Assembly (NCBI GenBank): GCA_018882885.1
Contig: VERG01000006.1
Span: forward strand, 1 to 64,000
Source: Candidatus Nanopelagicaceae bacterium
GTDB lineage: Bacteria; Actinomycetota; Actinomycetes; Nanopelagicales; Nanopelagicaceae
Reading direction: 5' to 3'
Length of the DNA: 64,000 bases
Shown here: positions 1-64,000 of the stretch, in pieces
How positions within the stretch are numbered: the stretch's first letter is position 1
How the letters are laid out: each line of letters opens with the position of its first letter
Made by a program: the position numbers and the translations under genes
The notes under the pieces: generated by a model
Databases searched by the model: none
What the model was told of the DNA's origin: nothing
What the model saw: only the letters and a program-made list of their open reading frames with translations

Positions 1-40
1 CGCTCCACCGACGCAGATAGGCTTTCTTTCTGTGGCGGGC

Positions 41-3000
41 ATGACTCCAGATAACAAATTCGGCGGCTCATTTGGATCAAATGAGTGGCTAGTCGATGAG
101 ATGTATGAGCGTTATTTAGCCGATCCCAACTCAGTTGAAGATGATTGGAAAGAGTTTTTTGCCGGATACAAACCCGGTAATAACACAGCAACCGCAACAT
201 CTCCAGGTGTTCCACCGATTCCAAAAAGACAACAGCAGCCACAAGCGCCGGCAAATGTTGTTGCTACTCCAGAACCTGTTGTCGCTCCGACTCCACAGCC
301 AACTGTTAGGCCAACCACTCAGCCAACTCCAACACCTGCTCAAGCTGTAACAAGACCTGCACCACAAGTTTCAACTCCTGCTTCTGCAAGAGTTGAACCA
401 CTTCGCGGAGTCGCAAATCGAGTTGTTCAAAGCATGGAGGCATCTCTAAGCGTTCCTACCGCAACAAGTGTTCGCGCTATTCCAGCAAAGTTAATGATTG
501 ATAACCGCACAGTAATCAATAATCACTTAAAGCGCGCACGCGGTGGCAAAGTTTCTTTCACTCATCTAATTGGCTACGCCATGATTAAAGCGATGCGCGA
601 AATGCCGGAGATGAACGCATTCTTTACTGAACAAGATGGTAAGCCTGCAATTGGGTTTCCTGATCACATCAATTTAGGAATCGCCATTGATTTAGCTAAA
701 GAAGATGGCTCTCGTCAATTACTAGTTCCATCAATCAAAGGTTGTGAAAATCTAGATTTTGGCCAGTTTTGGTCTGAGTATGAAGCGCTGGTTAAGAAAG
801 CCCGCAAAGGCGCTTTGACTGTAGAAGATTTCGCAGGCACTACGGTTTCGCTCACTAATCCAGGAACTATCGGAACCGTTCACTCCGTTCCCCGTTTAGT
901 TCAGGGACAGGGATTGATTCTCGGCGTGGGCGCGATGGATTATCCGGCTGAGTTCCAGGGAGCCAGTGAGGAAACTATTGCTGAGCTAGCGATTTCTAAG
1001 GTCGTAACTCTGACCTCTACATATGACCATCGCATTATTCAAGGTGCTCAGTCAGGTGATTTCTTGCGTCGGATTCATGAAATTCTTTTGGGTGCAGAGG
1101 ATTTCTATGGGGAAATTTTTGCTGCTTTGCGAATTCCTTATGTTCCGATTCATTGGCATGCCGATATTCCAGAAGGTAAGGACCAATTAAACAAAGCTGC
1201 TCGAGTTCAACAATTGATTCAGGCTTACCGCACCAGTGGTCATTTAATGGCTGATATTGATCCACTTGAATACAAACAACGGAGCCACCCTGATCTTGAT
1301 GTTGTTACTCATGGTTTAACGCTTTGGGATTTAGATCGCGAGGTTGCAACTGGTGGCTTTGGTGGCCGCCCTTATGCAAAATTAAGAAACATCCTCGGCA
1401 CCCTACGCGATTCTTATTGCCGCTCTATCGGCATCGAATATATGTACATCGACTCACCAGAAGAACGTAAATGGATTCAGAGCCAAGTTGAAGTTGGTTC
1501 ACCGTTCTTCCCACGTGAGGAACAGCTTCGAATTCTGCGCAAATTGAATTCAGCAGAAGCATTTGAAACCTTCCTGCACACTAAGTTCGTTGGACAAAAG
1601 CGTTTCTCACTCGAGGGTGGCGAATCAGTAATTCCACTTCTTGACGCCATTGCGCGCTATGCAGCAAAAGCGGAGCTTGAAGAGATTTGTATTGGAATGC
1701 CACACCGCGGTCGCTTGAATGTATTGGCAAATGTTGCTGGAAAGTCCTATGGACAAATTTTCCAAGAGTTTGAAGGTCACTACCAAGAAAACGAAGTTCA
1801 GGGCTCTGGCGATGTTAAGTATCACCTCGGCACCTACGGAGACTTCGTAACCGAGTCTGGTGAGAAGACAAAGATTTATCTTGCTGCTAACCCATCTCAT
1901 CTAGAGGCGGTAAACCCTGTTCTAGAGGGAATTGTTAGGGCAAAGCAGGATCGCAAAAATGTAAAAAGTGCGTTCTCTGTGATGCCAATTTTGATTCATG
2001 GCGATGCCGCCTTTGCTGGCCAAGGCGTGGTTGCCGAAACCCTAAATATGTCGCAACTACGTGGTTATCGCACGGGTGGAACCATTCACGTAGTCATCAA
2101 CAACCAGGTTGGCTTTACAACATCACCTGAGTCAGCCCGTTCTTCCAGGTACTCAACCGATATCGCAAAATTGATTCAAGCTCCGGTCTTCCATGTAAAT
2201 GGTGATGACCCCGAGGCTTGCGTACGTGTGGCTCGGGTGGCTTTCGAATACCGACAGACATTTAACAAAGATGTTGTTATCGACATGGTTTGCTATCGCC
2301 GTCGTGGCCACAACGAAGGTGATGAACCAAGTTTCACACAACCACGCATGTACAAGTTAATAGATGCAAAACGCACTACTCGCGTTCTTTATGCAGAGGC
2401 TCTAGTAGGTCGTGGAGATATAACTCAGGAAGAGTCTGATCAAATTGCCCGTGAGTTCCAAGCTCAATTGGAAGGCATTTTCAATATTGTTCATGACAAA
2501 CTTCCAGAGAAGCCGGCCTTTAACAAACTCGAAACCTTTGATCCGGTAAAGACCAACACCGCAATATCTGAACCTGTTGCTCGACAGATTGCAGCTACTC
2601 AAGTTGCGGTACCTGAAAACTTCAAAGTTCATCCAAAGTTGACACCACAACTACAGCGTCGCGTCACCATGCTTGATGATGGAACGATTGATTGGTCGGG
2701 TGGCGAAATGCTGGCCTTTGGTTCTCTTCTTCTGGAAGGTCATCCAGTTCGTATCGCCGGACAGGATGTTGGTCGCGGCACCTTCTCCAATCGTCATGCA
2801 GTAATTAGAGACCATGAAGATGGCAGTGAATGGATTCCGCTTCGCGGCCTACTGGATAATGAAAACCAATTTTTTGTAGTTGATTCACTCCTTTCGGAAT
2901 ATGCCGCAATGGGCTTTGAGTATGGCTATTCCGTCGAGCGCGAGAATGCCCTAGTACTTTGGGAGGCGCAGTTTGGTGACTTTGCTAATGGCGCGCAGAC

Positions 3001-3700
3001 CATAATTGATGAGTTCATCTCCTCTTCACTACAGAAATGGGGAGAGCGCTCCTCTGTTGTATTGCTCTTGCCTCATGGTTACGAAGGACAGGGTCCAGAT
3101 CATTCATCTGGACGAATTGAAAGATTCCTGACTTTATGTGCCGAAAACAATATGACGGTGGCGCAACCTTCATCTCCTGCCTCCTATTTCCACTTGTTAC
3201 GTTGGCATGTAATGAATCCCGCCCGTAGACCGCTTATAGTTTTTGAACCTAAATCCATGTTGCGCTTAAAGGCAGCGGCTTCAAAACTCTCTGACTTTAC
3301 CTCTGGAACATTTCGTCCGTTGATTGCAGATGAGACGGTTACTAACGCCAGCAAGTTAATTCTTTGCAGTGGCAAGATTTATTGGGAACTAATTGCAGAG
3401 CGTGCTAAATCCGGAGACAACTCCGTTGCCATCGCTCGTGTAGAGCAGCTTTATCCACTTCCAGTTAATGAAATTCTCGCTGAAATAAATAAACATCCAA
3501 ATGCGCAAGTGATCTGGGTTCAAGATGAGCCTGCCAATCAGGGTCCATGGCCATTTGTTTCGGCAAATCTTTCTGAGCATCTAAATGGACGCGAGCTGCG
3601 TCGTATTTCACGGCGTGCGGCCGCCAGCCCAGCCACTGGCAGCATCTATGTTCACGAAGAAGAGCAGAAAGCTCTTATCGCTGAAGTTTTCGCCCGCTAG
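41..3700 (+). CDS. kgd: Multifunctional 2-oxoglutarate dehydrogenase E2/E1 (Kgd/OdhA type)
   Basis: Thiamine-dependent 2-oxoglutarate decarboxylase/dehydrogenase of the TCA cycle. The order is a short N-terminal helix region (FGSNEWLVDEMYERYL), a Pro/Thr/Gln-rich linker, a succinyltransferase (E2) core without a lipoyl domain, with its catalytic motif TSTYDHRIIQG near residue 329, and a full E1 part. The E1 part carries MPHRGRLN near residue 554 and the TPP-binding stretch GDAAFAGQG ending in INNQVGF. About 1,219 residues is the usual size of the fused actinobacterial enzyme. ATG at 41 is preferred because it precedes the conserved N-terminus; a GTG at 32 is in frame. There is no clear ribosome binding site, so leaderless translation is possible. 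Its last 26 bases overlap sodX on the other strand. Confidence 0.97.
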   Translation: MTPDNKFGGSFGSNEWLVDEMYERYLADPNSVEDDWKEFFAGYKPGNNTATATSPGVPPIPKRQQQPQAPANVVATPEPVVAPTPQPTVRPTTQPTPTPAQAVTRPAPQVSTPASARVEPLRGVANRVVQSMEASLSVPTATSVRAIPAKLMIDNRTVINNHLKRARGGKVSFTHLIGYAMIKAMREMPEMNAFFTEQDGKPAIGFPDHINLGIAIDLAKEDGSRQLLVPSIKGCENLDFGQFWSEYEALVKKARKGALTVEDFAGTTVSLTNPGTIGTVHSVPRLVQGQGLILGVGAMDYPAEFQGASEETIAELAISKVVTLTSTYDHRIIQGAQSGDFLRRIHEILLGAEDFYGEIFAALRIPYVPIHWHADIPEGKDQLNKAARVQQLIQAYRTSGHLMADIDPLEYKQRSHPDLDVVTHGLTLWDLDREVATGGFGGRPYAKLRNILGTLRDSYCRSIGIEYMYIDSPEERKWIQSQVEVGSPFFPREEQLRILRKLNSAEAFETFLHTKFVGQKRFSLEGGESVIPLLDAIARYAAKAELEEICIGMPHRGRLNVLANVAGKSYGQIFQEFEGHYQENEVQGSGDVKYHLGTYGDFVTESGEKTKIYLAANPSHLEAVNPVLEGIVRAKQDRKNVKSAFSVMPILIHGDAAFAGQGVVAETLNMSQLRGYRTGGTIHVVINNQVGFTTSPESARSSRYSTDIAKLIQAPVFHVNGDDPEACVRVARVAFEYRQTFNKDVVIDMVCYRRRGHNEGDEPSFTQPRMYKLIDAKRTTRVLYAEALVGRGDITQEESDQIAREFQAQLEGIFNIVHDKLPEKPAFNKLETFDPVKTNTAISEPVARQIAATQVAVPENFKVHPKLTPQLQRRVTMLDDGTIDWSGGEMLAFGSLLLEGHPVRIAGQDVGRGTFSNRHAVIRDHEDGSEWIPLRGLLDNENQFFVVDSLLSEYAAMGFEYGYSVERENALVLWEAQFGDFANGAQTIIDEFISSSLQKWGERSSVVLLLPHGYEGQGPDHSSGRIERFLTLCAENNMTVAQPSSPASYFHLLRWHVMNPARRPLIVFEPKSMLRLKAAASKLSDFTSGTFRPLIADETVTNASKLILCSGKIYWELIAERAKSGDNSVAIARVEQLYPLPVNEILAEINKHPNAQVIWVQDEPANQGPWPFVSANLSEHLNGRELRRISRRAAASPATGSIYVHEEEQKALIAEVFAR

Positions 3701-4037
3701 ATTTTCTTAATCTAAATAAAATTTTGCCCCGCACTTCGTGGGCATTTATGTAGCCCCACTTGCGAGAGTCATTCATGAGCTCTTGTTTCTCGCTTTGCCG
3801 ATTATCACCTTCGACCCAGTACAAACCATTGTGAGATTTTTGGAGCCTTTTAATTAGGAAAACCCCAGGCATCTCATCTCTTTCAATCACGATAACCGTT
3901 CTCAAAGCAATATCTATAGGCGACTGTGAAAACCACCTCACTAAAAGCACATCTCCATCGCTGTAGGTGGGGTCCATCGAAGAGCCGGAAACCTTGACCC
4001 GCTTAAATCCCAATTTTGAGAAGCCAAAGTTCGACAT
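3675..4037 (-). CDS. sodX: Nickel-type superoxide dismutase maturation protease (S26 family)
   Basis: A 120-residue S26 (signal peptidase I/LexA-fold) serine protease without a membrane anchor. The Ser-Lys dyad is visible as GSSMDP (Ser20) and LIKRL (Lys63). Small soluble members beside sodN are known to remove the SodN propeptide so that the mature His1 can bind nickel. It is divergent from sodN across 49 bases, which fixes the functional link. An ATG at 4064 is also in frame, but the ATG at 4037 gives the usual N-terminus directly before the catalytic region. The 3' end overlaps kgd by 26 bases in tail-to-tail orientation. Confidence 0.9.
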   Translation of the reverse strand: MSNFGFSKLGFKRVKVSGSSMDPTYSDGDVLLVRWFSQSPIDIALRTVIVIERDEMPGVFLIKRLQKSHNGLYWVEGDNRQSEKQELMNDSRKWGYINAHEVRGKILFRLRKSSGRKLQR

Positions 4038-4048
4038 GGCGGGTAGTC

Positions 4049-4064
4049 TTGCACTTAACGGCAA
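4049..4064. promoter_or_regulatory. Possible operator dyad between sodX and sodN
   Basis: A short dyad, TTGC, eight bases, GCAA, lies in the 49-base divergent gap just upstream of the sodN ribosome binding site. Nickel-responsive Fur-family boxes (Nur) in Streptomyces have similar TnGC/GCnA half-sites, with spacing one base larger as I recall. The arms are only 4 bp, so this could be chance. Confidence 0.25.
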
Positions 4065-4086
4065 TAAATATGAAGTGAGGAAATCA

Positions 4087-4461
4087 ATGCTTACAGTTCA
4101 CGCACATTGCGATCTACCTTGCGGTGTTTACGACCCAGCTCAAGCCAAAATTGAGGCTCAATCAGTAAAGGCCTGCATGGAAAAGTACGCAGCTTCATCT
4201 GATCCAGATTTCAAAGCCCGTGCTGTTTCTATCAAAGAGGCTCGCTCCAACATGGTTAAGGAACATCTTTGGGTTTTATGGACCGATTACTTCAAGCCAA
4301 ATCATTTTGAGGCTTACCCACAACTCCACGGCTTATTTAATGAAGCTACCAAGTTAGCCGGCGCAGCTGGAACCAAGGGCACAGTAGATGTTGCAGTTGC
4401 CGATAAGTTAATTGGCAAGATTGATGAGATTGCCGAGATTTTCTGGGCAACTAAGAAGTAG
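4087..4461 (+). CDS. sodN: Nickel superoxide dismutase
   Basis: Dismutes superoxide in the cytoplasm with a nickel hook. The precursor has 124 residues: a six-residue leader MLTVHA followed by the nickel-hook motif HCDLPCGVYDP. His1, Cys2 and Cys6 of the mature 118-residue chain are the ligands. The rest (DYFKPxHFE, IFWxTKK end) matches the four-helix NiSOD family. ATG 4087 is chosen over an upstream in-frame start at 3967 because GTGAGG lies just 5' of it and the upstream stretch runs through sodX. The propeptide is shorter than the roughly 14 residues I recall for Streptomyces. Tail-to-tail with the thioesterase gene, two bases apart. Confidence 0.96.
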   Translation: MLTVHAHCDLPCGVYDPAQAKIEAQSVKACMEKYAASSDPDFKARAVSIKEARSNMVKEHLWVLWTDYFKPNHFEAYPQLHGLFNEATKLAGAAGTKGTVDVAVADKLIGKIDEIAEIFWATKK

Positions 4462-4463
4462 AA

Positions 4464-4880
4464 CTACTCGCCCTCTTGTTGTGACATGAGGGAGAGCGCG
4501 GCGGTCCGTGCCAGGAAAGAAACTCTTTCCACGAGGTTGCGACGCATCAGAGATGCAGCAACTAGGCGCGGGCCGTCATGTATTTCGCACAAAAATGTTA
4601 ATTCATTATCTTCAAATGCCACGCAGGTTGCCGAGCCTTGAATCTCGGTGCCAATTCCTACGGATTGATGAAGTTGTAGCTTTAACTCAATAAGTGTGGT
4701 TGATTCGCCATTATCAAGAAACTCGGCAATCGCTGAGTTGCAGGCGCTTTCCATTAAAGTAATGAGGAAACTATTGGAAAGTATTGGCATATCGCCGCTG
4801 CCATGAGCCAATGAGGTATCGCCGGGCCGCACCACCATCTGCGAAATACCGACCGCACCAACTACCGATTCACTCTGCAT
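4464..4880 (-). CDS. Hotdog-fold thioesterase, FlK (fluoroacetyl-CoA thioesterase-like) family
   Basis: A 138-residue single hotdog domain. The pattern is typical of the FlK-like thioesterase family: a conserved glutamate in the central helix (ITLMESACN), then a substrate-loop strand around QLHQSVGIGTEI and a C-terminal EIHDGPRLVAAS strand. The substrate cannot be read from sequence. It lies 29 bases downstream of rsrA on the same strand, so it may be co-transcribed from the sigR promoter. The family call is fairly sure, the specific function is not. Confidence 0.75.
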   Translation of the reverse strand: MQSESVVGAVGISQMVVRPGDTSLAHGSGDMPILSNSFLITLMESACNSAIAEFLDNGESTTLIELKLQLHQSVGIGTEIQGSATCVAFEDNELTFLCEIHDGPRLVAASLMRRNLVERVSFLARTAALSLMSQQEGE

Positions 4881-4909
4881 CAGTTAATAACCTAGCAGGA
4901 CTGGCTCAA

Positions 4910-5287
4910 CTAAAAGGGAAAATCCCTTCTAATTTCATGGGAAGTTTCAATCTCGATCTGGGTTTCACCATCAATTGTTATCTCGGTGCGACGGTACTGA
5001 GTAATGATTTCAGTTTGGGTGTAGCCCGATAGCTCCTGTAGTTGTAGTTCATAGAGCTGATGAGCGATTCTTTCCTGCAAAGTCGACGGTGCGGTCTCGC
5101 AGCAAGAGCGGGTTAACAGCTCGCGAACTAAATTCAGAGCTTTTCTCTCAATCTCAAGTTGGCTACGACAGGGCGCACAATCCTGTAAATGAAATGCCAT
5201 TTGATTAAATACCGCGCTATCTTCAATTTCATTGTCGATAAAAAGAACTAGGGAGTCCTGGCAGAGGGCACAGCTAATCTCGCTCAC
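4910..5287 (-). CDS. rsrA: Zinc-binding redox-sensitive anti-sigma factor (RsrA/RshA type)
   Basis: A 125-residue anti-sigma factor that would bind the ECF sigma factor encoded just upstream and release it on thiol oxidation. The ZAS zinc motif H-x3-C-x2-C is visible at His33, Cys37 and Cys40, with further cysteines at 6 and 9. It starts with GTG overlapping the sigR stop in a GTGA quadruplet, so translation is coupled. The C-terminal tail beyond about residue 60 is longer than I would expect and is not recognisable. Function rests on motif plus gene order, both typical of Streptomyces sigR-rsrA and mycobacterial sigH-rshA. Confidence 0.88.
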
Positions 5288-5946
5288 TTTTCTCCCCCTT
5301 TCACATATCCGCGCTCGCGCGCATAATCAGTCAACTTTTCGCGGAGTTGTTTGCGACCACGGTGCAAACGGGACATGACAGTTCCGGCTGGTACTCCAAC
5401 TATCTCTGCAATTTCTTTGTAAGCGAAACCTTCAACATCAGCTAGATAAACCACCATACGGAACTCTTCCGGAATTTCAGCTAAAGCTTTTTTGATATCA
5501 CTGTCAGGTAGGTTTTCCAAAACAACATCTTCGGTGGATTTACCTTGATCACTAGTATGAGAAGAGGCTTCGGCTATCTGCCAATCCTCGAGCTCGGCAT
5601 CTGAAGTCTGTGGTCGACGTTGGTCTTTGCGATATGTATTGATAAATGTTGTAGTTAATACCCGATAGAGCCAAGCCTTTAGATTTGTTCCGGGCTCAAA
5701 TTGATGAAATGAGGTGTACGCCTTTGCATATGTATCCTGCACTAAATCCTGTGCATCTTCCGGATTTTTTGTGTACCGCAAAGCTGCTGCGTAAAGCTGA
5801 TTCATATATTGCAGCGCATCTCTTTCAAATCGTTTGGTGCGCTCTGCTGCTGTTTCTTTTTCTCGATCGACACGGACTAACTCTCCAGCGCTGCTGGAGT
5901 CAGGGGTTGAAATCTCGGTCGGCATCGATTCCAAGGTTATAGCCAC
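5284..5946 (-). CDS. sigR: ECF RNA polymerase sigma factor, SigR/SigH type
   Basis: A 220-residue ECF sigma factor of the disulfide-stress class. Region 2 shows [18 protein letters not shown] and [10 protein letters not shown]; region 4 shows the helix-turn-helix [23 protein letters not shown]. An acidic Ser/Thr-rich linker of about 40 residues joins them. The GTG at 5946 sits where transcription from the upstream SigR-type promoter should begin, so leaderless translation is likely. ATG at 5925 is an alternative start. Followed by its cognate anti-sigma gene with a 4-base overlap. Expected to drive thioredoxin, thiol and proteolysis genes and its own operon. Confidence 0.95.
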
Positions 5947-5954
5947 ACCCCTCT

Positions 5955-5980
5955 AACCCGCACCTTGATTGGATTATTCC
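5955..5980 (-). promoter_or_regulatory. SigR-type autoregulatory promoter of sigR
   Basis: On the minus strand GGGAAT is followed after 18 bases by GTTAGA, an exact match to the GGGAAT-N18-GTT consensus of SigR/SigH promoters. The -10 element ends five bases before the GTG start of sigR, so the transcript should begin at or next to that start codon. The -35 element begins two bases after the stop codon of the SRAP gene. Confidence 0.85.
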
Positions 5981-5982
5981 CT

Positions 5983-6687
5983 CTAAAAGAGAGTCTCGGG
6001 CTGCGTCTCGATTGGCTCTATCAACTCTGCTCCATTGTTGCGAATGGAGTTAACTAAATCGGCAACGGGCCAGAACCGCAGGTTTGCATCAGGATTTGGA
6101 ACCTGCATTAAAGCACGCACCTTCTCAATATCTTGTAACTGTGGATCCATCCACGCATCCCATCTATCACGCGGCAAAAATAACGGCATGCGATTATGTA
6201 CAGAAGCTAATTCATTCACTGCATCACGGGTAATGATTGCAACACTTTCTTTCTCTTCACCTGTTGGGGCAATCCATTTTTCATAGATTCCAGAAAATGC
6301 CAACAACCTTCCCTCTTTATGAGAGATGTAAACCGGTTGCTTGGTTTTGTACTTTCCTAATTCAGTTGCCCATTCAAAGTATCCACTTGCTGGAATCAAA
6401 CATCTGCTTTTTCTAAAAGCATGACGAAAAGTTGGTTTCTCATGAACCGTCTCTGATCTCGCGTTAATTGCTTGCGATTGACTACGTAAAGCTTCAGAGA
6501 GATTTTTGCTCCATGGTGCGATTAATCCCCACGATGCAATTTCTATCTTCTCATTTTTGATTATGTAGATATCTTGCGTTGGCTTGATATTCCAATCGAA
6601 CGGCAGTGTGCGCTCTGGCATCGCTTTAGTTGAAAACTCCTCAGCAATATCTGTCAGCATCGCTGAGAGCGCAAATCGACCGCACAT
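5983..6687 (-). CDS. SOS response-associated peptidase (SRAP/HMCES/YedK)
   Basis: A 234-residue SRAP-domain protein that shields abasic sites in single-stranded DNA by forming a DNA-protein crosslink. Catalytic Cys2 is in MCGRF, followed by NARSET, the glutamate in RCLIPASGYFEW and the histidine in VHNRMP, all expected active-site elements. Length is normal. It lies 30 bases from aroA in divergent orientation and just upstream of sigR. The neighbour order SRAP-aroA is also seen in mycobacteria, from memory. Confidence 0.95.
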   Translation of the reverse strand: MCGRFALSAMLTDIAEEFSTKAMPERTLPFDWNIKPTQDIYIIKNEKIEIASWGLIAPWSKNLSEALRSQSQAINARSETVHEKPTFRHAFRKSRCLIPASGYFEWATELGKYKTKQPVYISHKEGRLLAFSGIYEKWIAPTGEEKESVAIITRDAVNELASVHNRMPLFLPRDRWDAWMDPQLQDIEKVRALMQVPNPDANLRFWPVADLVNSIRNNGAELIEPIETQPETLF

Positions 6688-6717
6688 GCTCCTAATCTAT
6701 GTCCTAGACTTAACCAT

Positions 6718-8010
6718 ATGTCGCAGGAACTATGGAGCGCTCCCTTCCGGGGCAGCCAGCCCGTTAATGCGACCATCTCTATTCCAGGATCAAAATCTGT
6801 CACTAACCGAGCGCTGATTCTCAGTGCGTTAGCAAAAACACCCTCACGCTTAATAAAACCACTTCGTTCCCGGGATACCGAGTTGATGATGAGAGGGCTA
6901 CAAGCCCTTGGTGTAGAAATCACAGAATCAAAAAACTCTGATGGAGATGAGGTTTGGAGTATTCATCCAGCGCAGCAGTTATTTGGCCCAGCCTCAATTG
7001 ATGTTGGAAATGCCGGCACAGTTATGCGCTTCTTGCCTCCTTTGGCCGCACTTGCCAAAGGGTTGATTAATTTCGATGGAGATCCACGTTCTTATGAAAG
7101 ACCTTTAGGCCCTGTTATAAATGCACTAGAGAAGTTAGGCGTATTAATCGATCACAAAAATCGTTTTGCCTTGCCTCTCACAATCAATGGATCAGGTTCG
7201 ATTAATGGTGGCGTAATTGAGATTGATGCTTCCGCCTCTAGTCAATTTGTCTCTGCATTGATGTTGGTTGCACCGGCTATGCGAGATGGTTTGACAATTA
7301 AACATGTGGGCGGAAATCTTCCCTCACAGCCTCACATCGATATGACAGTTGCCATGTTGCGACAATTCGGCGCTGAGGTTGATGACAGCCTCCCATCGCA
7401 GTGGAGTGTTAAGCCCGGAGAGTTAATGGGTCAGGATTTAGTGATTGAGCCTGATCTATCAAATGCCGCACCATTTATGTCAGTCGCGATGGTTTGTGGC
7501 GGTTCTGTCACCATAAAGGATTGGCCCAAATCCACTACTCAACCTGGAGATCAATTGCGGGAAATCTTTGCCCGAATGGGAGCAACCATTTCATTTACAG
7601 ATACGGGATTAACAATTAAGGGCGGCGATAAGATTTCTGGAATCGATATTGATCTACATGATGTCGGCGAATTAACCCCTTCAATTGCAGCGGTTGCCGC
7701 ACTGGCACAATCTCCATCTTCGCTGCGGGGAATCGGCCACTTAAGACTTCACGAAACTGATCGACTTGTTGCTTTGCGCACTGAGATTAATAATCTAGGT
7801 GGAGCAGTTACTGAAGAGGAAACCGCGCTACACATACAGCCCAAGCCACTTCATGGCGGGGTATTTCATACCTATGAAGATCATCGCTTGGCTACGGCCG
7901 GAGCGGTTATTGGTCTGGTTGTAAAAGGGGTCGAGGTTGAAAACATCGCAACTACTAGAAAAACGCTGCCTGATTTTCCCGGGCTTTGGAGCAATCTTCT
8001 AAATGGCTAG
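6718..8010 (+). CDS. aroA: 3-phosphoshikimate 1-carboxyvinyltransferase (EPSP synthase)
   Basis: Sixth step of the shikimate pathway: shikimate 3-phosphate plus phosphoenolpyruvate to EPSP. The 430-residue protein has the duplicated inside-out barrel signatures: PGSKSVTNRALIL near the N-terminus, GNAGTVMRFLPP for PEP binding, LHETDRLVALRTE and EDHRLATAGA near the C-terminus. ATG 6718 places the conserved N-terminus correctly. The stop overlaps the rsgA start by 8 bases, beginning a five-gene run (aroA-rsgA-hisN-copA-terC) that ends in the terminator near 13070. Confidence 0.97.
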   Translation: MSQELWSAPFRGSQPVNATISIPGSKSVTNRALILSALAKTPSRLIKPLRSRDTELMMRGLQALGVEITESKNSDGDEVWSIHPAQQLFGPASIDVGNAGTVMRFLPPLAALAKGLINFDGDPRSYERPLGPVINALEKLGVLIDHKNRFALPLTINGSGSINGGVIEIDASASSQFVSALMLVAPAMRDGLTIKHVGGNLPSQPHIDMTVAMLRQFGAEVDDSLPSQWSVKPGELMGQDLVIEPDLSNAAPFMSVAMVCGGSVTIKDWPKSTTQPGDQLREIFARMGATISFTDTGLTIKGGDKISGIDIDLHDVGELTPSIAAVAALAQSPSSLRGIGHLRLHETDRLVALRTEINNLGGAVTEEETALHIQPKPLHGGVFHTYEDHRLATAGAVIGLVVKGVEVENIATTRKTLPDFPGLWSNLLNG

Positions 8011-8986
8011 AAGGCGCCCCGATGAAAGCGATGTACGTATTCGGCCCGCTAGATCAACTAGACCGCGCAGCAAAGATCGACCCAGTCACCAAGATTCCGT
8101 TTCTGCAAAGGTTTTGACGGTAGATCGCGGACGCACGCTTTGCCGTCTGGAATCAGGTGTTTTAGTTAGCGCGATGAAGGCCCGCGAGCTTGGCAAAAAC
8201 TCGGTTGTGGTCGGCGATATTGTAAATCTTGTTGGTGATGTGTCTGGAAAAGCTGGATCCTTGGCGCGAATTGTCATGGTGCAACCACGTCGAAATTCAC
8301 TCTCCCGCACAATTGATGATGCGGGGGCGTTCGAGAAAACAATTGCCGCAAATATCGACCAGATGGTAATTGTTGCGGCCTGCGCTAATCCTGAGCCGCG
8401 TCATGGATTTATCGATCGTTGCTTAGCTGTTGCATATGATCAAGGCATCGCTCCTTTAATAGTAATGACTAAAAGAGATTTGGCTGATCCAAGTGAGTTT
8501 CTCCAAAGTTATGATGCGTTAGATGTTAAGAGTTTTTCAGTGCAACGTGATGGAGACTTAAGCACTCTACAATCTGAACTTTTTGGTAAAGATTCCGTTT
8601 TAATCGGACACTCAGGTGTTGGCAAATCAACTTTGGTTAATGCCTTAACAGGCATCAATGTGCGAGCTACCGGAGATGTGAATGATGCAACTGGGCGCGG
8701 ACGTCACACCTCTTCCAGCGCTATTGCCTTTGATATTCCAAATGATTCGGGAACCATAATCGATACCCCTGGTGTGCGCTCCTTTGGCTTAGAACATATC
8801 GATCGTTCCAGGGTGATTAGCTCCTTTTCCGAACTCGCTGAGGCTATTTCGAGCTGCCCAAAGAACTGCTCTCACGATGAGGAGAAATGTGGCTTAAATG
8901 ACTATGTTTTGCGGCACCCAGAATCGCAACAACGCGTTCTCGGGCTTCGCCGCCTCCTCAATACAACTTCTCAACCGATAACCTAA
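8003..8986 (+). CDS. rsgA: Ribosome small subunit-dependent GTPase A
   Basis: A circularly permuted GTPase assisting late 30S subunit maturation. An N-terminal OB fold follows a basic tail. The G motifs occur in permuted order: TKRD (G4), GHSGVGKST (G1, near residue 201), TGRGRHTSS (G2) and DTPGVRSFG (G3). A C-terminal zinc site reads CPKNCSHDEEKC, with slightly shorter spacing than E. coli RsgA. At 327 residues it is of normal actinobacterial size. Overlaps aroA by 8 bases, so probably translationally coupled. Confidence 0.95.
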   Translation: MARRRPDESDVRIRPARSTRPRSKDRPSHQDSVSAKVLTVDRGRTLCRLESGVLVSAMKARELGKNSVVVGDIVNLVGDVSGKAGSLARIVMVQPRRNSLSRTIDDAGAFEKTIAANIDQMVIVAACANPEPRHGFIDRCLAVAYDQGIAPLIVMTKRDLADPSEFLQSYDALDVKSFSVQRDGDLSTLQSELFGKDSVLIGHSGVGKSTLVNALTGINVRATGDVNDATGRGRHTSSSAIAFDIPNDSGTIIDTPGVRSFGLEHIDRSRVISSFSELAEAISSCPKNCSHDEEKCGLNDYVLRHPESQQRVLGLRRLLNTTSQPIT

Positions 8987-8993
8987 GCACCTC

Positions 8994-9803
8994 ATGAGTT
9001 ACCCAGGTGATTTGTTAAGCGATGTTGAACTACTAAAGCAACTAGCTGATTTAAGTGATTCCATTTCCATGGATCGCTTTCATGCTCAAGATTTGGTAAT
9101 CGAAACAAAGCCTGATGCCACTCCAGTAACCGATGCGGATAGAGCGGTTGAAAAAGCAATTAGAGATTTGCTCGCTAAAGAACGCCCCGCGGATTTAATC
9201 GTGGGTGAAGAGTTTGGTTCACCAGATGACATAAAACCTGGAACTCGCTATTGGGTTCTCGATCCTATTGATGGAACCAAAAACTTCTTACGAGGAGTTC
9301 CTATTTGGGCGACGCTTATTGGTTTGGTGCATAGAGATGAAAAAGGTGTGGACACCGTTATAGCGGGAATGGTTAGCTCACCCGCATTGTTTCGTCGTTG
9401 GTATGCGGCCTTGGGTTTCGGAGCTTTCACTGAGGTAAATGGTGGGCCCTCTACTCAGATTTCTGTGTCGCAGGTAAAGACACTCTCTGATGCTTCAATA
9501 TCTTTCTCAGATTTAATTGGCTGGGGAGATCGCAAAGTTTCTTACTTAAACTTTATGGAAAAGGTGTGGCGGGTACGCGGTATTGGTGACTTTTGGTCAC
9601 ATATGTTGGTTGCAGAAGGCGCTGTAGATATTGCTGCAGAACCAACATTGGCTTTGTGGGACATGGCCGCGGTGGCAATAGTTGTCTCTGAGGCTGGAGG
9701 CCGTTTTTCAGATTTAGAGAATAACAATGGGCCATTTGGCAAAAGCGGAGTTTCAACAAATGGACATTTGCATGATCAATTCATTGGAGCTTTGAAACCG
9801 TGA
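8994..9803 (+). CDS. hisN: Inositol monophosphatase family, probable histidinol-phosphatase
   Basis: A 269-residue Mg-dependent phosphatase of the inositol monophosphatase fold. Metal-binding motifs are visible: GEEFG, DPIDGTKNF and WDMAA. Actinobacteria use members of this family as the histidinol-phosphatase HisN, and the location directly after aroA-rsgA is typical of that gene. A plain inositol or other sugar monophosphatase cannot be excluded. The TGA stop overlaps the copA ATG (TGATG). Confidence 0.85.
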   Translation: MSYPGDLLSDVELLKQLADLSDSISMDRFHAQDLVIETKPDATPVTDADRAVEKAIRDLLAKERPADLIVGEEFGSPDDIKPGTRYWVLDPIDGTKNFLRGVPIWATLIGLVHRDEKGVDTVIAGMVSSPALFRRWYAALGFGAFTEVNGGPSTQISVSQVKTLSDASISFSDLIGWGDRKVSYLNFMEKVWRVRGIGDFWSHMLVAEGAVDIAAEPTLALWDMAAVAIVVSEAGGRFSDLENNNGPFGKSGVSTNGHLHDQFIGALKP

Positions 9804-12052
9804 TGCAGGAAGAGTCTTTAGAACAGATTGATTTAAATATCTCAGGGATGACCTGTTCTTCCTGTGTAGCAACTGTTGAGAAATCATTGAATAAGGTACC
9901 TGGCGCTAAGGCCACCGTTAATTTAGCCACGGAAACCGCTCATATTTTGGTCCCCGAAGGCACCTCTCCTAAGAGTTTGATTGAAGCGGTTACCAAAGCT
10001 GGATACACCGCAAAGTTGCGTACCGATGAAACCGAGAGTTTTTCCCGATCTAGAGGAATGGGAATCCGAGTTCTGTTATCTGCACTGCTAACTATCCCTG
10101 TTGTTGTGCTTTCGATGTGGCACTCTGTTCATCACAAAGTTGATGATTACATTCTTGAACAACTACGTAACTTAAACATCCCAGAGCCGCTTTACTCTGC
10201 AACCGGATGGTTGGTAATTGGTTTAACTGCGCCGGTCGTATTGATCATTGCCTGGCCTATACATCGAGCAGCATTACGCAACCTAACTCATCCAACTATG
10301 GATAACTTAATTTCACTTGGTGCGCTTAGTGCTTTCAGTTGGTCTATTTACGCTAACTCAACAGGTGCCGGAGATATTTATGCAGAGGTTGCCGCATCTG
10401 TTGTCACTTTTATTGTTTTGGGTCGTTATCTGGAATCTAGAGCAAAGAAGAGAGCAGGATCTGCTCTGGCGCATTTACTTTCTTTAAATCCTAAAGAGGT
10501 CACTATCTTGCGTGGTGGAGAAGAAATAAAGGCTCCGATTGCAAACCTGCAAATTGGAGATCGCTGCGTTGTGCGTCCTGGAGATCGAATTCCGACTGAT
10601 GGAGTGATCATTGAAGGAGTAAGTGCGGTTGATAACTCACTTCTCACCGGTGAATCACTTCCTGTTGATGTTCACCCTGGTACTAATGTAATTGCCGGAG
10701 CAATCAACACCTCGGGACGATTGGTTATAGAAGCTCGTCGAATTGGCAATGACACAGAGCTGGCTCGCATCACCAAAATGGTGCTTACGGCACAGGGAGA
10801 AAAGGCCCCGATTCAAAAACTAGTTGATCGAATCAGCAGTGTGTTTGTCCCTATAGTTATTGCTTTATCGATTGCCACTTTCGCGGCTTGGTATTTCCTT
10901 GATAATCCAATTCAAGATGCGGTCCGGGCAGCGGTAGCGGTTCTAGTTATTGCCTGTCCTTGTGCCCTTGGCTTAGCCACCCCGGTTGCTTTGCTTGTAG
11001 CTACCGGTAAAGGAGCTTCTCAAGGCATAGTTTTGCGCAAAACCTCTTCTTTGGAGATCGCTCCCAAAATCACCACTGTGGTCTTAGATAAAACTGGAAC
11101 CTTAACTACCGGAGTAATGAAGGTTCAAAGCATCACAGTTCCTGATTTAGGAAAAAACTCTCCTGGCATTTCTCAACATGATTTGTTAATGGCGGTTCAT
11201 TCACTGGAAAATGAAAGTTCTCATCCGATTGCCGGCGCCATAACCCGCTATCTCTCTGATCAGGGAATTGGGAGAAAGAGCTTGTCAGATTTCGTTGATA
11301 CACCTGGTCAAGGCGTAGCTGCTCGAGTCAGCTTTGGAGAAAGTTCATTGCCAGTGTTAATAGGAACTCCAGAATCAATTCGCCGAGCTACAGTGAGTTT
11401 GCATCCTGATATTGAAGCCGCTATTGCAGCAGCAAGATTACGTGGCAACTCACTAGCGGTTGTTGCGGTTGATGGAGTTGCCGTAGCGGTGTTTGAAGTT
11501 GGAGATAGTTTACGTAGCGATGCCGCTGCAACCATCAAAGCTTTCCAAGAAGGTAAAATCCAAATTTGGCTTATTACCGGTGACAATGAAGCAGCTGCTC
11601 ATCAGATTGCTCTTGAAGTAGGAATCCCGACCAAAAATGTAATTGCCCTTGCCACTCCTGAGCGAAAGATTGCAAAGATTAAAGAGTTGCGTGCCAGCGG
11701 AGAAAAAGTTTTGATGATTGGTGATGGTATTAATGATGCGGCTGCGATTGCAGAAGCGGATTTAAGTATGGCCCTTGGAACCGGAACAGACACCGCAATC
11801 GCCAGCGCCGACATCACGCTATTGCGTAACACGCTAGGAACGGCGATTTCAGCCATAAATCTCGCCAAGAGCACCCTGAGAATTATCCGAGGAAACCTGG
11901 GCTGGGCCTTTATTTATAACCTGATCGGAATTCCCATCGCGGCATTGGGTTTGTTAAACCCTATGTATGCAGGTGGAGCAATGGCGGCTTCTAGTCTGTT
12001 TGTCGTTTTAAACTCGCTAAGGTTGAACCGCACCACTACGCTCGCCGCGTGA
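9803..12052 (+). CDS. copA: Heavy-metal (copper) translocating P1B-type ATPase
   Basis: A 749-residue membrane ATPase, most likely exporting Cu(I). One N-terminal heavy-metal-associated domain carries GMTCSSC (Cys18, Cys21). The membrane CPC motif (IACPCALGLATP) is near residue 384, the phosphorylation site DKTGTLTTG near 428, the His-Pro motif in SSHPIAG, and the hinge GDGINDAAA follows. About eight membrane segments are expected. ATG 9803 is used; a GTG at 9800 is also in frame. Copper rather than silver or zinc is inferred from the CPC class. Coupled to hisN upstream and to terC by GTGA. Confidence 0.93.
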   Translation: MQEESLEQIDLNISGMTCSSCVATVEKSLNKVPGAKATVNLATETAHILVPEGTSPKSLIEAVTKAGYTAKLRTDETESFSRSRGMGIRVLLSALLTIPVVVLSMWHSVHHKVDDYILEQLRNLNIPEPLYSATGWLVIGLTAPVVLIIAWPIHRAALRNLTHPTMDNLISLGALSAFSWSIYANSTGAGDIYAEVAASVVTFIVLGRYLESRAKKRAGSALAHLLSLNPKEVTILRGGEEIKAPIANLQIGDRCVVRPGDRIPTDGVIIEGVSAVDNSLLTGESLPVDVHPGTNVIAGAINTSGRLVIEARRIGNDTELARITKMVLTAQGEKAPIQKLVDRISSVFVPIVIALSIATFAAWYFLDNPIQDAVRAAVAVLVIACPCALGLATPVALLVATGKGASQGIVLRKTSSLEIAPKITTVVLDKTGTLTTGVMKVQSITVPDLGKNSPGISQHDLLMAVHSLENESSHPIAGAITRYLSDQGIGRKSLSDFVDTPGQGVAARVSFGESSLPVLIGTPESIRRATVSLHPDIEAAIAAARLRGNSLAVVAVDGVAVAVFEVGDSLRSDAAATIKAFQEGKIQIWLITGDNEAAAHQIALEVGIPTKNVIALATPERKIAKIKELRASGEKVLMIGDGINDAAAIAEADLSMALGTGTDTAIASADITLLRNTLGTAISAINLAKSTLRIIRGNLGWAFIYNLIGIPIAALGLLNPMYAGGAMAASSLFVVLNSLRLNRTTTLAA

Positions 12053-13038
12053 ATTTAACTACTGAAACCTGGCTAATAACTATTGGTTTGATAATCGGAC
12101 TTTTGTTGTTCGATTTGCTCACCTCAACTCGCAAAGCTCATGATGTTTCCTTAAAAGAGGCCAGCTTCTGGTCAATCTTTTACATTGCCGTTGCAATCAT
12201 CTTTGGAGCATGGGTTTGGAGTGAGTTTGGCGGTCAGTTTGGAAAAGAGTATTTCGCAGCGTACATTGTAGAAAAGTCTCTCTCTGTAGATAACCTCTTT
12301 GTCTTCCTAATAATTCTCTCTAATTTCGCGGTCCCCTCGATTTACCACCAGCGGGTATTGATGGTGGGAATTGTGCTGGCTTTATTCATGCGTGCCATAT
12401 TCATTGCCCTCGGTGCCGCAGCTCTTCAAGCTTTCTCTTTCACCTTCGTGATTTTTGGCGGTATTTTGTTATGGACCGGAGTAAAGCTATTCCAGCATTG
12501 GGATGAGGATCCAGACCCGGCCAACAATCCAATTGTTAAATTTGCGCAACGCAAGATTCCTTTTACCAACGAATACCATGGCGGCAAGATCTTTATCAAA
12601 GAAAGTGGCAAGCGGGTCGCTACCCCATTACTCCTTGTAATGCTGGCAATTGGCGCAACAGATCTACTCTTTGCCCTGGATTCAATTCCAGCAACCTTTG
12701 GTGTTACTCAGGAACCATTTTTGGTATTCGCTGCCAATGCTTTCGCGCTTCTAGGTTTAAGAGCGCTATATTTCTTGATTAAGAATCTTGTTAACAAGCT
12801 CATCTACTTGTCTATGGGATTGGCCTTTATCCTGATCTTTATCGGAATAAAACTAGTTATGGTTTGGGGTCATGAGAATTGGGATGCGGTTCCAAAGATC
12901 TCAACCAACTTCTCATTGGCAGTTATCGGAGCCATCTTGTTGGTTTCAACCGTGGCCAGCTTGATCAAATCCAAAAAGGATCCGACCGCTATTGCCCATG
13001 CCGGACGAATGTCAGACCCCAAAAAGGAAAAGAAGTAA
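12049..13038 (+). CDS. TerC family integral membrane protein (Alx-like)
   Basis: A 329-residue TerC-family membrane protein with eight or nine hydrophobic segments. Conserved acidic membrane residues occur in VEKSLSVDNLFVF and ATDLLFALDSIPA, signatures of the family. Members have been linked to tellurite resistance, manganese export or metal loading of exported enzymes; which applies here is not shown. It starts with GTG overlapping the copA stop (GTGA), so the two may be a metal-handling pair. The C-terminus is short and basic. Confidence 0.92.
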   Translation: MNLTTETWLITIGLIIGLLLFDLLTSTRKAHDVSLKEASFWSIFYIAVAIIFGAWVWSEFGGQFGKEYFAAYIVEKSLSVDNLFVFLIILSNFAVPSIYHQRVLMVGIVLALFMRAIFIALGAAALQAFSFTFVIFGGILLWTGVKLFQHWDEDPDPANNPIVKFAQRKIPFTNEYHGGKIFIKESGKRVATPLLLVMLAIGATDLLFALDSIPATFGVTQEPFLVFAANAFALLGLRALYFLIKNLVNKLIYLSMGLAFILIFIGIKLVMVWGHENWDAVPKISTNFSLAVIGAILLVSTVASLIKSKKDPTAIAHAGRMSDPKKEKK

Positions 13039-13057
13039 GGTTTAAAACGCTAAATAG

Positions 13058-13090
13058 AAAAAGCGCCTAGATATTTCTAGGCGCTTTTTC
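13058..13090 (+). terminator. Rho-independent terminator after terC
   Basis: A perfect 10-bp stem, AGCGCCTAGA against TCTAGGCGCT, with a 4-base loop, flanked by A-run and T-run. It ends the aroA-terC run and, because of the flanking A/T tracts, could also stop transcription leaving the tRNA-fMet gene on the minus strand. Confidence 0.92.
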
Positions 13091-13097
13091 TTTGGAC

Positions 13098-13174
<77 letters not shown>

Positions 13175-13223
13175 TCGGATGTCCTAATCGTAGAGGCGTA
13201 ACGCCATTACGCCAAAACGGGTA

Positions 13224-16109
13224 TTAACGTCGTTGAGCGGCGACCGCTGCCTGAATTGCAGCCTTTAAACGATCCTGCGCTTTGCCATAAGCGGCAAAGT
13301 CACCTTTCGCTAGAGCTGCTTGTGCATCGGCCAAAGCTTGCTGAGCACTGGCCAGTGCATTTGCAAGATCGGAGTTGGAACCAGTTGATGTACCAGTGCC
13401 ACCTGTTGAAGGTGCAACTGTCGATGTTCCGGAGTTGCCACCGAATACTTGATCTAAAGCACCTTTAAGGGTGTCATCAAATCCAATCTTCTCTCCAAAT
13501 GAGACCAAGACTTTTTGTAGTAACGGATAAGCAGCGGTATTGGCTGTGGCGCGAACATAAACCGGCTGCACGTAAAGCAATCCGCCACCGACTGGAAGAG
13601 TTAACAAGTTGCCAAGTACTACATCAGATCCACCTTGGCGCAACAACGAAAGCGATAGCGCAACAGTTGGATTAGCTTCAAAGTTAGAAGCAACCTGTGA
13701 AGGACCTGCAACGTTGGTAGAACGCTGCAACTGCAGAACCGTGAACTTTCCATAATCTGGACCTGGATCTGAGTTGACCACTGCAAATGCGGAGAGATTT
13801 TCACGACCACCTCTTGGTACAAATGGAGTGGTTAGTGAGAATGATGCTTTCTTCTCCCCTGGCAATTGGAGGGTGTAGTAGTAAGGAGGTTGAGCACCGG
13901 CGTTTGCACCTAGCGTTGAAGGGTCACGTGGTACGCGCCAGAAATCCTGTCCTCCGTAAAAAGCATTGGCATTTTTAACATGGTAGAGCGAGAGCACATC
14001 ACGTTGTACCCGGAATAGATCCTCTGGATAACGTACATGTGAGACCAAAGATTCAGACATCTCTGATTTCTTCTTTACAACACCTGGGAAAGCCTTCATC
14101 CATGAAGCAAGAACTGGATCCTTTTCATCCCATGCATAAAGCGTGACAGTTCCGTCATAAGCATCAACCGTTGCCTTAACAGAGTTGCGGATGTAGTTGA
14201 TGGTTGAGTTAGGAACCGCTGTAAGTGGATTGGTGTTGATGTTGAGAGCATCGGTTGTGGCGCCTGAAACATCAACGGTGCGGGAGTATGGATAGCCCGA
14301 GCTGGTTGTATAGCCATCGATAATCCAAACAATGCGATCATTAACAATTGATGGATAAGGATCGCCATCAAGTTTCAACCAAGGAGCAACCTTTGCAACC
14401 CGTTCCCGTGGAATGCGATCAAAAATAATTTTGGAGTCGGCGTTAATTAGATTCGATAGCAGGATGCGCTGCTCTTGATATTTAATAGCAAATAACAAGC
14501 GGGAGAAGATAGAGCCCATTGGGACTCCACCTTTGCCGGTATAGGTGTAGTTCTTTTGTCCATTAGCGGAGGCATCATCTGGGTAATCAAATTCAACCGC
14601 TTCACCATCAGTGGTGCCACCGATAATTGAGTATTCCGGGTTGTTCTCGCCGAAGTAAATGCGGGGTTGGAAATCTCCTAGCTTGCCCTTTGGTGGAATA
14701 TCTCCAACTGTGAATACGGGCTTTCCATCTACATCTTGAGTATTTCCATAAGCTCCAACAAATCCAAAGCCATGGGTATAAACCAAGTGATCATTAATCC
14801 AGTTACGGTTTGGATTTCCATCAATATTTATCTCACGGACCGCAACCACCATGTCACGGGTCTTTCCATCGATTGTGTAGCGATCAATATCTAGCGACTC
14901 ATTGAATGTGTAATACGGCTTGATTTGTTGCAACTGTCTAAAGGTTGCAGACAAAACATTTGGATCCATCAAGCGAATATTGGAGATTGTGGCCGCATCC
15001 TTGGATAGCTGGCCAGCAGAGGTATCAACAACTGCAGAGTAATCAACCACGTTTACATTATCTAGACCGTAGGCAGCTCGGGTATTTTCAATATTGCGTT
15101 GGATAAATGGTGCTTCCTTGGAAGATTCGCTCGGCTTGACCTGGAACTGTTGAATCAAGCTGGGGTAAACACCTGAAATTAAAAATGAAGAGACGCCAAG
15201 CAAAACCACGCCAGCTGCAGGCAACACCCATGAGCGGCGGAATACATTGGCAAAAAACAGCAAGGAGCAGAGCGCCGCGATGCCGGTCAGGATTGCCTTA
15301 GCAGGAAGTACCGCGTTCACATCGGTATAGGTCAGACCGGTAATTAACCCATCATCGCTTGTGGCCAACGCATAACGATCAAGCCAATAAGCAACCGCCT
15401 TGGCGGCCACGATAAATCCAAGAAGAACTGAGAGTTGAACCCGGGCTGCAACCGTAGTGCGGTCATCGCGAACCTGTGGGCGGATACCGCCATAGACATA
15501 GTGGATTGCTACCGAAGCAATCGTGGCGAGTATTAATGTAGAGATAACCCAGCCCACAATCGATTGCCAAAATGGCAGGGTAAACATAAAGAAGGAAACA
15601 TCTTTACCAAACTGTGGATCTTTGACACCAAACTGGGTGGCATTTGTAAACAACAACCAACTCTCCCACAACCTGGTTCCCGCCATGCCTGCAAAATAAA
15701 ACAACGCAATTGCGATACCAATCAAACCAACTTTGCGTAGCGGCTCTAGTTGTGCCCGGTAGCGCTCTAAATTGTCCGCCTCCACGGTTAGCGGTACGTA
15801 AATAGGTCTTTTCTTATACGCGATATAAATATTGGCGGTAATAATCAAAGAGGTTAAGAATCCAAAGATCAAAAATAGAGTCACTCGCGTTGTAAGAAGA
15901 GTTGTCCAGACATTGCTGTAATCAACGGAGCGGAACCAGAGAAAATCCGCATAGAAACCACTTAGTGAAACCAATATCACCGCAAGAACAGTCAAGATGA
16001 TTATGGTTAGTGGCAGCGCACCAATCCTGCGTGGTCCGACTGCGCCGGGCTCTCGCGGAGGAAAACGGAAGTTACGAAACGGATTATCTGGATTATCGCC
16101 AAAACTCAT
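13224..16109 (-). CDS. UPF0182 family large membrane protein
   Basis: A 961-residue member of the UPF0182 family (COG1615), widespread in Actinobacteria and of unknown function. A short cytoplasmic Pro/Arg-rich start is followed by about seven membrane segments up to residue 315, then a large extracytoplasmic domain of about 550 residues. The C-terminus is a Gly/Ser/Thr-rich linker and an Ala-rich helix (repeats of AxxALA). The tail-to-head order with the downstream-facing PDZ protease gene matches mycobacteria (Rv3193c-Rv3194c, from memory). Start ATG 16109. Confidence 0.93.
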   Translation of the reverse strand: MSFGDNPDNPFRNFRFPPREPGAVGPRRIGALPLTIIILTVLAVILVSLSGFYADFLWFRSVDYSNVWTTLLTTRVTLFLIFGFLTSLIITANIYIAYKKRPIYVPLTVEADNLERYRAQLEPLRKVGLIGIAIALFYFAGMAGTRLWESWLLFTNATQFGVKDPQFGKDVSFFMFTLPFWQSIVGWVISTLILATIASVAIHYVYGGIRPQVRDDRTTVAARVQLSVLLGFIVAAKAVAYWLDRYALATSDDGLITGLTYTDVNAVLPAKAILTGIAALCSLLFFANVFRRSWVLPAAGVVLLGVSSFLISGVYPSLIQQFQVKPSESSKEAPFIQRNIENTRAAYGLDNVNVVDYSAVVDTSAGQLSKDAATISNIRLMDPNVLSATFRQLQQIKPYYTFNESLDIDRYTIDGKTRDMVVAVREINIDGNPNRNWINDHLVYTHGFGFVGAYGNTQDVDGKPVFTVGDIPPKGKLGDFQPRIYFGENNPEYSIIGGTTDGEAVEFDYPDDASANGQKNYTYTGKGGVPMGSIFSRLLFAIKYQEQRILLSNLINADSKIIFDRIPRERVAKVAPWLKLDGDPYPSIVNDRIVWIIDGYTTSSGYPYSRTVDVSGATTDALNINTNPLTAVPNSTINYIRNSVKATVDAYDGTVTLYAWDEKDPVLASWMKAFPGVVKKKSEMSESLVSHVRYPEDLFRVQRDVLSLYHVKNANAFYGGQDFWRVPRDPSTLGANAGAQPPYYYTLQLPGEKKASFSLTTPFVPRGGRENLSAFAVVNSDPGPDYGKFTVLQLQRSTNVAGPSQVASNFEANPTVALSLSLLRQGGSDVVLGNLLTLPVGGGLLYVQPVYVRATANTAAYPLLQKVLVSFGEKIGFDDTLKGALDQVFGGNSGTSTVAPSTGGTGTSTGSNSDLANALASAQQALADAQAALAKGDFAAYGKAQDRLKAAIQAAVAAQRR

Positions 16110-16152
16110 GGGGCGAGATTAGCCAACTCCTAAAGCAGAGGGAATTCGAGAT

Positions 16153-17223
16153 TTACCAATTAGGACAGGTTGGATGCTTAAAGTTATCTGGGGCACGTAG
16201 CGCATCCACCGCCTCAGCCAAAGTTGAGACCGGGATTACTTTTAACCCCTTAGGAATGTGCTTTATGTCCGGACAATTTTCGGTGGGAGCCAAAAAGACA
16301 GTTGCCCCAATTCTTGAGGCGCCAATCATCTTTTCTTCAATTCCGCCAATGCCCCCAACTCGACCTGAAGCGGTTATCGCGCCAGTCCCTGCAACATTTC
16401 GACCTCGCAACAGATCCTCTTGGGTCAGCTTTTCAATAATTCCCACTGCAAATATCAAGCCGGCACTCGGCCCACCTACTCCAGAGATATTGAAATCAAC
16501 ATCTATTGGAAAGCGTGCTGTGGTTCCAACCAAGATTCCTATGGCTGGCTTCTTTTCGCCAGTTGATGCATTTAGCTCTTGATTCTCAACAAGTTCTACC
16601 TTAAAACTCTTTCGCTCTATATCGCCCGATTTATTCTCACGGTCAACCGAGATAAGTAAGGAGTCACCTACCTTCTTATCTTGATAAGAGGTTCGAATCT
16701 CTTCAATCTCAGTGATTTTCTTGCCATCAATTTCCATAATGAAATCACCAACTTTAAGTTGGTCTATTGCATTGGAGTAATCCCTGATATCACTAACGTA
16801 GTAGAGCTCTTGAAACTCGTAACCTAAATAACGTAAAGCTGCTGCGGTCGCTGTCGCTTGCGAGGATCTCATCTCGCTGCGGCTATCACGATTAATTTGC
16901 TGGGCCGGCTGGATTGGTGGGTAGACGGTATCTCTCGGTAAAACAACATGTGGTCCCAAAGCCCAGTTAACGATTGTCTCTGCTCCGAAAACTGGCGAGT
17001 CGGGATTTGTTACCAAGATTGAAGTTATGTACAACTTGCCATTAACTGGGTAGGTCTTAACATCATTTAATTCGATGATTCCGGCGGCCACATTGTCTGG
17101 CACCCCAGGTTTAAAAAATACAAATGGGATTGGTGCAAGGAGGGTAGCGATTGTTAAAAGGTAAAAGAAGAGCTTGGCAGGAAATGGCCAGCGGTATCGC
17201 AATGGAGATATAGATTTCACCAC
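16153..17223 (-). CDS. Membrane-anchored PDZ domain Lon-like protease (YlbL family)
   Basis: A 356-residue protease with one N-terminal membrane segment (residues about 15-35), a central PDZ domain (around QLKVGDFIMEIDGKKI) and a C-terminal Lon-type Ser-Lys protease domain. The nucleophile lies in GVGGPSAGL and the lysine in EEKMIGA. It should act outside the membrane; substrates are unknown. GTG start. Eight bases upstream is a small membrane-protein gene on the same strand, and UPF0182 follows downstream. Confidence 0.92.
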   Translation of the reverse strand: MVKSISPLRYRWPFPAKLFFYLLTIATLLAPIPFVFFKPGVPDNVAAGIIELNDVKTYPVNGKLYITSILVTNPDSPVFGAETIVNWALGPHVVLPRDTVYPPIQPAQQINRDSRSEMRSSQATATAAALRYLGYEFQELYYVSDIRDYSNAIDQLKVGDFIMEIDGKKITEIEEIRTSYQDKKVGDSLLISVDRENKSGDIERKSFKVELVENQELNASTGEKKPAIGILVGTTARFPIDVDFNISGVGGPSAGLIFAVGIIEKLTQEDLLRGRNVAGTGAITASGRVGGIGGIEEKMIGASRIGATVFLAPTENCPDIKHIPKGLKVIPVSTLAEAVDALRAPDNFKHPTCPNW

Positions 17224-17231
17224 AACAACCC

Positions 17232-17447
17232 TTACTCAGAATTCTTAAATGAATCTTGGAACTTCTTGAATTTTCCTACCGAGCGTTCAGTCTGATTTTC
17301 ATACTTATCTTGAAATCGAGTCACCCATAAAACATACAAAGTAGCCCCTACCAAAGCGGTCAGTGGGATAAGCCACCAAACTAGAGCTGAAAGCGGGGTG
17401 GACTGCGCCGCCCAGGCGATTTGCTCGTTATTGATAGCGGGGATCAT
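17232..17447 (-). CDS. Small single-pass membrane protein
   Basis: A 71-residue protein with one clear membrane helix (about residues 22-43, LVWWLIPLTALVGATLYVLWV) followed by a charged cytoplasmic tail rich in Lys, Phe and Gln. No named family recognised. It is eight bases upstream of the PDZ protease gene and very probably its operon partner. A similar small membrane ORF sits in this place in other actinobacteria, as I recall. Confidence 0.7.
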   Translation of the reverse strand: MIPAINNEQIAWAAQSTPLSALVWWLIPLTALVGATLYVLWVTRFQDKYENQTERSVGKFKKFQDSFKNSE

Positions 17448-17569
17448 GGGTTAAGCCTAGGCTAGGAAATAATTCTGCGCTGGCTTTTGTTGTCACGGAA
17501 TAACGACCGTCACAGTTTGCTGCCGGTTTTGATTAGTTTTTTGGTTTCGGAAGGATTTGGGAGGTTGTC

Positions 17570-18901
17570 ATGGCAGGTTTTGGTTTTGGGCCAAATGAAC
17601 CTGAAGAAAATAGTAATGACAAGAACAATCCTTTTGGATTCTCCAACTTTGGTGAGATTTTCCAACAGTTCTCAGGAATGGGATTAAACCTTCCTGGATT
17701 GATGGCCTCACTTTCCGGGCAGGCATCACCAAGCGCGCTTTCAAAACAGATGATCCGCGACATCTCTCGAAAATTCTTATCGGCACATGGGGAGATTCCA
17801 GTAAGCGTGCAGGATCTAGTTGCCACCAAAGAGGCCTTTGACATCGCAGATTTATGGATTAATGAGGCTACTAGCTTGCCAAATTTAGTTATTCCCGATA
17901 CCTGTGCTCTAAGTCGTCGCGATTGGATTGATTCAACATTGGCGGGCTGGGAAGAGATTACAACTCCACTAGTTGATGGCATGTCTCAAGCAATGTCAGA
18001 TGTCTTGAAAGAGTCACTTGGAGATCAGCAGGATGGAATCCAAATTCCCGGAATGGGCGCGATGAACATTCCACAATCAAGCATTGCCGCAATCATGGGC
18101 ACCTTTATGAGCTCGATGATCAGCACTCAATTGGGCCAAACAATCGGAAATCTCTCTACGACAGTTACTGGCGCTAATGATGTTGCTTTGCCTTTGACTA
18201 ATCCCATACGCCCACAATTGATACCGCAAAATGTAACTCAGTGGGGCAAGGATTTAGAGATACCAGATGCTGAGGTGCGCATATATCTAGCGTTGCGCGA
18301 GATCGCTGCTGCTCGTTTATTTGCCGCTACCCCTTGGCTGCGTCAATACCTGCGAGATTCAATAGCGCATTATGGAAAAGGTATACGAGTAGATATCCAA
18401 TCCATTTCGCGACAAGCTGAAGATGTTATGAACTCCAGCGATATAGATCCATCAAATCCAGAATCTATGTCAACCGCATTTAACAGCGCACTATCTGGTG
18501 GAATGTTTACACCCGAGGAAACACCACAACAGAAGGCGGCTTTGGAGCGAATCGAAACTGTGTTGGCATTGATTGAAGGATGGATTGACGCGGTAGTAAC
18601 AGCTGCTGCCGGAGATCGACTTCCTTCAATGATCAAGCTCCGTGAAACACAACAAAGACGTCGCGCTACCAACTCTCCTACTCAACAGTTGTTTGCAACT
18701 TTGGTTGGACTAGAAGTTTCACCAAGAAGAACTCGCGAGGCCATCACATTTTGGGAGCAAATCGCAAAATTGAAAGATGTCCAAACCCGTGATCAGGTTT
18801 GGGAGGATCCAGTTTTGTTGCCAACCGCTAATCAATTGCTTGATGCTGAGAGCTTCCTTAAGAGTCGCACTATTCCTGATGATTTATCAGGGTTGATTTA
18901 G
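17570..18901 (+). CDS. DUF2342 family protein (annotated as putative zincin-type hydrolase)
   Basis: A 443-residue protein of the actinobacterial DUF2342 family (Rv3195-like), which databases describe as putative zinc metallopeptidase or hydrolase. A Gly/Asn/Phe-rich N-terminus precedes an all-helical body with ALREIAAARLFAATPWL and LIEGWIDAVV, the most conserved family stretches. I see no HExxH motif, so catalytic activity should not be assumed. Start ATG 17570 has GGGAGG six bases upstream. Its position beside the PDZ protease and YgjP-type peptidase is the usual one. Confidence 0.8.
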   Translation: MAGFGFGPNEPEENSNDKNNPFGFSNFGEIFQQFSGMGLNLPGLMASLSGQASPSALSKQMIRDISRKFLSAHGEIPVSVQDLVATKEAFDIADLWINEATSLPNLVIPDTCALSRRDWIDSTLAGWEEITTPLVDGMSQAMSDVLKESLGDQQDGIQIPGMGAMNIPQSSIAAIMGTFMSSMISTQLGQTIGNLSTTVTGANDVALPLTNPIRPQLIPQNVTQWGKDLEIPDAEVRIYLALREIAAARLFAATPWLRQYLRDSIAHYGKGIRVDIQSISRQAEDVMNSSDIDPSNPESMSTAFNSALSGGMFTPEETPQQKAALERIETVLALIEGWIDAVVTAAAGDRLPSMIKLRETQQRRRATNSPTQQLFATLVGLEVSPRRTREAITFWEQIAKLKDVQTRDQVWEDPVLLPTANQLLDAESFLKSRTIPDDLSGLI

Positions 18902-18911
18902 CCAATTTAAA

Positions 18912-18987
18912 AAAGCGAAGACCCCGGGCGCACAATTCTTTATCTGCCTTCCCCTTGCAGATAATGAACGGTTATCCGAGGTCTTCG
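18912..18987 (-). terminator. Two-stem hairpin with T-run, probable minus-strand terminator
   Basis: An outer stem pairs 18916-18927 with 18976-18987 (11 of 12 pairs). An inner perfect 8-bp stem pairs 18940-18947 with 18957-18964. On the minus strand the outer stem is followed by CTTTTTT; on the plus strand there is no T-run. It therefore looks like the 3' end of a minus-strand transcript, although both flanking recognised genes run on the plus strand. Confidence 0.55.
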
Positions 18988-19211
18988 TGTGCGCAAAGTA
19001 CGACAGATAGTCGGTAATAATCAACTTGCAAAGCGGCATTTTTAGCAACGGTGTGTTCCAGTAAACACTCATGTATTGATATAGAGTTGAGATACTCCTC
19101 TTTGAATTTGGCATCATAAAAGGATTCGAGAAGGTTTCTGGAAGGAGTTGTGTGGATAACTTCATTCAAGATGAGTTCTTCGACAGTAATCTCGACCAGA
19201 TGCGCGCTCAA
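18972..19211 (-). CDS. Possible small hypothetical protein opposite the YgjP gene start
   Basis: An open frame of up to 79 codons on the minus strand, starting with TTG (a later TTG would give about 66), rich in Glu, Leu and His (ECLLEHTVAKN). Its stop falls in the hairpin that carries a minus-strand T-run, which is the main reason to list it. It overlaps the plus-strand peptidase gene by 60 bases, has no clear ribosome binding site and no family I recognise. A non-coding RNA is equally possible. Confidence 0.22.
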   Translation of the reverse strand: MSAHLVEITVEELILNEVIHTTPSRNLLESFYDAKFKEEYLNSISIHECLLEHTVAKNAALQVDYYRLSVVLCAHEDLG

Positions 19212-19757
19212 GCCTCTAAACCCAGTTCAGAGATAAAGATCCCAGGCAATGAGATTTCCGGAGGCGCTGAAATTCGCGTCATCCGTAGTTCAAGGAGAAA
19301 GAAAAGTATCGGCGCTTACCGCGAACAGGGCGCCATTGTTATCTCAGTACCCGCCCGACTACCTAACAGGAGGGTCAGCGAGGTAATCCCTGAGATGATT
19401 GAAAAGATTCTTACCAAAGAGGCGCGGGAGAAGATCAGTGACTCCCAGCTCCAGCAAAGGGCCGATTACCTACTTTCTCGCTACCTTCCTGAGTTCAACA
19501 TCAGGCCTGCGAGCGTGAGCTGGAGGGCAATGAAGGAGCGGTGGGGTTCCTGCACCACAGTCGATAGAACTATTCGAATCTCAGACCGACTCAACGGCGC
19601 CCCCGAGTATGTACTTGATTACCTCTTGGTTCATGAGCTTATTCATCTGATGATCCCCGACCACGGAGCCCAGTTTGAGGAGCTACTGGCTAGATATGAG
19701 GCTTCGGAACGGGCCAACGCCTATCTGGATGGGTATGAGGCGGGAGCGAGCGGGTAA
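19152..19757 (+). CDS. YgjP/DUF45-type (M48-like) metallopeptidase
   Basis: A 201-residue protein ending in the YgjP-like metal-dependent hydrolase domain. The zinc motif is HELIHLMIPDHGAQF, with the preceding family signature MKERWGSCT. GTG 19152 is chosen as start because GGAAGGAG lies five bases upstream. The substrate is unknown; some relatives are linked to restriction systems, but none is present here. Neighbours are typical actinobacterial housekeeping genes. Confidence 0.88.
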   Translation: MDNFIQDEFFDSNLDQMRAQASKPSSEIKIPGNEISGGAEIRVIRSSRRKKSIGAYREQGAIVISVPARLPNRRVSEVIPEMIEKILTKEAREKISDSQLQQRADYLLSRYLPEFNIRPASVSWRAMKERWGSCTTVDRTIRISDRLNGAPEYVLDYLLVHELIHLMIPDHGAQFEELLARYEASERANAYLDGYEAGASG

Positions 19758-19880
19758 GTGCGCCAATTGCGCGGAAAAAGATGGGGATTTGAGCGTGGGC
19801 TAAGCGTGTCTACGTGTGTGACGGGGGTATCGTGAGCCTATTCGCAGACACTCCAAGCGCTGCGAGGATCGGAGGAAGTT

Positions 19881-20039
19881 ATGGCAGAGACATATAAAGG
19901 TGAGGCTTATTGCGTCAAGTGCAAAGAGAAGCGTCAGTTCGAAGGAACTGTAAAGGTCTCCGACTCTGGTCGTCGTATGGCACAGGGTATCTGCCCTACA
20001 TGCGGCACTAAGGTCAACAGAATCTTGGGCAAGGCTTAA
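19881..20039 (+). CDS. DUF5679 small zinc-ribbon protein
   Basis: A 52-residue protein with two CxxC pairs (YCVKCKEK and CPTCGTK) separated by a basic strand, ending NRILGKA. This is the DUF5679 family, strongly conserved in Actinobacteria and of unknown function. The ATG is preceded by a perfect GGAGGA at good spacing. It is followed 14 bases later by a strong terminator, so it is a separate transcript. The 123 bases upstream show no other gene. Confidence 0.92.
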   Translation: MAETYKGEAYCVKCKEKRQFEGTVKVSDSGRRMAQGICPTCGTKVNRILGKA

Positions 20040-20052
20040 CCAAAGATTTAGA

Positions 20053-20089
20053 GAAAGCGCCCGTGCCAATGGCATGGGCGCTTTTTTTA
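20053..20089 (+). terminator. Rho-independent terminator after the DUF5679 gene
   Basis: A 12-bp stem (AGCGCCCGTGCC against GGCATGGGCGCT, one G-U pair) with a 3-base loop followed by seven T residues. Confidence 0.93.
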
Positions 20090-20223
20090 TATCTCAAATC
20101 CCAACAACTACCTGAGCACCGTGGGTGATAGCAAAGTTACCGGTTCAAGGAGAAACCGCCTGTAGCGCACAACTGAGTCGGAACAGAAAAGATCCAAGGC
20201 CAGGTTGGTAATCAAGATGGGGC

Positions 20224-21333
20224 ATGACAATTGCACCTGCGCTCAAACATGGAGTCGGCTTTTACCTAACCCCCGATCAAAGCCAATTAGTTGTTGGTAC
20301 GAGATTTCGAAGGATCCCCTTCCCCGCTGATTGGGATGGCCTCAACCCAGCTCGGATGTTGGAGCTGATGGATGGAAAACGAACACTCTCGGAGATCTGT
20401 CAGATTTCAAATATAGCCCCGGAGCAAATCAAAAAACTTCTTACCGAGCTACAACGTCATGATCTAGTGGATTTGTTTCGCACCCCAATTTCATATGTAG
20501 AGCGATACAACCCGGAGGTGGGCGAGATAGAGCCCATGATTGATACCGAGAACTTTCAATCTCAATTCCTAAATGAAGATTATGCAATCAGAAACTTCTT
20601 GAGTCGGATGGAGTTGGAGTGCAACGCCGCCACATTTAGCGCTGGTGATGTTGATGCGGGTCGTACCGCTGTAATTAATAGAAGAAGATTTGCAATTCTA
20701 ATCTTTGGCAAAGGAAAGATTGTGAACAATCTTTTGGGGATCTTGAGCGCATCTGGATTCTCTCAGATTAGAGTTATAAACCGTTTGCGAGTGCGGAATC
20801 CATATTTGAAAATAACCGAGCAGGATCTCTCCGGTGGTTTTGTAAATCGCAACCATATTGGTCAGTCTCGTCGTCAGGTTCTAGATCAGCTAAAAACCAT
20901 TAGCTCTTTGTATCCAGGCCAAAGTGACAGTGGTAAAAGCCCTGATTTAGTTATCTCTGTCGGCCAACCAACTCCAGATTCGTTGCAGCGTTGGAGCTCG
21001 GAGAACACCAGATATTTGCTGGTTGATATAGCTTCTAGTGGCGAGGTGCGTGTTGGCCCTCTCGTGATTCCTGGAAAAACCCCTTGTTTTCGCTGCACTC
21101 AACTATCTTCAAATTTGAATGAAGATAGGACGGCGGAAAATAGGGATTTAGAAGTCGGAGTAACCATGAGCTATGCAATTGCAGCAACAATCGCCGCTGA
21201 TGTCTCACAAATCGCAGCTCACAAGAAAAGTGTGTTTCTAGCAACATCAATTACTTACTCGATGCGAAACTTCCATAAACCTGAGGTACATCACTGGATG
21301 CAGCATCCGGGTTGCGGCTGCAGCTGGAGCTAA
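20224..21333 (+). CDS. Orphan RRE/E1-like (ThiF, TOMM cyclodehydratase-type) protein
   Basis: A 369-residue protein. The N-terminal 90 residues look like a PqqD/RRE winged helix (LELMDGKRTLSEICQISN), the peptide-binding fold of RiPP enzymes. The rest is an E1/ThiF-like fold with a nucleotide-binding start (RFAILIFGKGKIVNNLL) and a four-cysteine zinc site (PCFRC and HPGCGC). This is the bacteriocin cyclodehydratase-like family, and a homologue stands at the same chromosomal place in mycobacteria (Rv3196, from memory). No YcaO, precursor peptide or transporter lies nearby, so it is unlikely to make a classical natural product. Role unknown. Confidence 0.78.
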   Translation: MTIAPALKHGVGFYLTPDQSQLVVGTRFRRIPFPADWDGLNPARMLELMDGKRTLSEICQISNIAPEQIKKLLTELQRHDLVDLFRTPISYVERYNPEVGEIEPMIDTENFQSQFLNEDYAIRNFLSRMELECNAATFSAGDVDAGRTAVINRRRFAILIFGKGKIVNNLLGILSASGFSQIRVINRLRVRNPYLKITEQDLSGGFVNRNHIGQSRRQVLDQLKTISSLYPGQSDSGKSPDLVISVGQPTPDSLQRWSSENTRYLLVDIASSGEVRVGPLVIPGKTPCFRCTQLSSNLNEDRTAENRDLEVGVTMSYAIAATIAADVSQIAAHKKSVFLATSITYSMRNFHKPEVHHWMQHPGCGCSWS

Positions 21334-21391
21334 ATCCGCTGACCAATCCTTTCAACTCGCGGGAACACTGCACTTAAACCAGAATGCCCTC

Positions 21392-22729
21392 GTGACCGAT
21401 CAGATTCCGGCCAAGACCAGCAAGCGCAGCGCCAAACTGGCCAGCATTCCATTGTCTGTCGCTGGTCGTGGCGCTATCGGATTTGGCAAACAATTAATCG
21501 GTCAGTCCCCAGATTTTGCCTTTGGTGATTTGCAGGAAAAAACCGCAGAGCAGGTTTTTAAAGTACTTGGTGAGTTAAAGGGTGGCGCCATGAAGTTTGG
21601 CCAAGCACTCTCTGTATTTGAGGCTGCACTTCCCGAAGATATCGCCAAGCCCTACCGTGAAACATTGGTTAAGTTGCAGGAGTCTGCGCCACCACTGCCA
21701 GCTCGTGTTGTCCATAAAGTTTTAGCAAAGGAGTCAGGTGAAGATTGGCGCGACAACTTCGCTGAGTTCAATGACACCCCTGCTGCTTCGGCGTCAATTG
21801 GTCAGGTGCACAAAGCGGTTTGGAAAGATGGCAGAGTTGTTGCAGTTAAGGTTCAGTATCCCGGCGCAGCAGAGGCTTTAATTTCAGATCTAAATCAAAT
21901 TCAAAGATTTGCCAAAATCTTCCAGTTAGTAATGCCAGGTCTTGAAATGAAACCACTTCTTGAAGAGCTACGTGCTCGCATTATTGAAGAGGTTGATTAT
22001 CGCTACGAAGCACAGGCACAAGAGGCTTGCTGGAACGCCTTTGAAAATGATCCCGATATTGCAATTCCAAAGGTGGTTCAGGCAACTGATCGGGTTTTGA
22101 TTAGTGAATGGTTAGAGGGAACCCCTCTTGCCAAGGTCATTGAAAAAGGAACTCAACAAGAGCGCAATAACGCAGGTATTCGTTTGGCTCGTTTTCACTT
22201 CACTGCGCCAACAAGAGCTGGATTGCTTCATGCCGATCCTCATCCCGGCAATTTCAGAGTTTTGGCAGATGGCCGTTTAGGAGTTTTGGATTTTGGTGCC
22301 TGCAACCGATTGCCAAACGGTTTCCCAGAACCATTCAAACGTTTACTACGCAACGCTCTCGAAGGAGATGCCATCGCGCTCTATAACGGTTTTAAAGAGG
22401 ATGGCTTCATCCTGGCCGATGTTGATGTTGATCCTCAATTAGTTTTGGATTATCTACTGCCCTTAGTAGAACCACTTCGCACCGAGCATTTCGCCTACAC
22501 CCGCGAATGGCTCCGGGAACAAAGCGTTCGAGTTGGAGATCCGCGAAACCCCACCGCCAAAATCGGCTTCCAGCTAAACCTTCCACCCGAGTACGTTTTG
22601 ATTCATCGAGTTACCTTGGGAACCACCGGAATCTTCTGCCAGCTTCGCGCGGCAGGAAACTTCCGTGACGAGGCTTTGTCCTGGTTCCCCGAGATAACTC
22701 CATCGCACTTGCAATCATCTCCCGCCTAA
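21392..22729 (+). CDS. ABC1/AarF (UbiB) family atypical kinase
   Basis: A 445-residue UbiB-type protein-kinase-like ATPase. Family motifs are all present: KGGAMKFGQALS (KxGQ), PAASASIGQVHKAV, VAVKVQYPG, HADPHPGNF and LDFGAC. Members support quinone or lipid metabolism in many lineages; no substrate is evident. GTG start. Its TAA stop lies inside the base of the first palindrome that separates it from whiB7. The order ABC1 kinase-whiB7-uvrD2 is the mycobacterial one (Rv3197-Rv3198c, from memory). Confidence 0.93.
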   Translation: MTDQIPAKTSKRSAKLASIPLSVAGRGAIGFGKQLIGQSPDFAFGDLQEKTAEQVFKVLGELKGGAMKFGQALSVFEAALPEDIAKPYRETLVKLQESAPPLPARVVHKVLAKESGEDWRDNFAEFNDTPAASASIGQVHKAVWKDGRVVAVKVQYPGAAEALISDLNQIQRFAKIFQLVMPGLEMKPLLEELRARIIEEVDYRYEAQAQEACWNAFENDPDIAIPKVVQATDRVLISEWLEGTPLAKVIEKGTQQERNNAGIRLARFHFTAPTRAGLLHADPHPGNFRVLADGRLGVLDFGACNRLPNGFPEPFKRLLRNALEGDAIALYNGFKEDGFILADVDVDPQLVLDYLLPLVEPLRTEHFAYTREWLREQSVRVGDPRNPTAKIGFQLNLPPEYVLIHRVTLGTTGIFCQLRAAGNFRDEALSWFPEITPSHLQSSPA

Positions 22730-22803
22730 ATTGTTTTCGTTGGGGTAAAGCAAATCATGAGTTTGCGCAGCGAACTCGATTTGCGAACCAATGAAAACAA
22801 TTT
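22728..22803. repeat. Palindromic intergenic element, copy 1
   Basis: An imperfect 74-76 nt palindrome. Outer arm 22729-22743 pairs with 22788-22802 with one G-U pair. Inner stems are GCAAATC with GATTTGC (22750-22756, 22778-22784) and GAGTTTGC with GCGAACTC (22759-22766, 22770-22777), capped by a 3-base loop. It includes the last bases of the ABC1 kinase stop codon. There is no T-run, so it is not a standard terminator. Confidence 0.9.
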
Positions 22804-22809
22804 CAGCTG

Positions 22810-22885
22810 AATTTGTTTGCGTTGGGGTAAAGCAAATCATGAGTTTGCGAAGCGAACTCGATTTGCGAACCAACGGAAACAAATT
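22810..22885. repeat. Palindromic intergenic element, copy 2
   Basis: A direct repeat of the preceding palindrome with an 82-base offset. The central 53 bases (22821-22873) differ from copy 1 at one loop position only. The outer arms differ (AATTTGTTTGC instead of AATTGTTTTC), but the opposite arm changes with them, so pairing is kept with one mismatch. It ends inside the whiB7 stop codon. Confidence 0.9.
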
Positions 22886-23234
22886 AAGCAGAGACCGTTA
22901 AGGGTTGATTAAGACGGGGTCGACCTGGAAGTCGCTTTGCCGCAATAACCACACCATCTTCAAACAACTCTCCACCCCAAACCCCGACCGGTTCCTGTCT
23001 GGACAATGCACCATCTAGGCATTGCTTCTTTACTGGACACCCTCCGCAAAGTGATTTGGCATAGGCGATCTCTTCACTCTTTTCAGAGAAGAAGATCTCT
23101 GGATCAGAGTTGTGGCAGGGCAGGGTAAATGCATTATCGGTGCCATAAACACCTGTAACTGCATCAAGGCCAATCATGGCGTTATCGCCTTCGGCCCATC
23201 CTGGTACCAATAGTTCGCTAAAGAGAACTGTCAT
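22884..23234 (-). CDS. whiB7: WhiB7-type Fe-S transcriptional regulator
   Basis: A 116-residue WhiB protein. Cys40, Cys63, Cys66 and Cys72 (LPCHN, CGGCPVKKQC) bind a [4Fe-4S] cluster; the GVWGGE turn contacts sigma region 4. The C-terminal KRLPGRPRLN is an AT-hook, the mark of the WhiB7 class, which activates intrinsic antibiotic resistance genes in mycobacteria and Streptomyces. ATG 23234 is preferred over GTG 23243 because AGGTGAG lies five bases before the ATG. The N-terminus is about 20 residues longer than I recall for mycobacteria. Its long leader holds a small ORF and a terminator, and gene order beside uvrD2 supports the assignment. Confidence 0.9.
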   Translation of the reverse strand: MTVLFSELLVPGWAEGDNAMIGLDAVTGVYGTDNAFTLPCHNSDPEIFFSEKSEEIAYAKSLCGGCPVKKQCLDGALSRQEPVGVWGGELFEDGVVIAAKRLPGRPRLNQPLTVSA

Positions 23235-23300
23235 CGTTCTCACCTATGCCTTTCCATTTTCCTTCTAGTTTGGGTAATGCCTTTAGTTATTTGTGGAGAT

Positions 23301-23340
23301 AAAGAAAAAGGGGCCTGAATCCTTGTGGATTCGAGGCCCC
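23301..23340 (-). terminator. Intrinsic terminator (attenuator) in the whiB7 leader
   Basis: On the minus strand GGGGCCTCGAATCC pairs with GGATTCAGGCCCC across a 4-base loop, followed by TTTTTCTTT. It stands about 67 bases before the whiB7 start and 19 bases after the stop of a small ORF, as expected for an attenuator. Confidence 0.9.
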
Positions 23341-23359
23341 GGGGCTTCTTTATCGTTGA

Positions 23360-23503
23360 TTAACCGATGAAGCTCCAGGTGCCGAATCCATCGGCCTTGG
23401 CTGACTTGGTTGCAAAATAGTTGTAACCAAATGCAGGCATAAACCAATGACGATGAGTGCGTGTTGCATTCATCGCTGTTGAGATGGTTGTCGCCTGCTT
23501 CAT
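23360..23503 (-). CDS. Small ORF in the whiB7 leader (47 codons), candidate regulatory uORF
   Basis: ATG 23503 to TAA 23360 encodes 47 residues rich in aromatics in its second half (HWFMPAFGYNYF, GTWSFIG). An in-frame ATG at 23524 would give 54. The frame ends just before the leader terminator, so ribosome position could decide whether the terminator forms. No family is recognised and there is no ribosome binding site. The likely promoter puts the transcript start next to the ATG, so leaderless translation is plausible. A free-standing small protein cannot be excluded. Confidence 0.6.
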   Translation of the reverse strand: MKQATTISTAMNATRTHRHWFMPAFGYNYFATKSAKADGFGTWSFIG

Positions 23504-23512
23504 AGTCGGGAA

Positions 23513-23542
23513 AGGGTAATGCATCGATCAATTGAGATGCAA
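23513..23542 (-). promoter_or_regulatory. Candidate promoter of the whiB7 leader
   Basis: On the minus strand TTGCAT is followed after 18 bases by TACCCT (TAnnnT type -10), nine bases before the small-ORF ATG. An A-rich run (AAAAAAA) lies further upstream; AT-rich sequence near the -35 is a known feature of WhiB7-activated promoters, but here the spacing is not tight. Confidence 0.45.
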
Positions 23543-23564
23543 ATGAATTAATCAGATGGTTTTT

Positions 23565-25190
23565 TTAAATTAGGCCTGCTTCAGCTAAAAATGGGCTGGG
23601 TACTCCGTAGTAACTAATAACCAAGCTCTGCGCCGCACGGGTAACACCAACGTAAAACAGTCTGCGCTCCTCTTCTAATGGCTGATTGCCCCAAGGCAGA
23701 ACATCGGCGCATACCCCGGCTAAATAGACCTTTTTCCACTCCAAACCCTTAGCCGCATGCAGAGTTGCCAGAGCTACTCCAGGCAGGGTTGGTGGGTTGT
23801 TTTGTTCGGCGCGATCCTCGAGTTCACGCAAGAAAGCGCGCAGTGAGTTGGTGCCTTCATTCTCTAACTCTCGTGCCAACTGCATAAAGGCACGAACATA
23901 CTCACTCTCCCCAAATGGTTTCATAGCATCACGCAAATCAGCCAACCAATCCCCTTCGGAAAGTACTGAAGCGCTGCGGACTGCTTTGATGATTTCTTTT
24001 ACCTCAGCACGATTGAAGAATCTTTCAGCGCTGCGAATCTGATTTTCAATTCCCGCAGACGAAAGAGCTGTCTCTAAGTTCTCTAATTGGGAGTTAGTGC
24101 GGGCTAGAACTGCGATTTCATATGATGCAATTCCATTGGCAATATCCTGCTTGATTAATTCAGCTAACTCTTGCGCCTCTTGTTTTTCAGAGTTGAATGC
24201 AATCGCCTTTGGTTTTTCACCATGTGCATTTATTGGATCTAACTCATGACCTAAATTGGCGTTTCGCAAAATACTATTGGCGGTATTTATAATCTCAGGA
24301 GTTGAGCGATACCCGGAGCTAAGTCTGATGATCTCAGCCTGCGGATACTTATTTGTAAAGTTGAGCAAGAAGGCTGGGGTTGCTCCCGCAAAAGAGTAGA
24401 TAGTCTGGGCTGGATCTCCTACTACGCATATGTCTTCCCGTTTACCTAGCCAGAGATCGAGAAGGCGTTGTTGCAGCGGAGAAACATCTTGGTACTCATC
24501 CACTGTGAAATAGCGGTACTGATCTCTAATCCGATCCCGAACCTCGCGCTCCTCCTCCAGCATTCCGACAGTGAGCAGAAGAACATCTTCAAAATCAATG
24601 GCCCGCTCTTGCTTCTTTAAAGATTCATATGCCTCATAAACTCGAGCGATTTGAGTTGCATCAACTTTGTTGTTGGAGATGCGAATCGGACGGTCATAGT
24701 CATCAACCGCTTTGATGTACTCATCTGGTGCCAAACCAATCACTTTGGCCCATTCGATTTCGCCGGCAACATCGCGCAGTACCGTGTTGCTTTTTGTGGC
24801 GCTGATATTGGCCCTTGTGATTGCTTCGCCTAGAAAGCCGGTTTTTGTGGTTAGTAGTGATGGAAACCTTCCGCCCAAGACCTGCGGCCAGAAGTACATG
24901 AGCTGCTTTAACGCTGCCGCGTGAAAGGTTCGGGCTGCCACATTGGGCACGCCCAGCGCTCGCAAACGGGTGCGCATCTCACCTGCCGCACGAGCGGTGA
25001 AGGTCAATGCCAATATGCGTTGGGGATCTACAACTCCAATATCAACCGCATATGCCAAACGATGAGTGATGGCCCGAGTTTTACCAGTACCAGCACCGGC
25101 TATTACACAAACTGGTCCGCGGACTGCGGTAGCTACTGCACGTTGTTCATCATCAAGTGCATCAAGAATTCCTTGCGCTAATTGCGCCAT
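23565..25190 (-). CDS. uvrD2: UvrD2-type superfamily I DNA helicase, short form
   Basis: A 541-residue SF1A 3'-5' helicase. Walker A IAGAGTGKT near residue 30, motif II VDEYQDVSP, YRSTPEI, ATLHAAKGLEW and EERRLFYVGVTRA are all intact. Mycobacterial UvrD2 is about 700 residues and carries a cysteine motif and an HRDC domain after the motor; both are missing here, the chain ending soon after motif VI. The C-terminus reads cleanly into a stop, so this looks like a natural short form rather than a frameshift. Overlaps nudC by 13 bases. Confidence 0.9.
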   Translation of the reverse strand: MAQLAQGILDALDDEQRAVATAVRGPVCVIAGAGTGKTRAITHRLAYAVDIGVVDPQRILALTFTARAAGEMRTRLRALGVPNVAARTFHAAALKQLMYFWPQVLGGRFPSLLTTKTGFLGEAITRANISATKSNTVLRDVAGEIEWAKVIGLAPDEYIKAVDDYDRPIRISNNKVDATQIARVYEAYESLKKQERAIDFEDVLLLTVGMLEEEREVRDRIRDQYRYFTVDEYQDVSPLQQRLLDLWLGKREDICVVGDPAQTIYSFAGATPAFLLNFTNKYPQAEIIRLSSGYRSTPEIINTANSILRNANLGHELDPINAHGEKPKAIAFNSEKQEAQELAELIKQDIANGIASYEIAVLARTNSQLENLETALSSAGIENQIRSAERFFNRAEVKEIIKAVRSASVLSEGDWLADLRDAMKPFGESEYVRAFMQLARELENEGTNSLRAFLRELEDRAEQNNPPTLPGVALATLHAAKGLEWKKVYLAGVCADVLPWGNQPLEEERRLFYVGVTRAAQSLVISYYGVPSPFLAEAGLI

Positions 25191-26080
25191 GATTCGCCGC
25201 CGGTTAAATCCTGAGCTGAACTTTTTCCATACCAGTTGTTGATCATGGCACGGGCTACTGAAATTATGGGAGGCAGCAATAGCTCTGAGTTAGCGATCTT
25301 ATTTTTCAACTCTTTACGGGTGAGCCAAACAATCTCTTCAATCTCCTCACCGTCAGCTTTTACCGTATCAGGGTTGGTGATCACCGCTTCATAAGCGATC
25401 ATGATTGAGGCGGGAAATGGCCAAGGCTGCGAACCTAAATAATGCATCTTGGAAACTTTTCCACCGCACTCTTCAGCAACCTCTCTGATGACACAGCTTT
25501 CAAATGATTCACCTGGTTCAACAAAACCAGCAAATGTGGAGAAGCGTTTGGCTGGCCAAACCTTTTGACGTCCCAGCAGTATGCGATCCTGTTCATCCTT
25601 AACTAGAACAATAATCGCCGGATCGGTGCGCGGATGATGAGAGGCACCGCAGGAATCACACTCTCTTACCGCGCCACCAAATGTGTAATGTGTTGAAGCT
25701 CCACACTTTGCACATCTTTGATGAGATTCATGCCATTGAGTGAGAGCCAAGGCATGTACCGCAGCACCAATTTGCAGATCATCTAAATCTGCGCCGATAC
25801 TTCTTAAGGATTGATACTCCTCTGGAAACTCTTTTTCATCATATTTACTGTGAACGACAAAGTAAGGGGTTTGAGATTCATCCAAACCTAAAAAGTAACG
25901 TGTGGTTTCCGAATCTGATGGCTCGATATATTTCAATGATCTTCCAGCAACTAAAAATCTATCCCCCAGCATCTTTATGATGTGGGCCTGCTGCCAAAGC
26001 TCATCCAGTACCGCTTTATCGGTACGCAAATGTGCGGCGCGATCTAATTTGGAGCGAGAGAGCGGAAGATTTAGCAGCAC
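25178..26080 (-). CDS. nudC: NAD(+) diphosphatase (NudC family)
   Basis: A 300-residue Nudix hydrolase cleaving NADH/NAD to NMN and AMP; family members also remove NAD caps from RNA. A four-cysteine zinc ribbon (CAKCGAS, CDSCGAS) precedes a complete Nudix box, GFVEPGESFESCVIREVAEECGG. The NudC signature SQPWPFP follows it. GTG start 26080. It overlaps the uvrD2 start by 13 bases, so the two are coupled, as in mycobacteria. Confidence 0.94.
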   Translation of the reverse strand: MLLNLPLSRSKLDRAAHLRTDKAVLDELWQQAHIIKMLGDRFLVAGRSLKYIEPSDSETTRYFLGLDESQTPYFVVHSKYDEKEFPEEYQSLRSIGADLDDLQIGAAVHALALTQWHESHQRCAKCGASTHYTFGGAVRECDSCGASHHPRTDPAIIVLVKDEQDRILLGRQKVWPAKRFSTFAGFVEPGESFESCVIREVAEECGGKVSKMHYLGSQPWPFPASIMIAYEAVITNPDTVKADGEEIEEIVWLTRKELKNKIANSELLLPPIISVARAMINNWYGKSSAQDLTGGESWRN

Positions 26081-26106
26081 GGGCAGACCCTACTAGCCTC
26101 TCCCGC

Positions 26107-26925
26107 ATGGCCTCTACCTCAGGTTTCACAGTGACCTCATGGAACCTGTTGCATGGAATGGCGATTCCGCCGAACTCGACAACGCAATCACCATCCACAC
26201 TCGCAGAGGCGCTTTCCAAACTCCATGACTCAATCAACTCTGATGTCATTGCTTTGCAAGAGGTTGATGTGCAACAAATTAGATCAGGACATGGCAATCA
26301 AGTTAAAGAGGTTGCCGAGTTAATTGGCGCCAAGTATTGGGCCTTTGCACCTGCGATGTATGGAACTCCAGGTGAAAGGTGGCATGGTGTAAAAGATGAG
26401 ATGGTTTTTGATAATGAATCATCGCTACCAAATGATGCAATGTACGGCATCGGTATAGTGTCAAAGGTTCCTGTAAAGAGATGGCACCGCATTAATCTTG
26501 GCAAAGCACCTCTTGGAATGCCCTTGTTAGTCGCCGGAGAAAAGCGTCCTAATTTAATATATGTATCCGATGAACCAAGATCTGCTTTGGTTGCCGAGTT
26601 AGAAAATGGGATATCTGTGACCACTACCCATCTTTCTTTCGTACCAATTAAAAATGCGCTGCAGCTACGAAGGATTAGTAAATGGGTTGAACAACTTCCC
26701 GGTCTGCACATTATGACGGGAGATTTCAATCTGCCTTGGGGCTTAGGACCCAAAATCTCAGGGTGGCATGATTTAGCGGTCGGGCCCACCTATCCATCAT
26801 GGAAGCCCTCAATTGAATTTGATTACATAATGAGCAAAGAGTTAACACCGAAAGATGTCAAAGCGCAGATCCATGAGCATTATGGAATCAGTGATCACAG
26901 AGCAATCTCTGTAACCCTTCTTTAA
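26107..26925 (+). CDS. Endonuclease/exonuclease/phosphatase family hydrolase
   Basis: A 272-residue cytoplasmic EEP-fold protein. Motifs in order are SWNLLHG, ALQEVD, THLSF, GDFNLPW and the terminal SDHRA, so all metal and catalytic positions are present. ATG 26107 starts directly before the first strand; an earlier in-frame start at 26032 overlaps nudC and is not supported. The substrate (DNA, phospholipid or phosphoester) cannot be told. Divergent from nudC by 26 bases and tail-to-tail with the phage-like gene, overlapping by four bases. Confidence 0.88.
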   Translation: MASTSGFTVTSWNLLHGMAIPPNSTTQSPSTLAEALSKLHDSINSDVIALQEVDVQQIRSGHGNQVKEVAELIGAKYWAFAPAMYGTPGERWHGVKDEMVFDNESSLPNDAMYGIGIVSKVPVKRWHRINLGKAPLGMPLLVAGEKRPNLIYVSDEPRSALVAELENGISVTTTHLSFVPIKNALQLRRISKWVEQLPGLHIMTGDFNLPWGLGPKISGWHDLAVGPTYPSWKPSIEFDYIMSKELTPKDVKAQIHEHYGISDHRAISVTLL

Positions 26926-27464
26926 GCCACATCAACCTTTCGGCTCAAACTCTCTTTATGGGTATTGAAAATACTCAACAACTCATTGCGTTTGGCATCT
27001 GGCATTGTGAAACCTGCAGCGTAGGCAGACCAAGCCTTTAACTGATTGAGATTGGTGCAGCCATGAAGCCTAGAAATCAGCGCTTCCCAATCACTTTTGG
27101 TAAGTGGTTTGCGGGAGTTGGTGCGCTGAACTTTTGACATCTCTTCACGGCTTGGACGCTTGCCTTTAGTGGCAAAACCTAAGTTTGCTAAACATCTTCC
27201 AATGCTTGATGTCTCGCAGTTCTCGCTGGCGTTAGAACGGTTTACTGGAGAGCTACCTTCAATCTCGGTAGCAAAGCCAGTGGATTGTGGGCGCACATCC
27301 TCGGAGTTGGTGTAAGCCTCGGTGCGACAGATCCATTCGATTCGGCCATCGGGACGTTCTGTGCGTTGTAGATCAGTTAGCAATCTTCCCTGCGGATACT
27401 TTTGCCAAAATGCACGGATTCGGTTTTCAACTGGTTCGTAATCATTTAAGTTGAAGTAGCTCAT
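26922..27464 (-). CDS. Phage-type single-strand annealing (Erf/Rad52-like) protein
   Basis: A 180-residue protein resembling actinophage recombination proteins. After FWQKYPQGRLLTD and a beta-rich core (ICRTEAYTN, STGFATE) comes the hallmark ENCETSSIGRCLANLGF, followed by RPSREEM. The ETSSIGR-type helix is shared by Erf and Rad52-like annealing proteins. Residues after about 120 are basic and helical. The ATG overlaps the stop of the upstream gene (TAATG). There is no integrase, capsid or other phage gene nearby, so it looks domesticated. The superfamily call is from motif memory, not a search. Confidence 0.65.
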   Translation of the reverse strand: MSYFNLNDYEPVENRIRAFWQKYPQGRLLTDLQRTERPDGRIEWICRTEAYTNSEDVRPQSTGFATEIEGSSPVNRSNASENCETSSIGRCLANLGFATKGKRPSREEMSKVQRTNSRKPLTKSDWEALISRLHGCTNLNQLKAWSAYAAGFTMPDAKRNELLSIFNTHKESLSRKVDVA

Positions 27465-27961
27465 TATTGACCCACCGCCATCTGAAGCTCCTCTGCCATT
27501 ACAGAGGTAGGTGTCAATGTGCCGGCACGGAAAGCTTCGGTCAAAACCTCGCGCCCACCATTTAGAAAACGGGTCGCTATATATGCATCACGGGAGTTGA
27601 AGGTAATGAAATCCAATACCTCACCGGTGCGCTTGTAGATTGCCTTGCCTTCCACATTGGTGACGGAGTCCATAACATGTTTGCGGAAGGATTCGCGAAC
27701 TGATTCAACAATCTCATACTCGTAATTACTTTTTACCCACTGGGTAAAAGCTTTTTCATTTAAAACCTCAGGGGTATTGCGAGGTTGAATTAAGGAGACC
27801 TTTGCAATCTCCTCACCCTCTAAAGCAGCCTTGGCAGAGTCTGCGCCAACCTCTTCGAGAGCAGCTGCAAACTCACGCCTTAAACGATCTTTGGCTTCCT
27901 TTGCGGCATCGGCAATTAAGGTAATTGCCGAGAGTTGAAATGCGAGCTCTCTTAGATTCAT
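27464..27961 (-). CDS. Phage-like protein, partner of the annealing protein
   Basis: A 165-residue, largely helical acidic protein (start MNLRELAFQLSAI, then a charged helix with AAKEAKDRLRREF) followed by a short beta part (GEEIAKVSLIQPR). Proteins of this shape stand next to recombination genes in actinophages, as I recall. Function unknown. GGAGG seven bases before ATG 27961 supports the start. It is translationally coupled to the annealing-protein gene. It lies 95 bases downstream of typA, with a weak CCGC/GCGG hairpin and T4 (28020-28034, read on the minus strand) in between. Confidence 0.6.
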   Translation of the reverse strand: MNLRELAFQLSAITLIADAAKEAKDRLRREFAAALEEVGADSAKAALEGEEIAKVSLIQPRNTPEVLNEKAFTQWVKSNYEYEIVESVRESFRKHVMDSVTNVEGKAIYKRTGEVLDFITFNSRDAYIATRFLNGGREVLTEAFRAGTLTPTSVMAEELQMAVGQ

Positions 27962-28056
27962 GTGGACCCTCCTGCTGGTTTCTTGATGCAGGTGAGTACA
28001 CAGCCGACCACTGACAAAACCGCTTTTTATGCGGCAAAACGGCGTGTCTGAAGGGT

Positions 28057-29967
28057 TTAGCCCTCTTGGTTCGCCTTCTTGGCCTTGGAGGTCAGGCGCG
28101 AGCGCTCATTTTGATCCAATACAACTTTGCGGATGCGCACATTTACTGGTGTTACCTCAACACACTCATCTTCGCGGCAGTACTCCAAAGCCTGTTCCAA
28201 GTTAAGAATCTTGGGCGGAATCAAACGCTCATTTTCATCGGAACCTGATGCACGCATGTTGGTGAGCTTCTTCTCACGAACAATATTTACATCCATATCC
28301 TCTGGACGAGAGTTTTCGCCAATCACCATACCTTCATAAACATCGGCACCAACCTCAGCGAAGATTGTGCCGCGCTCTTGTAATCCGAAGATGGCGTAAG
28401 AGGTCGCAGCTCCGGCACGATCTGAAACAAGTGAACCGGTATTGCGGGTGCGAAGTTCGCCATTCCATGCTTCATAACCATCAAAGACATGGTGCAAGAG
28501 TCCGGTACCACGGGTTTCAGTTAAGAACTCAGTACGGAAACCAATAAGACCACGTGATGGAACTTTGAAATCCATTCTGATCCAACCAGTACCGTGATTC
28601 ACCATCTGTTCCATGCGACCTTTTCGCAAAGCCATTAGCTGAGTGATTACACCTAAGTAATCCTCTGGTGCATCAATAGTGAGCCGCTCCATTGGTTCGT
28701 GGAGTTTTCCATCAATCATTTTGGTAACTACTTGTGGTTTACCAACTGTTAACTCAAAACCTTCGCGACGCATCATTTCAACTAGAACTGCGAGTTGTAA
28801 CTCTCCGCGTCCCTGAACTTCCCAGGTATCTGGACGATCGGTGTTCATAATTCGCAGAGAAACGTTGCCGACTAGCTCTGAATCCAAACGGTTCTTAACT
28901 AGGCGCGCAGTTAATTTCTTGCCAACACGTCCAGCTAGTGGTGAGGTATTGATACCAATTGTCATCGAAATGCTTGGCTCATCAACGGTGATAAGTGGCA
29001 GCGGGTGTGGATTTTCCGCATCAGCCAAGGTTTCCCCAAGTGTGATGGTTTCGATACCAGCTACCGCGATGATGTCTCCGGGACCTGCTTCAGTAGCAGG
29101 AACGCGCTCGAGACCCTCAGTCATCATGAGCTCGGAGATCTTTACCTTTTCTTGACTGCCATCTGTCTTAATCCAAGAAACCATCTGACCTTTTTTGATA
29201 ACACCTTCATGAACTCGGCATAGTGCTAGGCGACCAAGATAGGGAGATGAATCAAGGTTGGTTACATGGGCTTGTAGTGGCGCACCCTCGTGATACTGAG
29301 GTGCAGGAATAGTTTTGAAAATAACATCAAAGAGCACATCAAGATTTTCCGCATCTGGCATACCGCCATCCGTCGGACGATTCAACGACGCGCGTCCCGC
29401 TTTTGCCGAGGTATAAACGATCGGGAAATCAATCTGCTCTTCTGTGGCATCGAGATCTAAGAACAATCCGTAAGCCTCATCAACCACTGCTGCAATTCGA
29501 GCATCAGGGCGATCAACCTTGTTGATGATTAAAATAACGGGAAGATTCTTTTGCAAAGCCTTGCGAAGTACAAAGCGGGTTTGAGGCAACGGACCTTCTG
29601 AAGCATCAACAAGAAGTGCAACTCCATCAACCATTTCAAGTCCGCGCTCTACCTCGCCACCAAAATCGGCGTGGCCCGGGGTATCGATAATGTTAACGAT
29701 GGTGTTGCCGCGCTTGACTGCGGTGTTCTTAGCAAGAATCGTAATTCCCTTTTCACGCTCAAGATCCATTGAATCCATAACGCGATCTTGAGACTCAGAT
29801 TGATCCTTGTGTGCCGCGAAAGCACCTGATTGCCACAACATGGCATCAACCAGAGTAGTTTTGCCGTGGTCAACGTGAGCGATGATTGCGATATTACGTA
29901 GCTCTTCGCGGCTTTTCAGCGCTAAGCCCTCTAAATGTGGTGATTTAGAACCAGTTGTTTTAGACAT
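28057..29967 (-). CDS. typA: Translational GTPase TypA/BipA
   Basis: A 636-residue translational GTPase acting on the ribosome under stress or low temperature. The G domain shows [12 protein letters not shown], the switch [13 protein letters not shown] and [12 protein letters not shown]-like domains II and V and the BipA C-terminal region ([11 protein letters not shown]) follow. Length is normal. Its start overlaps the ychF stop by eight bases, so the two GTPase/ATPase genes are coupled. ATG 29967. Confidence 0.97.
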
Positions 29968-31033
29968 TGAATCTGAACTCCACTACATCTCCATCACGCA
30001 TTATGTACTCCTTGCCTTCCATTCTGACCTTTCCTTTTGCTCTGGCTTCATTCATCGAGCCCGCAGCAACGAGATCATCAAATGAAATAACTTCGGCTTT
30101 GATAAAGCCTTTTTGAAAGTCGGTATGAATTACTCCAGCCGCCTCTGGTGCGGTGTCACCTTTGTGAATTGTCCACGCGCGGGCCTCTTTAGGTCCGGCG
30201 GTTAGATAGGTTTGCAATCCCAAAGTTGTGAAGCCAACGCGAGCTAAGGTTGCTAAACCTGGCTCCTCTAAACCAATTGATTTGAGAAGCTCTAACGCTT
30301 CAGCATCATCTAGCTCGGAGAGCTCTGCCTCTGTTTTTGCATCAAGAAAAATCGCCTCTGCTGGCGCTACTAAATCCGACAACTTTTTGCGCAGCGCTGG
30401 ATCGGCCAACTCTGCGGCATCAACGTTAAATACATAAAGGAATGGTTTTGCGGTCAACAAACCTAACTCTTTAACAAGAGAGAGATCTACATCAGATTGG
30501 GATAACAGCTTGCCATCTGCGATTACCTTTTCGGCGGCCTTGACCGCTTCCAAGACAGCAGCCCGCTCTTTGTTCTGTCTAGCCTCTTTTTCAATTCTTG
30601 GGATAGCTTTTTCAATAGTTTGTAGATCTGCGAGTTGGAGCTCAGTATTAATAGTTTCGATATCACTAGCAGGATCGACGCGACCATCAACATGAACTAC
30701 ATCGCCATCACTAAAGACACGGATGACCTGACAGATAGCATCGCTTTCTCGGATATTGGCGAGGAATTTATTTCCTAGGCCAGCACCTTCAGATGCGCCT
30801 TTTACAATTCCGGCAATATCAACAAAGGAAACCGCGGCCGGGATGATCTTTTCTGAGCCAAAGATTTTGGCCAGATCCTCGAGACGGGAATCAGGTACGC
30901 CAACAACTCCGACATTGGGCTCGATGGTGGCAAACGGGTAGTTGGCCGCCAGAACATTGTTCTTGGTCAGAGCGTTAAAGAGGGTCGATTTTCCGACATT
31001 CGGCAGACCGACGATTCCAATAGAGAGGCTCAC
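29960..31033 (-). CDS. ychF: Ribosome-binding ATPase YchF (OLA1 family)
   Basis: A 357-residue TRAFAC-class P-loop protein. [14 protein letters not shown] and [17 protein letters not shown] are visible, and the usual G4 NKxD is replaced by FNVDAAEL, the change that gives YchF its ATP preference. A coiled-coil insertion and a C-terminal TGS domain ([40 protein letters not shown] region) complete it. GTG start. Divergent from rmuC. Confidence 0.97.
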
Positions 31034-31078
31034 AAGGGGTAGAGCCTAACCTTGATTGTCAGTGCTTCCTGCCACGAT

Positions 31079-32236
31079 ATGGCCATGAACGGTGCGTTGT
31101 ATCTCATCATCGGGCTCTTGATCGGATTAGCGGTCGGCCTGGTTATCGGAGTTATTCGACTCAACAGCGAAAAGGGCAAGGTTGCTCTACTCAACTCCCA
31201 AATCGATGTAATGCGTGAAGAAGAAAACCGTCTCACCACCCTCAACGAACAGCTTCGCGCTGTCACTACCGGGATGGCGCAATTAACCACGCAGGCGCAA
31301 GAGGCGGAGCTCAAGCGCACCCGTGCGGAATCAGAGATGCGCACCCAAATTGAAAACATGAAGTTGGGCAATGAGACATTGTTACGCGAAACCACAAAGC
31401 TCGCCGGCGCATTATCTAACTCGCAAACCCGCGGCAAATATGGTGAAGCACAACTAGAAACCCTTTTGGAAAATGCCGGATTAATTGAGAATGTACATTT
31501 CTTCAAACAGGATTACCGCACCACAGGTACCGATATCTCAAAGCCAGATATCAAGATAGCGGTTCCTGGTGGTAGCGAAATATTTATCGATTCTAAGTTT
31601 CCTTTTGATCGCTTTCTAGAAGCGGTTGTTGAAAAGGATCCTGCTGAGCGCGCTAGATTGATGCAGGCCCATGCCAAAGATTTGTTGGGGCATGTAAATG
31701 CACTTGCAAAGCGTGGGTATCAGGAGACCGGCAACTCCCCAGATTATGTAGTGCTTTTTGCCCCTTTTGAATCAATCCTCAGCGAAGCCTTGGATGTAGA
31801 GCCTCAACTTCTACATAAAGCCTTTGAGAAAAATGTAACTATCGCTACCCCAACCACAATGATGGCGCTTCTGCGCACCGTTGCTTATGTGTTTGGTCGC
31901 TCTGAGTTAGCCCGCAACGCCCAAGAGATTCAAGACTTGGCTGGTGAACTACTCAAGCGCATCGGCAAGGTGCATGGAAAGATTGAAACATTGGGTGATC
32001 GCATTAAATCCACGGAGCGCGCCTTCAATGATTTAATAAAAAGTGCCGAGGAAAATGTAATTAAACCAGCGCGAAAAATGGTAAAACTTGGTGCGCCATC
32101 CTCCAGCAAATTAAAAGCGCTTGAAGAGGTAGATGATGAACTGCGTCAGATCTCCCCAAAGGAGATAACCGCACCGGATTTATTTGATGGTGATGATGAT
32201 TTAGATGAAGGAGACTCTGATGAGCGGTCCAATTAA
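31079..32236 (+). CDS. rmuC: RmuC family DNA recombination protein
   Basis: About 385 residues: an N-terminal membrane helix (LYLIIGLLIGLAVGLVIG), a coiled coil of about 90 residues rich in Glu, Arg and Thr, then the PD-(D/E)xK-like RmuC core (GKYGEAQLE, FIDSKFPFDRF, YVVLFAPFES). The C-terminus is acidic. RmuC limits recombination at inverted repeats. ATG 31079 or 31085 fits the membrane segment better than an earlier in-frame start. Overlaps the DUF6542 gene by 17 bases. Confidence 0.92.
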   Translation: MAMNGALYLIIGLLIGLAVGLVIGVIRLNSEKGKVALLNSQIDVMREEENRLTTLNEQLRAVTTGMAQLTTQAQEAELKRTRAESEMRTQIENMKLGNETLLRETTKLAGALSNSQTRGKYGEAQLETLLENAGLIENVHFFKQDYRTTGTDISKPDIKIAVPGGSEIFIDSKFPFDRFLEAVVEKDPAERARLMQAHAKDLLGHVNALAKRGYQETGNSPDYVVLFAPFESILSEALDVEPQLLHKAFEKNVTIATPTTMMALLRTVAYVFGRSELARNAQEIQDLAGELLKRIGKVHGKIETLGDRIKSTERAFNDLIKSAEENVIKPARKMVKLGAPSSSKLKALEEVDDELRQISPKEITAPDLFDGDDDLDEGDSDERSN

Positions 32237-32615
32237 AGGTGCCGGCTTAACCAAGCCGGGAATAGTCATTTTGCAGTTTGTTTTCCTCGCTTTTGTAGCG
32301 TTGATTGAGATCTTTTTCCGCTCCAATGTTGGATTTGTTACCGGCTTTGCTATCTGGGGTTGCTACTACGGAGGTTTGGTCTATGGCCGAGCCGGCACTA
32401 CCTATGTGGCTGTAGTAAATCCACCAATCGCTTTTGGATTAGCAGCGATTCTTTTACTACCAACTGTTGGTGGAATTTCATTAAGCCCCACCAGATTAGG
32501 TGTGGATCTAGTTTCCGGATTGGCAAGCGTTGCACCATTTTTAATCTCAGGTGCTTTATATGGCTGGTGGAGTTACTTCAAAGAAAACAAAGCCTTACTT
32601 ACCCGCAGCGCGTAG
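32220..32615 (+). CDS. DUF6542 family small membrane protein
   Basis: A 131-residue membrane protein with four hydrophobic segments, the third in [14 protein letters not shown]. It resembles DUF6542 proteins found between xseA/ispH-type genes in Actinobacteria; function unknown. ATG 32220 is chosen because it is preceded by AAGGAG in the rmuC coding end. The final 21 bases overlap the ispH 3' end on the other strand. Confidence 0.72.
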
Positions 32616-33548
32616 ATCTTTACGCAGCTCCGGCGGTATAGCAAAAAGTAAGTGCTCCTCTGATGCGGTCACCGTCTCCACATCCTCATATCCACGACGA
32701 GCCAGCTCTGCCAATAAATCCTTCACCAAAATCTCTGGCACTGAGGCACCGCTAGAAACTCCAATGGTTTCAACATTGTTAAACCATTCATCTTTAACCT
32801 CGCTAGCAAAGTCAATCAAGTGACCCGCCTTTGCACCGTACTCCAGCGCCACCTCCACTAAACGAACTGAGTTAGAGGAGTTGCGTGAGCCAACCACCAA
32901 GATTAGATCCGCTTGTGGGGCAATCTGCTTGATAGCAACCTGACGGTTTTGGGTGGCATAACAAATGTCATCAGATGGCGGATCCTGCAACTGCGGAAAA
33001 CGCTGCTTAAGAATCCCTACAGTCTCTAATGTTTCATCAACACTTAAAGTGGTTTGGGATAACCATGCCACTGGTCTGCTTGGATCAATCTCAACATTGC
33101 GGGCACCATCCAGGCCATCGATCAACTTCACATGTTCTGGTGCTTCACCAGCGGTGCCTTCGACCTCTTCATGCCCCTCATGACCAATCAACAAGATCTG
33201 CATGTCATCGGCGGCAAATCTCCTTGCCTCCTGATGCACCTTGGTAACCAATGGACATGTGGCATCAATGGTTTTTAAATTTCTGGAGGCCGCTTCTTGA
33301 TGAACCTTCGGCGATACGCCATGGGCCGAAAAGATAACGATTGCACCCTCAGGGACCTGATCGGTTTCATCTACAAATATCGCGCCCTTTTTCTCTAATG
33401 AGGAGACAACATGAATGTTGTGAACGATCTGTTTGCGAACATAGACCGGGGCCCCGTATAAATCCAGTGCTTTCTCGACGGTCACCACCGCTCTATCAAC
33501 ACCGGCGCAGTATCCGCGCGGCGCTGCCAAAAGCACTCGTTTAGCCAT
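32595..33548 (-). CDS. ispH: 4-hydroxy-3-methylbut-2-enyl diphosphate reductase
   Basis: The last step of the MEP isoprenoid pathway, making IPP and DMAPP. The 317-residue protein has the three cluster cysteines in PRGYCAGV (Cys14), DATCPLV and CYATQNRQ, and the active-site SAHGVSP and EEVEGT motifs. Length and order are normal. Divergent from xseA by 25 bases. Products feed the isoprenyl transferase at 38.9-39.7 kb. Confidence 0.97.
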
Positions 33549-33573
33549 AACCGCATCCTATTAGCATTGCGCC

Positions 33574-34800
33574 GTGCTCGAAACTTCAAGTGATAAGCCG
33601 GTGCCGGTGAGAGTTGTCTCAGAGGCCATCAGCGAGTACATAAATCGCCTCGGGCAAATCTGGGTTGAAGGTGAAATTGCACAGTTAAATGATCGAGCTG
33701 GTTCTGGCATGGTTTACATGCGGTTGCGTGACCCAAGTGTTGATATGTATTTGGAGGTCACCTGCCCACGTGGTGTTTTCAAAGCGATCTCACCATTGTC
33801 GGAAAATGCGCGGGTTGTTATTCACTCCAAAGTTAATTTTTATACCCCAACTGGAAAACTCTCTCTCAACGCCAAAGAGATAAGACAGGTTGGAGTTGGT
33901 GAACTCCTGGCTCGTCTTGAAGCACTTAAAAAAGTTTTAGCCGCTGAAGGTTTGTTTGCTGATGAGAGAAAGAAACCGCTGCCATTTCTTCCCAACAAGA
34001 TTGGTTTGATCTGTGGTCGGGCTAGCGCTGCTGAAAAAGATGTGAAGGAAAATGCCCGTCGCCGTTGGCCATCGGTTCGATTTGAAACTAGAGAGGTAGC
34101 GGTCCAAGGTGCAGATGCGGTAATTCAAGTTTCCAATGCTTTGCGGGAGTTGGATGCAGATCCAGAGATTGATGTCATCATCATTACTAGAGGTGGCGGC
34201 TCCTTCGAGGATCTGCTGCCATTTTCCGATGAGGGATTGGTCAGATTAGCCGCCTCCTGCACAAAGCCAATAGTCAGCGCAATTGGCCATGAACAAGACA
34301 CCCCACTTTTAGATTTAGTCGCCGATCTTCGGGCCTCTACCCCTACCGATGCGGCAAAGAGAGTGGTTCCAGATTTTCAAGAGGAGCAAACCAAAATCAA
34401 GAACCTGCGGGATCGCGCTGATCGAAAGATAAATGATTTGGTAGTCCTTGAGATGACCAAGATCGTTAACTTAATTCAGCGACCGGTGATGAAGGATCCA
34501 ATTGTTATGGTTACCTCGCGGGAAGAGATAGTTAAAGGTTTAAAGGCCCGTTCTCATATGAGTATGCACTCTCGATTAATCAGGGCTTATGACGAGGTTT
34601 CCCATATTGCAGCGCGGGTGCGCACCCTTTCCCCGCAGGCCACTTTGGATCGTGGTTATGCGGTGGTTCAAAAACCAGGTGGCGGGATTGTCACAGACCC
34701 GGCAGCGCTGAGCGCCGGCGAAGAGATTCGAATTCGATTAGCAAAAGGTGTGGCGGTTGCGACAGCTTCCGGCCCCGGCTCAGAAAAGAAAAGCGAGTAG
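33574..34800 (+). CDS. xseA: Exodeoxyribonuclease VII large subunit
   Basis: The 408-residue catalytic subunit of exonuclease VII. An N-terminal OB fold (IWVEGEIAQLNDRAGSGMVYMRLRD) is followed by the nuclease core with LICGRASAAEKD, IITRGGGSFEDLLPF and SAIGHEQDTPL, then a helical region and the conserved TLDRGYAVV. GTG start 33574. It precedes xseB by nine bases and probably shares its transcript. Confidence 0.96.
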   Translation: MLETSSDKPVPVRVVSEAISEYINRLGQIWVEGEIAQLNDRAGSGMVYMRLRDPSVDMYLEVTCPRGVFKAISPLSENARVVIHSKVNFYTPTGKLSLNAKEIRQVGVGELLARLEALKKVLAAEGLFADERKKPLPFLPNKIGLICGRASAAEKDVKENARRRWPSVRFETREVAVQGADAVIQVSNALRELDADPEIDVIIITRGGGSFEDLLPFSDEGLVRLAASCTKPIVSAIGHEQDTPLLDLVADLRASTPTDAAKRVVPDFQEEQTKIKNLRDRADRKINDLVVLEMTKIVNLIQRPVMKDPIVMVTSREEIVKGLKARSHMSMHSRLIRAYDEVSHIAARVRTLSPQATLDRGYAVVQKPGGGIVTDPAALSAGEEIRIRLAKGVAVATASGPGSEKKSE

Positions 34801-34809
34801 ATTACGAAT

Positions 34810-35022
34810 ATGGCCTCCAGCAATAAAGAAAATCTAAGTTACGAAGCGGCCCGTGATGAGTTGGCCAAAGTTGTTGCTGCCTTGGAGGCAGGAGGAGCCG
34901 GCTTGGAAGAGTCTCTGCAACTTTGGGAACGTGGCGAACAGCTTGCCGCAATCTGCCAAGAGTGGCTTGATGGGGCACGAGCAAAATTAGAGGCCGCCAA
35001 ATCTGAGGCAGAGAATCAGTAA
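34810..35022 (+). CDS. xseB: Exodeoxyribonuclease VII small subunit
   Basis: A 70-residue helical protein with the XseB pattern: [45 protein letters not shown]. It forms the multimeric small-subunit shell of exonuclease VII. It lies between xseA and the fumarase gene, two bases before the latter. Confidence 0.95.
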
Positions 35023-35024
35023 AA

Positions 35025-36680
35025 ATGCCAGAGTTTATTTATGAAGATCTTCTGCCAATTGGGCCGGACAACACTGAGTACCGTCTAATCAGCAATGAAG
35101 GTGTCTCAACCTTTGAAGCTGATGGCAAGAGTTTCCTAAAGGTTTCACCGGAGGCGATAAGAAACCTGACTCAGGTAGCGATTCATGACATCAACCATTA
35201 CCTGCGCTCCGCCCATCTCCAACAGTTAGCAAATATTCTCGATGATCCCGAGAGCTCACCAAATGATCGATTTGTTGCCTTGGATTTGTTGAAAAATGCC
35301 AACATCTCGGCGGGTGGGGTTTTGCCCATGTGTCAGGACACCGGCACCGCATTGGTAATGGGCAAAAAAGGCCAACAGGTTTTAACCTCTGAAAGAGATG
35401 AGGTCACAATCTCCCGTGGCATTTACGATGCCTACACCCAATTAAATCTGCGCTACTCCCAACTTGCGGCGGTAACTACTTGGGAGGAAAAAAACACTGG
35501 CAACAATCTGCCGGCCCAGATTGAGATTTACTCAGATTACGAGCATGCCGATGAGTACAACTTCTTATTTATCGCGAAGGGTGGCGGTAGCGCCAACAAA
35601 TCATTTCTCTATCAAGAGACCAAAGCGGTCCTTAACCCAACCGCATTTATAACCTGGCTCGAAGATAAGTTGCGTTCATTAGGAACAGCTGCCTGTCCGC
35701 CTTATCACTTAGCAATTGTTATTGGAGGCACCTCTGCAGAGTTCACCGCCAAGACCGCCAAGTTAGCCTCGACTAAATATCTGGACTCACTTCCTACTGA
35801 AGGAAATGCCAAGACCGGTCGCGCCTTCCGTGATCTGGCTCTGGAAAAAGAGGTCTTTGCGCTAACTCAAAAACTGGGAATCGGTGCGCAATTTGGCGGC
35901 AAGTACTTCTGCCACGATGTTCGAGTAATTCGCCTACCGCGCCATGGCGCATCACTGCCAATTTCCATCGCGGTCTCCTGCTCTGCAGATCGCCAGGCCA
36001 AAGCCAAGATCACAAAAGAGGGCGTGTTTATTGAGAAATTGGAGACCGACCCAGCCCATTTCTTGCCAGAAACCACAGACTCTCATCTGGATGACAATGT
36101 GGTGAGAATTGATTTAAACCAACCAATGGCCCAGATTCTCGCCGAGCTCTCCAAGCATCCTGTTAAGACCCGACTCTCATTGACTGGAACCTTGGTAGTT
36201 GCCCGCGATTTGGCACATGCAAAAATAAAAGAGTTAGTGGATGCTGGAAAACCTATGCCGGAGTACTTCAAAAAGTATCCGGTTTACTACGCCGGTCCTG
36301 CGAAGACCCCAACCGGTTATGCCTCGGGCTCTTTTGGTCCAACCACCGCAGGTCGTATGGATTCATATGTTGATTATTTCCAATCACTGGGCGGCTCTAT
36401 GGTGATGTTGGCAAAAGGCAACCGCTCAAAACAGGTAACGCAGGCTTGCGAGAAACATGGCGGCTTTTATCTTGGCTCAATTGGCGGACCAGCGGCGCGG
36501 TTGGCGCAGGACTGCATCAAAAAGGTTGAGGTCTTGGATTATGAAGAGCTTGGTATGGAGGCGATCTGGAAGATTGAGGTCGAAAACTTCCCCGCCTTTA
36601 TTGTTGTTGATGACAAAGGAAATGATTTCTTTGCCGACAATGGCAAGCCATTAACTATCGGGGTAAAGCCAGAGGTTTAG
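35025..36680 (+). CDS. fumA: Class I (iron-sulfur) fumarate hydratase
   Basis: A 551-residue oxygen-sensitive [4Fe-4S] fumarase of the TCA cycle. Cluster-binding cysteines are in [18 protein letters not shown] and KYFCHDVR. The C-terminal part carries [23 protein letters not shown], typical of single-chain class I enzymes. Some actinobacteria use a class II FumC instead; no class II gene is in the window. The start follows xseB immediately and the 3' end overlaps the transglycosylase-like gene by four bases. Confidence 0.95.
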
Positions 36681-37246
36681 TAGTAACGAGAGCGCTTAAA
36701 CTTTGCTAGCGCCTTGCAAGGTGTTTCATAACGAACATCGATGTAGTGCAGCCCCCAGGTAATTTGAGTTACCGGATTGGTGCGCCAATCTGTTCCGATG
36801 ATCTCCATTTTGGTCGCCGGCAAAGCTTGTGGAATACCATGGGCGCCGGTTCGCTTATTGCGAGCCTTGTAATTCCAATGGCTCTCTTTAGTCCACAAAG
36901 TATCTAGGCAGGAGAACTGGTACTTACCCCAGCCGTACTTCTCTTTGGCGATCTCCGCACCAACTTTGCGAGCGCCTTTGGCGGTTCTGGCCTGCTCTAC
37001 CTTTTTCATCATTACTGAAACCATCAACATATCCCAGGCCATAACGGTGGAGCGCTCATTCATCTCAAGCAAGGTAGGCCAGGTTGGCTCAGTCTCACCC
37101 GGTATGGCGGCTCGAAGATCAGCGACAGGGGTGGGAGCTAACTCGACCTCGACCGGAAGAGTTGGTTGGGCGTAAGCCACCTCGACTGAAGAGATAAAGA
37201 GGGTCGCGAAAGCAACGCTGGCAACAACAAGTCGTTGTCTAAGCAT
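36677..37246 (-). CDS. Secreted lytic-transglycosylase-like protein
   Basis: A 189-residue exported protein. A signal peptide ([19 protein letters not shown], ending AYAQ) is followed by a Pro-rich stretch and a C-terminal goose-lysozyme-like domain with [23 protein letters not shown]. The glutamate of KESHW is the presumed catalytic acid. It probably trims peptidoglycan. ATG 37246 places the signal peptide correctly and has GGAGG ten bases upstream; an earlier in-frame start at 37294 is less likely. The 235 bases upstream contain no gene that I can support. Confidence 0.83.
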
Positions 37247-37481
37247 GTGCCTATCGCCTCCATCTGTCTCAGCCGCTTTACCTCGGGCAGCCAAAAGTCG
37301 AGTTTAAGTTTTGGGGGAATTGGGCTTTAGGGTGACAAAGCCTGGGGTGAGTCGCAAATTAAACCCTGCGAGTGGCGGAAAAAAAGAAAATCTCACAGGA
37401 AATGTGGATAAGAAAACCCCAGTTCAGCCCGAATAAAGTCCAATTTATCCCTTTTGTAATAAAACCCCTAAAAATCGAGGA

Positions 37482-38804
37482 TTATGCAAAGAGTTGGACT
37501 GGATCCTCAAGCAGTTCGGTGACCAAGGCCGCGATCTGGGAACGCTCTGATCTCGTTAAGGTGACATGAGCAAAGAGCGGGTGACCCTTCAAGGACTCCA
37601 CCACCGCGACCACACCATCATGACGTCCGACCCGCAGATTGTCCCGCTGCGCGATGTCATGGGTTAGGACCACTCGGGAGCCTTGACCAATTCTGGAGAG
37701 CACAGTTAGCAATACCCCGCGCTCTAAAGATTGCGCCTCATCAACGATTACAAAGGAGTCATGCAATGAGCGACCACGGATATGGGTTAAGGGAAGAACC
37801 TCAATCAATCCCCGATCCATTACCTCTTCAATCACCTGGGCAGAAACCAATGCTCCGAGGGTGTCAAAAACCGCTTGAGCCCAAGGCGACATCTTTTCGC
37901 CCTCGCTGCCGGGTAGGTAACCCAACTCCTGACCGCCAACGGGATAGAGCGGGCGGAAGACCACAATCTTCTTATGTAACCGACGTTCTAGAACCGCCTC
38001 CAAACCCGCACAGAGTGCCAAAGCGGATTTTCCAGTTCCGGCTCGGCCACCTAGCGAGACGATACCGATTTCATTATCAAGCAAAAGATCAAGTGCGATG
38101 CGCTGCTCTGCCGAACGTCCGTGAATTCCAAATGCGGTTTTGTCACCACGAACTAAGACCAGGGATTTATCAGCTGTCACTCTAGCCAGGGCACTACCTT
38201 TTTCGGAGTGCAAAACAACTCCGGTGTGGCAGGGCAGATCCTTAGCGACTGGATCGCTAACCCGCTCGCCAGCGTAAAGCGCATCGATGACCTTGCCACC
38301 AACTGTGGCATCAACCATTCCGGTCCAACCACTGGAGGGCGCTAACTCTGCTCGATACTCCTCAGCTGAGATTCCAACAGAGGATGCCTTGACCCGCAGT
38401 GGCAGATCCTTGGTAACTAAAACAACATCTTTTCCTTCACTAACTAAATTTCTCGCCACCGCCAAAATTCGGGAGTCATTTGTGCCATCTCGCAAAAAGC
38501 CATGTGGCAGTGATGAGGTGTCTGTGTGGTTGAGCTCTACAGAAAGGACTCCGCCTGAGGCGTTGATCTTTAATGGTTGATCAAGTCGACCATGTGAAAT
38601 TCGCAGATCATCTAATTGACGTAGAGCAGCCCTGGCAAAGTAACCCAGCTCAGGATGGTCTCTCTTGGTTTCTAGCTCTCCGATTACAGCGATCGGGATG
38701 ATGATTTCATGCTCAGCAAATCTAAAGAAGGCGGTGGGATCAGCCAGCAAAACACTGGTGTCCAGGACATAGGTTTTTCGTCCGGCGGAGCTGCTACGGG
38801 CCAA
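37482..38804 (-). CDS. phoH2: PIN-PhoH fusion protein (PhoH2 type)
   Basis: A 440-residue fusion. Residues about 10-150 form a PIN-type RNase domain ([27 protein letters not shown]). Residues about 240-440 form the PhoH P-loop ATPase ([31 protein letters not shown]). PhoH2 proteins of mycobacteria unwind and cut RNA in an ATP-dependent way. TTG 38804 is used as start, supported by AAGGAG five bases upstream. Separated from the isoprenyl transferase gene by 144 bases without a visible feature. Confidence 0.94.
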
Positions 38805-38948
38805 GTAACTCCTTCTTATTCTGTTTTCTAGAGCCTAAAGATCGTGAAATTCACGCTCAAAAAGCTAGGGAAGTGAGTTGGGAAAAAGATAAATCCTCGA
38901 CGCCGGTAAATCACGCGACACGCTCAAGTAGAGGTTGAGGTTTGCTTT

Positions 38949-39737
38949 TTATTTACCCAATCTTCGCTGGCGAGCGGCATAAGAACGTAAGGCGCGTAGA
39001 AAATCTACCCGGCGAAAATCTGGCCAGTAAGCCTCACAAAAATAAAACTCTGATTGATGACTCTGCCACAACAAGAATCCACCTAAACGTTGTTCTCCGG
39101 AGGTGCGGATTACCAACTCGGGATCTGGCTGCCCCGCGGTGTAAAGGTATTTATCAATTGAATCCACCGATAACTCATCTGCAATTTGAGTGATTGGTTT
39201 ACTTACCGTTTCACACTCCTGAAGATACTTTTTAAAAGCATCGACAATCTCTAGTCGTCCGCCATATCCAATCGCCACATTGACGATAATTCCAGAGACG
39301 GCCGCGGTCTTTGCCTCAGCGTTTTTTAACCTGGTGGCCAGCTGCTCTGGAAGCAATTCGAGAGACCCCACTGGACGTATGCGCCATCTCCCTGTAGCGC
39401 TTAAATCATCAACCGTCTCACCAATTATGGAGATTAACTTCTCCAACTCCTGCGGCGAGCGTTTCAAATTATCACTGGATAACAACCACAAGGTCACAAC
39501 ATTTATATCGGTCTCTTCACACCATTGAAGTAGCTCGATTATCTTCTCGGCTCCGGCCTTGTGGCCACGGGATGAGGATGTGTCCCCGGTTGGTGAGGGA
39601 TTCTCTCTAGACCATCTCCGATTACCATCAAGAATTACCCCAATATGGTGTGGGGTGCGAGAGAGATCCAATTGCGCCATCAATCTACTTTCATAGATTG
39701 GATAAACCAGCGATTTAACTAATGAGCGCAACCTCAT
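38949..39737 (-). CDS. uppS: Z-prenyl (undecaprenyl/farnesyl-type) diphosphate synthase
   Basis: A 262-residue cis-prenyltransferase. The catalytic Asp is in GVILDGNRRW; the substrate-binding end reads RTSGEQRLGGFLLWQSHQSEFYF. It makes the polyprenyl carrier for cell wall synthesis or a short Z-farnesyl diphosphate. The location in the phoH2/greA region resembles the mycobacterial short-chain enzyme (Rv1086), so product length is uncertain. Overlaps DUF3817 by ATGA. Confidence 0.9.
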   Translation of the reverse strand: MRLRSLVKSLVYPIYESRLMAQLDLSRTPHHIGVILDGNRRWSRENPSPTGDTSSSRGHKAGAEKIIELLQWCEETDINVVTLWLLSSDNLKRSPQELEKLISIIGETVDDLSATGRWRIRPVGSLELLPEQLATRLKNAEAKTAAVSGIIVNVAIGYGGRLEIVDAFKKYLQECETVSKPITQIADELSVDSIDKYLYTAGQPDPELVIRTSGEQRLGGFLLWQSHQSEFYFCEAYWPDFRRVDFLRALRSYAARQRRLGK

Positions 39738-40039
39738 TTAATAGGAAACTCCCGCATTACCTTGCGCTCAGCAACAAAAGATGCGATTGGCAAGGTGCCC
39801 GCCAAAATAAAGAGAATCATCCGCTTAATTGTGAACCGGGCTTTGGCAGTGAAGTGGATCGCGGCCAAAACATAGAAGGCATAGACATAACCATGAACAA
39901 AGGGAATCCACTTCACCTTTGCTTCTAACTCTGGGTTATCAAGTAAATAAACCACAGGTAGTTCAACAAACCAGAGAAGTAGAGACATAATCCCGGCCGC
40001 AAATGCCATAAATCGAAAGCGTTTGATTACCCCGTTCAA
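39734..40039 (-). CDS. DUF3817 integral membrane protein
   Basis: A 101-residue protein with three hydrophobic segments and the DUF3817 signatures FRFMAFAAGIMSLLLW, PFVHGYVYAFYVLAA and GTLPIASFVAERKV. Function unknown; common beside SURF1 or cytochrome-related genes in Actinobacteria. A TTG start overlaps the SURF1 stop (TTGA). An ATG at 40009 would remove ten residues. Confidence 0.85.
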   Translation of the reverse strand: MNGVIKRFRFMAFAAGIMSLLLWFVELPVVYLLDNPELEAKVKWIPFVHGYVYAFYVLAAIHFTAKARFTIKRMILFILAGTLPIASFVAERKVMREFPIK

Positions 40040-40749
40040 TTCAAAATCCCCTTTACCTTCTTCTCCCGCTGTCTACTGTAGAACGGTAGAAAAACTACTA
40101 CCAGCGCCATGAGCCACCAAATAACGACATATGAGATGTGTTGCCAGTAGTAGCCCGGAACCTTTGGCTTTACCGGATCAACCTGTGCCCGCTTCAACTC
40201 CAAGGCTTTGCCATTTAACAGCTCTGAATTTGCCACGACATAACCGTCATAGACCGGCAGGTTGTAGGTCGCCACTAAAAGTGATGGATCTAATCGACTT
40301 AATTGATCTTGAGATTTTGCGGCCCGATCCTCAAACTGGCGAAGCATCAATCTGCCTTGCACAAATATCTCACCTTTTGGCAGCTCCTCGGCTTGGGTGC
40401 TGCGCACCACCAGAATTGCGCCGCCACCATTTACCTCAAGTAATCCGACTAACCAGGTGCCTACTTTTTCTTGATTATCAATCTGACCTGGCGCATCAAA
40501 CTGCGCAACATACTGTCCCGAAAACTCAACGATGCGATTGATTGCACTGTCTTTCAGGTTTTCAGAAGGAGAGGCAACATCACTTAAAGCCACAACTGGC
40601 TTTTCAACATATGGCTTTTGTAACTCTTTTAACTCGGCAGCGCGATCTAGCTGCCAAAAACCTAAGCGGATAAAAACTAACGCGAGAATAACAACGGCGG
40701 CAACAAGACCAGAGTTTTTAAGCCAGTGGTTCTTACTTTGATTCATCAT
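40036..40749 (-). CDS. SURF1 family cytochrome oxidase assembly protein
   Basis: A 237-residue protein with a membrane helix at each end (LVAAVVILALVFIRLGFWQLDRA near residue 15-37 and WQHISYVVIWWLMALVVVF near the C-terminus) flanking an extracytoplasmic domain. LGFWQLDRA and the GYYWQHI region are SURF1 signatures. It would help insert heme into aa3-type oxidase. ATG 40749 or 40746. Its 5' end overlaps the preceding small membrane gene by 17 bases. Confidence 0.92.
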   Translation of the reverse strand: MMNQSKNHWLKNSGLVAAVVILALVFIRLGFWQLDRAAELKELQKPYVEKPVVALSDVASPSENLKDSAINRIVEFSGQYVAQFDAPGQIDNQEKVGTWLVGLLEVNGGGAILVVRSTQAEELPKGEIFVQGRLMLRQFEDRAAKSQDQLSRLDPSLLVATYNLPVYDGYVVANSELLNGKALELKRAQVDPVKPKVPGYYWQHISYVVIWWLMALVVVFLPFYSRQREKKVKGILN

Positions 40750-40876
40750 TTAAACGACGATTTTCCATGCGCTTCCAACGTTTATAGAAACTACGCAATA
40801 GAACTACGGTTGCAGCGGTTAAGAAGATCATCGTTAGTGAACCAGCAATACCGGCATCAAATACAGGTTGTTCCAT
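40733..40876 (-). CDS. Small single-pass membrane protein upstream of SURF1
   Basis: A 47-residue protein with one membrane helix (IAGSLTMIFLTAATVVLLRSF) and a basic cytoplasmic tail (YKRWKRMENRR). ATG 40876 is used, since the longer open frame runs into the divergent DUF4307 gene. It overlaps SURF1 by 17 bases and so is likely its co-expressed partner. No named family. Confidence 0.62.
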   Translation of the reverse strand: MEQPVFDAGIAGSLTMIFLTAATVVLLRSFYKRWKRMENRRLNDESK

Positions 40877-40890
40877 GACATCATTCTCCC

Positions 40891-41313
40891 ATGACCGCCC
40901 GCTTCTCAGATCTCCCCCCTGAAACACGCGAATTGATGCGGCAGCGTTATGGTTATAGAGAAAACTCTCGCGGCTGGAGAGTAATTGCGATAGTTCTAGC
41001 CGCCATCTTTCTTCCCTGGCTGACTTGGAGCGCTTGGCACCATTCAAATCCCGAGATCAGAGTTACCTTAATAAGTTTTCAAAATGAAACAGCTAAATCT
41101 ATTGAGATTACCTATCTGGTCGAACGAAGAGATCCAAACCAAGAACTGCTCTGCACCTTGCTGGCTCGCGATATAGATAAGAATGTAGTCGGGGAAATCG
41201 AACAGCTAATCCCCGCTTCAAAGCAGGAAAAACAGAGCTTTACCTCGACAATTCCAACCCGCATAGCGCCGGTTAACGCTGCGGTCTTGGATTGTCGTGC
41301 AGCACAGGGTTGA
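40891..41313 (+). CDS. DUF4307 membrane protein
   Basis: A 140-residue protein with one membrane segment (VIAIVLAAIFLPWLTWSAW) and an extracytoplasmic beta-rich domain. PETRELMRQRYGYRE at the N-terminus is typical of DUF4307, which stands directly upstream of greA across Actinobacteria. Function unknown. The divergent gap to the small membrane gene is only 14 bases. Confidence 0.87.
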   Translation: MTARFSDLPPETRELMRQRYGYRENSRGWRVIAIVLAAIFLPWLTWSAWHHSNPEIRVTLISFQNETAKSIEITYLVERRDPNQELLCTLLARDIDKNVVGEIEQLIPASKQEKQSFTSTIPTRIAPVNAAVLDCRAAQG

Positions 41314-41335
41314 AGAAAGTACCCTTAGCCTTCTT

Positions 41336-41809
41336 ATGAGCAAAACCTGGTTAACTCAAGAAGCAGCTGATCGTCTAGCTGCAGAGCTCGCGCACTTAGA
41401 AACCACCGGAAGATCTGAGATTGTTAAAAAGATTGAGTCAGCACGGGCTGAAGGCGATCTAAAGGAAAATGGTGGTTATCACGCAGCTCGCGAGGAGCAG
41501 GGCAAGATGGAGGCTCGCATCCGTCAGCTAAAGCACATGTTGGAAAATGCTGAAATTGGAACACCGCCTTCTGGAGCCGATGGCACAGTTGCTCCTGGCA
41601 TGAAGGTCACCGTAGAAATCATGGGCGATGAGATGCAGTTCCTTTTGGGGTCTCGAGAGATTGCAAGTGGAGATATGGATGTCTACAGCGAAAAATCCCC
41701 ATTAGGTAGCGCTGTCATGGGTGCAAAGGTTGGCGAGGAGAGAAGCTATACCGCGCCAAATGGCAAGAGCATCACGGTAAAGGTTCTTAAGGCTGAGATC
41801 TACAGTTAA
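41336..41809 (+). CDS. greA: Transcription elongation factor GreA
   Basis: A 157-residue GreA: an N-terminal coiled coil with acidic tip (SARAEGDLKENGGYHAAREEQGK) and a C-terminal FKBP-like domain (SPLGSAVMGAKVGEE). It rescues backtracked RNA polymerase by stimulating transcript cleavage. ATG 41336 gives the normal start MSKTWLTQEA; an in-frame start at 41297 is inside the DUF4307 gene. Abuts the ABC permease gene tail to tail. Confidence 0.96.
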   Translation: MSKTWLTQEAADRLAAELAHLETTGRSEIVKKIESARAEGDLKENGGYHAAREEQGKMEARIRQLKHMLENAEIGTPPSGADGTVAPGMKVTVEIMGDEMQFLLGSREIASGDMDVYSEKSPLGSAVMGAKVGEERSYTAPNGKSITVKVLKAEIYS

Positions 41810-42610
41810 TTATTTAGCTGCGGTATTTATGTATTTCCGCACGCTAAGCGGAATAAATATCGCCATAATCAAAACCATATAGATCAAAGACATTTCAAGT
41901 GGGTTTTGACTGGGCCAAGAGTTGGCCGTCACACCAAAAATATTCTCTAACCCAAACAACTCACGGCATCCAGCCACCATGGTCGAAACCGGATTCCACT
42001 CTGCAAAGTACTGCAGAGCTTTTGGCATTCCGGTCGTTGGTGCAAAAGCATTAGACAAGAAGGTCAATGGGAAAACCGCAATAAAGACCGCGGCATTAGC
42101 AACTCGAGCTGAGCGCACAGACAAACCAATTAATACGCCAACCCATGACATGGCAAAACCAAATAGCAGCAAAAATGCAAAGCCTAGGATTACGTTGAGA
42201 AATCCAGATGATGGACGCCAACCAACTAAGAAACCAGCGATACCCATTACCGTTAAAACGACGATATTTAGGGTGCTATCACCCAAAGCTCGACCAAATA
42301 CCACTGCAGATCTTGAGATCGGCAAGGACCTAAAACGATCGATCAATCCCTTCTGCATATCCTCAGCTAAACCAACTGCGGTACCCGCTAAGGTAAATGC
42401 CACGGTTTGAACAAAGATTCCAGGCATCAAGAGTTGAACATAATCAACACCAGGAATTCCTGTTGAGATTGAACCACCAAATACATAACGAAATAGCAAT
42501 ACAAACATCACTGGTTGGATGGTTGAAAAGATTAATACTTCAGGCACTCGAATGAGCTGTAGTAATTGGCGCTTAGTAACTATTAAAGAATCAGAGACCG
42601 CGTACTTCAT
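41810..42610 (-). CDS. ABC-2 type transporter permease (DrrB-like)
   Basis: A 266-residue permease with six hydrophobic segments and the ABC-2 pattern (QPVMFVLLFRYVFGG, GLIDRFRSLPISRSAV). It would pair with the ATPase encoded upstream by a 4-base ATGA overlap. DrrAB-type exporters remove drugs or lipids; the substrate is unknown. Confidence 0.92.
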   Translation of the reverse strand: MKYAVSDSLIVTKRQLLQLIRVPEVLIFSTIQPVMFVLLFRYVFGGSISTGIPGVDYVQLLMPGIFVQTVAFTLAGTAVGLAEDMQKGLIDRFRSLPISRSAVVFGRALGDSTLNIVVLTVMGIAGFLVGWRPSSGFLNVILGFAFLLLFGFAMSWVGVLIGLSVRSARVANAAVFIAVFPLTFLSNAFAPTTGMPKALQYFAEWNPVSTMVAGCRELFGLENIFGVTANSWPSQNPLEMSLIYMVLIMAIFIPLSVRKYINTAAK

Positions 42611-43602
42611 TTCTTTTTCCTCTTTCGCGCCCGTGGATCTACAACTTCCTCTTCCTTCTTATCCTCTGCAGCATGGCCGGTTAAAGCGATAAAAACATCA
42701 TCAAGTGAGGGCCGCTTCAGGCCAATATCTAATGGGTGAATCCCGGCATCATCTAAAGAGCGAGCCGCTTCAATCAAAGCTTTAGAGCCTGTTGTAACTG
42801 GTGCAGAAACCTGGCGTGCGCTCTCTTCAACCAAAGCCTTTCCGCCACTAACCCGCTCAACTATCTCTGTGACCTTCTTAAGATCCTGTGATTCCGCAAC
42901 AATCTCTAAGCGCTCTCCACCAACCTGACGCTTCAATTGGTCAGAGGTGCCACGGGCGATAACGGTTCCATGATCAATGACTGCAATGTCATCGGCTAAT
43001 TGATCAGCTTCTTCTAAGTACTGTGTTGTTAGGAGAAGTGTGGTGCCATCTTTAACGAGAGAATCGATCACTCCCCACATCTCTTGGCGTCCCCGTGGAT
43101 CCAAACCAGTAGTTGGTTCATCTAGAAACAAAATCTTTGGTCTAACAATTAAGGAAGCTGCTAAATCCAAGCGGCGGCGCATTCCACCTGAGTAGGTACG
43201 GATGGGGCGTTTTGCAGCATCTGTTAAGGAAAACTGTTCGAGTAGCTCCTCTGCCCTTTTCTTAGATGCAGATGGTGAAAGATGATACAAACGACTGAAC
43301 ATAACTAAGTTGTCCCAGCCCGTTAAGGTTTCATCAAGTGCTGCGTACTGGCCTGATAATCCAATTACTTCTCTGACGCGATCTGGATTCTTAATTACAT
43401 CAATCCCGGCAACCGTTGCATGACCGGAATCTGGCGTTAATAACGTTGCGAGAATTCTCACAGTCGTAGTTTTGCCAGCACCATTTGGGCCAAGCACGCC
43501 TAAAACCGTGCCCTCTTCAACATCTAAATTCAATCCATTGAGCGCCTTCACAGCGCCCTTGTCATAAGTTTTTACTAAATTCTCCGCAATAACACTTTTC
43601 AC
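42607..43602 (-). CDS. ABC transporter ATPase (DrrA-like, daunorubicin resistance family)
   Basis: A 331-residue ATPase: Walker A GPNGAGKTTT, Q-loop around LSGQYAALDE, signature TYSGGMRRRLD, Walker B KILFLDEPTTGLD, then a DrrA-type C-terminal domain and a strongly charged tail (EEEVVDPRARKRKKK). GTG start. With the permease it forms an exporter. Next to two MFS efflux genes, giving a small efflux cluster. Confidence 0.94.
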   Translation of the reverse strand: MKSVIAENLVKTYDKGAVKALNGLNLDVEEGTVLGVLGPNGAGKTTTVRILATLLTPDSGHATVAGIDVIKNPDRVREVIGLSGQYAALDETLTGWDNLVMFSRLYHLSPSASKKRAEELLEQFSLTDAAKRPIRTYSGGMRRRLDLAASLIVRPKILFLDEPTTGLDPRGRQEMWGVIDSLVKDGTTLLLTTQYLEEADQLADDIAVIDHGTVIARGTSDQLKRQVGGERLEIVAESQDLKKVTEIVERVSGGKALVEESARQVSAPVTTGSKALIEAARSLDDAGIHPLDIGLKRPSLDDVFIALTGHAAEDKKEEEVVDPRARKRKKK

Positions 43603-43656
43603 AGAGATGAGAGTAGTAACCTTGAGGGCTCTGAGCCAAATTTACGTTAGGAAATC

Positions 43657-45243
43657 ATGCGAAATAAAGCAAAAGTGGACCATTCCAAGCCGCTAACCCA
43701 TCGAGAGATTCTCATCATTATGTCCAGTCTTATGACTGGTTTATTGCTTGCGGCTCTTGATCAAACCATCGTCTCTACCGCTCTTAAAAGTATTGTCGAA
43801 GAGTTCAATGGCTTGAATCATTACACCTGGGTGGTTACTGCTTACCTGCTTACATCAACCGCATCTACTCCGTTGTACGGCAAGATCTCCGATCTCTATG
43901 GTCGCCGTCCGGTTTATCAATTCTCCATTATTGTATTTTTAATCGGCTCATTCTTGGCTGGCGCTTCAACCTCAATGGAGCAGTTAATTATTACCCGCGC
44001 GATTCAAGGAATCGGTGCCGGTGGTTTGATGGGTCTAACCTTTGTAATTGTTGGTGACATAGTTGCGCCTCGCGAGCGCGGTAAGTATCAAGGTTTGTTT
44101 GGCGCAGTATGGGGAATCTCCTCAGTGGCCGGTCCTTTGTTAGGTGGATTTTTTTCCGATAGCGGCTCAATACTTGGCATCACCGGATGGCGTTGGATTT
44201 TCTACATCAATCTACCTTTCGGAGTTCTAGCTTTGGTTGTTACCTCAATGGTCTTGCACATACCTAAGGTCAAACGTGAGCACAAAATTGATTTCCTTGG
44301 CGCTCTACTCATGGTGATTTCAGTCGTGGCGTTACTAATTGCACTTTCTGTCTTGGGGCCAGAAAATGGCTGGCGCGAATCTCGCACCGTAATTACCTTA
44401 TTAGCTGGTCTGGTATTTGCTGTGTTATTCGTAATCTGGGAGTTCAAAGCAACTGAGCCAATCCTGCCAATGACATTATTTAAGAATCGCACCTTCACAT
44501 TAACCTCAATCATCGGCTTCATCATCGGTGCTGGAATGTTCGGCGCGATCGTTATGTTGCCGCTTTACCTGCAGATTATTCAAGGCAACTCCGCTACTGA
44601 GGCTGGATTAAAGCTAATTCCATTGATGATCGGAATTCTTACCTTCACAGTTACAAGTGGACGGTTGATTACAAAAACTGGACATTACAAGAAGTATCCA
44701 GTGGTAGGAACTGTAATTATGTCTCTCGGAGTGTTCTTGATGAGTACCGCTCACGTCTCGACCCCCTACTGGCAGATTGCGATATTTGCGGTAATCATCG
44801 GTGGTGGATTGGGACTGTGTATGCAAACCATCGTTATCGCTGTTCAAAATGCAGTGGAGTTCAAGGATCTTGGTATCGCTACCTCCTCGAATACATTTTT
44901 CCGCTCCCTAGGTGGAGCTTTTGGTACCGCGATATTTGGAACTATTTTGAGTAATCGAGTAGCCGAAAACTTACAAACCCAACTTGCCGGATCTACCGCG
45001 GTGGAGCCAGGCATGCTAGAAACTTTGACAAGTAACACATCCATGATTGCCACTTTGCCAACACAGGTTCAAGCAAAAGTTCTTGAAGCCTTTGCCGACT
45101 CCTTCCAAGTTGTATTCCTAAGTGCTTTCCCAGTTGTTGCACTCGCTTTCTTCTTCGCAATTGCGCTAGAGGAAAAGCCATTGCAGGATAGTCAGAGCCA
45201 CGCCTCTGCCAGACAGGATGCGGCAGGCGAGGCGCTTGGCTAA
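43657..45243 (+). CDS. MFS drug exporter, DHA2 (EmrB/QacA) family
   Basis: A 528-residue transporter with about 14 membrane segments. The motif C-like [34 protein letters not shown] (motif A) and [14 protein letters not shown] are characteristic of DHA2 drug/proton antiporters. ATG 43657 is preceded by TAGGAA. Its 3' end overlaps the next MFS gene by 26 bases, so they are likely one transcript. Substrate unknown. Confidence 0.93.
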
Positions 45244-46462
45244 CCGGTTTAAATCACCATTTAAAGGACTTCCGAAAGAGGTCTCTGTCTTAACCGCAAT
45301 CTCATTTTTGGTTGCGGTGGGTTTTGGTTTGATAATTCCGGCTATCCCAATCTTTGCCAAAACTTTTGGTGTCTCAAACACCTTAATTGGTCTGATTATT
45401 TCTTCATTTGCGATTATGCGCTTTGTTTCAGGACTGATCTCCGGAAAGTTAGTGGATCGATTTGGCGAACGAGTTGTACTGGGTTTTGGCCTGTTTATGG
45501 TCTCGATCTTTACCTTATTTGCAGGTTTAGCTCAAAGCTATGAGCAGTTGTTGATTTTTAGAACCGCTGGTGGCTTGGGTTCTTCGATGTTCTCGGTTTC
45601 GGCGGGAGCGCTAATTCTCCGAGTGGTTTCTGATAATCAGAGAGGTAGAGCGCAATCCCTTTACAACGGTGGATTTATCGCAGGTGGTGTAGCAGGACCA
45701 GCCTTTGGTGGCGCCTTAATCGCCCTCTCTCCCCGAGCTCCTTTTTTCATTTACTCAGGTTTACTAATTGTCGCCGGAACTGTTTGCATGATCTATCTTC
45801 ATGAAAGTCGACTCGGAGCCAAAGCTGAAGTAAAACAGGAAGAGCGTGCTTTAACTATCCGTGAAGCGCTACAAATCAAGCCTTACCTTTACTCACTTTT
45901 CCTTGCCTTCTTAGGTAGCTGGATTCTCTTTGGCATGCGTTCCTCAATATTGCCGCTCTTTGTTGTAGAAGATTTGGGCGCCAGTGCATCACTTGTGGGG
46001 TTGAGTTTTACTATTGCGTTAATCGCGCAAGGCTCTGTAATGGTTCGAGCTGGTAAGTACTCGGACAAAAATGGTCGTAAGCCCGTTATCTTGACTGGTT
46101 TTTCAATAGTTATGTTGGCGCTTGCCCTTTTAGTTTTATCAACCAACACCACAATCTACTTACTTGCCATGGTGGTTATGGGTCTGGGTGCAGGTTTTGC
46201 CGCCTCTGCCGGAGCGATTGTTGGCGATGTAATTAAAGGAAAAAGCGGCAAGGTCTACGCCTTCTGGCAGATGGCTGGGGATGCCGGAATGATGGTTGGC
46301 CCGGTACTTCTTGGTTTTATCTCAGATCATTTCTCATATCGAACCGCTATTGCATTTAGCGCTGGGGTATTTTCTCTCGCCATTATTGCGGCAATAAGAA
46401 TCCCCGAGACCAATACCGCTAGCCTCGGGGATTCCCGTAAACCTCAATTAAACGAGGGTTAG
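45218..46462 (+). CDS. MFS transporter, 12-segment (DHA1-like)
   Basis: A 414-residue transporter with 12 membrane segments. Motif A is [13 protein letters not shown] and its second-half counterpart [14 protein letters not shown] proton-driven drug or metabolite exporter is likely. The start ATG lies inside the end of the upstream DHA2 gene. The coding end contains an 11-bp hairpin (46398-46408 with 46424-46434). Overlaps the Bax inhibitor gene tail to tail by four bases. Confidence 0.9.
46398..46434. other. Stem-loop inside the MFS 3' coding end
   Basis: GAATCCCCGAG pairs perfectly with CTCGGGGATTC across 15 bases. It lies within the last codons of the MFS gene and just before the convergent Bax inhibitor gene end. 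No T-run follows on either strand. It may act as a bidirectional stop or stability element for the convergent pair. Confidence 0.5.
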
Positions 46463-47271
46463 TCGTTATTACCGCGCAGAATTGCAAGTAAGCGCAGCAC
46501 CTCTAGATACAACCAAACCATCGTCATTAGTAGACCAAAACCAGCGCGCCATGACTCTTCCTGAGGCACACCAGCGCGCACTCCCTCTTCGATTTGATCA
46601 AAATCTAAGATTAAAAAGAAGGAGGCAATTGCAACACCAGCGATGGCAAGCAGTGGCCCAAATCCGCTTAGGCCGTAAAGTCCCATGCCATTACCAACAC
46701 CAAAGAATGAGCTGATTAGGCTGCCGATTGCTAGAACAAAGTATCCAAGCGCAGCACCAAGCAACATGCGGGTGAACTTCGGTGTAGCACGTAGACGACC
46801 GCTCTTGTATAGGAACAACATTCCAACAAAAGCTGCAATAGTTGCAACGATTGCTTGCTGGACAATTCCATCGTAGAAAAGTTCATAAGTTCTGCTGATA
46901 ATTCCCAGAACCAAACCTTGGCATACTGCATAAGCTTGATAAACCGCAGGGCGAACTTTCTTGCTGAAAACTCCAACAAGTGCGGTAACCAATCCGCCGA
47001 TAAATCCGATCAGCAACGCTCCGGAACCTAGATTTAAATACCAAGCGGCGGCGCCGACGACAATTGAAATACCAAATAACATTCCAGATCGCGCGACAAC
47101 ATCATCCATGGTCATGCGACCGGTGCGTAGCGATGAAGCTGCTGGTGCGTTATAGGTTTCCTCTAAATTATCCGGCGTTGATACCGAACCCATTGAAGCG
47201 AAACCACGACCATCTGTCTGGCCAACTTTCTGACCAAATGCCTTCCCGAGAACGGGATTTGAACTATTCAT
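46459..47271 (-). CDS. Bax inhibitor-1/YccA family membrane protein
   Basis: A 270-residue protein with a hydrophilic N-terminus of about 55 residues and seven membrane segments. The BI-1 pattern is seen in GLVLGIISRTYE and the terminal FDQIEEGVRAGVPQEESWRAGFGLLMTMVWLYLEVLRLL. The family forms pH-sensitive ion channels in some bacteria; the role here is unknown. ATG 47271 follows a good AAAGGAGAG site. Confidence 0.93.
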   Translation of the reverse strand: MNSSNPVLGKAFGQKVGQTDGRGFASMGSVSTPDNLEETYNAPAASSLRTGRMTMDDVVARSGMLFGISIVVGAAAWYLNLGSGALLIGFIGGLVTALVGVFSKKVRPAVYQAYAVCQGLVLGIISRTYELFYDGIVQQAIVATIAAFVGMLFLYKSGRLRATPKFTRMLLGAALGYFVLAIGSLISSFFGVGNGMGLYGLSGFGPLLAIAGVAIASFFLILDFDQIEEGVRAGVPQEESWRAGFGLLMTMVWLYLEVLRLLAILRGNND

Positions 47272-47314
47272 TGCTCTCCTTTAGTAGTTCGCATCGGTAC
47301 TACTGGCAGATATG

Positions 47315-47387
47315 TGCCCCCGGTGGGGGTCGAACCCACACTTGGACGATTTTAAGTCGTCTGCCTCTGCCGTTGGGCTACAGGGGC
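47315..47387 (-). tRNA. tRNA with UAA (Leu) anticodon, short class I form
   Basis: A 73-nt cloverleaf: 7-bp acceptor (one G-U), D arm with GG, perfect 5-bp anticodon stem (GACGA/TCGTC) around CTTAAAA, 5-nt variable region, T arm with TTCGA, discriminator A73. The anticodon at 34-36 is TAA, reading UUA. Normal tRNA-Leu is class II with a long variable arm, which is missing here. CCA is not encoded. The first ten bases overlap the end of the udgB reading frame. Confidence 0.9.
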
Positions 47388-48139
47388 TTACCTGAGTGGG
47401 CAAATCTACCTGCCTTTTTAACCACTGAATCCAATTGGCTCCGCGTTAGCTTCCCCGTAAAAGTATTCTGTTGGCTGGGATGGTAACTCCCAATGACCAA
47501 TCTAGTATTCCCATCACTACCGAGAAAGTTGAACTGGGCGCCGTGGCCAAACTTTGGGCGGTTTCTAGGCAATTCCTCACCCAATTCAATCAGCGCATCA
47601 ATGATCGCGCGCCAGGCGATCCCGCCTAACGCCAAGTAGCTTCGTGTTGTAGGGAAAAGAAGTTCGACCTCCCGCAATAACCAAGGCTGACATTTTTTTG
47701 TCTCTTCAATACTTGGTTTATTGCCGGGTGGCACGCAACGCACAGCGCACATGATTCGAGTATCGATCAACTCTTGGCCATCATTCAAAGATTCACTGAT
47801 TGGAATTTTCGCTAAACCATTTTTGTGAAGTGATCTATACAACCAATCTCCAGAGCTATCGCCGGTAAAGACTCGACCGGTGCGATTTGCACCATGCGCG
47901 CCAGGCGCTAATCCGATTACCGCAACTTTGGCATTAGTTGGACCAAAACCAGTGATTGGTTTTCCCCAGTACTTCTCATCTTGATAAGAGCGGCGCTTGG
48001 TAACCGCTACCTCTTTTCGCCACTGTACAAGCCTCGGGCAAGCGGTGCATTTGATTAACTCTTGATCAAGCAGCTTCAAGTTGGAAAGTTTTGGTGCTAG
48101 ACGCGCTGGATTAGTCGGCAAGAGACCAAGCCATTCCAT
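47378..48139 (-). CDS. udgB: Uracil-DNA glycosylase family 5 (UdgB)
   Basis: A 253-residue Fe-S uracil-DNA glycosylase. Four cluster cysteines are visible in KCTACPR, CAVRC and KKCQPW; catalytic-region motifs are GLAPGAHGANRTGRVFTGD and SYHPSQQNTFTGKLT. These fit the UdgB group rather than family 4. Its TAG stop is supplied by the 5' end of the downstream tRNA gene (CTGTAG). The start ATG lies within the ppx 3' end, overlapping by 29 bases. Confidence 0.92.
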   Translation of the reverse strand: MEWLGLLPTNPARLAPKLSNLKLLDQELIKCTACPRLVQWRKEVAVTKRRSYQDEKYWGKPITGFGPTNAKVAVIGLAPGAHGANRTGRVFTGDSSGDWLYRSLHKNGLAKIPISESLNDGQELIDTRIMCAVRCVPPGNKPSIEETKKCQPWLLREVELLFPTTRSYLALGGIAWRAIIDALIELGEELPRNRPKFGHGAQFNFLGSDGNTRLVIGSYHPSQQNTFTGKLTRSQLDSVVKKAGRFAHSGKPL

Positions 48140-49025
48140 CGAGAATATCTGACTCTGAAGCTACGAACTCCTCGGCTTTAGAAAACTCCATGATTCGCGA
48201 TAACACCAAAGTTCCTGCGGCGATTACATCAACCCTACCCGGATGCATATAACCCAATGAACCAATCTCTTCTCTATTCATCTTCAGAAAATTATTTGCC
48301 ACTTCATGTGTTTTAGCGGAAGAGATACGGGAAAGATGAATGGCATAACGGTCATACTGCTCTAGCTCCAATGCGGCTGCTGCAACCGTAGTTGCTGTTC
48401 CAGCTACCGCTATTAAGGTTTTGGCCTCAGTAATCGGCACAAAACTGGCCGCTTCTTGAATTGCAGAATCAATATCCTGTCTAGCTTTCTCTATTTCAGC
48501 TTCATTAGGTGGCAACGTAGTGAAATGTCGCTCGCTCATCCGAACACAACCAATGTTCTGACTCTTGGCAAACTGCACCGTCTTCGCGCCAAATACAAAC
48601 TCAGTAGAGCCGCCACCGATATCTATTACTAAATAGGGAGCACCAAAACCCTTTAACTCCTTAGTTGCCCCAAGAAATGAGAGTCTGGCCTCTTCCTCAC
48701 CGCTAATAACCTCAGGGGTAACACCAAGTAAGTTCTTAACTCCGTCGATAAATAAATCTCGATTTGTGGCATCACGTGTTGCGCTAGTGGCACAAAACCT
48801 TATCTTGGAAACACCACGTCTCTTAATTTCATCAGCGAAGGCGGCCACCGCCTTAAAGGTGCGCTCTAAAGCATCCGGGTGAAAAGCTTTATTTTGATCT
48901 ACACCTTGCCCCAGACGCACAATCTCCATTGTTCTAAATACTTCACGGAAGTTGTCACCCGAAACATCGGCAATTAACAAACGAATTGAGTTAGTTCCAC
49001 AATCAATCGCCGCAACCCGTGGCAT
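48111..49025 (-). CDS. ppx: Ppx/GppA family phosphatase (exopolyphosphatase)
   Basis: A 304-residue ASKHA-fold phosphatase acting on polyphosphate or pppGpp. Motifs are AAIDCGTNSIRLL, ATSATRDATN, ISGEEEARLSFLG, VIDIGGGSTEF and GTATTVAA. It is the short actinobacterial form lacking a C-terminal HD domain. It begins directly after the DUF501 stop. From memory, the eno-ftsB-DUF501-ppx order matches mycobacteria. Confidence 0.94.
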   Translation of the reverse strand: MPRVAAIDCGTNSIRLLIADVSGDNFREVFRTMEIVRLGQGVDQNKAFHPDALERTFKAVAAFADEIKRRGVSKIRFCATSATRDATNRDLFIDGVKNLLGVTPEVISGEEEARLSFLGATKELKGFGAPYLVIDIGGGSTEFVFGAKTVQFAKSQNIGCVRMSERHFTTLPPNEAEIEKARQDIDSAIQEAASFVPITEAKTLIAVAGTATTVAAAALELEQYDRYAIHLSRISSAKTHEVANNFLKMNREEIGSLGYMHPGRVDVIAAGTLVLSRIMEFSKAEEFVASESDILDGMAWSLAD

Positions 49026-49541
49026 TTAACTATGCTCCTGATTGCGTCGTTCTAGACAATCTCCGTTTTGCCACCACTGCGGCAATTTTGCCAACGCTTC
49101 ATCCCCCAGTGGATTAACACCGGATCCTGCCGCTAAGGAATGTGCAATCAAGGAGTGTAGACATTTAACCCGATCTGGCATGCCGCCCGCAGAAATGTCA
49201 GCGATCTCCGGCACCTCTATGCCTAAAGCAGCTCTGGCAGCCAAATAGTCATCATGTGCGGCGCGGTACTCGCCAGCTAGATGCGCATCATTTTGTAAAC
49301 GTTCATTCATCTCTGACATCAGAGATGAGTTTTCCAAGGTTGAAATAGCAGAGGTTAAATTGGGACAGGTTGCGTAGTAGAAAGTTGGAAATGGGGTTCC
49401 ATCATTGAGCCGAGGTGGTGTCTCAACAACCGCCGGATTTCCGCAGGGGCAGCGATATGCGACAGCGTGAACATCTCTTGGAGTGCGACCTAATTGCACC
49501 TCAATTGCACTCAAATCATCAGCATTTGGTTTATTAATCAT
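49026..49541 (-). CDS. DUF501 family protein
   Basis: A 171-residue protein of DUF501, an actinobacterial family of unknown function always near ftsB/eno. Characteristic stretches are QLGRTPRDVHAVAYRCPCGNPAVV, PFPTFYYATCPNL and GGMPDRVKCLHSLIAHSLAAG. Cys/His residues suggest metal binding. ATG 49541 overlaps the ftsB stop (ATGA) and is preferred to a start at 49598 inside ftsB. Confidence 0.93.
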   Translation of the reverse strand: MINKPNADDLSAIEVQLGRTPRDVHAVAYRCPCGNPAVVETPPRLNDGTPFPTFYYATCPNLTSAISTLENSSLMSEMNERLQNDAHLAGEYRAAHDDYLAARAALGIEVPEIADISAGGMPDRVKCLHSLIAHSLAAGSGVNPLGDEALAKLPQWWQNGDCLERRNQEHS

Positions 49542-49984
49542 GGAGTCTGAGCACCAACTCCAACCGAGGTAATTGAGGAGATAACTCTGGAGTACCAAGG
49601 AACTCCCAATGGAAAATCTTGATTAATTGGTGCTGCAGCTTCTGTGCCATCATCAACCTGATTATTTACACCAAGAATTATGTACTGCCGCTCACCAGGT
49701 AGGACAAAATGTAGACGATCGCGGGCTTGAGATTTTATGTACTCCGGATCCCGCCATCTTTGCAGCTCCGCGCGGGCCTCCTCCAACTTCTTGCGATTGG
49801 AATCTACATCAGCTTCTAGAGCGCTTATTTGTGCCCGTTGTGCAAAGTAGTGTTGAGTGGGCGGAGCCAATGTAACGGCAACACCAAAAAGCACGATAAA
49901 TAGAATCAATAACCGAGTTGAGATTCCCCGCTTTTCAGCAAACCCTTCAAGAGCCGAACGCAGCTTTAACTTTCTGCGTCTCAT
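49538..49984 (-). CDS. ftsB: Septum formation initiator FtsB/DivIC family protein
   Basis: A 148-residue bitopic division protein. A basic N-terminus precedes one membrane segment (LLILFIVLFGVAVTL), then a coiled coil (ISALEADVDSNRKKLEEARAEL) and the conserved DPEYIKSQARDRLHFVLPGE. It is expected to join FtsQ and FtsL at the septum. ATG 49984. Coupled to DUF501 by ATGA; eno is 16 bases upstream. Confidence 0.93.
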   Translation of the reverse strand: MRRRKLKLRSALEGFAEKRGISTRLLILFIVLFGVAVTLAPPTQHYFAQRAQISALEADVDSNRKKLEEARAELQRWRDPEYIKSQARDRLHFVLPGERQYIILGVNNQVDDGTEAAAPINQDFPLGVPWYSRVISSITSVGVGAQTP

Positions 49985-50000
49985 ATCCGCTCCTTAAAAT

Positions 50001-51311
<1,311 letters not shown>

Positions 51312-51956
51312 TTACTTGCGCTGTGCTTCTTGTTCGCTCATCTGAGCCCGATACTGCAAAGCCGCTTTACGTAGCGCCACCTCGGGATCCACATTATGAG
51401 TTACCGCCCATGAGACCAGAGATAGTAATTGCTCACCCAACATCTGCTCATCTACCGGTGTTTGCGCTGGATGTTCCGGCATCTCAAGATGATTCTTCTG
51501 AGCCCGATAAATTAATTTTGTAGCTAATGGCAATGCTGGCTGTCCGGTCGGGACACCATCATGAGCCGAGGTGCGACCTTTCTCTTCTCTCTTAATCCGC
51601 TCCCAATTCTCCAATACATCACCGCTGGAGTTAACCTCTGCTCCAGAAAAAACATGGGGATGCCTTGATATCAACTTGTCAGCTACTGATTTTGCGACAT
51701 CATCAATATTAAAAGGTTGCGCATCATGTTCCTGCGCTATCCGAGCATGGAAGTAAACCTGCAGCAAAAGATCACCCAGCTCCTCGCGCATATCAACACG
51801 ATTGCCGCTCTCTACTGATTCGATGAACTCGTAGGACTCCTCCAGAAGGTACTTCAAGAGTGATTCATGGGTTTGTTCTGCATCCCACGGACAACCACCA
51901 GGCGAACGAAGTTGATTCATTACCTCTGCGAGGCGAATCAGATTTTCGTAAGCCAT
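51312..51956 (-). CDS. mazG: MazG nucleoside triphosphate pyrophosphohydrolase
   Basis: A 214-residue all-alpha NTP pyrophosphohydrolase cleaning damaged nucleotides. GGCPWDAEQTHESL, the metal-binding LLEESYEFIESVESG and REELGDLLLQVYFHARIA, and KLISRHPHVF with ENWERIKREEK are family hallmarks. Only one full MazG domain is present. ATG 51956 is preferred over the preceding TTG. It follows the SurA-like lipoprotein gene by six bases. Confidence 0.93.
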   Translation of the reverse strand: MAYENLIRLAEVMNQLRSPGGCPWDAEQTHESLLKYLLEESYEFIESVESGNRVDMREELGDLLLQVYFHARIAQEHDAQPFNIDDVAKSVADKLISRHPHVFSGAEVNSSGDVLENWERIKREEKGRTSAHDGVPTGQPALPLATKLIYRAQKNHLEMPEHPAQTPVDEQMLGEQLLSLVSWAVTHNVDPEVALRKAALQYRAQMSEQEAQRK

Positions 51957-51962
51957 CAAAAA

Positions 51963-52559
51963 TTACTTATCTGTTACGGCGTCGCCCGCAGCTTCTGTGG
52001 CAACCACAGTTAGTGTGGAGTCATCCCACTTTCCATATCTTGGGTTGACGGTCACTTTCAGCGCTTTAGCTTTGTCAGTAACCAACTTCTGTATAAAAGT
52101 GTTGATTGTGTTTTCATCAGCACCGGCCGCAGATTGCTGCTCGGTCAACTTGCGCAACACTAAATCGCGGCGTAAAACATCATCGAGTGAGGTAGAGGGA
52201 ATTGCTGCGCTAACTAGGACATTAGGCAGATTAGCCTCGCCACCGATGTTGGTATAAATCTCGACTTTGTAAGCCTCAATCTCTGATGCGCTAATTTCGA
52301 TCTTTTCATCCTTCGCAACGCTTTCAATGATGGCATTTGAGATCATGTAAGAGAGTTGTGAACGGGTTAATGCTTCGCCATCTTCCAACTGCATCTGAGA
52401 GGTATCAACGCCCTCACGTTCCTTCATGATTAGGTCAACCTGTGACTGCAGATCAGAAAGGGCTATCTCGTTGTCACCGACAGTTGCTGCTGAATCAACA
52501 TTCGAACAACCTGTTACCGCCAATGCAACCGCTAGAAATACAGCTAGAAATCTCTTCAC
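51963..52559 (-). CDS. SurA N-terminal-like lipoprotein
   Basis: A 198-residue lipoprotein. The signal peptide ends in the lipobox AVTGC (Cys18). The body is helical with the SurA N-terminal pattern (VGDNEIALSDLQSQVD, LTRSQLSYMISNAII) and ends in NPRYGKWDDSTLTVV. It may chaperone exported proteins; no PPIase domain is seen. GTG start, six bases after mfd. Confidence 0.82.
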   Translation of the reverse strand: MKRFLAVFLAVALAVTGCSNVDSAATVGDNEIALSDLQSQVDLIMKEREGVDTSQMQLEDGEALTRSQLSYMISNAIIESVAKDEKIEISASEIEAYKVEIYTNIGGEANLPNVLVSAAIPSTSLDDVLRRDLVLRKLTEQQSAAGADENTINTFIQKLVTDKAKALKVTVNPRYGKWDDSTLTVVATEAAGDAVTDK

Positions 52560-52565
52560 AAACTC

Positions 52566-55500
52566 TCACTTTCGTTTGGGGCGCTCAAGCAAAGTCTGCG
52601 CTAACTCAAAGGCCCAATCAAGGAGTGAAGTATCTCCTATCTCGTCGACTGCTGACTCCCAGGCTGCGCTTTGGGGGCGTGCGATCATCACTACCTTTGT
52701 CACAGATTTCACAATTGAGCCTGGATACAGGCGATTTATCATGAGTTCTAAGGACTCGCTGGGCTGTAATGGAGCCACCTTCACGTAGCGGCCTTGGACC
52801 GCAAAATCAGTTATGCCATGAGCTTTAACAAAGGTACGCAACTTTGCTACCTGCAAAAGTGCATTGGACTCTTTTGGCAAAGCACCAAATCGATCCACTA
52901 ACTCATCTTTAATTGCATCTATCTCCGCATCATCTTTAGCGTCAGCAAGACGTCTATAGAGATCAAGTCTTAAACGATCGGAAGGAACATACTCTGGTGA
53001 GAGGTGTGCGGTTATCGGTAGCTCAACTTTGCACTCTAGGTTCTCCTCTATTCCATCAATAACTCCGCGCTTGAACTCATTAACCGCTTCTCCAACCATT
53101 CGCATGTAAAGATCAAATCCAACATCAGCAATATGACCAGATTGCTCACCGCCAAGTAGATTGCCCGCACCTCTAATCTCCAAATCCTTAAGTGCAACCT
53201 GCATACCGGCGCCCAATTCAGTGTTCTTTGCGATAGTTGTAAGGCGATCTAGCGCCAACTCTGTTAGTGGTTTATCGGCAGGATATAGAAAATAAGCATA
53301 AGCACGCTCCCGTCCCCGTCCGACTCTGCCCCGTAACTGATGCAGCTGAGAGAGTCCAAACACATCAGAGCGTTCCACTATCAAAGTGTTGGCGTTAGCA
53401 ACATCAATTCCATTCTCAACAATTGTGGTTGAAACCAAAACATCAAACTCGCGATTCCAAAAAGCTACTACTACCTGCTCGAGGGCCGCTTCATTCATTT
53501 GACCATGCGCAATTGCAACTCTGGCCTCGGGTACTAACTTTCTTATTCTGGTAGCAACCTCATCGATACTTTCGACCCTATTATGAATGTAAAAGACCTG
53601 GCCATCTCTTAACAATTCACGGTGAATAGCGGCTGCTACCTGCTTGTCGTCGTAAGCACCAACGTAGGTGAGCACTGGGTGGCGCTCCTCTGGTGGTGTA
53701 GCAATTGTTGACATCTCTCGGATACCGGTAATCGCCATCTCCAAAGTACGTGGAATTGGGGTAGCTGACATAGCTAAGACATCAACACTGGCCCGTAGTT
53801 TTTTCAATTTTTCCTTGTGCTCAACTCCAAATCTTTGCTCTTCATCGACGATTATTAAACCTAGATCCCTAAAGGCAACATCCTCAGATAACAATCGATG
53901 GGTTCCAATCACGACATCGACCGCTCCTGAAGCTAAAGCCTTTAACGCCTCATTAATCTCTTTAGTGGAATTAAAGCGAGATAGGCCAGCAACCTTTATT
54001 GGAAAACCGGCGTACCTTTGAGTAAAAGTTGCGAAATGTTGTTGGGCCAAAAGGGTGGTCGGCACCAAAACCGCAACCTGCTTTCCATCCTGCACCGCTT
54101 TAAATGCAGCTCGAATAGCAATCTCAGTTTTGCCATAACCAACATCGCCACAAACAATTCGATCCATTGGATAAGGCTTTTCCATGTCAGCCTTTACCTC
54201 ATTGATTGTTACCAATTGATCCGGTGTTTCTACATAGGCAAAGGAGTCTTCTAGCTCTCTCTGCCAGGTTGTGTCAGGAGAGAATGCAAAACCTGGAGAG
54301 CTGGTGCGTGCTGCATACAAACGGATTAACTCTCCTGCGATTTCTTTAACGGCCTTTTTGGCTCTTGCCTTTGTCTTGATCCAATCGCCACCGCCGATGC
54401 GATTGACAGCCGGGGTTTCACCTCCGACATATCTTGTGATCTGTTCGAGAGCATCAGTTGGCACATATATTCGATCCGCTGGTTGTCCTCTTTTAGATGC
54501 GGCGTACTCGATAACCAAATACTCGCGTGAGGCGCCACCTACCGTTCTTTGCACCAGCTCGATATATCGACCGACGCCGTGTTGTTCATGAACTACAAAA
54601 TCTCCACTCTTGAGCTCTAGCGGGTCAATGCTCTTCTTTCGCCTAGATGGCATACGAGTAGCAGAGATTCGATTATCTCTGGAGCCGGTTATCTCCGCTT
54701 CCGTGATAAATAAAATCTTCTTCTCAACATCTTCAAAACCATTTCTAAATGCTGAGCTAATTAAATAGAGAGTTCCTCTAACCAACTTGGTATCAATTTT
54801 CTCCTTGAGTACCGCAGGGATATCTGCCTCCTGGAAAATATCCCGATATCGCTCCTGAAGTCCATGTCCAGCAACTGAAATAACGACCAGGTAGCCATCT
54901 GCCATGTAATTCCGCACATCGGCGATGAGTTTTTCTACCTTATTTCGATACGGCTCAATCTCTGAAAACTGTTTTATCTCCAGATCCGATTCAAATCCAA
55001 AGGAGTTGATGCTGTTCCAAGATATACCTTTGTCGGAGGCTAAATCTTTTAACTTATCTAGTTCAACAAAAGCGCCAATTTGCAGCTCAGTGCGCAGTGG
55101 AATTTGAGGATTTACCGCATCGGATTTACTAGTTAAAGCGATATTGGACCATGCCGCGGCTAAGAACTCCTGATTGGTGCTGATTAAATCCTGCACCCTA
55201 GATTTAATCCGTTCCTGCTCTAAGAAAATTACCTTCGCATCATTTGATAAGTACTCAACAAGCGTTTTCATCTTTGGAGATAGAACCGCAGCTAGAGACT
55301 CAATACCCTCTACATAGATTCCCTCCTCTATCTTGTTGCACATTTCAATTAGCTCTGGATACTTTATTTTTAAATCATGGGCTCGCGCTTTAACATCTTC
55401 AGTTATCAAAACCTCGCGGCAGGGAATTAGAGTTAGAGGAGAGTTAATAGCCTCAAAACTTCTTTGATCACTAATCTCAAAGAATTTAAGCTCTTCAATC

Positions 55501-56057
55501 TCATCTCCGAAGAATTCGATGCGTACTGGATGTGCAGAAAGAGGCGGAAAGACATCGATAATTCCACCCCGTACCGCAAAATCACCACGTCTCTCCACCA
55601 TATCCACACGGTTGTAGGCCCTAAGCACTAAATTTGAAATTAGAGTTTCAAATTCAATCTCTTGTCCCCTAGAGATCTTCAAAATTGGTAACTCAATTGC
55701 TGAAGAGACAATTGGTTGAACCAAGGCACGTGCAGAGGTAACAATTACTTTGGCTTGATCAAGATTTAGCAAGGTTTGGACTCTTCTTGCTACTGTGTCA
55801 CTGTTTGGACTTAATTTTTCATGTGGCAGGGTTTCCCAAGCTGGAAACTCCATAACCCCATCTATCAATTCCGCTAACTCTTGTGCCAACTCTGTAGCGC
55901 GTTGACTGGAATGAGCAACCAGCAGAACCTGCTTTTCCTGTGCTTGATCCGCAACTAGAAATGGAGTTGCCGATGGAATCGCAATTAAATTTGCATTCTC
56001 GGATTGCAGCAGAGATTGGGTTGTTTCAGATAGCGAGATAAGCGAAGGTAATCTCAC
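52566..56057 (-). CDS. mfd: Transcription-repair coupling factor
   Basis: A 1,163-residue translocase that removes stalled RNA polymerase and recruits UvrA. The N-terminal UvrB-like module (residues about 1-330), the RNA polymerase interaction domain (GDFVVHEQHGVGRY), the RecG-like motor (GDVGYGKTE, VDEEQRFGV, SATPIPRTLE, LHQLRGRVGRG) and the C-terminal module are all in place. GTG start preceded by GAGGAGG. Divergent from ppc. Confidence 0.97.
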   Translation of the reverse strand: MRLPSLISLSETTQSLLQSENANLIAIPSATPFLVADQAQEKQVLLVAHSSQRATELAQELAELIDGVMEFPAWETLPHEKLSPNSDTVARRVQTLLNLDQAKVIVTSARALVQPIVSSAIELPILKISRGQEIEFETLISNLVLRAYNRVDMVERRGDFAVRGGIIDVFPPLSAHPVRIEFFGDEIEELKFFEISDQRSFEAINSPLTLIPCREVLITEDVKARAHDLKIKYPELIEMCNKIEEGIYVEGIESLAAVLSPKMKTLVEYLSNDAKVIFLEQERIKSRVQDLISTNQEFLAAAWSNIALTSKSDAVNPQIPLRTELQIGAFVELDKLKDLASDKGISWNSINSFGFESDLEIKQFSEIEPYRNKVEKLIADVRNYMADGYLVVISVAGHGLQERYRDIFQEADIPAVLKEKIDTKLVRGTLYLISSAFRNGFEDVEKKILFITEAEITGSRDNRISATRMPSRRKKSIDPLELKSGDFVVHEQHGVGRYIELVQRTVGGASREYLVIEYAASKRGQPADRIYVPTDALEQITRYVGGETPAVNRIGGGDWIKTKARAKKAVKEIAGELIRLYAARTSSPGFAFSPDTTWQRELEDSFAYVETPDQLVTINEVKADMEKPYPMDRIVCGDVGYGKTEIAIRAAFKAVQDGKQVAVLVPTTLLAQQHFATFTQRYAGFPIKVAGLSRFNSTKEINEALKALASGAVDVVIGTHRLLSEDVAFRDLGLIIVDEEQRFGVEHKEKLKKLRASVDVLAMSATPIPRTLEMAITGIREMSTIATPPEERHPVLTYVGAYDDKQVAAAIHRELLRDGQVFYIHNRVESIDEVATRIRKLVPEARVAIAHGQMNEAALEQVVVAFWNREFDVLVSTTIVENGIDVANANTLIVERSDVFGLSQLHQLRGRVGRGRERAYAYFLYPADKPLTELALDRLTTIAKNTELGAGMQVALKDLEIRGAGNLLGGEQSGHIADVGFDLYMRMVGEAVNEFKRGVIDGIEENLECKVELPITAHLSPEYVPSDRLRLDLYRRLADAKDDAEIDAIKDELVDRFGALPKESNALLQVAKLRTFVKAHGITDFAVQGRYVKVAPLQPSESLELMINRLYPGSIVKSVTKVVMIARPQSAAWESAVDEIGDTSLLDWAFELAQTLLERPKRK

Positions 56058-56095
56058 AGCTAAACCCTCCTCTGCCTGCTCAAATAAACGCCTTA

Positions 56096-56125
56096 TAGCC
56101 CCACCTGAAAAAACCAGGGGGGCTA
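56096..56125. other. Stem-loop in the mfd-ppc divergent region
   Basis: TAGCCCC(A)CCTG pairs with CAGG(G)GGGCTA around an A-rich loop. It is centred in the 106-base gap between the mfd and ppc starts. No T-run follows, so it is not an intrinsic terminator; it may be an operator or a leader structure of mfd or ppc mRNA. Confidence 0.55.
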
Positions 56126-56163
56126 GCGAACTTGATGGAATTCTATCGTGCCATTATTAGCCG

Positions 56164-58854
56164 GTGTCCGGGCTAGATAAATCTCAAGATAACGCCTCTT
56201 TACGCAGCGACGTTAGAAGATTAGGCGAACTACTTGGTCAATCCTTGGCCCGCCAAGATGGTGAGGCGCTCCTTAATCTAGTTGAGCTAGTTCGAAAATC
56301 AGTGCGTGAAGGCAATGGCGAAGACTTATTGAAATCTATCTCTACTGCAGATTCCGTCAAGCTAGTACGTGCCTTCAATGTTTACTTCAATCTGGCAAAT
56401 GTTGCCGAACAGGTACATCGCTCTAGGGTTTTAGCTGATGAGCGCAGCAATGGTGGCTCATGGTTATCGCGCGCCGTTGATCATATTTTGGAGGCCAAGA
56501 AATCTGGTCATGATTTTTCTGATGAGCAGTTGCGCAATTGGTTGGAAGATTTTCAGGTCCGCCCCGTCTTTACCGCGCACCCGACAGAGGCGGCCCGTAG
56601 ATCTGTATTAAGCAAACTTTCCACTATTTCAGAGTTATTAGATCAAACTGAATCGCCCGCCCAAGAAAGAAGATTGGCAGAGGCGGTTGATTTGTTGTGG
56701 CAAACTGATGAGCTGCGCTTGGGTAGGCCAGAGCCATTAGATGAAGCGATCAATGCCCTTTATTACTTGGATGATTTGTTCCGCTTAACTATTCCTGAAG
56801 TACTGGATGATTTTGCTCGCGAGTTGAAACGTCTCGGAATTAAGCTGCCTCCAACAGCGACGCCATTTACCTTTGGTTCTTGGATTGGCGGCGATCGTGA
56901 TGGCAATCCAAACATAACCCCAGAAATAACAAAGCAGGCCATTGTTTTGCAGATGGGTCACGCCATCAGAGTTACTCTTGAAGCTCTCGACGAACTTCGT
57001 CAGGCGCTCTCAATTTCTACTAAGTTAGCTGGAACTTCACAACCCTTGTTGGATTCAGTTCAACAGGATTTGCAGCGTCTGCCTGAGATTGAACCAAGAT
57101 TTAAACGGATCAATGTTGAGGAGCCGTATCGTTTAAAGGCCACAGCAATTCGTCATCGCTTACTTCTTACCCGTGAGCGACATAGCAAGGGCGCAGCGCA
57201 CGAGCCAGGTCGAGATTATGCAAATACCCAAGAGTTAATTGATGACTTGATGTTGATGTACAACTCACTGCTTGCCAATAGAGGCGAGTTAATAGCGCAA
57301 GGATTATTAGAGCGAACCATCAGAACCATTGCAGCTTTCGGCTTAACCCACGCCACCATGGATGTAAGAGAGCATTCTGGAGCCCACCAGCGTGCTATCG
57401 CCGCCCTATACCCAAGTAGTGATTATGTAACTTTAGATTCAAAGGGAAAGTGCGAATTCTTAACTAAGCAATTGACGGCACAGGTAGTAAATAGTTCATC
57501 ACTAGATGAGCAGGATGCAAAGACTTTGCGCACCTTTACCGCGATTAAAGAGTTACAAGATAACTTTGATCCTTCCGTAGTTGAAACTTACATAGTTTCG
57601 ATGACTAAGGGGCCCGAGGATGTATTGGCTGCAGCTGTATTGGCGAAACAAAGTGGTTTGATTGAATTAGAAAAGTCAGTCGCTCGAGTAGATGTAGCGC
57701 CTCTGCTAGAAACAGTTGCCGAGTTGCGCGCTGCTGGAGAAATACTGGAAACGCTTTTATCAAACCAGACTTATCGCAAAATTGTTGAATTGCGCGGCAA
57801 TATTCAAGAGGTGATGTTGGGCTACTCAGATTCAAATAAGGATGCTGGTATTGCGACTAGCCAATGGGAGATTCACCAAGCACAACGAAAGCTCCGCGAT
57901 GTAGCACGTAAATATGGAATTAAGTTAAGACTTTTCCATGGCCGTGGTGGTTCAGTCGGACGAGGTGGTGGGCCTACTTATGATGCGATTATCGCGCTGC
58001 CTTGGGGAACCCTTGATGGTCAGATAAAGATGACAGAACAGGGCGAGGTAATTTCAGATAAGTATGCGCTGCCTTCATTGGCAAGAGAAAACGTCGAACT
58101 CACCCTGGCTGCAGCATTGGAAGCTACGGTTCTAAACCGAGCTGCCCGTCAATCCCCCGAAGATTTAATTAATTGGAACACCGCTATGAGTGCGATAAGC
58201 GATGCTTCATTCGCTTCATATCGTTCTTTGGTTGAACACCCAGATTTACCAGCATATTTCTATCAATCAACACCGGTTGAACAACTAGGAAATCTATTCC
58301 TGGGCTCTCGTCCATCAAGACGTCCTGACGCCAGCGCTGATCTATCTTCTTTGCGCGCCATTCCTTGGGTATTTGGTTGGACCCAATCTCGACAGATTGT
58401 GCCGGGTTGGTTTGGGGTTGGCAGTGGTTTGAAAGCTGCTCGCGAATCTGGTCATGAACAAACCATGCAAACCATGCTGCGTGATTGGCACTTCTTCCGC
58501 ACCTTCATCAGCAATGTGGAGATGACACTTGCCAAAACAGATTTGGTGATGGCTCGAAAATATGTCACCGCATTGGTTGAACCGGGTCTGCATCACTTCC
58601 TTGATGCTATCCAGTCGGAGTTTGATTTAACTGTAAAAGAAATTTTATTGCTGACCAAGAAGAAGGAGATTCTTGGTGATCAAGAAATTTTGGCCCGTAC
58701 CCTGCAGATTCGCGATGCATATTTGGCGCCGCTTCACTTACTACAGATTTCACTTTTGAAGAAGGTAAGGGAAGAAAACGCGGATCCTTTAATTACCCGG
58801 GCGCTTTTGCTGACAATTAATGGTGTGGCTGCTGGCCTTCGCAATACCGGTTGA
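56164..58854 (+). CDS. ppc: Phosphoenolpyruvate carboxylase
   Basis: An 896-residue anaplerotic enzyme making oxaloacetate from PEP and bicarbonate. FTAHPTEAARRS, GSWIGGDRDGNPNIT, MLGYSDSNKDAG, FHGRGGSVGRGGGPTYDAI and the C-terminal LRNTG are all intact. GTG start with no ribosome binding site, so perhaps leaderless. The stop codon directly abuts the pth stop on the other strand, with no spacer. Confidence 0.97.
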   Translation: MSGLDKSQDNASLRSDVRRLGELLGQSLARQDGEALLNLVELVRKSVREGNGEDLLKSISTADSVKLVRAFNVYFNLANVAEQVHRSRVLADERSNGGSWLSRAVDHILEAKKSGHDFSDEQLRNWLEDFQVRPVFTAHPTEAARRSVLSKLSTISELLDQTESPAQERRLAEAVDLLWQTDELRLGRPEPLDEAINALYYLDDLFRLTIPEVLDDFARELKRLGIKLPPTATPFTFGSWIGGDRDGNPNITPEITKQAIVLQMGHAIRVTLEALDELRQALSISTKLAGTSQPLLDSVQQDLQRLPEIEPRFKRINVEEPYRLKATAIRHRLLLTRERHSKGAAHEPGRDYANTQELIDDLMLMYNSLLANRGELIAQGLLERTIRTIAAFGLTHATMDVREHSGAHQRAIAALYPSSDYVTLDSKGKCEFLTKQLTAQVVNSSSLDEQDAKTLRTFTAIKELQDNFDPSVVETYIVSMTKGPEDVLAAAVLAKQSGLIELEKSVARVDVAPLLETVAELRAAGEILETLLSNQTYRKIVELRGNIQEVMLGYSDSNKDAGIATSQWEIHQAQRKLRDVARKYGIKLRLFHGRGGSVGRGGGPTYDAIIALPWGTLDGQIKMTEQGEVISDKYALPSLARENVELTLAAALEATVLNRAARQSPEDLINWNTAMSAISDASFASYRSLVEHPDLPAYFYQSTPVEQLGNLFLGSRPSRRPDASADLSSLRAIPWVFGWTQSRQIVPGWFGVGSGLKAARESGHEQTMQTMLRDWHFFRTFISNVEMTLAKTDLVMARKYVTALVEPGLHHFLDAIQSEFDLTVKEILLLTKKKEILGDQEILARTLQIRDAYLAPLHLLQISLLKKVREENADPLITRALLLTINGVAAGLRNTG

Positions 58855-59472
58855 TTACGAGTTAAAGTTTTGCTGAGTTTTCTCTAAACCGTACTGCACT
58901 AAAGATTCAACTGCCTGACCACCAGTAATAAGAAACTCATCAATACTCTTTTTCTCGGTGCTCGAGAAAGATTTCAAAACAAAATCGGCAGGATTCTGTT
59001 GTCCAGGAGGTCTGCCAATTCCTAATCTCAAACGAAAGTATTCAGCTGTACCCAAAGCAGAGGTGATGCTCTTTAGGCCGTTGTGGCCATTATCGCCACC
59101 ACCAAATTTCACTCTAATCGCCTGATAGGCAATATCGAGCTCATCATGAGCGATGATTATGTGATCACCTTTTATCTTGTAGAAATCAGCTAGAGCCTTG
59201 GTTGGACCACCGGAATCATTCATGTAACAGCGCAAAGTTGCCACAACAAGCGCAGGAGCATCTGCGCCAAAACCTAATTTGAATTCAGCGACATTGGCCC
59301 GCGCTTTGTGAGATGAGAACTTAACTCCAGCGGTGGTGGCCATTTGATTAACCACCATGGCACCGATGTTATGGCGGGTCTTTTCATACTCAGGCCCTGG
59401 ATTGCCCAAGCCAACAATCAACCAACGGTTAGTTGATTGATTGTCAGAACCTGAAGATTTACGGCCAAACAT
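58855..59472 (-). CDS. pth: Peptidyl-tRNA hydrolase
   Basis: A 205-residue enzyme recycling peptidyl-tRNA. After a 14-residue polar extension come LIVGLGNPGPEYEKTRHNIG (catalytic His34), CYMNDSGG, AHDELDI and GGGDNGHNGLKSI. Length is normal. Downstream of rplY by 35 bases, the usual actinobacterial order. Confidence 0.96.
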   Translation of the reverse strand: MFGRKSSGSDNQSTNRWLIVGLGNPGPEYEKTRHNIGAMVVNQMATTAGVKFSSHKARANVAEFKLGFGADAPALVVATLRCYMNDSGGPTKALADFYKIKGDHIIIAHDELDIAYQAIRVKFGGGDNGHNGLKSITSALGTAEYFRLRLGIGRPPGQQNPADFVLKSFSSTEKKSIDEFLITGGQAVESLVQYGLEKTQQNFNS

Positions 59473-59507
59473 AGAGAAAGGCTAGCCGTAAAGGGTTAAG
59501 AAAAGAG

Positions 59508-60143
59508 TTAGCTGGACTTTGCCTCAGCAGCACCTTCAGCTGGTGCAGCAGCGGCCGCTGCAGCTTCACCTTCAGCAGATGCAGCAACTGGAGCAACCTC
59601 TTCAGCTGTGGAGCGAACAGATAGGTGAACTACAACCATCTTTGGATCGCTCTTAAGTACAACGCCGGCTGGAAGAACGACATCTGCAGCGGTCTTTGAT
59701 TCACCTGCAGGTAGACCTTCGATATCAAGATCAAGAGAGGTTGGGATAGCAGTTACATCTGCTTCAACCTCAATAGTGTTGTGGACGTGCTCCAAAATAC
59801 CTTCTGGATCATGCTTACCGTGTGCGTGAACTGGAACGTTAACAACAACGCGCTCACCGCGGCGCACGATGATTAAATCAATGTGCTCAAGAGTTCCCTT
59901 GAGTGGATTTCTAACAATTGACTTTGGAAGAACTAGCTCTTGCTTCTCACCAAGTTCGATGTTGAGCAAAACGTTTGAGGTCTTGATTGCCACGCCAACT
60001 TCACGGGCAGGAAGTGAGATGTGGGTCGGCTTCTCGCCATGACCATAAATTACCGCCGGCACATTGCCATCGCGACGGATTCTGCGTGATGCGCCTTTTC
60101 CGAATTCATTACGGATTGCGCCCTTGATTGATACCTCAGCCAT
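59508..60143 (-). CDS. rplY: 50S ribosomal protein bL25 (Ctc/TL5 form)
   Basis: A 211-residue CTC-type bL25 binding 5S rRNA. The N-terminal L25 domain (RNEFGKGASRRIRRDGNVPAVIYGHGEKP) is followed by the TL5 beta domain and an Ala/Glu-rich disordered tail (residues about 180-211). ATG 60143. Upstream of pth. Confidence 0.96.
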   Translation of the reverse strand: MAEVSIKGAIRNEFGKGASRRIRRDGNVPAVIYGHGEKPTHISLPAREVGVAIKTSNVLLNIELGEKQELVLPKSIVRNPLKGTLEHIDLIIVRRGERVVVNVPVHAHGKHDPEGILEHVHNTIEVEADVTAIPTSLDLDIEGLPAGESKTAADVVLPAGVVLKSDPKMVVVHLSVRSTAEEVAPVAASAEGEAAAAAAAPAEGAAEAKSS

Positions 60144-60214
60144 TGTTAAGCCTTTCGTCGATAACGGGGTTTACCCCTCGCCTTAAGTGAGCTGAAGGTT
60201 ACCTAAACTCCCAG

Positions 60215-61567
60215 TTATCGCCAAATTCGCTTACGTAATACCAGTACCGCCAGCAAAACGACGGTCACGGTCACCAGTATCGGCAGGGCAGACCAAGGTG
60301 ATTTTCCGCGTTCTGGTAGATCGGGATCAATAGCACCGGCGCTGCGCGGTAACTCAATGGTAGCTACTACACCGGCGTGATCAGATGGAAAACAAAGCTC
60401 AGTGCCACAACTCCAAACCCCGCTGCCATCGGGATAAACATTGCCAATAATTTTAGAACTTACTGTCGCGTAAACATTTTTGGTAAATATGTAATCTAAA
60501 CGATCGGTAAATCCATATTGATTTCCAAATTTGTAGGCAAACTTTTCCCGTTTTTTATCTGGGCCATTAAGTAATGCTCCCGCTCCCCATGTGTAGTAAC
60601 GAGGGTTGCTCGCATCTGGTGAAGCATTTTCAAACCCGGCCTCAACCATCGTGCTGTAAGCGTTGCACTTGGCTCCACCAGGAGTAGGGCAGGTATCACT
60701 AACAATCGGTTGCTCTCCTGGATTTGGTTCCTTAGAGGTGCGTGGATCCCTTGGATCGGCGTTGAAATCCCCCAGCACAATCACCGGCATCTTGGCATCT
60801 TTTAAATCCGCCACTAATTGTTGGGCTTGCAGTGCAGAGTTTGGAACTTTGTTTTCATCCCAAATCGATTCCAAATGTGTAGTGATGACTCGAACCACCG
60901 AGTCGCGTACTTTGAAATCCACCCAGGTATAACCGCGATAAATTGTCATCAATACCGGAACGATTGAGTAAGTAGCGTCATATTCAGAGTTTCCAACTTG
61001 AATGATTTGTTGCTTAACATCATCACGCACTAATAACGCATCTCCGATTGTGAAGCCGCAGGCCGCATTATCCTGATTAAAGATGGGCTGGAAAACCTCG
61101 GCATCTTTTACCTTAGTTAGGAATGGAATGGGAGCAATTTTGTATCCCGGGTTGAATGCTTCTTGACCGTTGGCCGTTGCCAACGAATAACCAACTCCAG
61201 ATTGCTTGGTAGCGGCAACAAACTCATCAAGAAAATTAAATACCTCAACCTGATCACTAAATGGATCTTTTTTGCAGTACCAGATTGTGGCCTCCTGGAT
61301 ACCGATGATTTCGGGGCGATCTTGGAGCGCCTCACGTGCCAACTTAGGTGCCCGGAGCGCAAAGTTGGTCTGTTTCATCTGATCCCACATAAATTGAGCA
61401 GCAGCAGGAAGATTAGGAATCTTCTCTAAGGCAACGCCAACATCGGCGCCAAGATATAGATTGCGGGACATAACTGTAATTCGGTATGGCTCTTCCGCAC
61501 TTGCCGGAATTACCGGTATAAAAGTTAACGCACAAAAAAGTGCGAAAAGTTTTTTAAGAGTGGCCAT
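60215..61567 (-). CDS. Surface-anchored endonuclease/exonuclease/phosphatase family protein
   Basis: A 450-residue secreted EEP-fold hydrolase. An N-terminal signal peptide (LKKLFALFCALTFIPVIPASA) precedes the catalytic domain: MSRNLYLGAD, GIQEAT, TTHLESIW, GDFNADPRD and the final SDHAG. The C-terminus has LPERG, a membrane segment (ALPILVTVTVVLLAVLVL) and RKRIWR, an arrangement like a sortase signal. It could be a nuclease or phospholipase scavenging phosphate. Its start overlaps the prs end by 14 bases. Confidence 0.85.
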   Translation of the reverse strand: MATLKKLFALFCALTFIPVIPASAEEPYRITVMSRNLYLGADVGVALEKIPNLPAAAQFMWDQMKQTNFALRAPKLAREALQDRPEIIGIQEATIWYCKKDPFSDQVEVFNFLDEFVAATKQSGVGYSLATANGQEAFNPGYKIAPIPFLTKVKDAEVFQPIFNQDNAACGFTIGDALLVRDDVKQQIIQVGNSEYDATYSIVPVLMTIYRGYTWVDFKVRDSVVRVITTHLESIWDENKVPNSALQAQQLVADLKDAKMPVIVLGDFNADPRDPRTSKEPNPGEQPIVSDTCPTPGGAKCNAYSTMVEAGFENASPDASNPRYYTWGAGALLNGPDKKREKFAYKFGNQYGFTDRLDYIFTKNVYATVSSKIIGNVYPDGSGVWSCGTELCFPSDHAGVVATIELPRSAGAIDPDLPERGKSPWSALPILVTVTVVLLAVLVLRKRIWR

Positions 61568-62537
61568 CAAAAAGGCTGGTTACTGACCCGTCCTCAAATA
61601 CCTCTCGAATTGCTCTAGCCAACAATGGCGCAATTGAAAGAACTGTGAGATTTGGGAATCGGCTCTCTTCTGGAATTGGCAAAGTATTTGCGACAACTAC
61701 CTCGCTAACTTTTGAGTTACGTAGTCGATCAGCCGCTGGGCCTGAGAAGACGGCGTGGGTGGCCGCGATGATTACCTCTTTAGCGCCAGCCTCATAAAGC
61801 GCATCAACCGCCTTGGTAATTGTTCCAGCGGTATCGATCATGTCATCAATCACCACACAGGTCTGACCTTCTACCTCACCAACTACTCGGCCAGTAACAG
61901 CCTCATTTGGAATTCGCGGATCGCGGGTTTTATGAATGAATGCGATTTGAGTTCCACCCAAAAGATCACTCCAGCGCTCGGCAACTCGAACTCTTCCAGA
62001 GTCAGGTGAAACAATTGTTAAACGAGAGCGATCAACTTTGGAGCCAACGTAATTTGCAAGAAGCGGTAGCGCAAATAAGTGATCAACCGGTCCATCAAAA
62101 AATCCTTGAATCTGCGAGGTATGCAAATCGACCGTCATCAATCGATCTGCACCTGCGGTCTTGAATAAATCCGCCATCAACCGTGCAGAGATTGGTTCGC
62201 GACCGCGGTGCTTCTTATCCTGACGGGCATAGCCATAAAAAGGAGCAATGACGGTGATTCGCTTGGCAGAGGCGCGCTTGAGAGCATCAACCATGATGAG
62301 CTGCTCCATGATTTGTTTATTTACCGGAGCGCTATGACTTTGAATTACGAAAGCATCACAACCTCTAACGCTCTCCTCAAAACGCACAAATATTTCACCG
62401 TTGGCAAAGTCATAAGCAGAGGTTGGGGTAATTGGCACACCAAGTTCTGCTGCTACCTCTTCAGCAAGCTCTGGGTATCCGCGTCCGGTAAAAATCCGGA
62501 GTCGCTTTTCGGAACTGAGACGTAGTTCGGTGCTCAT
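61554..62537 (-). CDS. prs: Ribose-phosphate pyrophosphokinase
   Basis: A 327-residue class I PRPP synthetase. Catalytic and substrate motifs: FVIQSHSAPVN, YGYARQDKKHRGREPIS, VDLHTSQIQGFF, SPDSGRVRVAERWSD and the PRPP loop CVVIDDMIDTAGTI. It supplies PRPP for nucleotides, His and Trp. ATG 62537 overlaps the glmU stop (ATGA), the usual actinobacterial glmU-prs pair. Confidence 0.97.
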   Translation of the reverse strand: MSTELRLSSEKRLRIFTGRGYPELAEEVAAELGVPITPTSAYDFANGEIFVRFEESVRGCDAFVIQSHSAPVNKQIMEQLIMVDALKRASAKRITVIAPFYGYARQDKKHRGREPISARLMADLFKTAGADRLMTVDLHTSQIQGFFDGPVDHLFALPLLANYVGSKVDRSRLTIVSPDSGRVRVAERWSDLLGGTQIAFIHKTRDPRIPNEAVTGRVVGEVEGQTCVVIDDMIDTAGTITKAVDALYEAGAKEVIIAATHAVFSGPAADRLRNSKVSEVVVANTLPIPEESRFPNLTVLSIAPLLARAIREVFEDGSVTSLFDGHS

Positions 62538-63955
62538 TTCTCCCCTTCTTTTTTGGCTGCTGCCTCTGCGGATTTGGTGCCCTTACGTTTCTTCAATACC
62601 CAACCAAGAATATTGCTTTGCTTTGCCCGAGCGATACCAAGCGCGCCAGCCGGAACATTCTCTGTGATTACAGAGCCAGCTGCTGTGTAAGCACCGTCTC
62701 CAATCGTGACCGGCGCGACCAACATTGAGTCGCTGCCAATTCGAACATGATCTCCAATAACGGTCTTGTGCTTATCGACCCCGTCATAGTTAACAAAAAC
62801 GGTGGCCGCTCCAATATTGGTTTCGCTGCCGATAGTCGCATCTCCGACATAGGAGAGATGAGGAACCTTTGATCCACTTCCAACTAATGAGTTTTTGATT
62901 TCAACAAATGAGCCAACTCTGACCTGATCTGAAAGCACGGTACCGCTGCGTAAATGGGTATAGGGACCAACCTGTGCCGCCTTGCCGATTACCGCCTCTT
63001 GGCAGTGTGATTCAAATACCTTTGCCTCAGCTCCAACATTGGAATCAACCAAAGTAGTGCGTGGTCCAATTACAGCGGATTTTCCAATCTTGGTGTTGCC
63101 TTTGATTGCGCTGCCCGGTTCGATGTGAACATCAACCTCAATCTCCGCGGTTACATCAATCCAGGTGCTCATTTGATCAACAATTGTTACGCCACTTTTC
63201 ATTAAGGCTTCACAAATGCGGGCATTCATCAAAAATCCGCAGGTTGCTAACTGCTCTCGATCATTAACTCCGAAAACTTCGGTGTAATCCTCGGTTAGGA
63301 AAGCTGATACCAATTTGCCCTCAGATTTGAGAATTGCTATTACATCAGTTAAATACTCTTCTTTTTGCGCGTTGTTAACGGTTAGTTTACTTAAAGCTGC
63401 GATCAGATCTGGGGCGGAAAAAACATAAACCCCTGAGTTAATCTCAAGGGTTTGCTTTTGCTGCTCTGAAGCATCTTTCTCTTCAACAATCTGCGCCAGA
63501 TTATTGCTGGCATCTCTAATGATTCGCCCATATCCAGATGGATCTAACATCTCAGCGGTCAACACTGTGGCGCTAGCACCAGAGGATTGATGAGCAGTAA
63601 TTAAATTAAGCAAAGTTTGGCCGGTAAGTAATGGTGTATCTCCGGCGCAAACGAGCACCGCACCGGTTCCGGAAAAATCTTGTAGCGCCAACTTAGTAGC
63701 GTGGCCAGTTCCACCCCGAACCTCTTGTAAAACAGTTTTTGAGTTTGGTGAAATCTGAGCGAGATGATTTGTTACCTCATCTTTCGCAGCACCAACAACG
63801 ACCCGAATTTCTTTTGCTTCTAGCGGAGATAAGGCATGTAGAACATGTCCGAGTAATGAGCGACCTGCGATTTCATGAAGGACTTTGGCCCGAGAAGATT
63901 TCATCCGGGTGCCCTCGCCGGCTGCGAGAACGATGGCAAGATCCAGTTTGCTCAA
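62534..63955 (-). CDS. glmU: Bifunctional UDP-GlcNAc pyrophosphorylase/GlcN-1-P acetyltransferase
   Basis: A 473-residue bifunctional enzyme making UDP-GlcNAc for peptidoglycan. The N-terminal pyrophosphorylase has VLAAGEGTRMKS, GGTGHATKLA and VCAGDTPLLT; the C-terminal left-handed beta-helix has hexapeptide repeats and FVEIKNSLVGSGSKVPHLSYVGD. The short basic tail (KKRKGTKSAEAA) is dispensable in relatives. TTG start 63955; a GGAGG lies about a dozen bases upstream. Only 45 bases follow to the window end, without a feature. Confidence 0.96.
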   Translation of the reverse strand: MSKLDLAIVLAAGEGTRMKSSRAKVLHEIAGRSLLGHVLHALSPLEAKEIRVVVGAAKDEVTNHLAQISPNSKTVLQEVRGGTGHATKLALQDFSGTGAVLVCAGDTPLLTGQTLLNLITAHQSSGASATVLTAEMLDPSGYGRIIRDASNNLAQIVEEKDASEQQKQTLEINSGVYVFSAPDLIAALSKLTVNNAQKEEYLTDVIAILKSEGKLVSAFLTEDYTEVFGVNDREQLATCGFLMNARICEALMKSGVTIVDQMSTWIDVTAEIEVDVHIEPGSAIKGNTKIGKSAVIGPRTTLVDSNVGAEAKVFESHCQEAVIGKAAQVGPYTHLRSGTVLSDQVRVGSFVEIKNSLVGSGSKVPHLSYVGDATIGSETNIGAATVFVNYDGVDKHKTVIGDHVRIGSDSMLVAPVTIGDGAYTAAGSVITENVPAGALGIARAKQSNILGWVLKKRKGTKSAEAAAKKEGEK

Positions 63956-64000
63956 CTTCCCGCCTTTCCTCCCTCGTAAGCCGAACTCTAGTTAAGTGGC

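Follow-up and report, generated by a model that had tools for sequence, protein, structure and literature searches.

In the genome of a freshwater actinobacterium (Candidatus Nanopelagicaceae), the space between two convergent genes is taken up by two hairpins, which raises the question of what kind of element this is and what it may do for the transcripts that end there. We examined it within a window of 64,000 nt, the whole stretch of DNA that was analyzed (positions 1 to 64,000 of contig VERG01000006.1).

Two tandem palindromes between a kinase gene and whiB7

One side of the gap is formed by a gene (21392 to 22729, plus strand) for a UbiB/ABC1-family kinase of 445 aa, identified from its open reading frame and a Pfam match to ABC1 (E = 1.4e-61). 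Its best NCBIfam model is the macrolide-binding ATPase MABP-1 (E = 2.5e-136), yet this match falls under the curated cut-off, and we describe the protein as MABP-1 (Rv3197)-like. Facing it is a whiB7-like gene (22884 to 23243, minus strand) with a GTG start that codes for 119 aa with a WhiB domain (reading frame and profile) and whose translation, read directly, has a C-terminal GRPR motif. The next gene codes for a UvrD-like helicase, a name recognized from the translation with no profile search behind it. The trio is like the mycobacterial whiB7-Rv3197 (MABP-1)-uvrD2 neighborhood, the kinase and WhiB by profile and uvrD2 by resemblance, and the locus resembles the mycobacterial order Rv3197-whiB7-uvrD2. 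To our knowledge, the palindrome is not known from the mycobacterial neighborhood.

The kinase stop codon (22727 to 22729) and the convergent whiB7 stop codon (22884 to 22886) leave a gap of 154 nt that is filled almost entirely by an imperfect palindrome of 74 to 76 nt in two direct copies, spaced 82 nt apart and 87% identical over 82 nt. Copy 1 (22728 to 22803, plus strand; covariance model match at 22729 to 22802, 94.2 bits) has the kinase TAA as its outer edge, and copy 2 (22810 to 22885, plus strand; match at 22811 to 22884, 94.2 bits) has an outer arm that overlaps the whiB7 stop codon; both were delimited by repeat and fold. Each copy folds as one long hairpin, and the pair taken as RNA reaches a minimum free energy (MFE) of -77.8 kcal/mol, a value that none of 200 shuffles equalled (z = -9.35). 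The conserved core of copy 1, GGGGTAAAG...GCGAAC (22742 to 22788, plus strand, alignment columns 15 to 62), lies on the strand of the kinase transcript and consists of an internal loop, GGTAAA (22744 to 22749) opposite GAA (22785 to 22787), followed by two stacked helices and a 3-nt loop. The core of copy 2 spans 22824 to 22870 (plus strand), and the 53-nt centers of the two copies differ at one loop base. Copies, centers and folds agree with the initial annotation, which had described two direct hairpins with nearly identical 53-base centers and part of a stop codon in the base of each.

The annotation had also claimed that the outer arms of the two copies differ in sequence and keep their pairing, which was overstated. 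When the arms are aligned outward from the core, 12 of the 15 outer pairs are identical, and the other three are A-U against U-A (a Watson-Crick to Watson-Crick change that reads equally well as a paired one-base indel), G.U against G-C, and U-A against an uncompensated G.G mismatch. Compensation within the genome is weak, and the inference of structure could not rest on the two copies alone; real, repeated double changes emerge only once sister species are added.

Neither copy is followed by a T-run on either strand, as had been noted before, and a terminator scan of the gap was empty. The earlier statement that these are not ordinary terminators is right insofar as other convergent gene pairs of this genome, if separated at all, have a stem plus U-tract between them and the kinase-whiB7 pair does not, although this control is only indicative, since the survey used rough gene calls that missed the kinase-whiB7 gap itself. 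Sequence sampled for the analysis as stretches amounted to about 960 kb. Several strong hairpins lacking a U-tract proved to be poor comparators, since they fall within coding frames or between genes that run in the same direction. The same genome also has a perfect 19-bp hairpin, with no U-tract, between two co-directional genes (L189, 17126 to 17166).

The 5' leader of whiB7 has a canonical terminator, a stem plus T-run that lies some 60 nt before the start codon (23305 to 23340, minus strand; sequence and alignment of relatives) and that we took as the standard of comparison for a conserved cis-RNA. It is well conserved in the same relatives, so that a constraint like that on the palindrome is normal for a functional cis-RNA. 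The leader region gave no Rfam match at gathering score. Upstream of the terminator there are further conserved stretches (23305 to 23600, minus strand, L063-L076) that may include a leader ORF; a leader ORF plus terminator is what whiB7 attenuation leads one to expect.

Distribution and conservation of the element

Of 24 genomes examined from the genus, eight have the element in the kinase-whiB7 gap and in no other gap: the window's own, with two copies, and 7 of the 23 others, with one copy each. In all eight carriers the hairpin lies exactly between the stop codons of the convergent genes. No third copy was found in the window, as first reported, nor in the whole 1.29-Mb genome, and neither a pattern search (up to 3 mismatches) nor the covariance model found further copies in 296 genomes of the family; weak matches there to the core pattern (L144-L147) and to the model (L176-L179) do not form the palindrome on inspection. 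Among 396 sampled genomes of the phylum (395 plus the window's own), only the known copies and one 2-mismatch match of unexamined context turned up. The element is confined to one subgroup of one genus and is specific to this lineage of freshwater actinobacteria. Because each sister species has just one copy, the two in tandem probably arose by local duplication of a single ancestral element in the window's lineage, although an assembly artefact is possible.

Close relatives do without it. Their kinase-whiB7 gaps measure 10 nt (L067), -21 nt (L071) and 2 nt (L074), and in L076, a close sister of the element-bearing L075 and L128, the gap is occupied by a gene of 547 aa (1262 to 2905, minus strand) with no Pfam match. 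Considering that three relatives are nearly gapless and element-free and that a fourth has a gene instead, the element is dispensable. The motif HEFGHAMGLPH in the 547-aa protein suggests a secreted metalloprotease.

The comparison set consisted of nine copies from eight species, the two of the window and seven single ones, with cores of type A (window, L005 and L006) and type B (L007-L011). The 47-column core differs by 0 to 17% overall, the two types being separated by 6 to 8 positions. Within type A, copy 2, L005 and L006 are identical in all 47 columns and copy 1 is off by one loop base, while within type B the species differ by 2 to 6%. Fourfold sites of the flanking genes, by comparison, differ by 36 to 66%. 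Core changes at paired positions keep the pair every time (for instance, the change from A34-U49 to G34-C49 in type A cores, with the long hairpin kept), the internal loop GGUAAA/G[AU]A is near-invariant across carriers, and the terminal loop has 3 or 4 nt depending on the core type. The outer arms differ by 9 to 77% between species with pairing retained, except in L006 (= L063, G018), which agrees with the sister species in its core and 3' arm but has an unpaired 5' outer arm, so that the outer stem is lost; this broken arm is possibly an intermediate of arm turnover.

Over the nine copies, 94.3% of cells are paired against 81.6% in shuffles, and 12 pairs have changed on both sides. The covariation score is 0.375, against 0.148 in shuffles and 0.13 or less in every slid control, and the unaided consensus fold of RNAalifold gives nearly the same structure. 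Covariation thus exceeds both kinds of control, though template switching could account for part of it. Selection for structure, one of the two explanations offered initially, is supported by these double changes and by a core that is near-invariant at synonymous saturation. The annotation had proposed a covariance-model search of relatives as a way to tell a structured family from a local duplication; it yielded no copies at other loci, but the structure is conserved at the kinase-whiB7 locus.

MFE ranges from -22.9 to -38.4 kcal/mol for the core strand and from -19.3 to -31.5 for the complement, and the core strand has the lower value in nine of nine copies. The non-Watson-Crick stem pairs that vary among copies are all of the G.U kind when read on the core strand, with no A.C: the ratio is 5:0 within stems and 8:0 if stem ends are counted (the unpaired arm of L006 left out; two-sided binomial p of 0.06 and 0.008, computed by hand), small numbers that make this bias suggestive only. 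It tracks the core strand even where the whiB7 transcript carries it. In Bacillus cereus terminators, G.U intermediates outnumbered A.C ones by 68:8 (PMC5381666).

Two species, L064 (= L010) and L066 (= L011), have the core turned around with respect to the genes. The locus tree groups L064 with the window group and places L066 near L065, and a topology uniting the two inverted species, with a single origin of the inversion, was rejected (AU test, p = 0.001), which implies two flips or more. Template switching is known to create and maintain hairpins (PMC8794818) and, in yeast, to invert spacers between inverted-repeat arms, these spacers being much shorter (2 to 5 nt) (PMC8604942). By analogy, both arm homogenization and core inversion probably occur here by template switching.

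Possible roles of the hairpin

The element is real, single-locus, conserved and structured, and it is not a mobile palindrome. As to what it does, termination without a U-tract is the likeliest function, and we see roughly an even chance that the element would be a lineage-specific structured RNA hairpin that sets the 3' ends of both transcripts, kinase and whiB7, and protects them. In Escherichia coli convergent genes, head-on collisions of RNA polymerases are reported to be a prevalent ending, positioned by an RNA hairpin with an 8-bp stem (PMC13082048), and terminators common to convergent genes are more conserved (PMC5381666). Collision-positioned termination would, by analogy, be the best available mechanism: the long nascent hairpin would pause either polymerase transcribing the gap and, with the oncoming polymerase, would position bidirectional termination, so that a U-tract would be unnecessary, and the same hairpin would then hinder 3'-to-5' decay of the transcripts. 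The arms would be free in sequence and obliged to pair, template switching between them would probably restore pairing in one step and occasionally invert the core, and the core sequence would be held by an extra constraint, probably the geometry of the internal loop or a bound factor.

Other hairpins at the same place are in line with such a role. In genus g13, all five species examined have an unrelated palindrome of 88 to 90 nt with a conserved interior that fills the kinase-whiB7 gap at one place per genome (L212-L216, around positions 1500 to 1600; L103, L105, L106 and L108), and further clades have other hairpins there. That hairpins of separate origin keep appearing at one convergent gap suggests that they help to end or insulate both transcripts, and this recurrence is expected if the presence of a hairpin matters more than its sequence. 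However, the relatives without the element (L067, L071 and L074) and the lost outer stem of L006 speak against this role, a plain hairpin terminator does not require a near-invariant core and internal loop, and no G.U/A.C strand bias is expected of a hairpin that serves the two transcripts alike, the observed one resting on small numbers.

That the G.U bias follows the core strand is the main reason to give weight to a 3'-UTR regulatory RNA, in which the core strand would be the functional molecule (a protein-binding site or a processed small RNA) and termination would be incidental. The RNA would come from the kinase transcript, except in the two inverted species, where whiB7 would supply it, and the near-invariant loop, the core held at synonymous saturation, the wobbles in both gene orientations and the lower energy of the core strand all favor it. 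However, an RNA with a fixed partner gene would not tolerate a flip to the other transcript, which has happened at least twice, there is no Rfam match, and the element is confined to one subgroup of one genus; we regard this reading as possible but less likely. Its variant in which a fixed-strand RNA is borne by either convergent mRNA, template switching swapping the host gene between kinase and whiB7 without moving the element, appears doubtful. Known RNA families were discarded, Rfam giving only sub-threshold chance matches and tRNAs, and three other identities failed by eye: a small ORF (the frame is lost between core types with 3-nt and 4-nt loops), an integron attC (boxes in the wrong order and GTT/AAC not conserved) and a UAA/GAN loop motif (the opposite strand has GAA or GUA and so fails in some copies).

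A strand-indifferent site acting in DNA, whether it forms a cruciform or is bound by a dimeric protein, would tolerate the flips and would explain the repeated GCAAAT half-sites of the type B core (GCAAAT-n5-ATTTGC-n4-GCAAAT-n3-ATTTGC), and positive supercoils accumulate in convergent gaps. We think it unlikely, since the A34-U49 to G34-C49 difference in type A cores breaks the half-sites and keeps the long hairpin, and the G.U/A.C asymmetry is unexpected for DNA. A hairpin kept by mutation alone, with template switching homogenizing arms of no function, would fit the broken arm of L006 and the known products of that process, arm homogenization and spacer inversion (PMC8794818, PMC8604942), but a mutational bias cannot hold the core at 0 to 6% within a type while fourfold sites reach 36 to 65%, nor make core changes respect pairing; it was already disfavored and is very unlikely. 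The mobile palindromic unit suggested initially, REP-like or a mini-element inserting either way into the loops of species-specific terminator stems, finds some basis in the two orientations, the conserved core within variable arms, the patchy presence among relatives and the precedent of insertion sequences that target REP palindromes (PMC1525189). It is mostly refuted and highly improbable: there is one locus per genome in eight of eight carriers and no copy elsewhere in 296 family genomes by pattern or covariance model, core changes respect the structure, no match was found in viral contigs, phages or plasmids (which also discards an origin from these), and the search for a REP-type (Y1) transposase with PF01797 had no match in the window's genome (G000), while control genomes do match.

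If the convergent 3'-end hairpin is the right explanation, evolution would have left at this locus a natural record of a convergent terminator that lacks a U-tract, with arms that turn over at about the neutral rate with pairing kept and a core that is fixed yet flips without loss. The locus would offer a test case for hairpin-positioned bidirectional termination and for template switching as an engine of compensatory change, and would place the 3' side of the antibiotic-response regulator whiB7 under structural constraint in streamlined freshwater actinobacteria.

Comparison with known systems

The element shares with REP/BIME sequences and their TnpA-REP (RAYT) the form of imperfect extragenic palindromes after stop codons, in tandem copies, but it is single-locus, is not repeated in the genome and has no Y1 transposase. 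Like intrinsic (Rho-independent) terminators, it is a stable hairpin just past a stop codon, and its stem has undergone compensatory changes, which are also seen in B. cereus (PMC5381666); unlike them, it has no U-tract on either strand, and the GC-rich stem with U-tract that defines them is not found. As for the features of a bidirectional terminator, a hairpin lies between the convergent stops in eight of eight carriers and is stable from both strands. The collision-positioned terminators of E. coli, of the ynaJ-uspE type (PMC13082048), differ from it in that here there are two tandem hairpins of 74 to 76 nt with a conserved core, an asymmetric internal loop and strand-biased wobbles, with termination as a predicted function. 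They are like it in being hairpins between convergent stops that fold from either strand, and in that unrelated hairpin sequences occupy equivalent sites.
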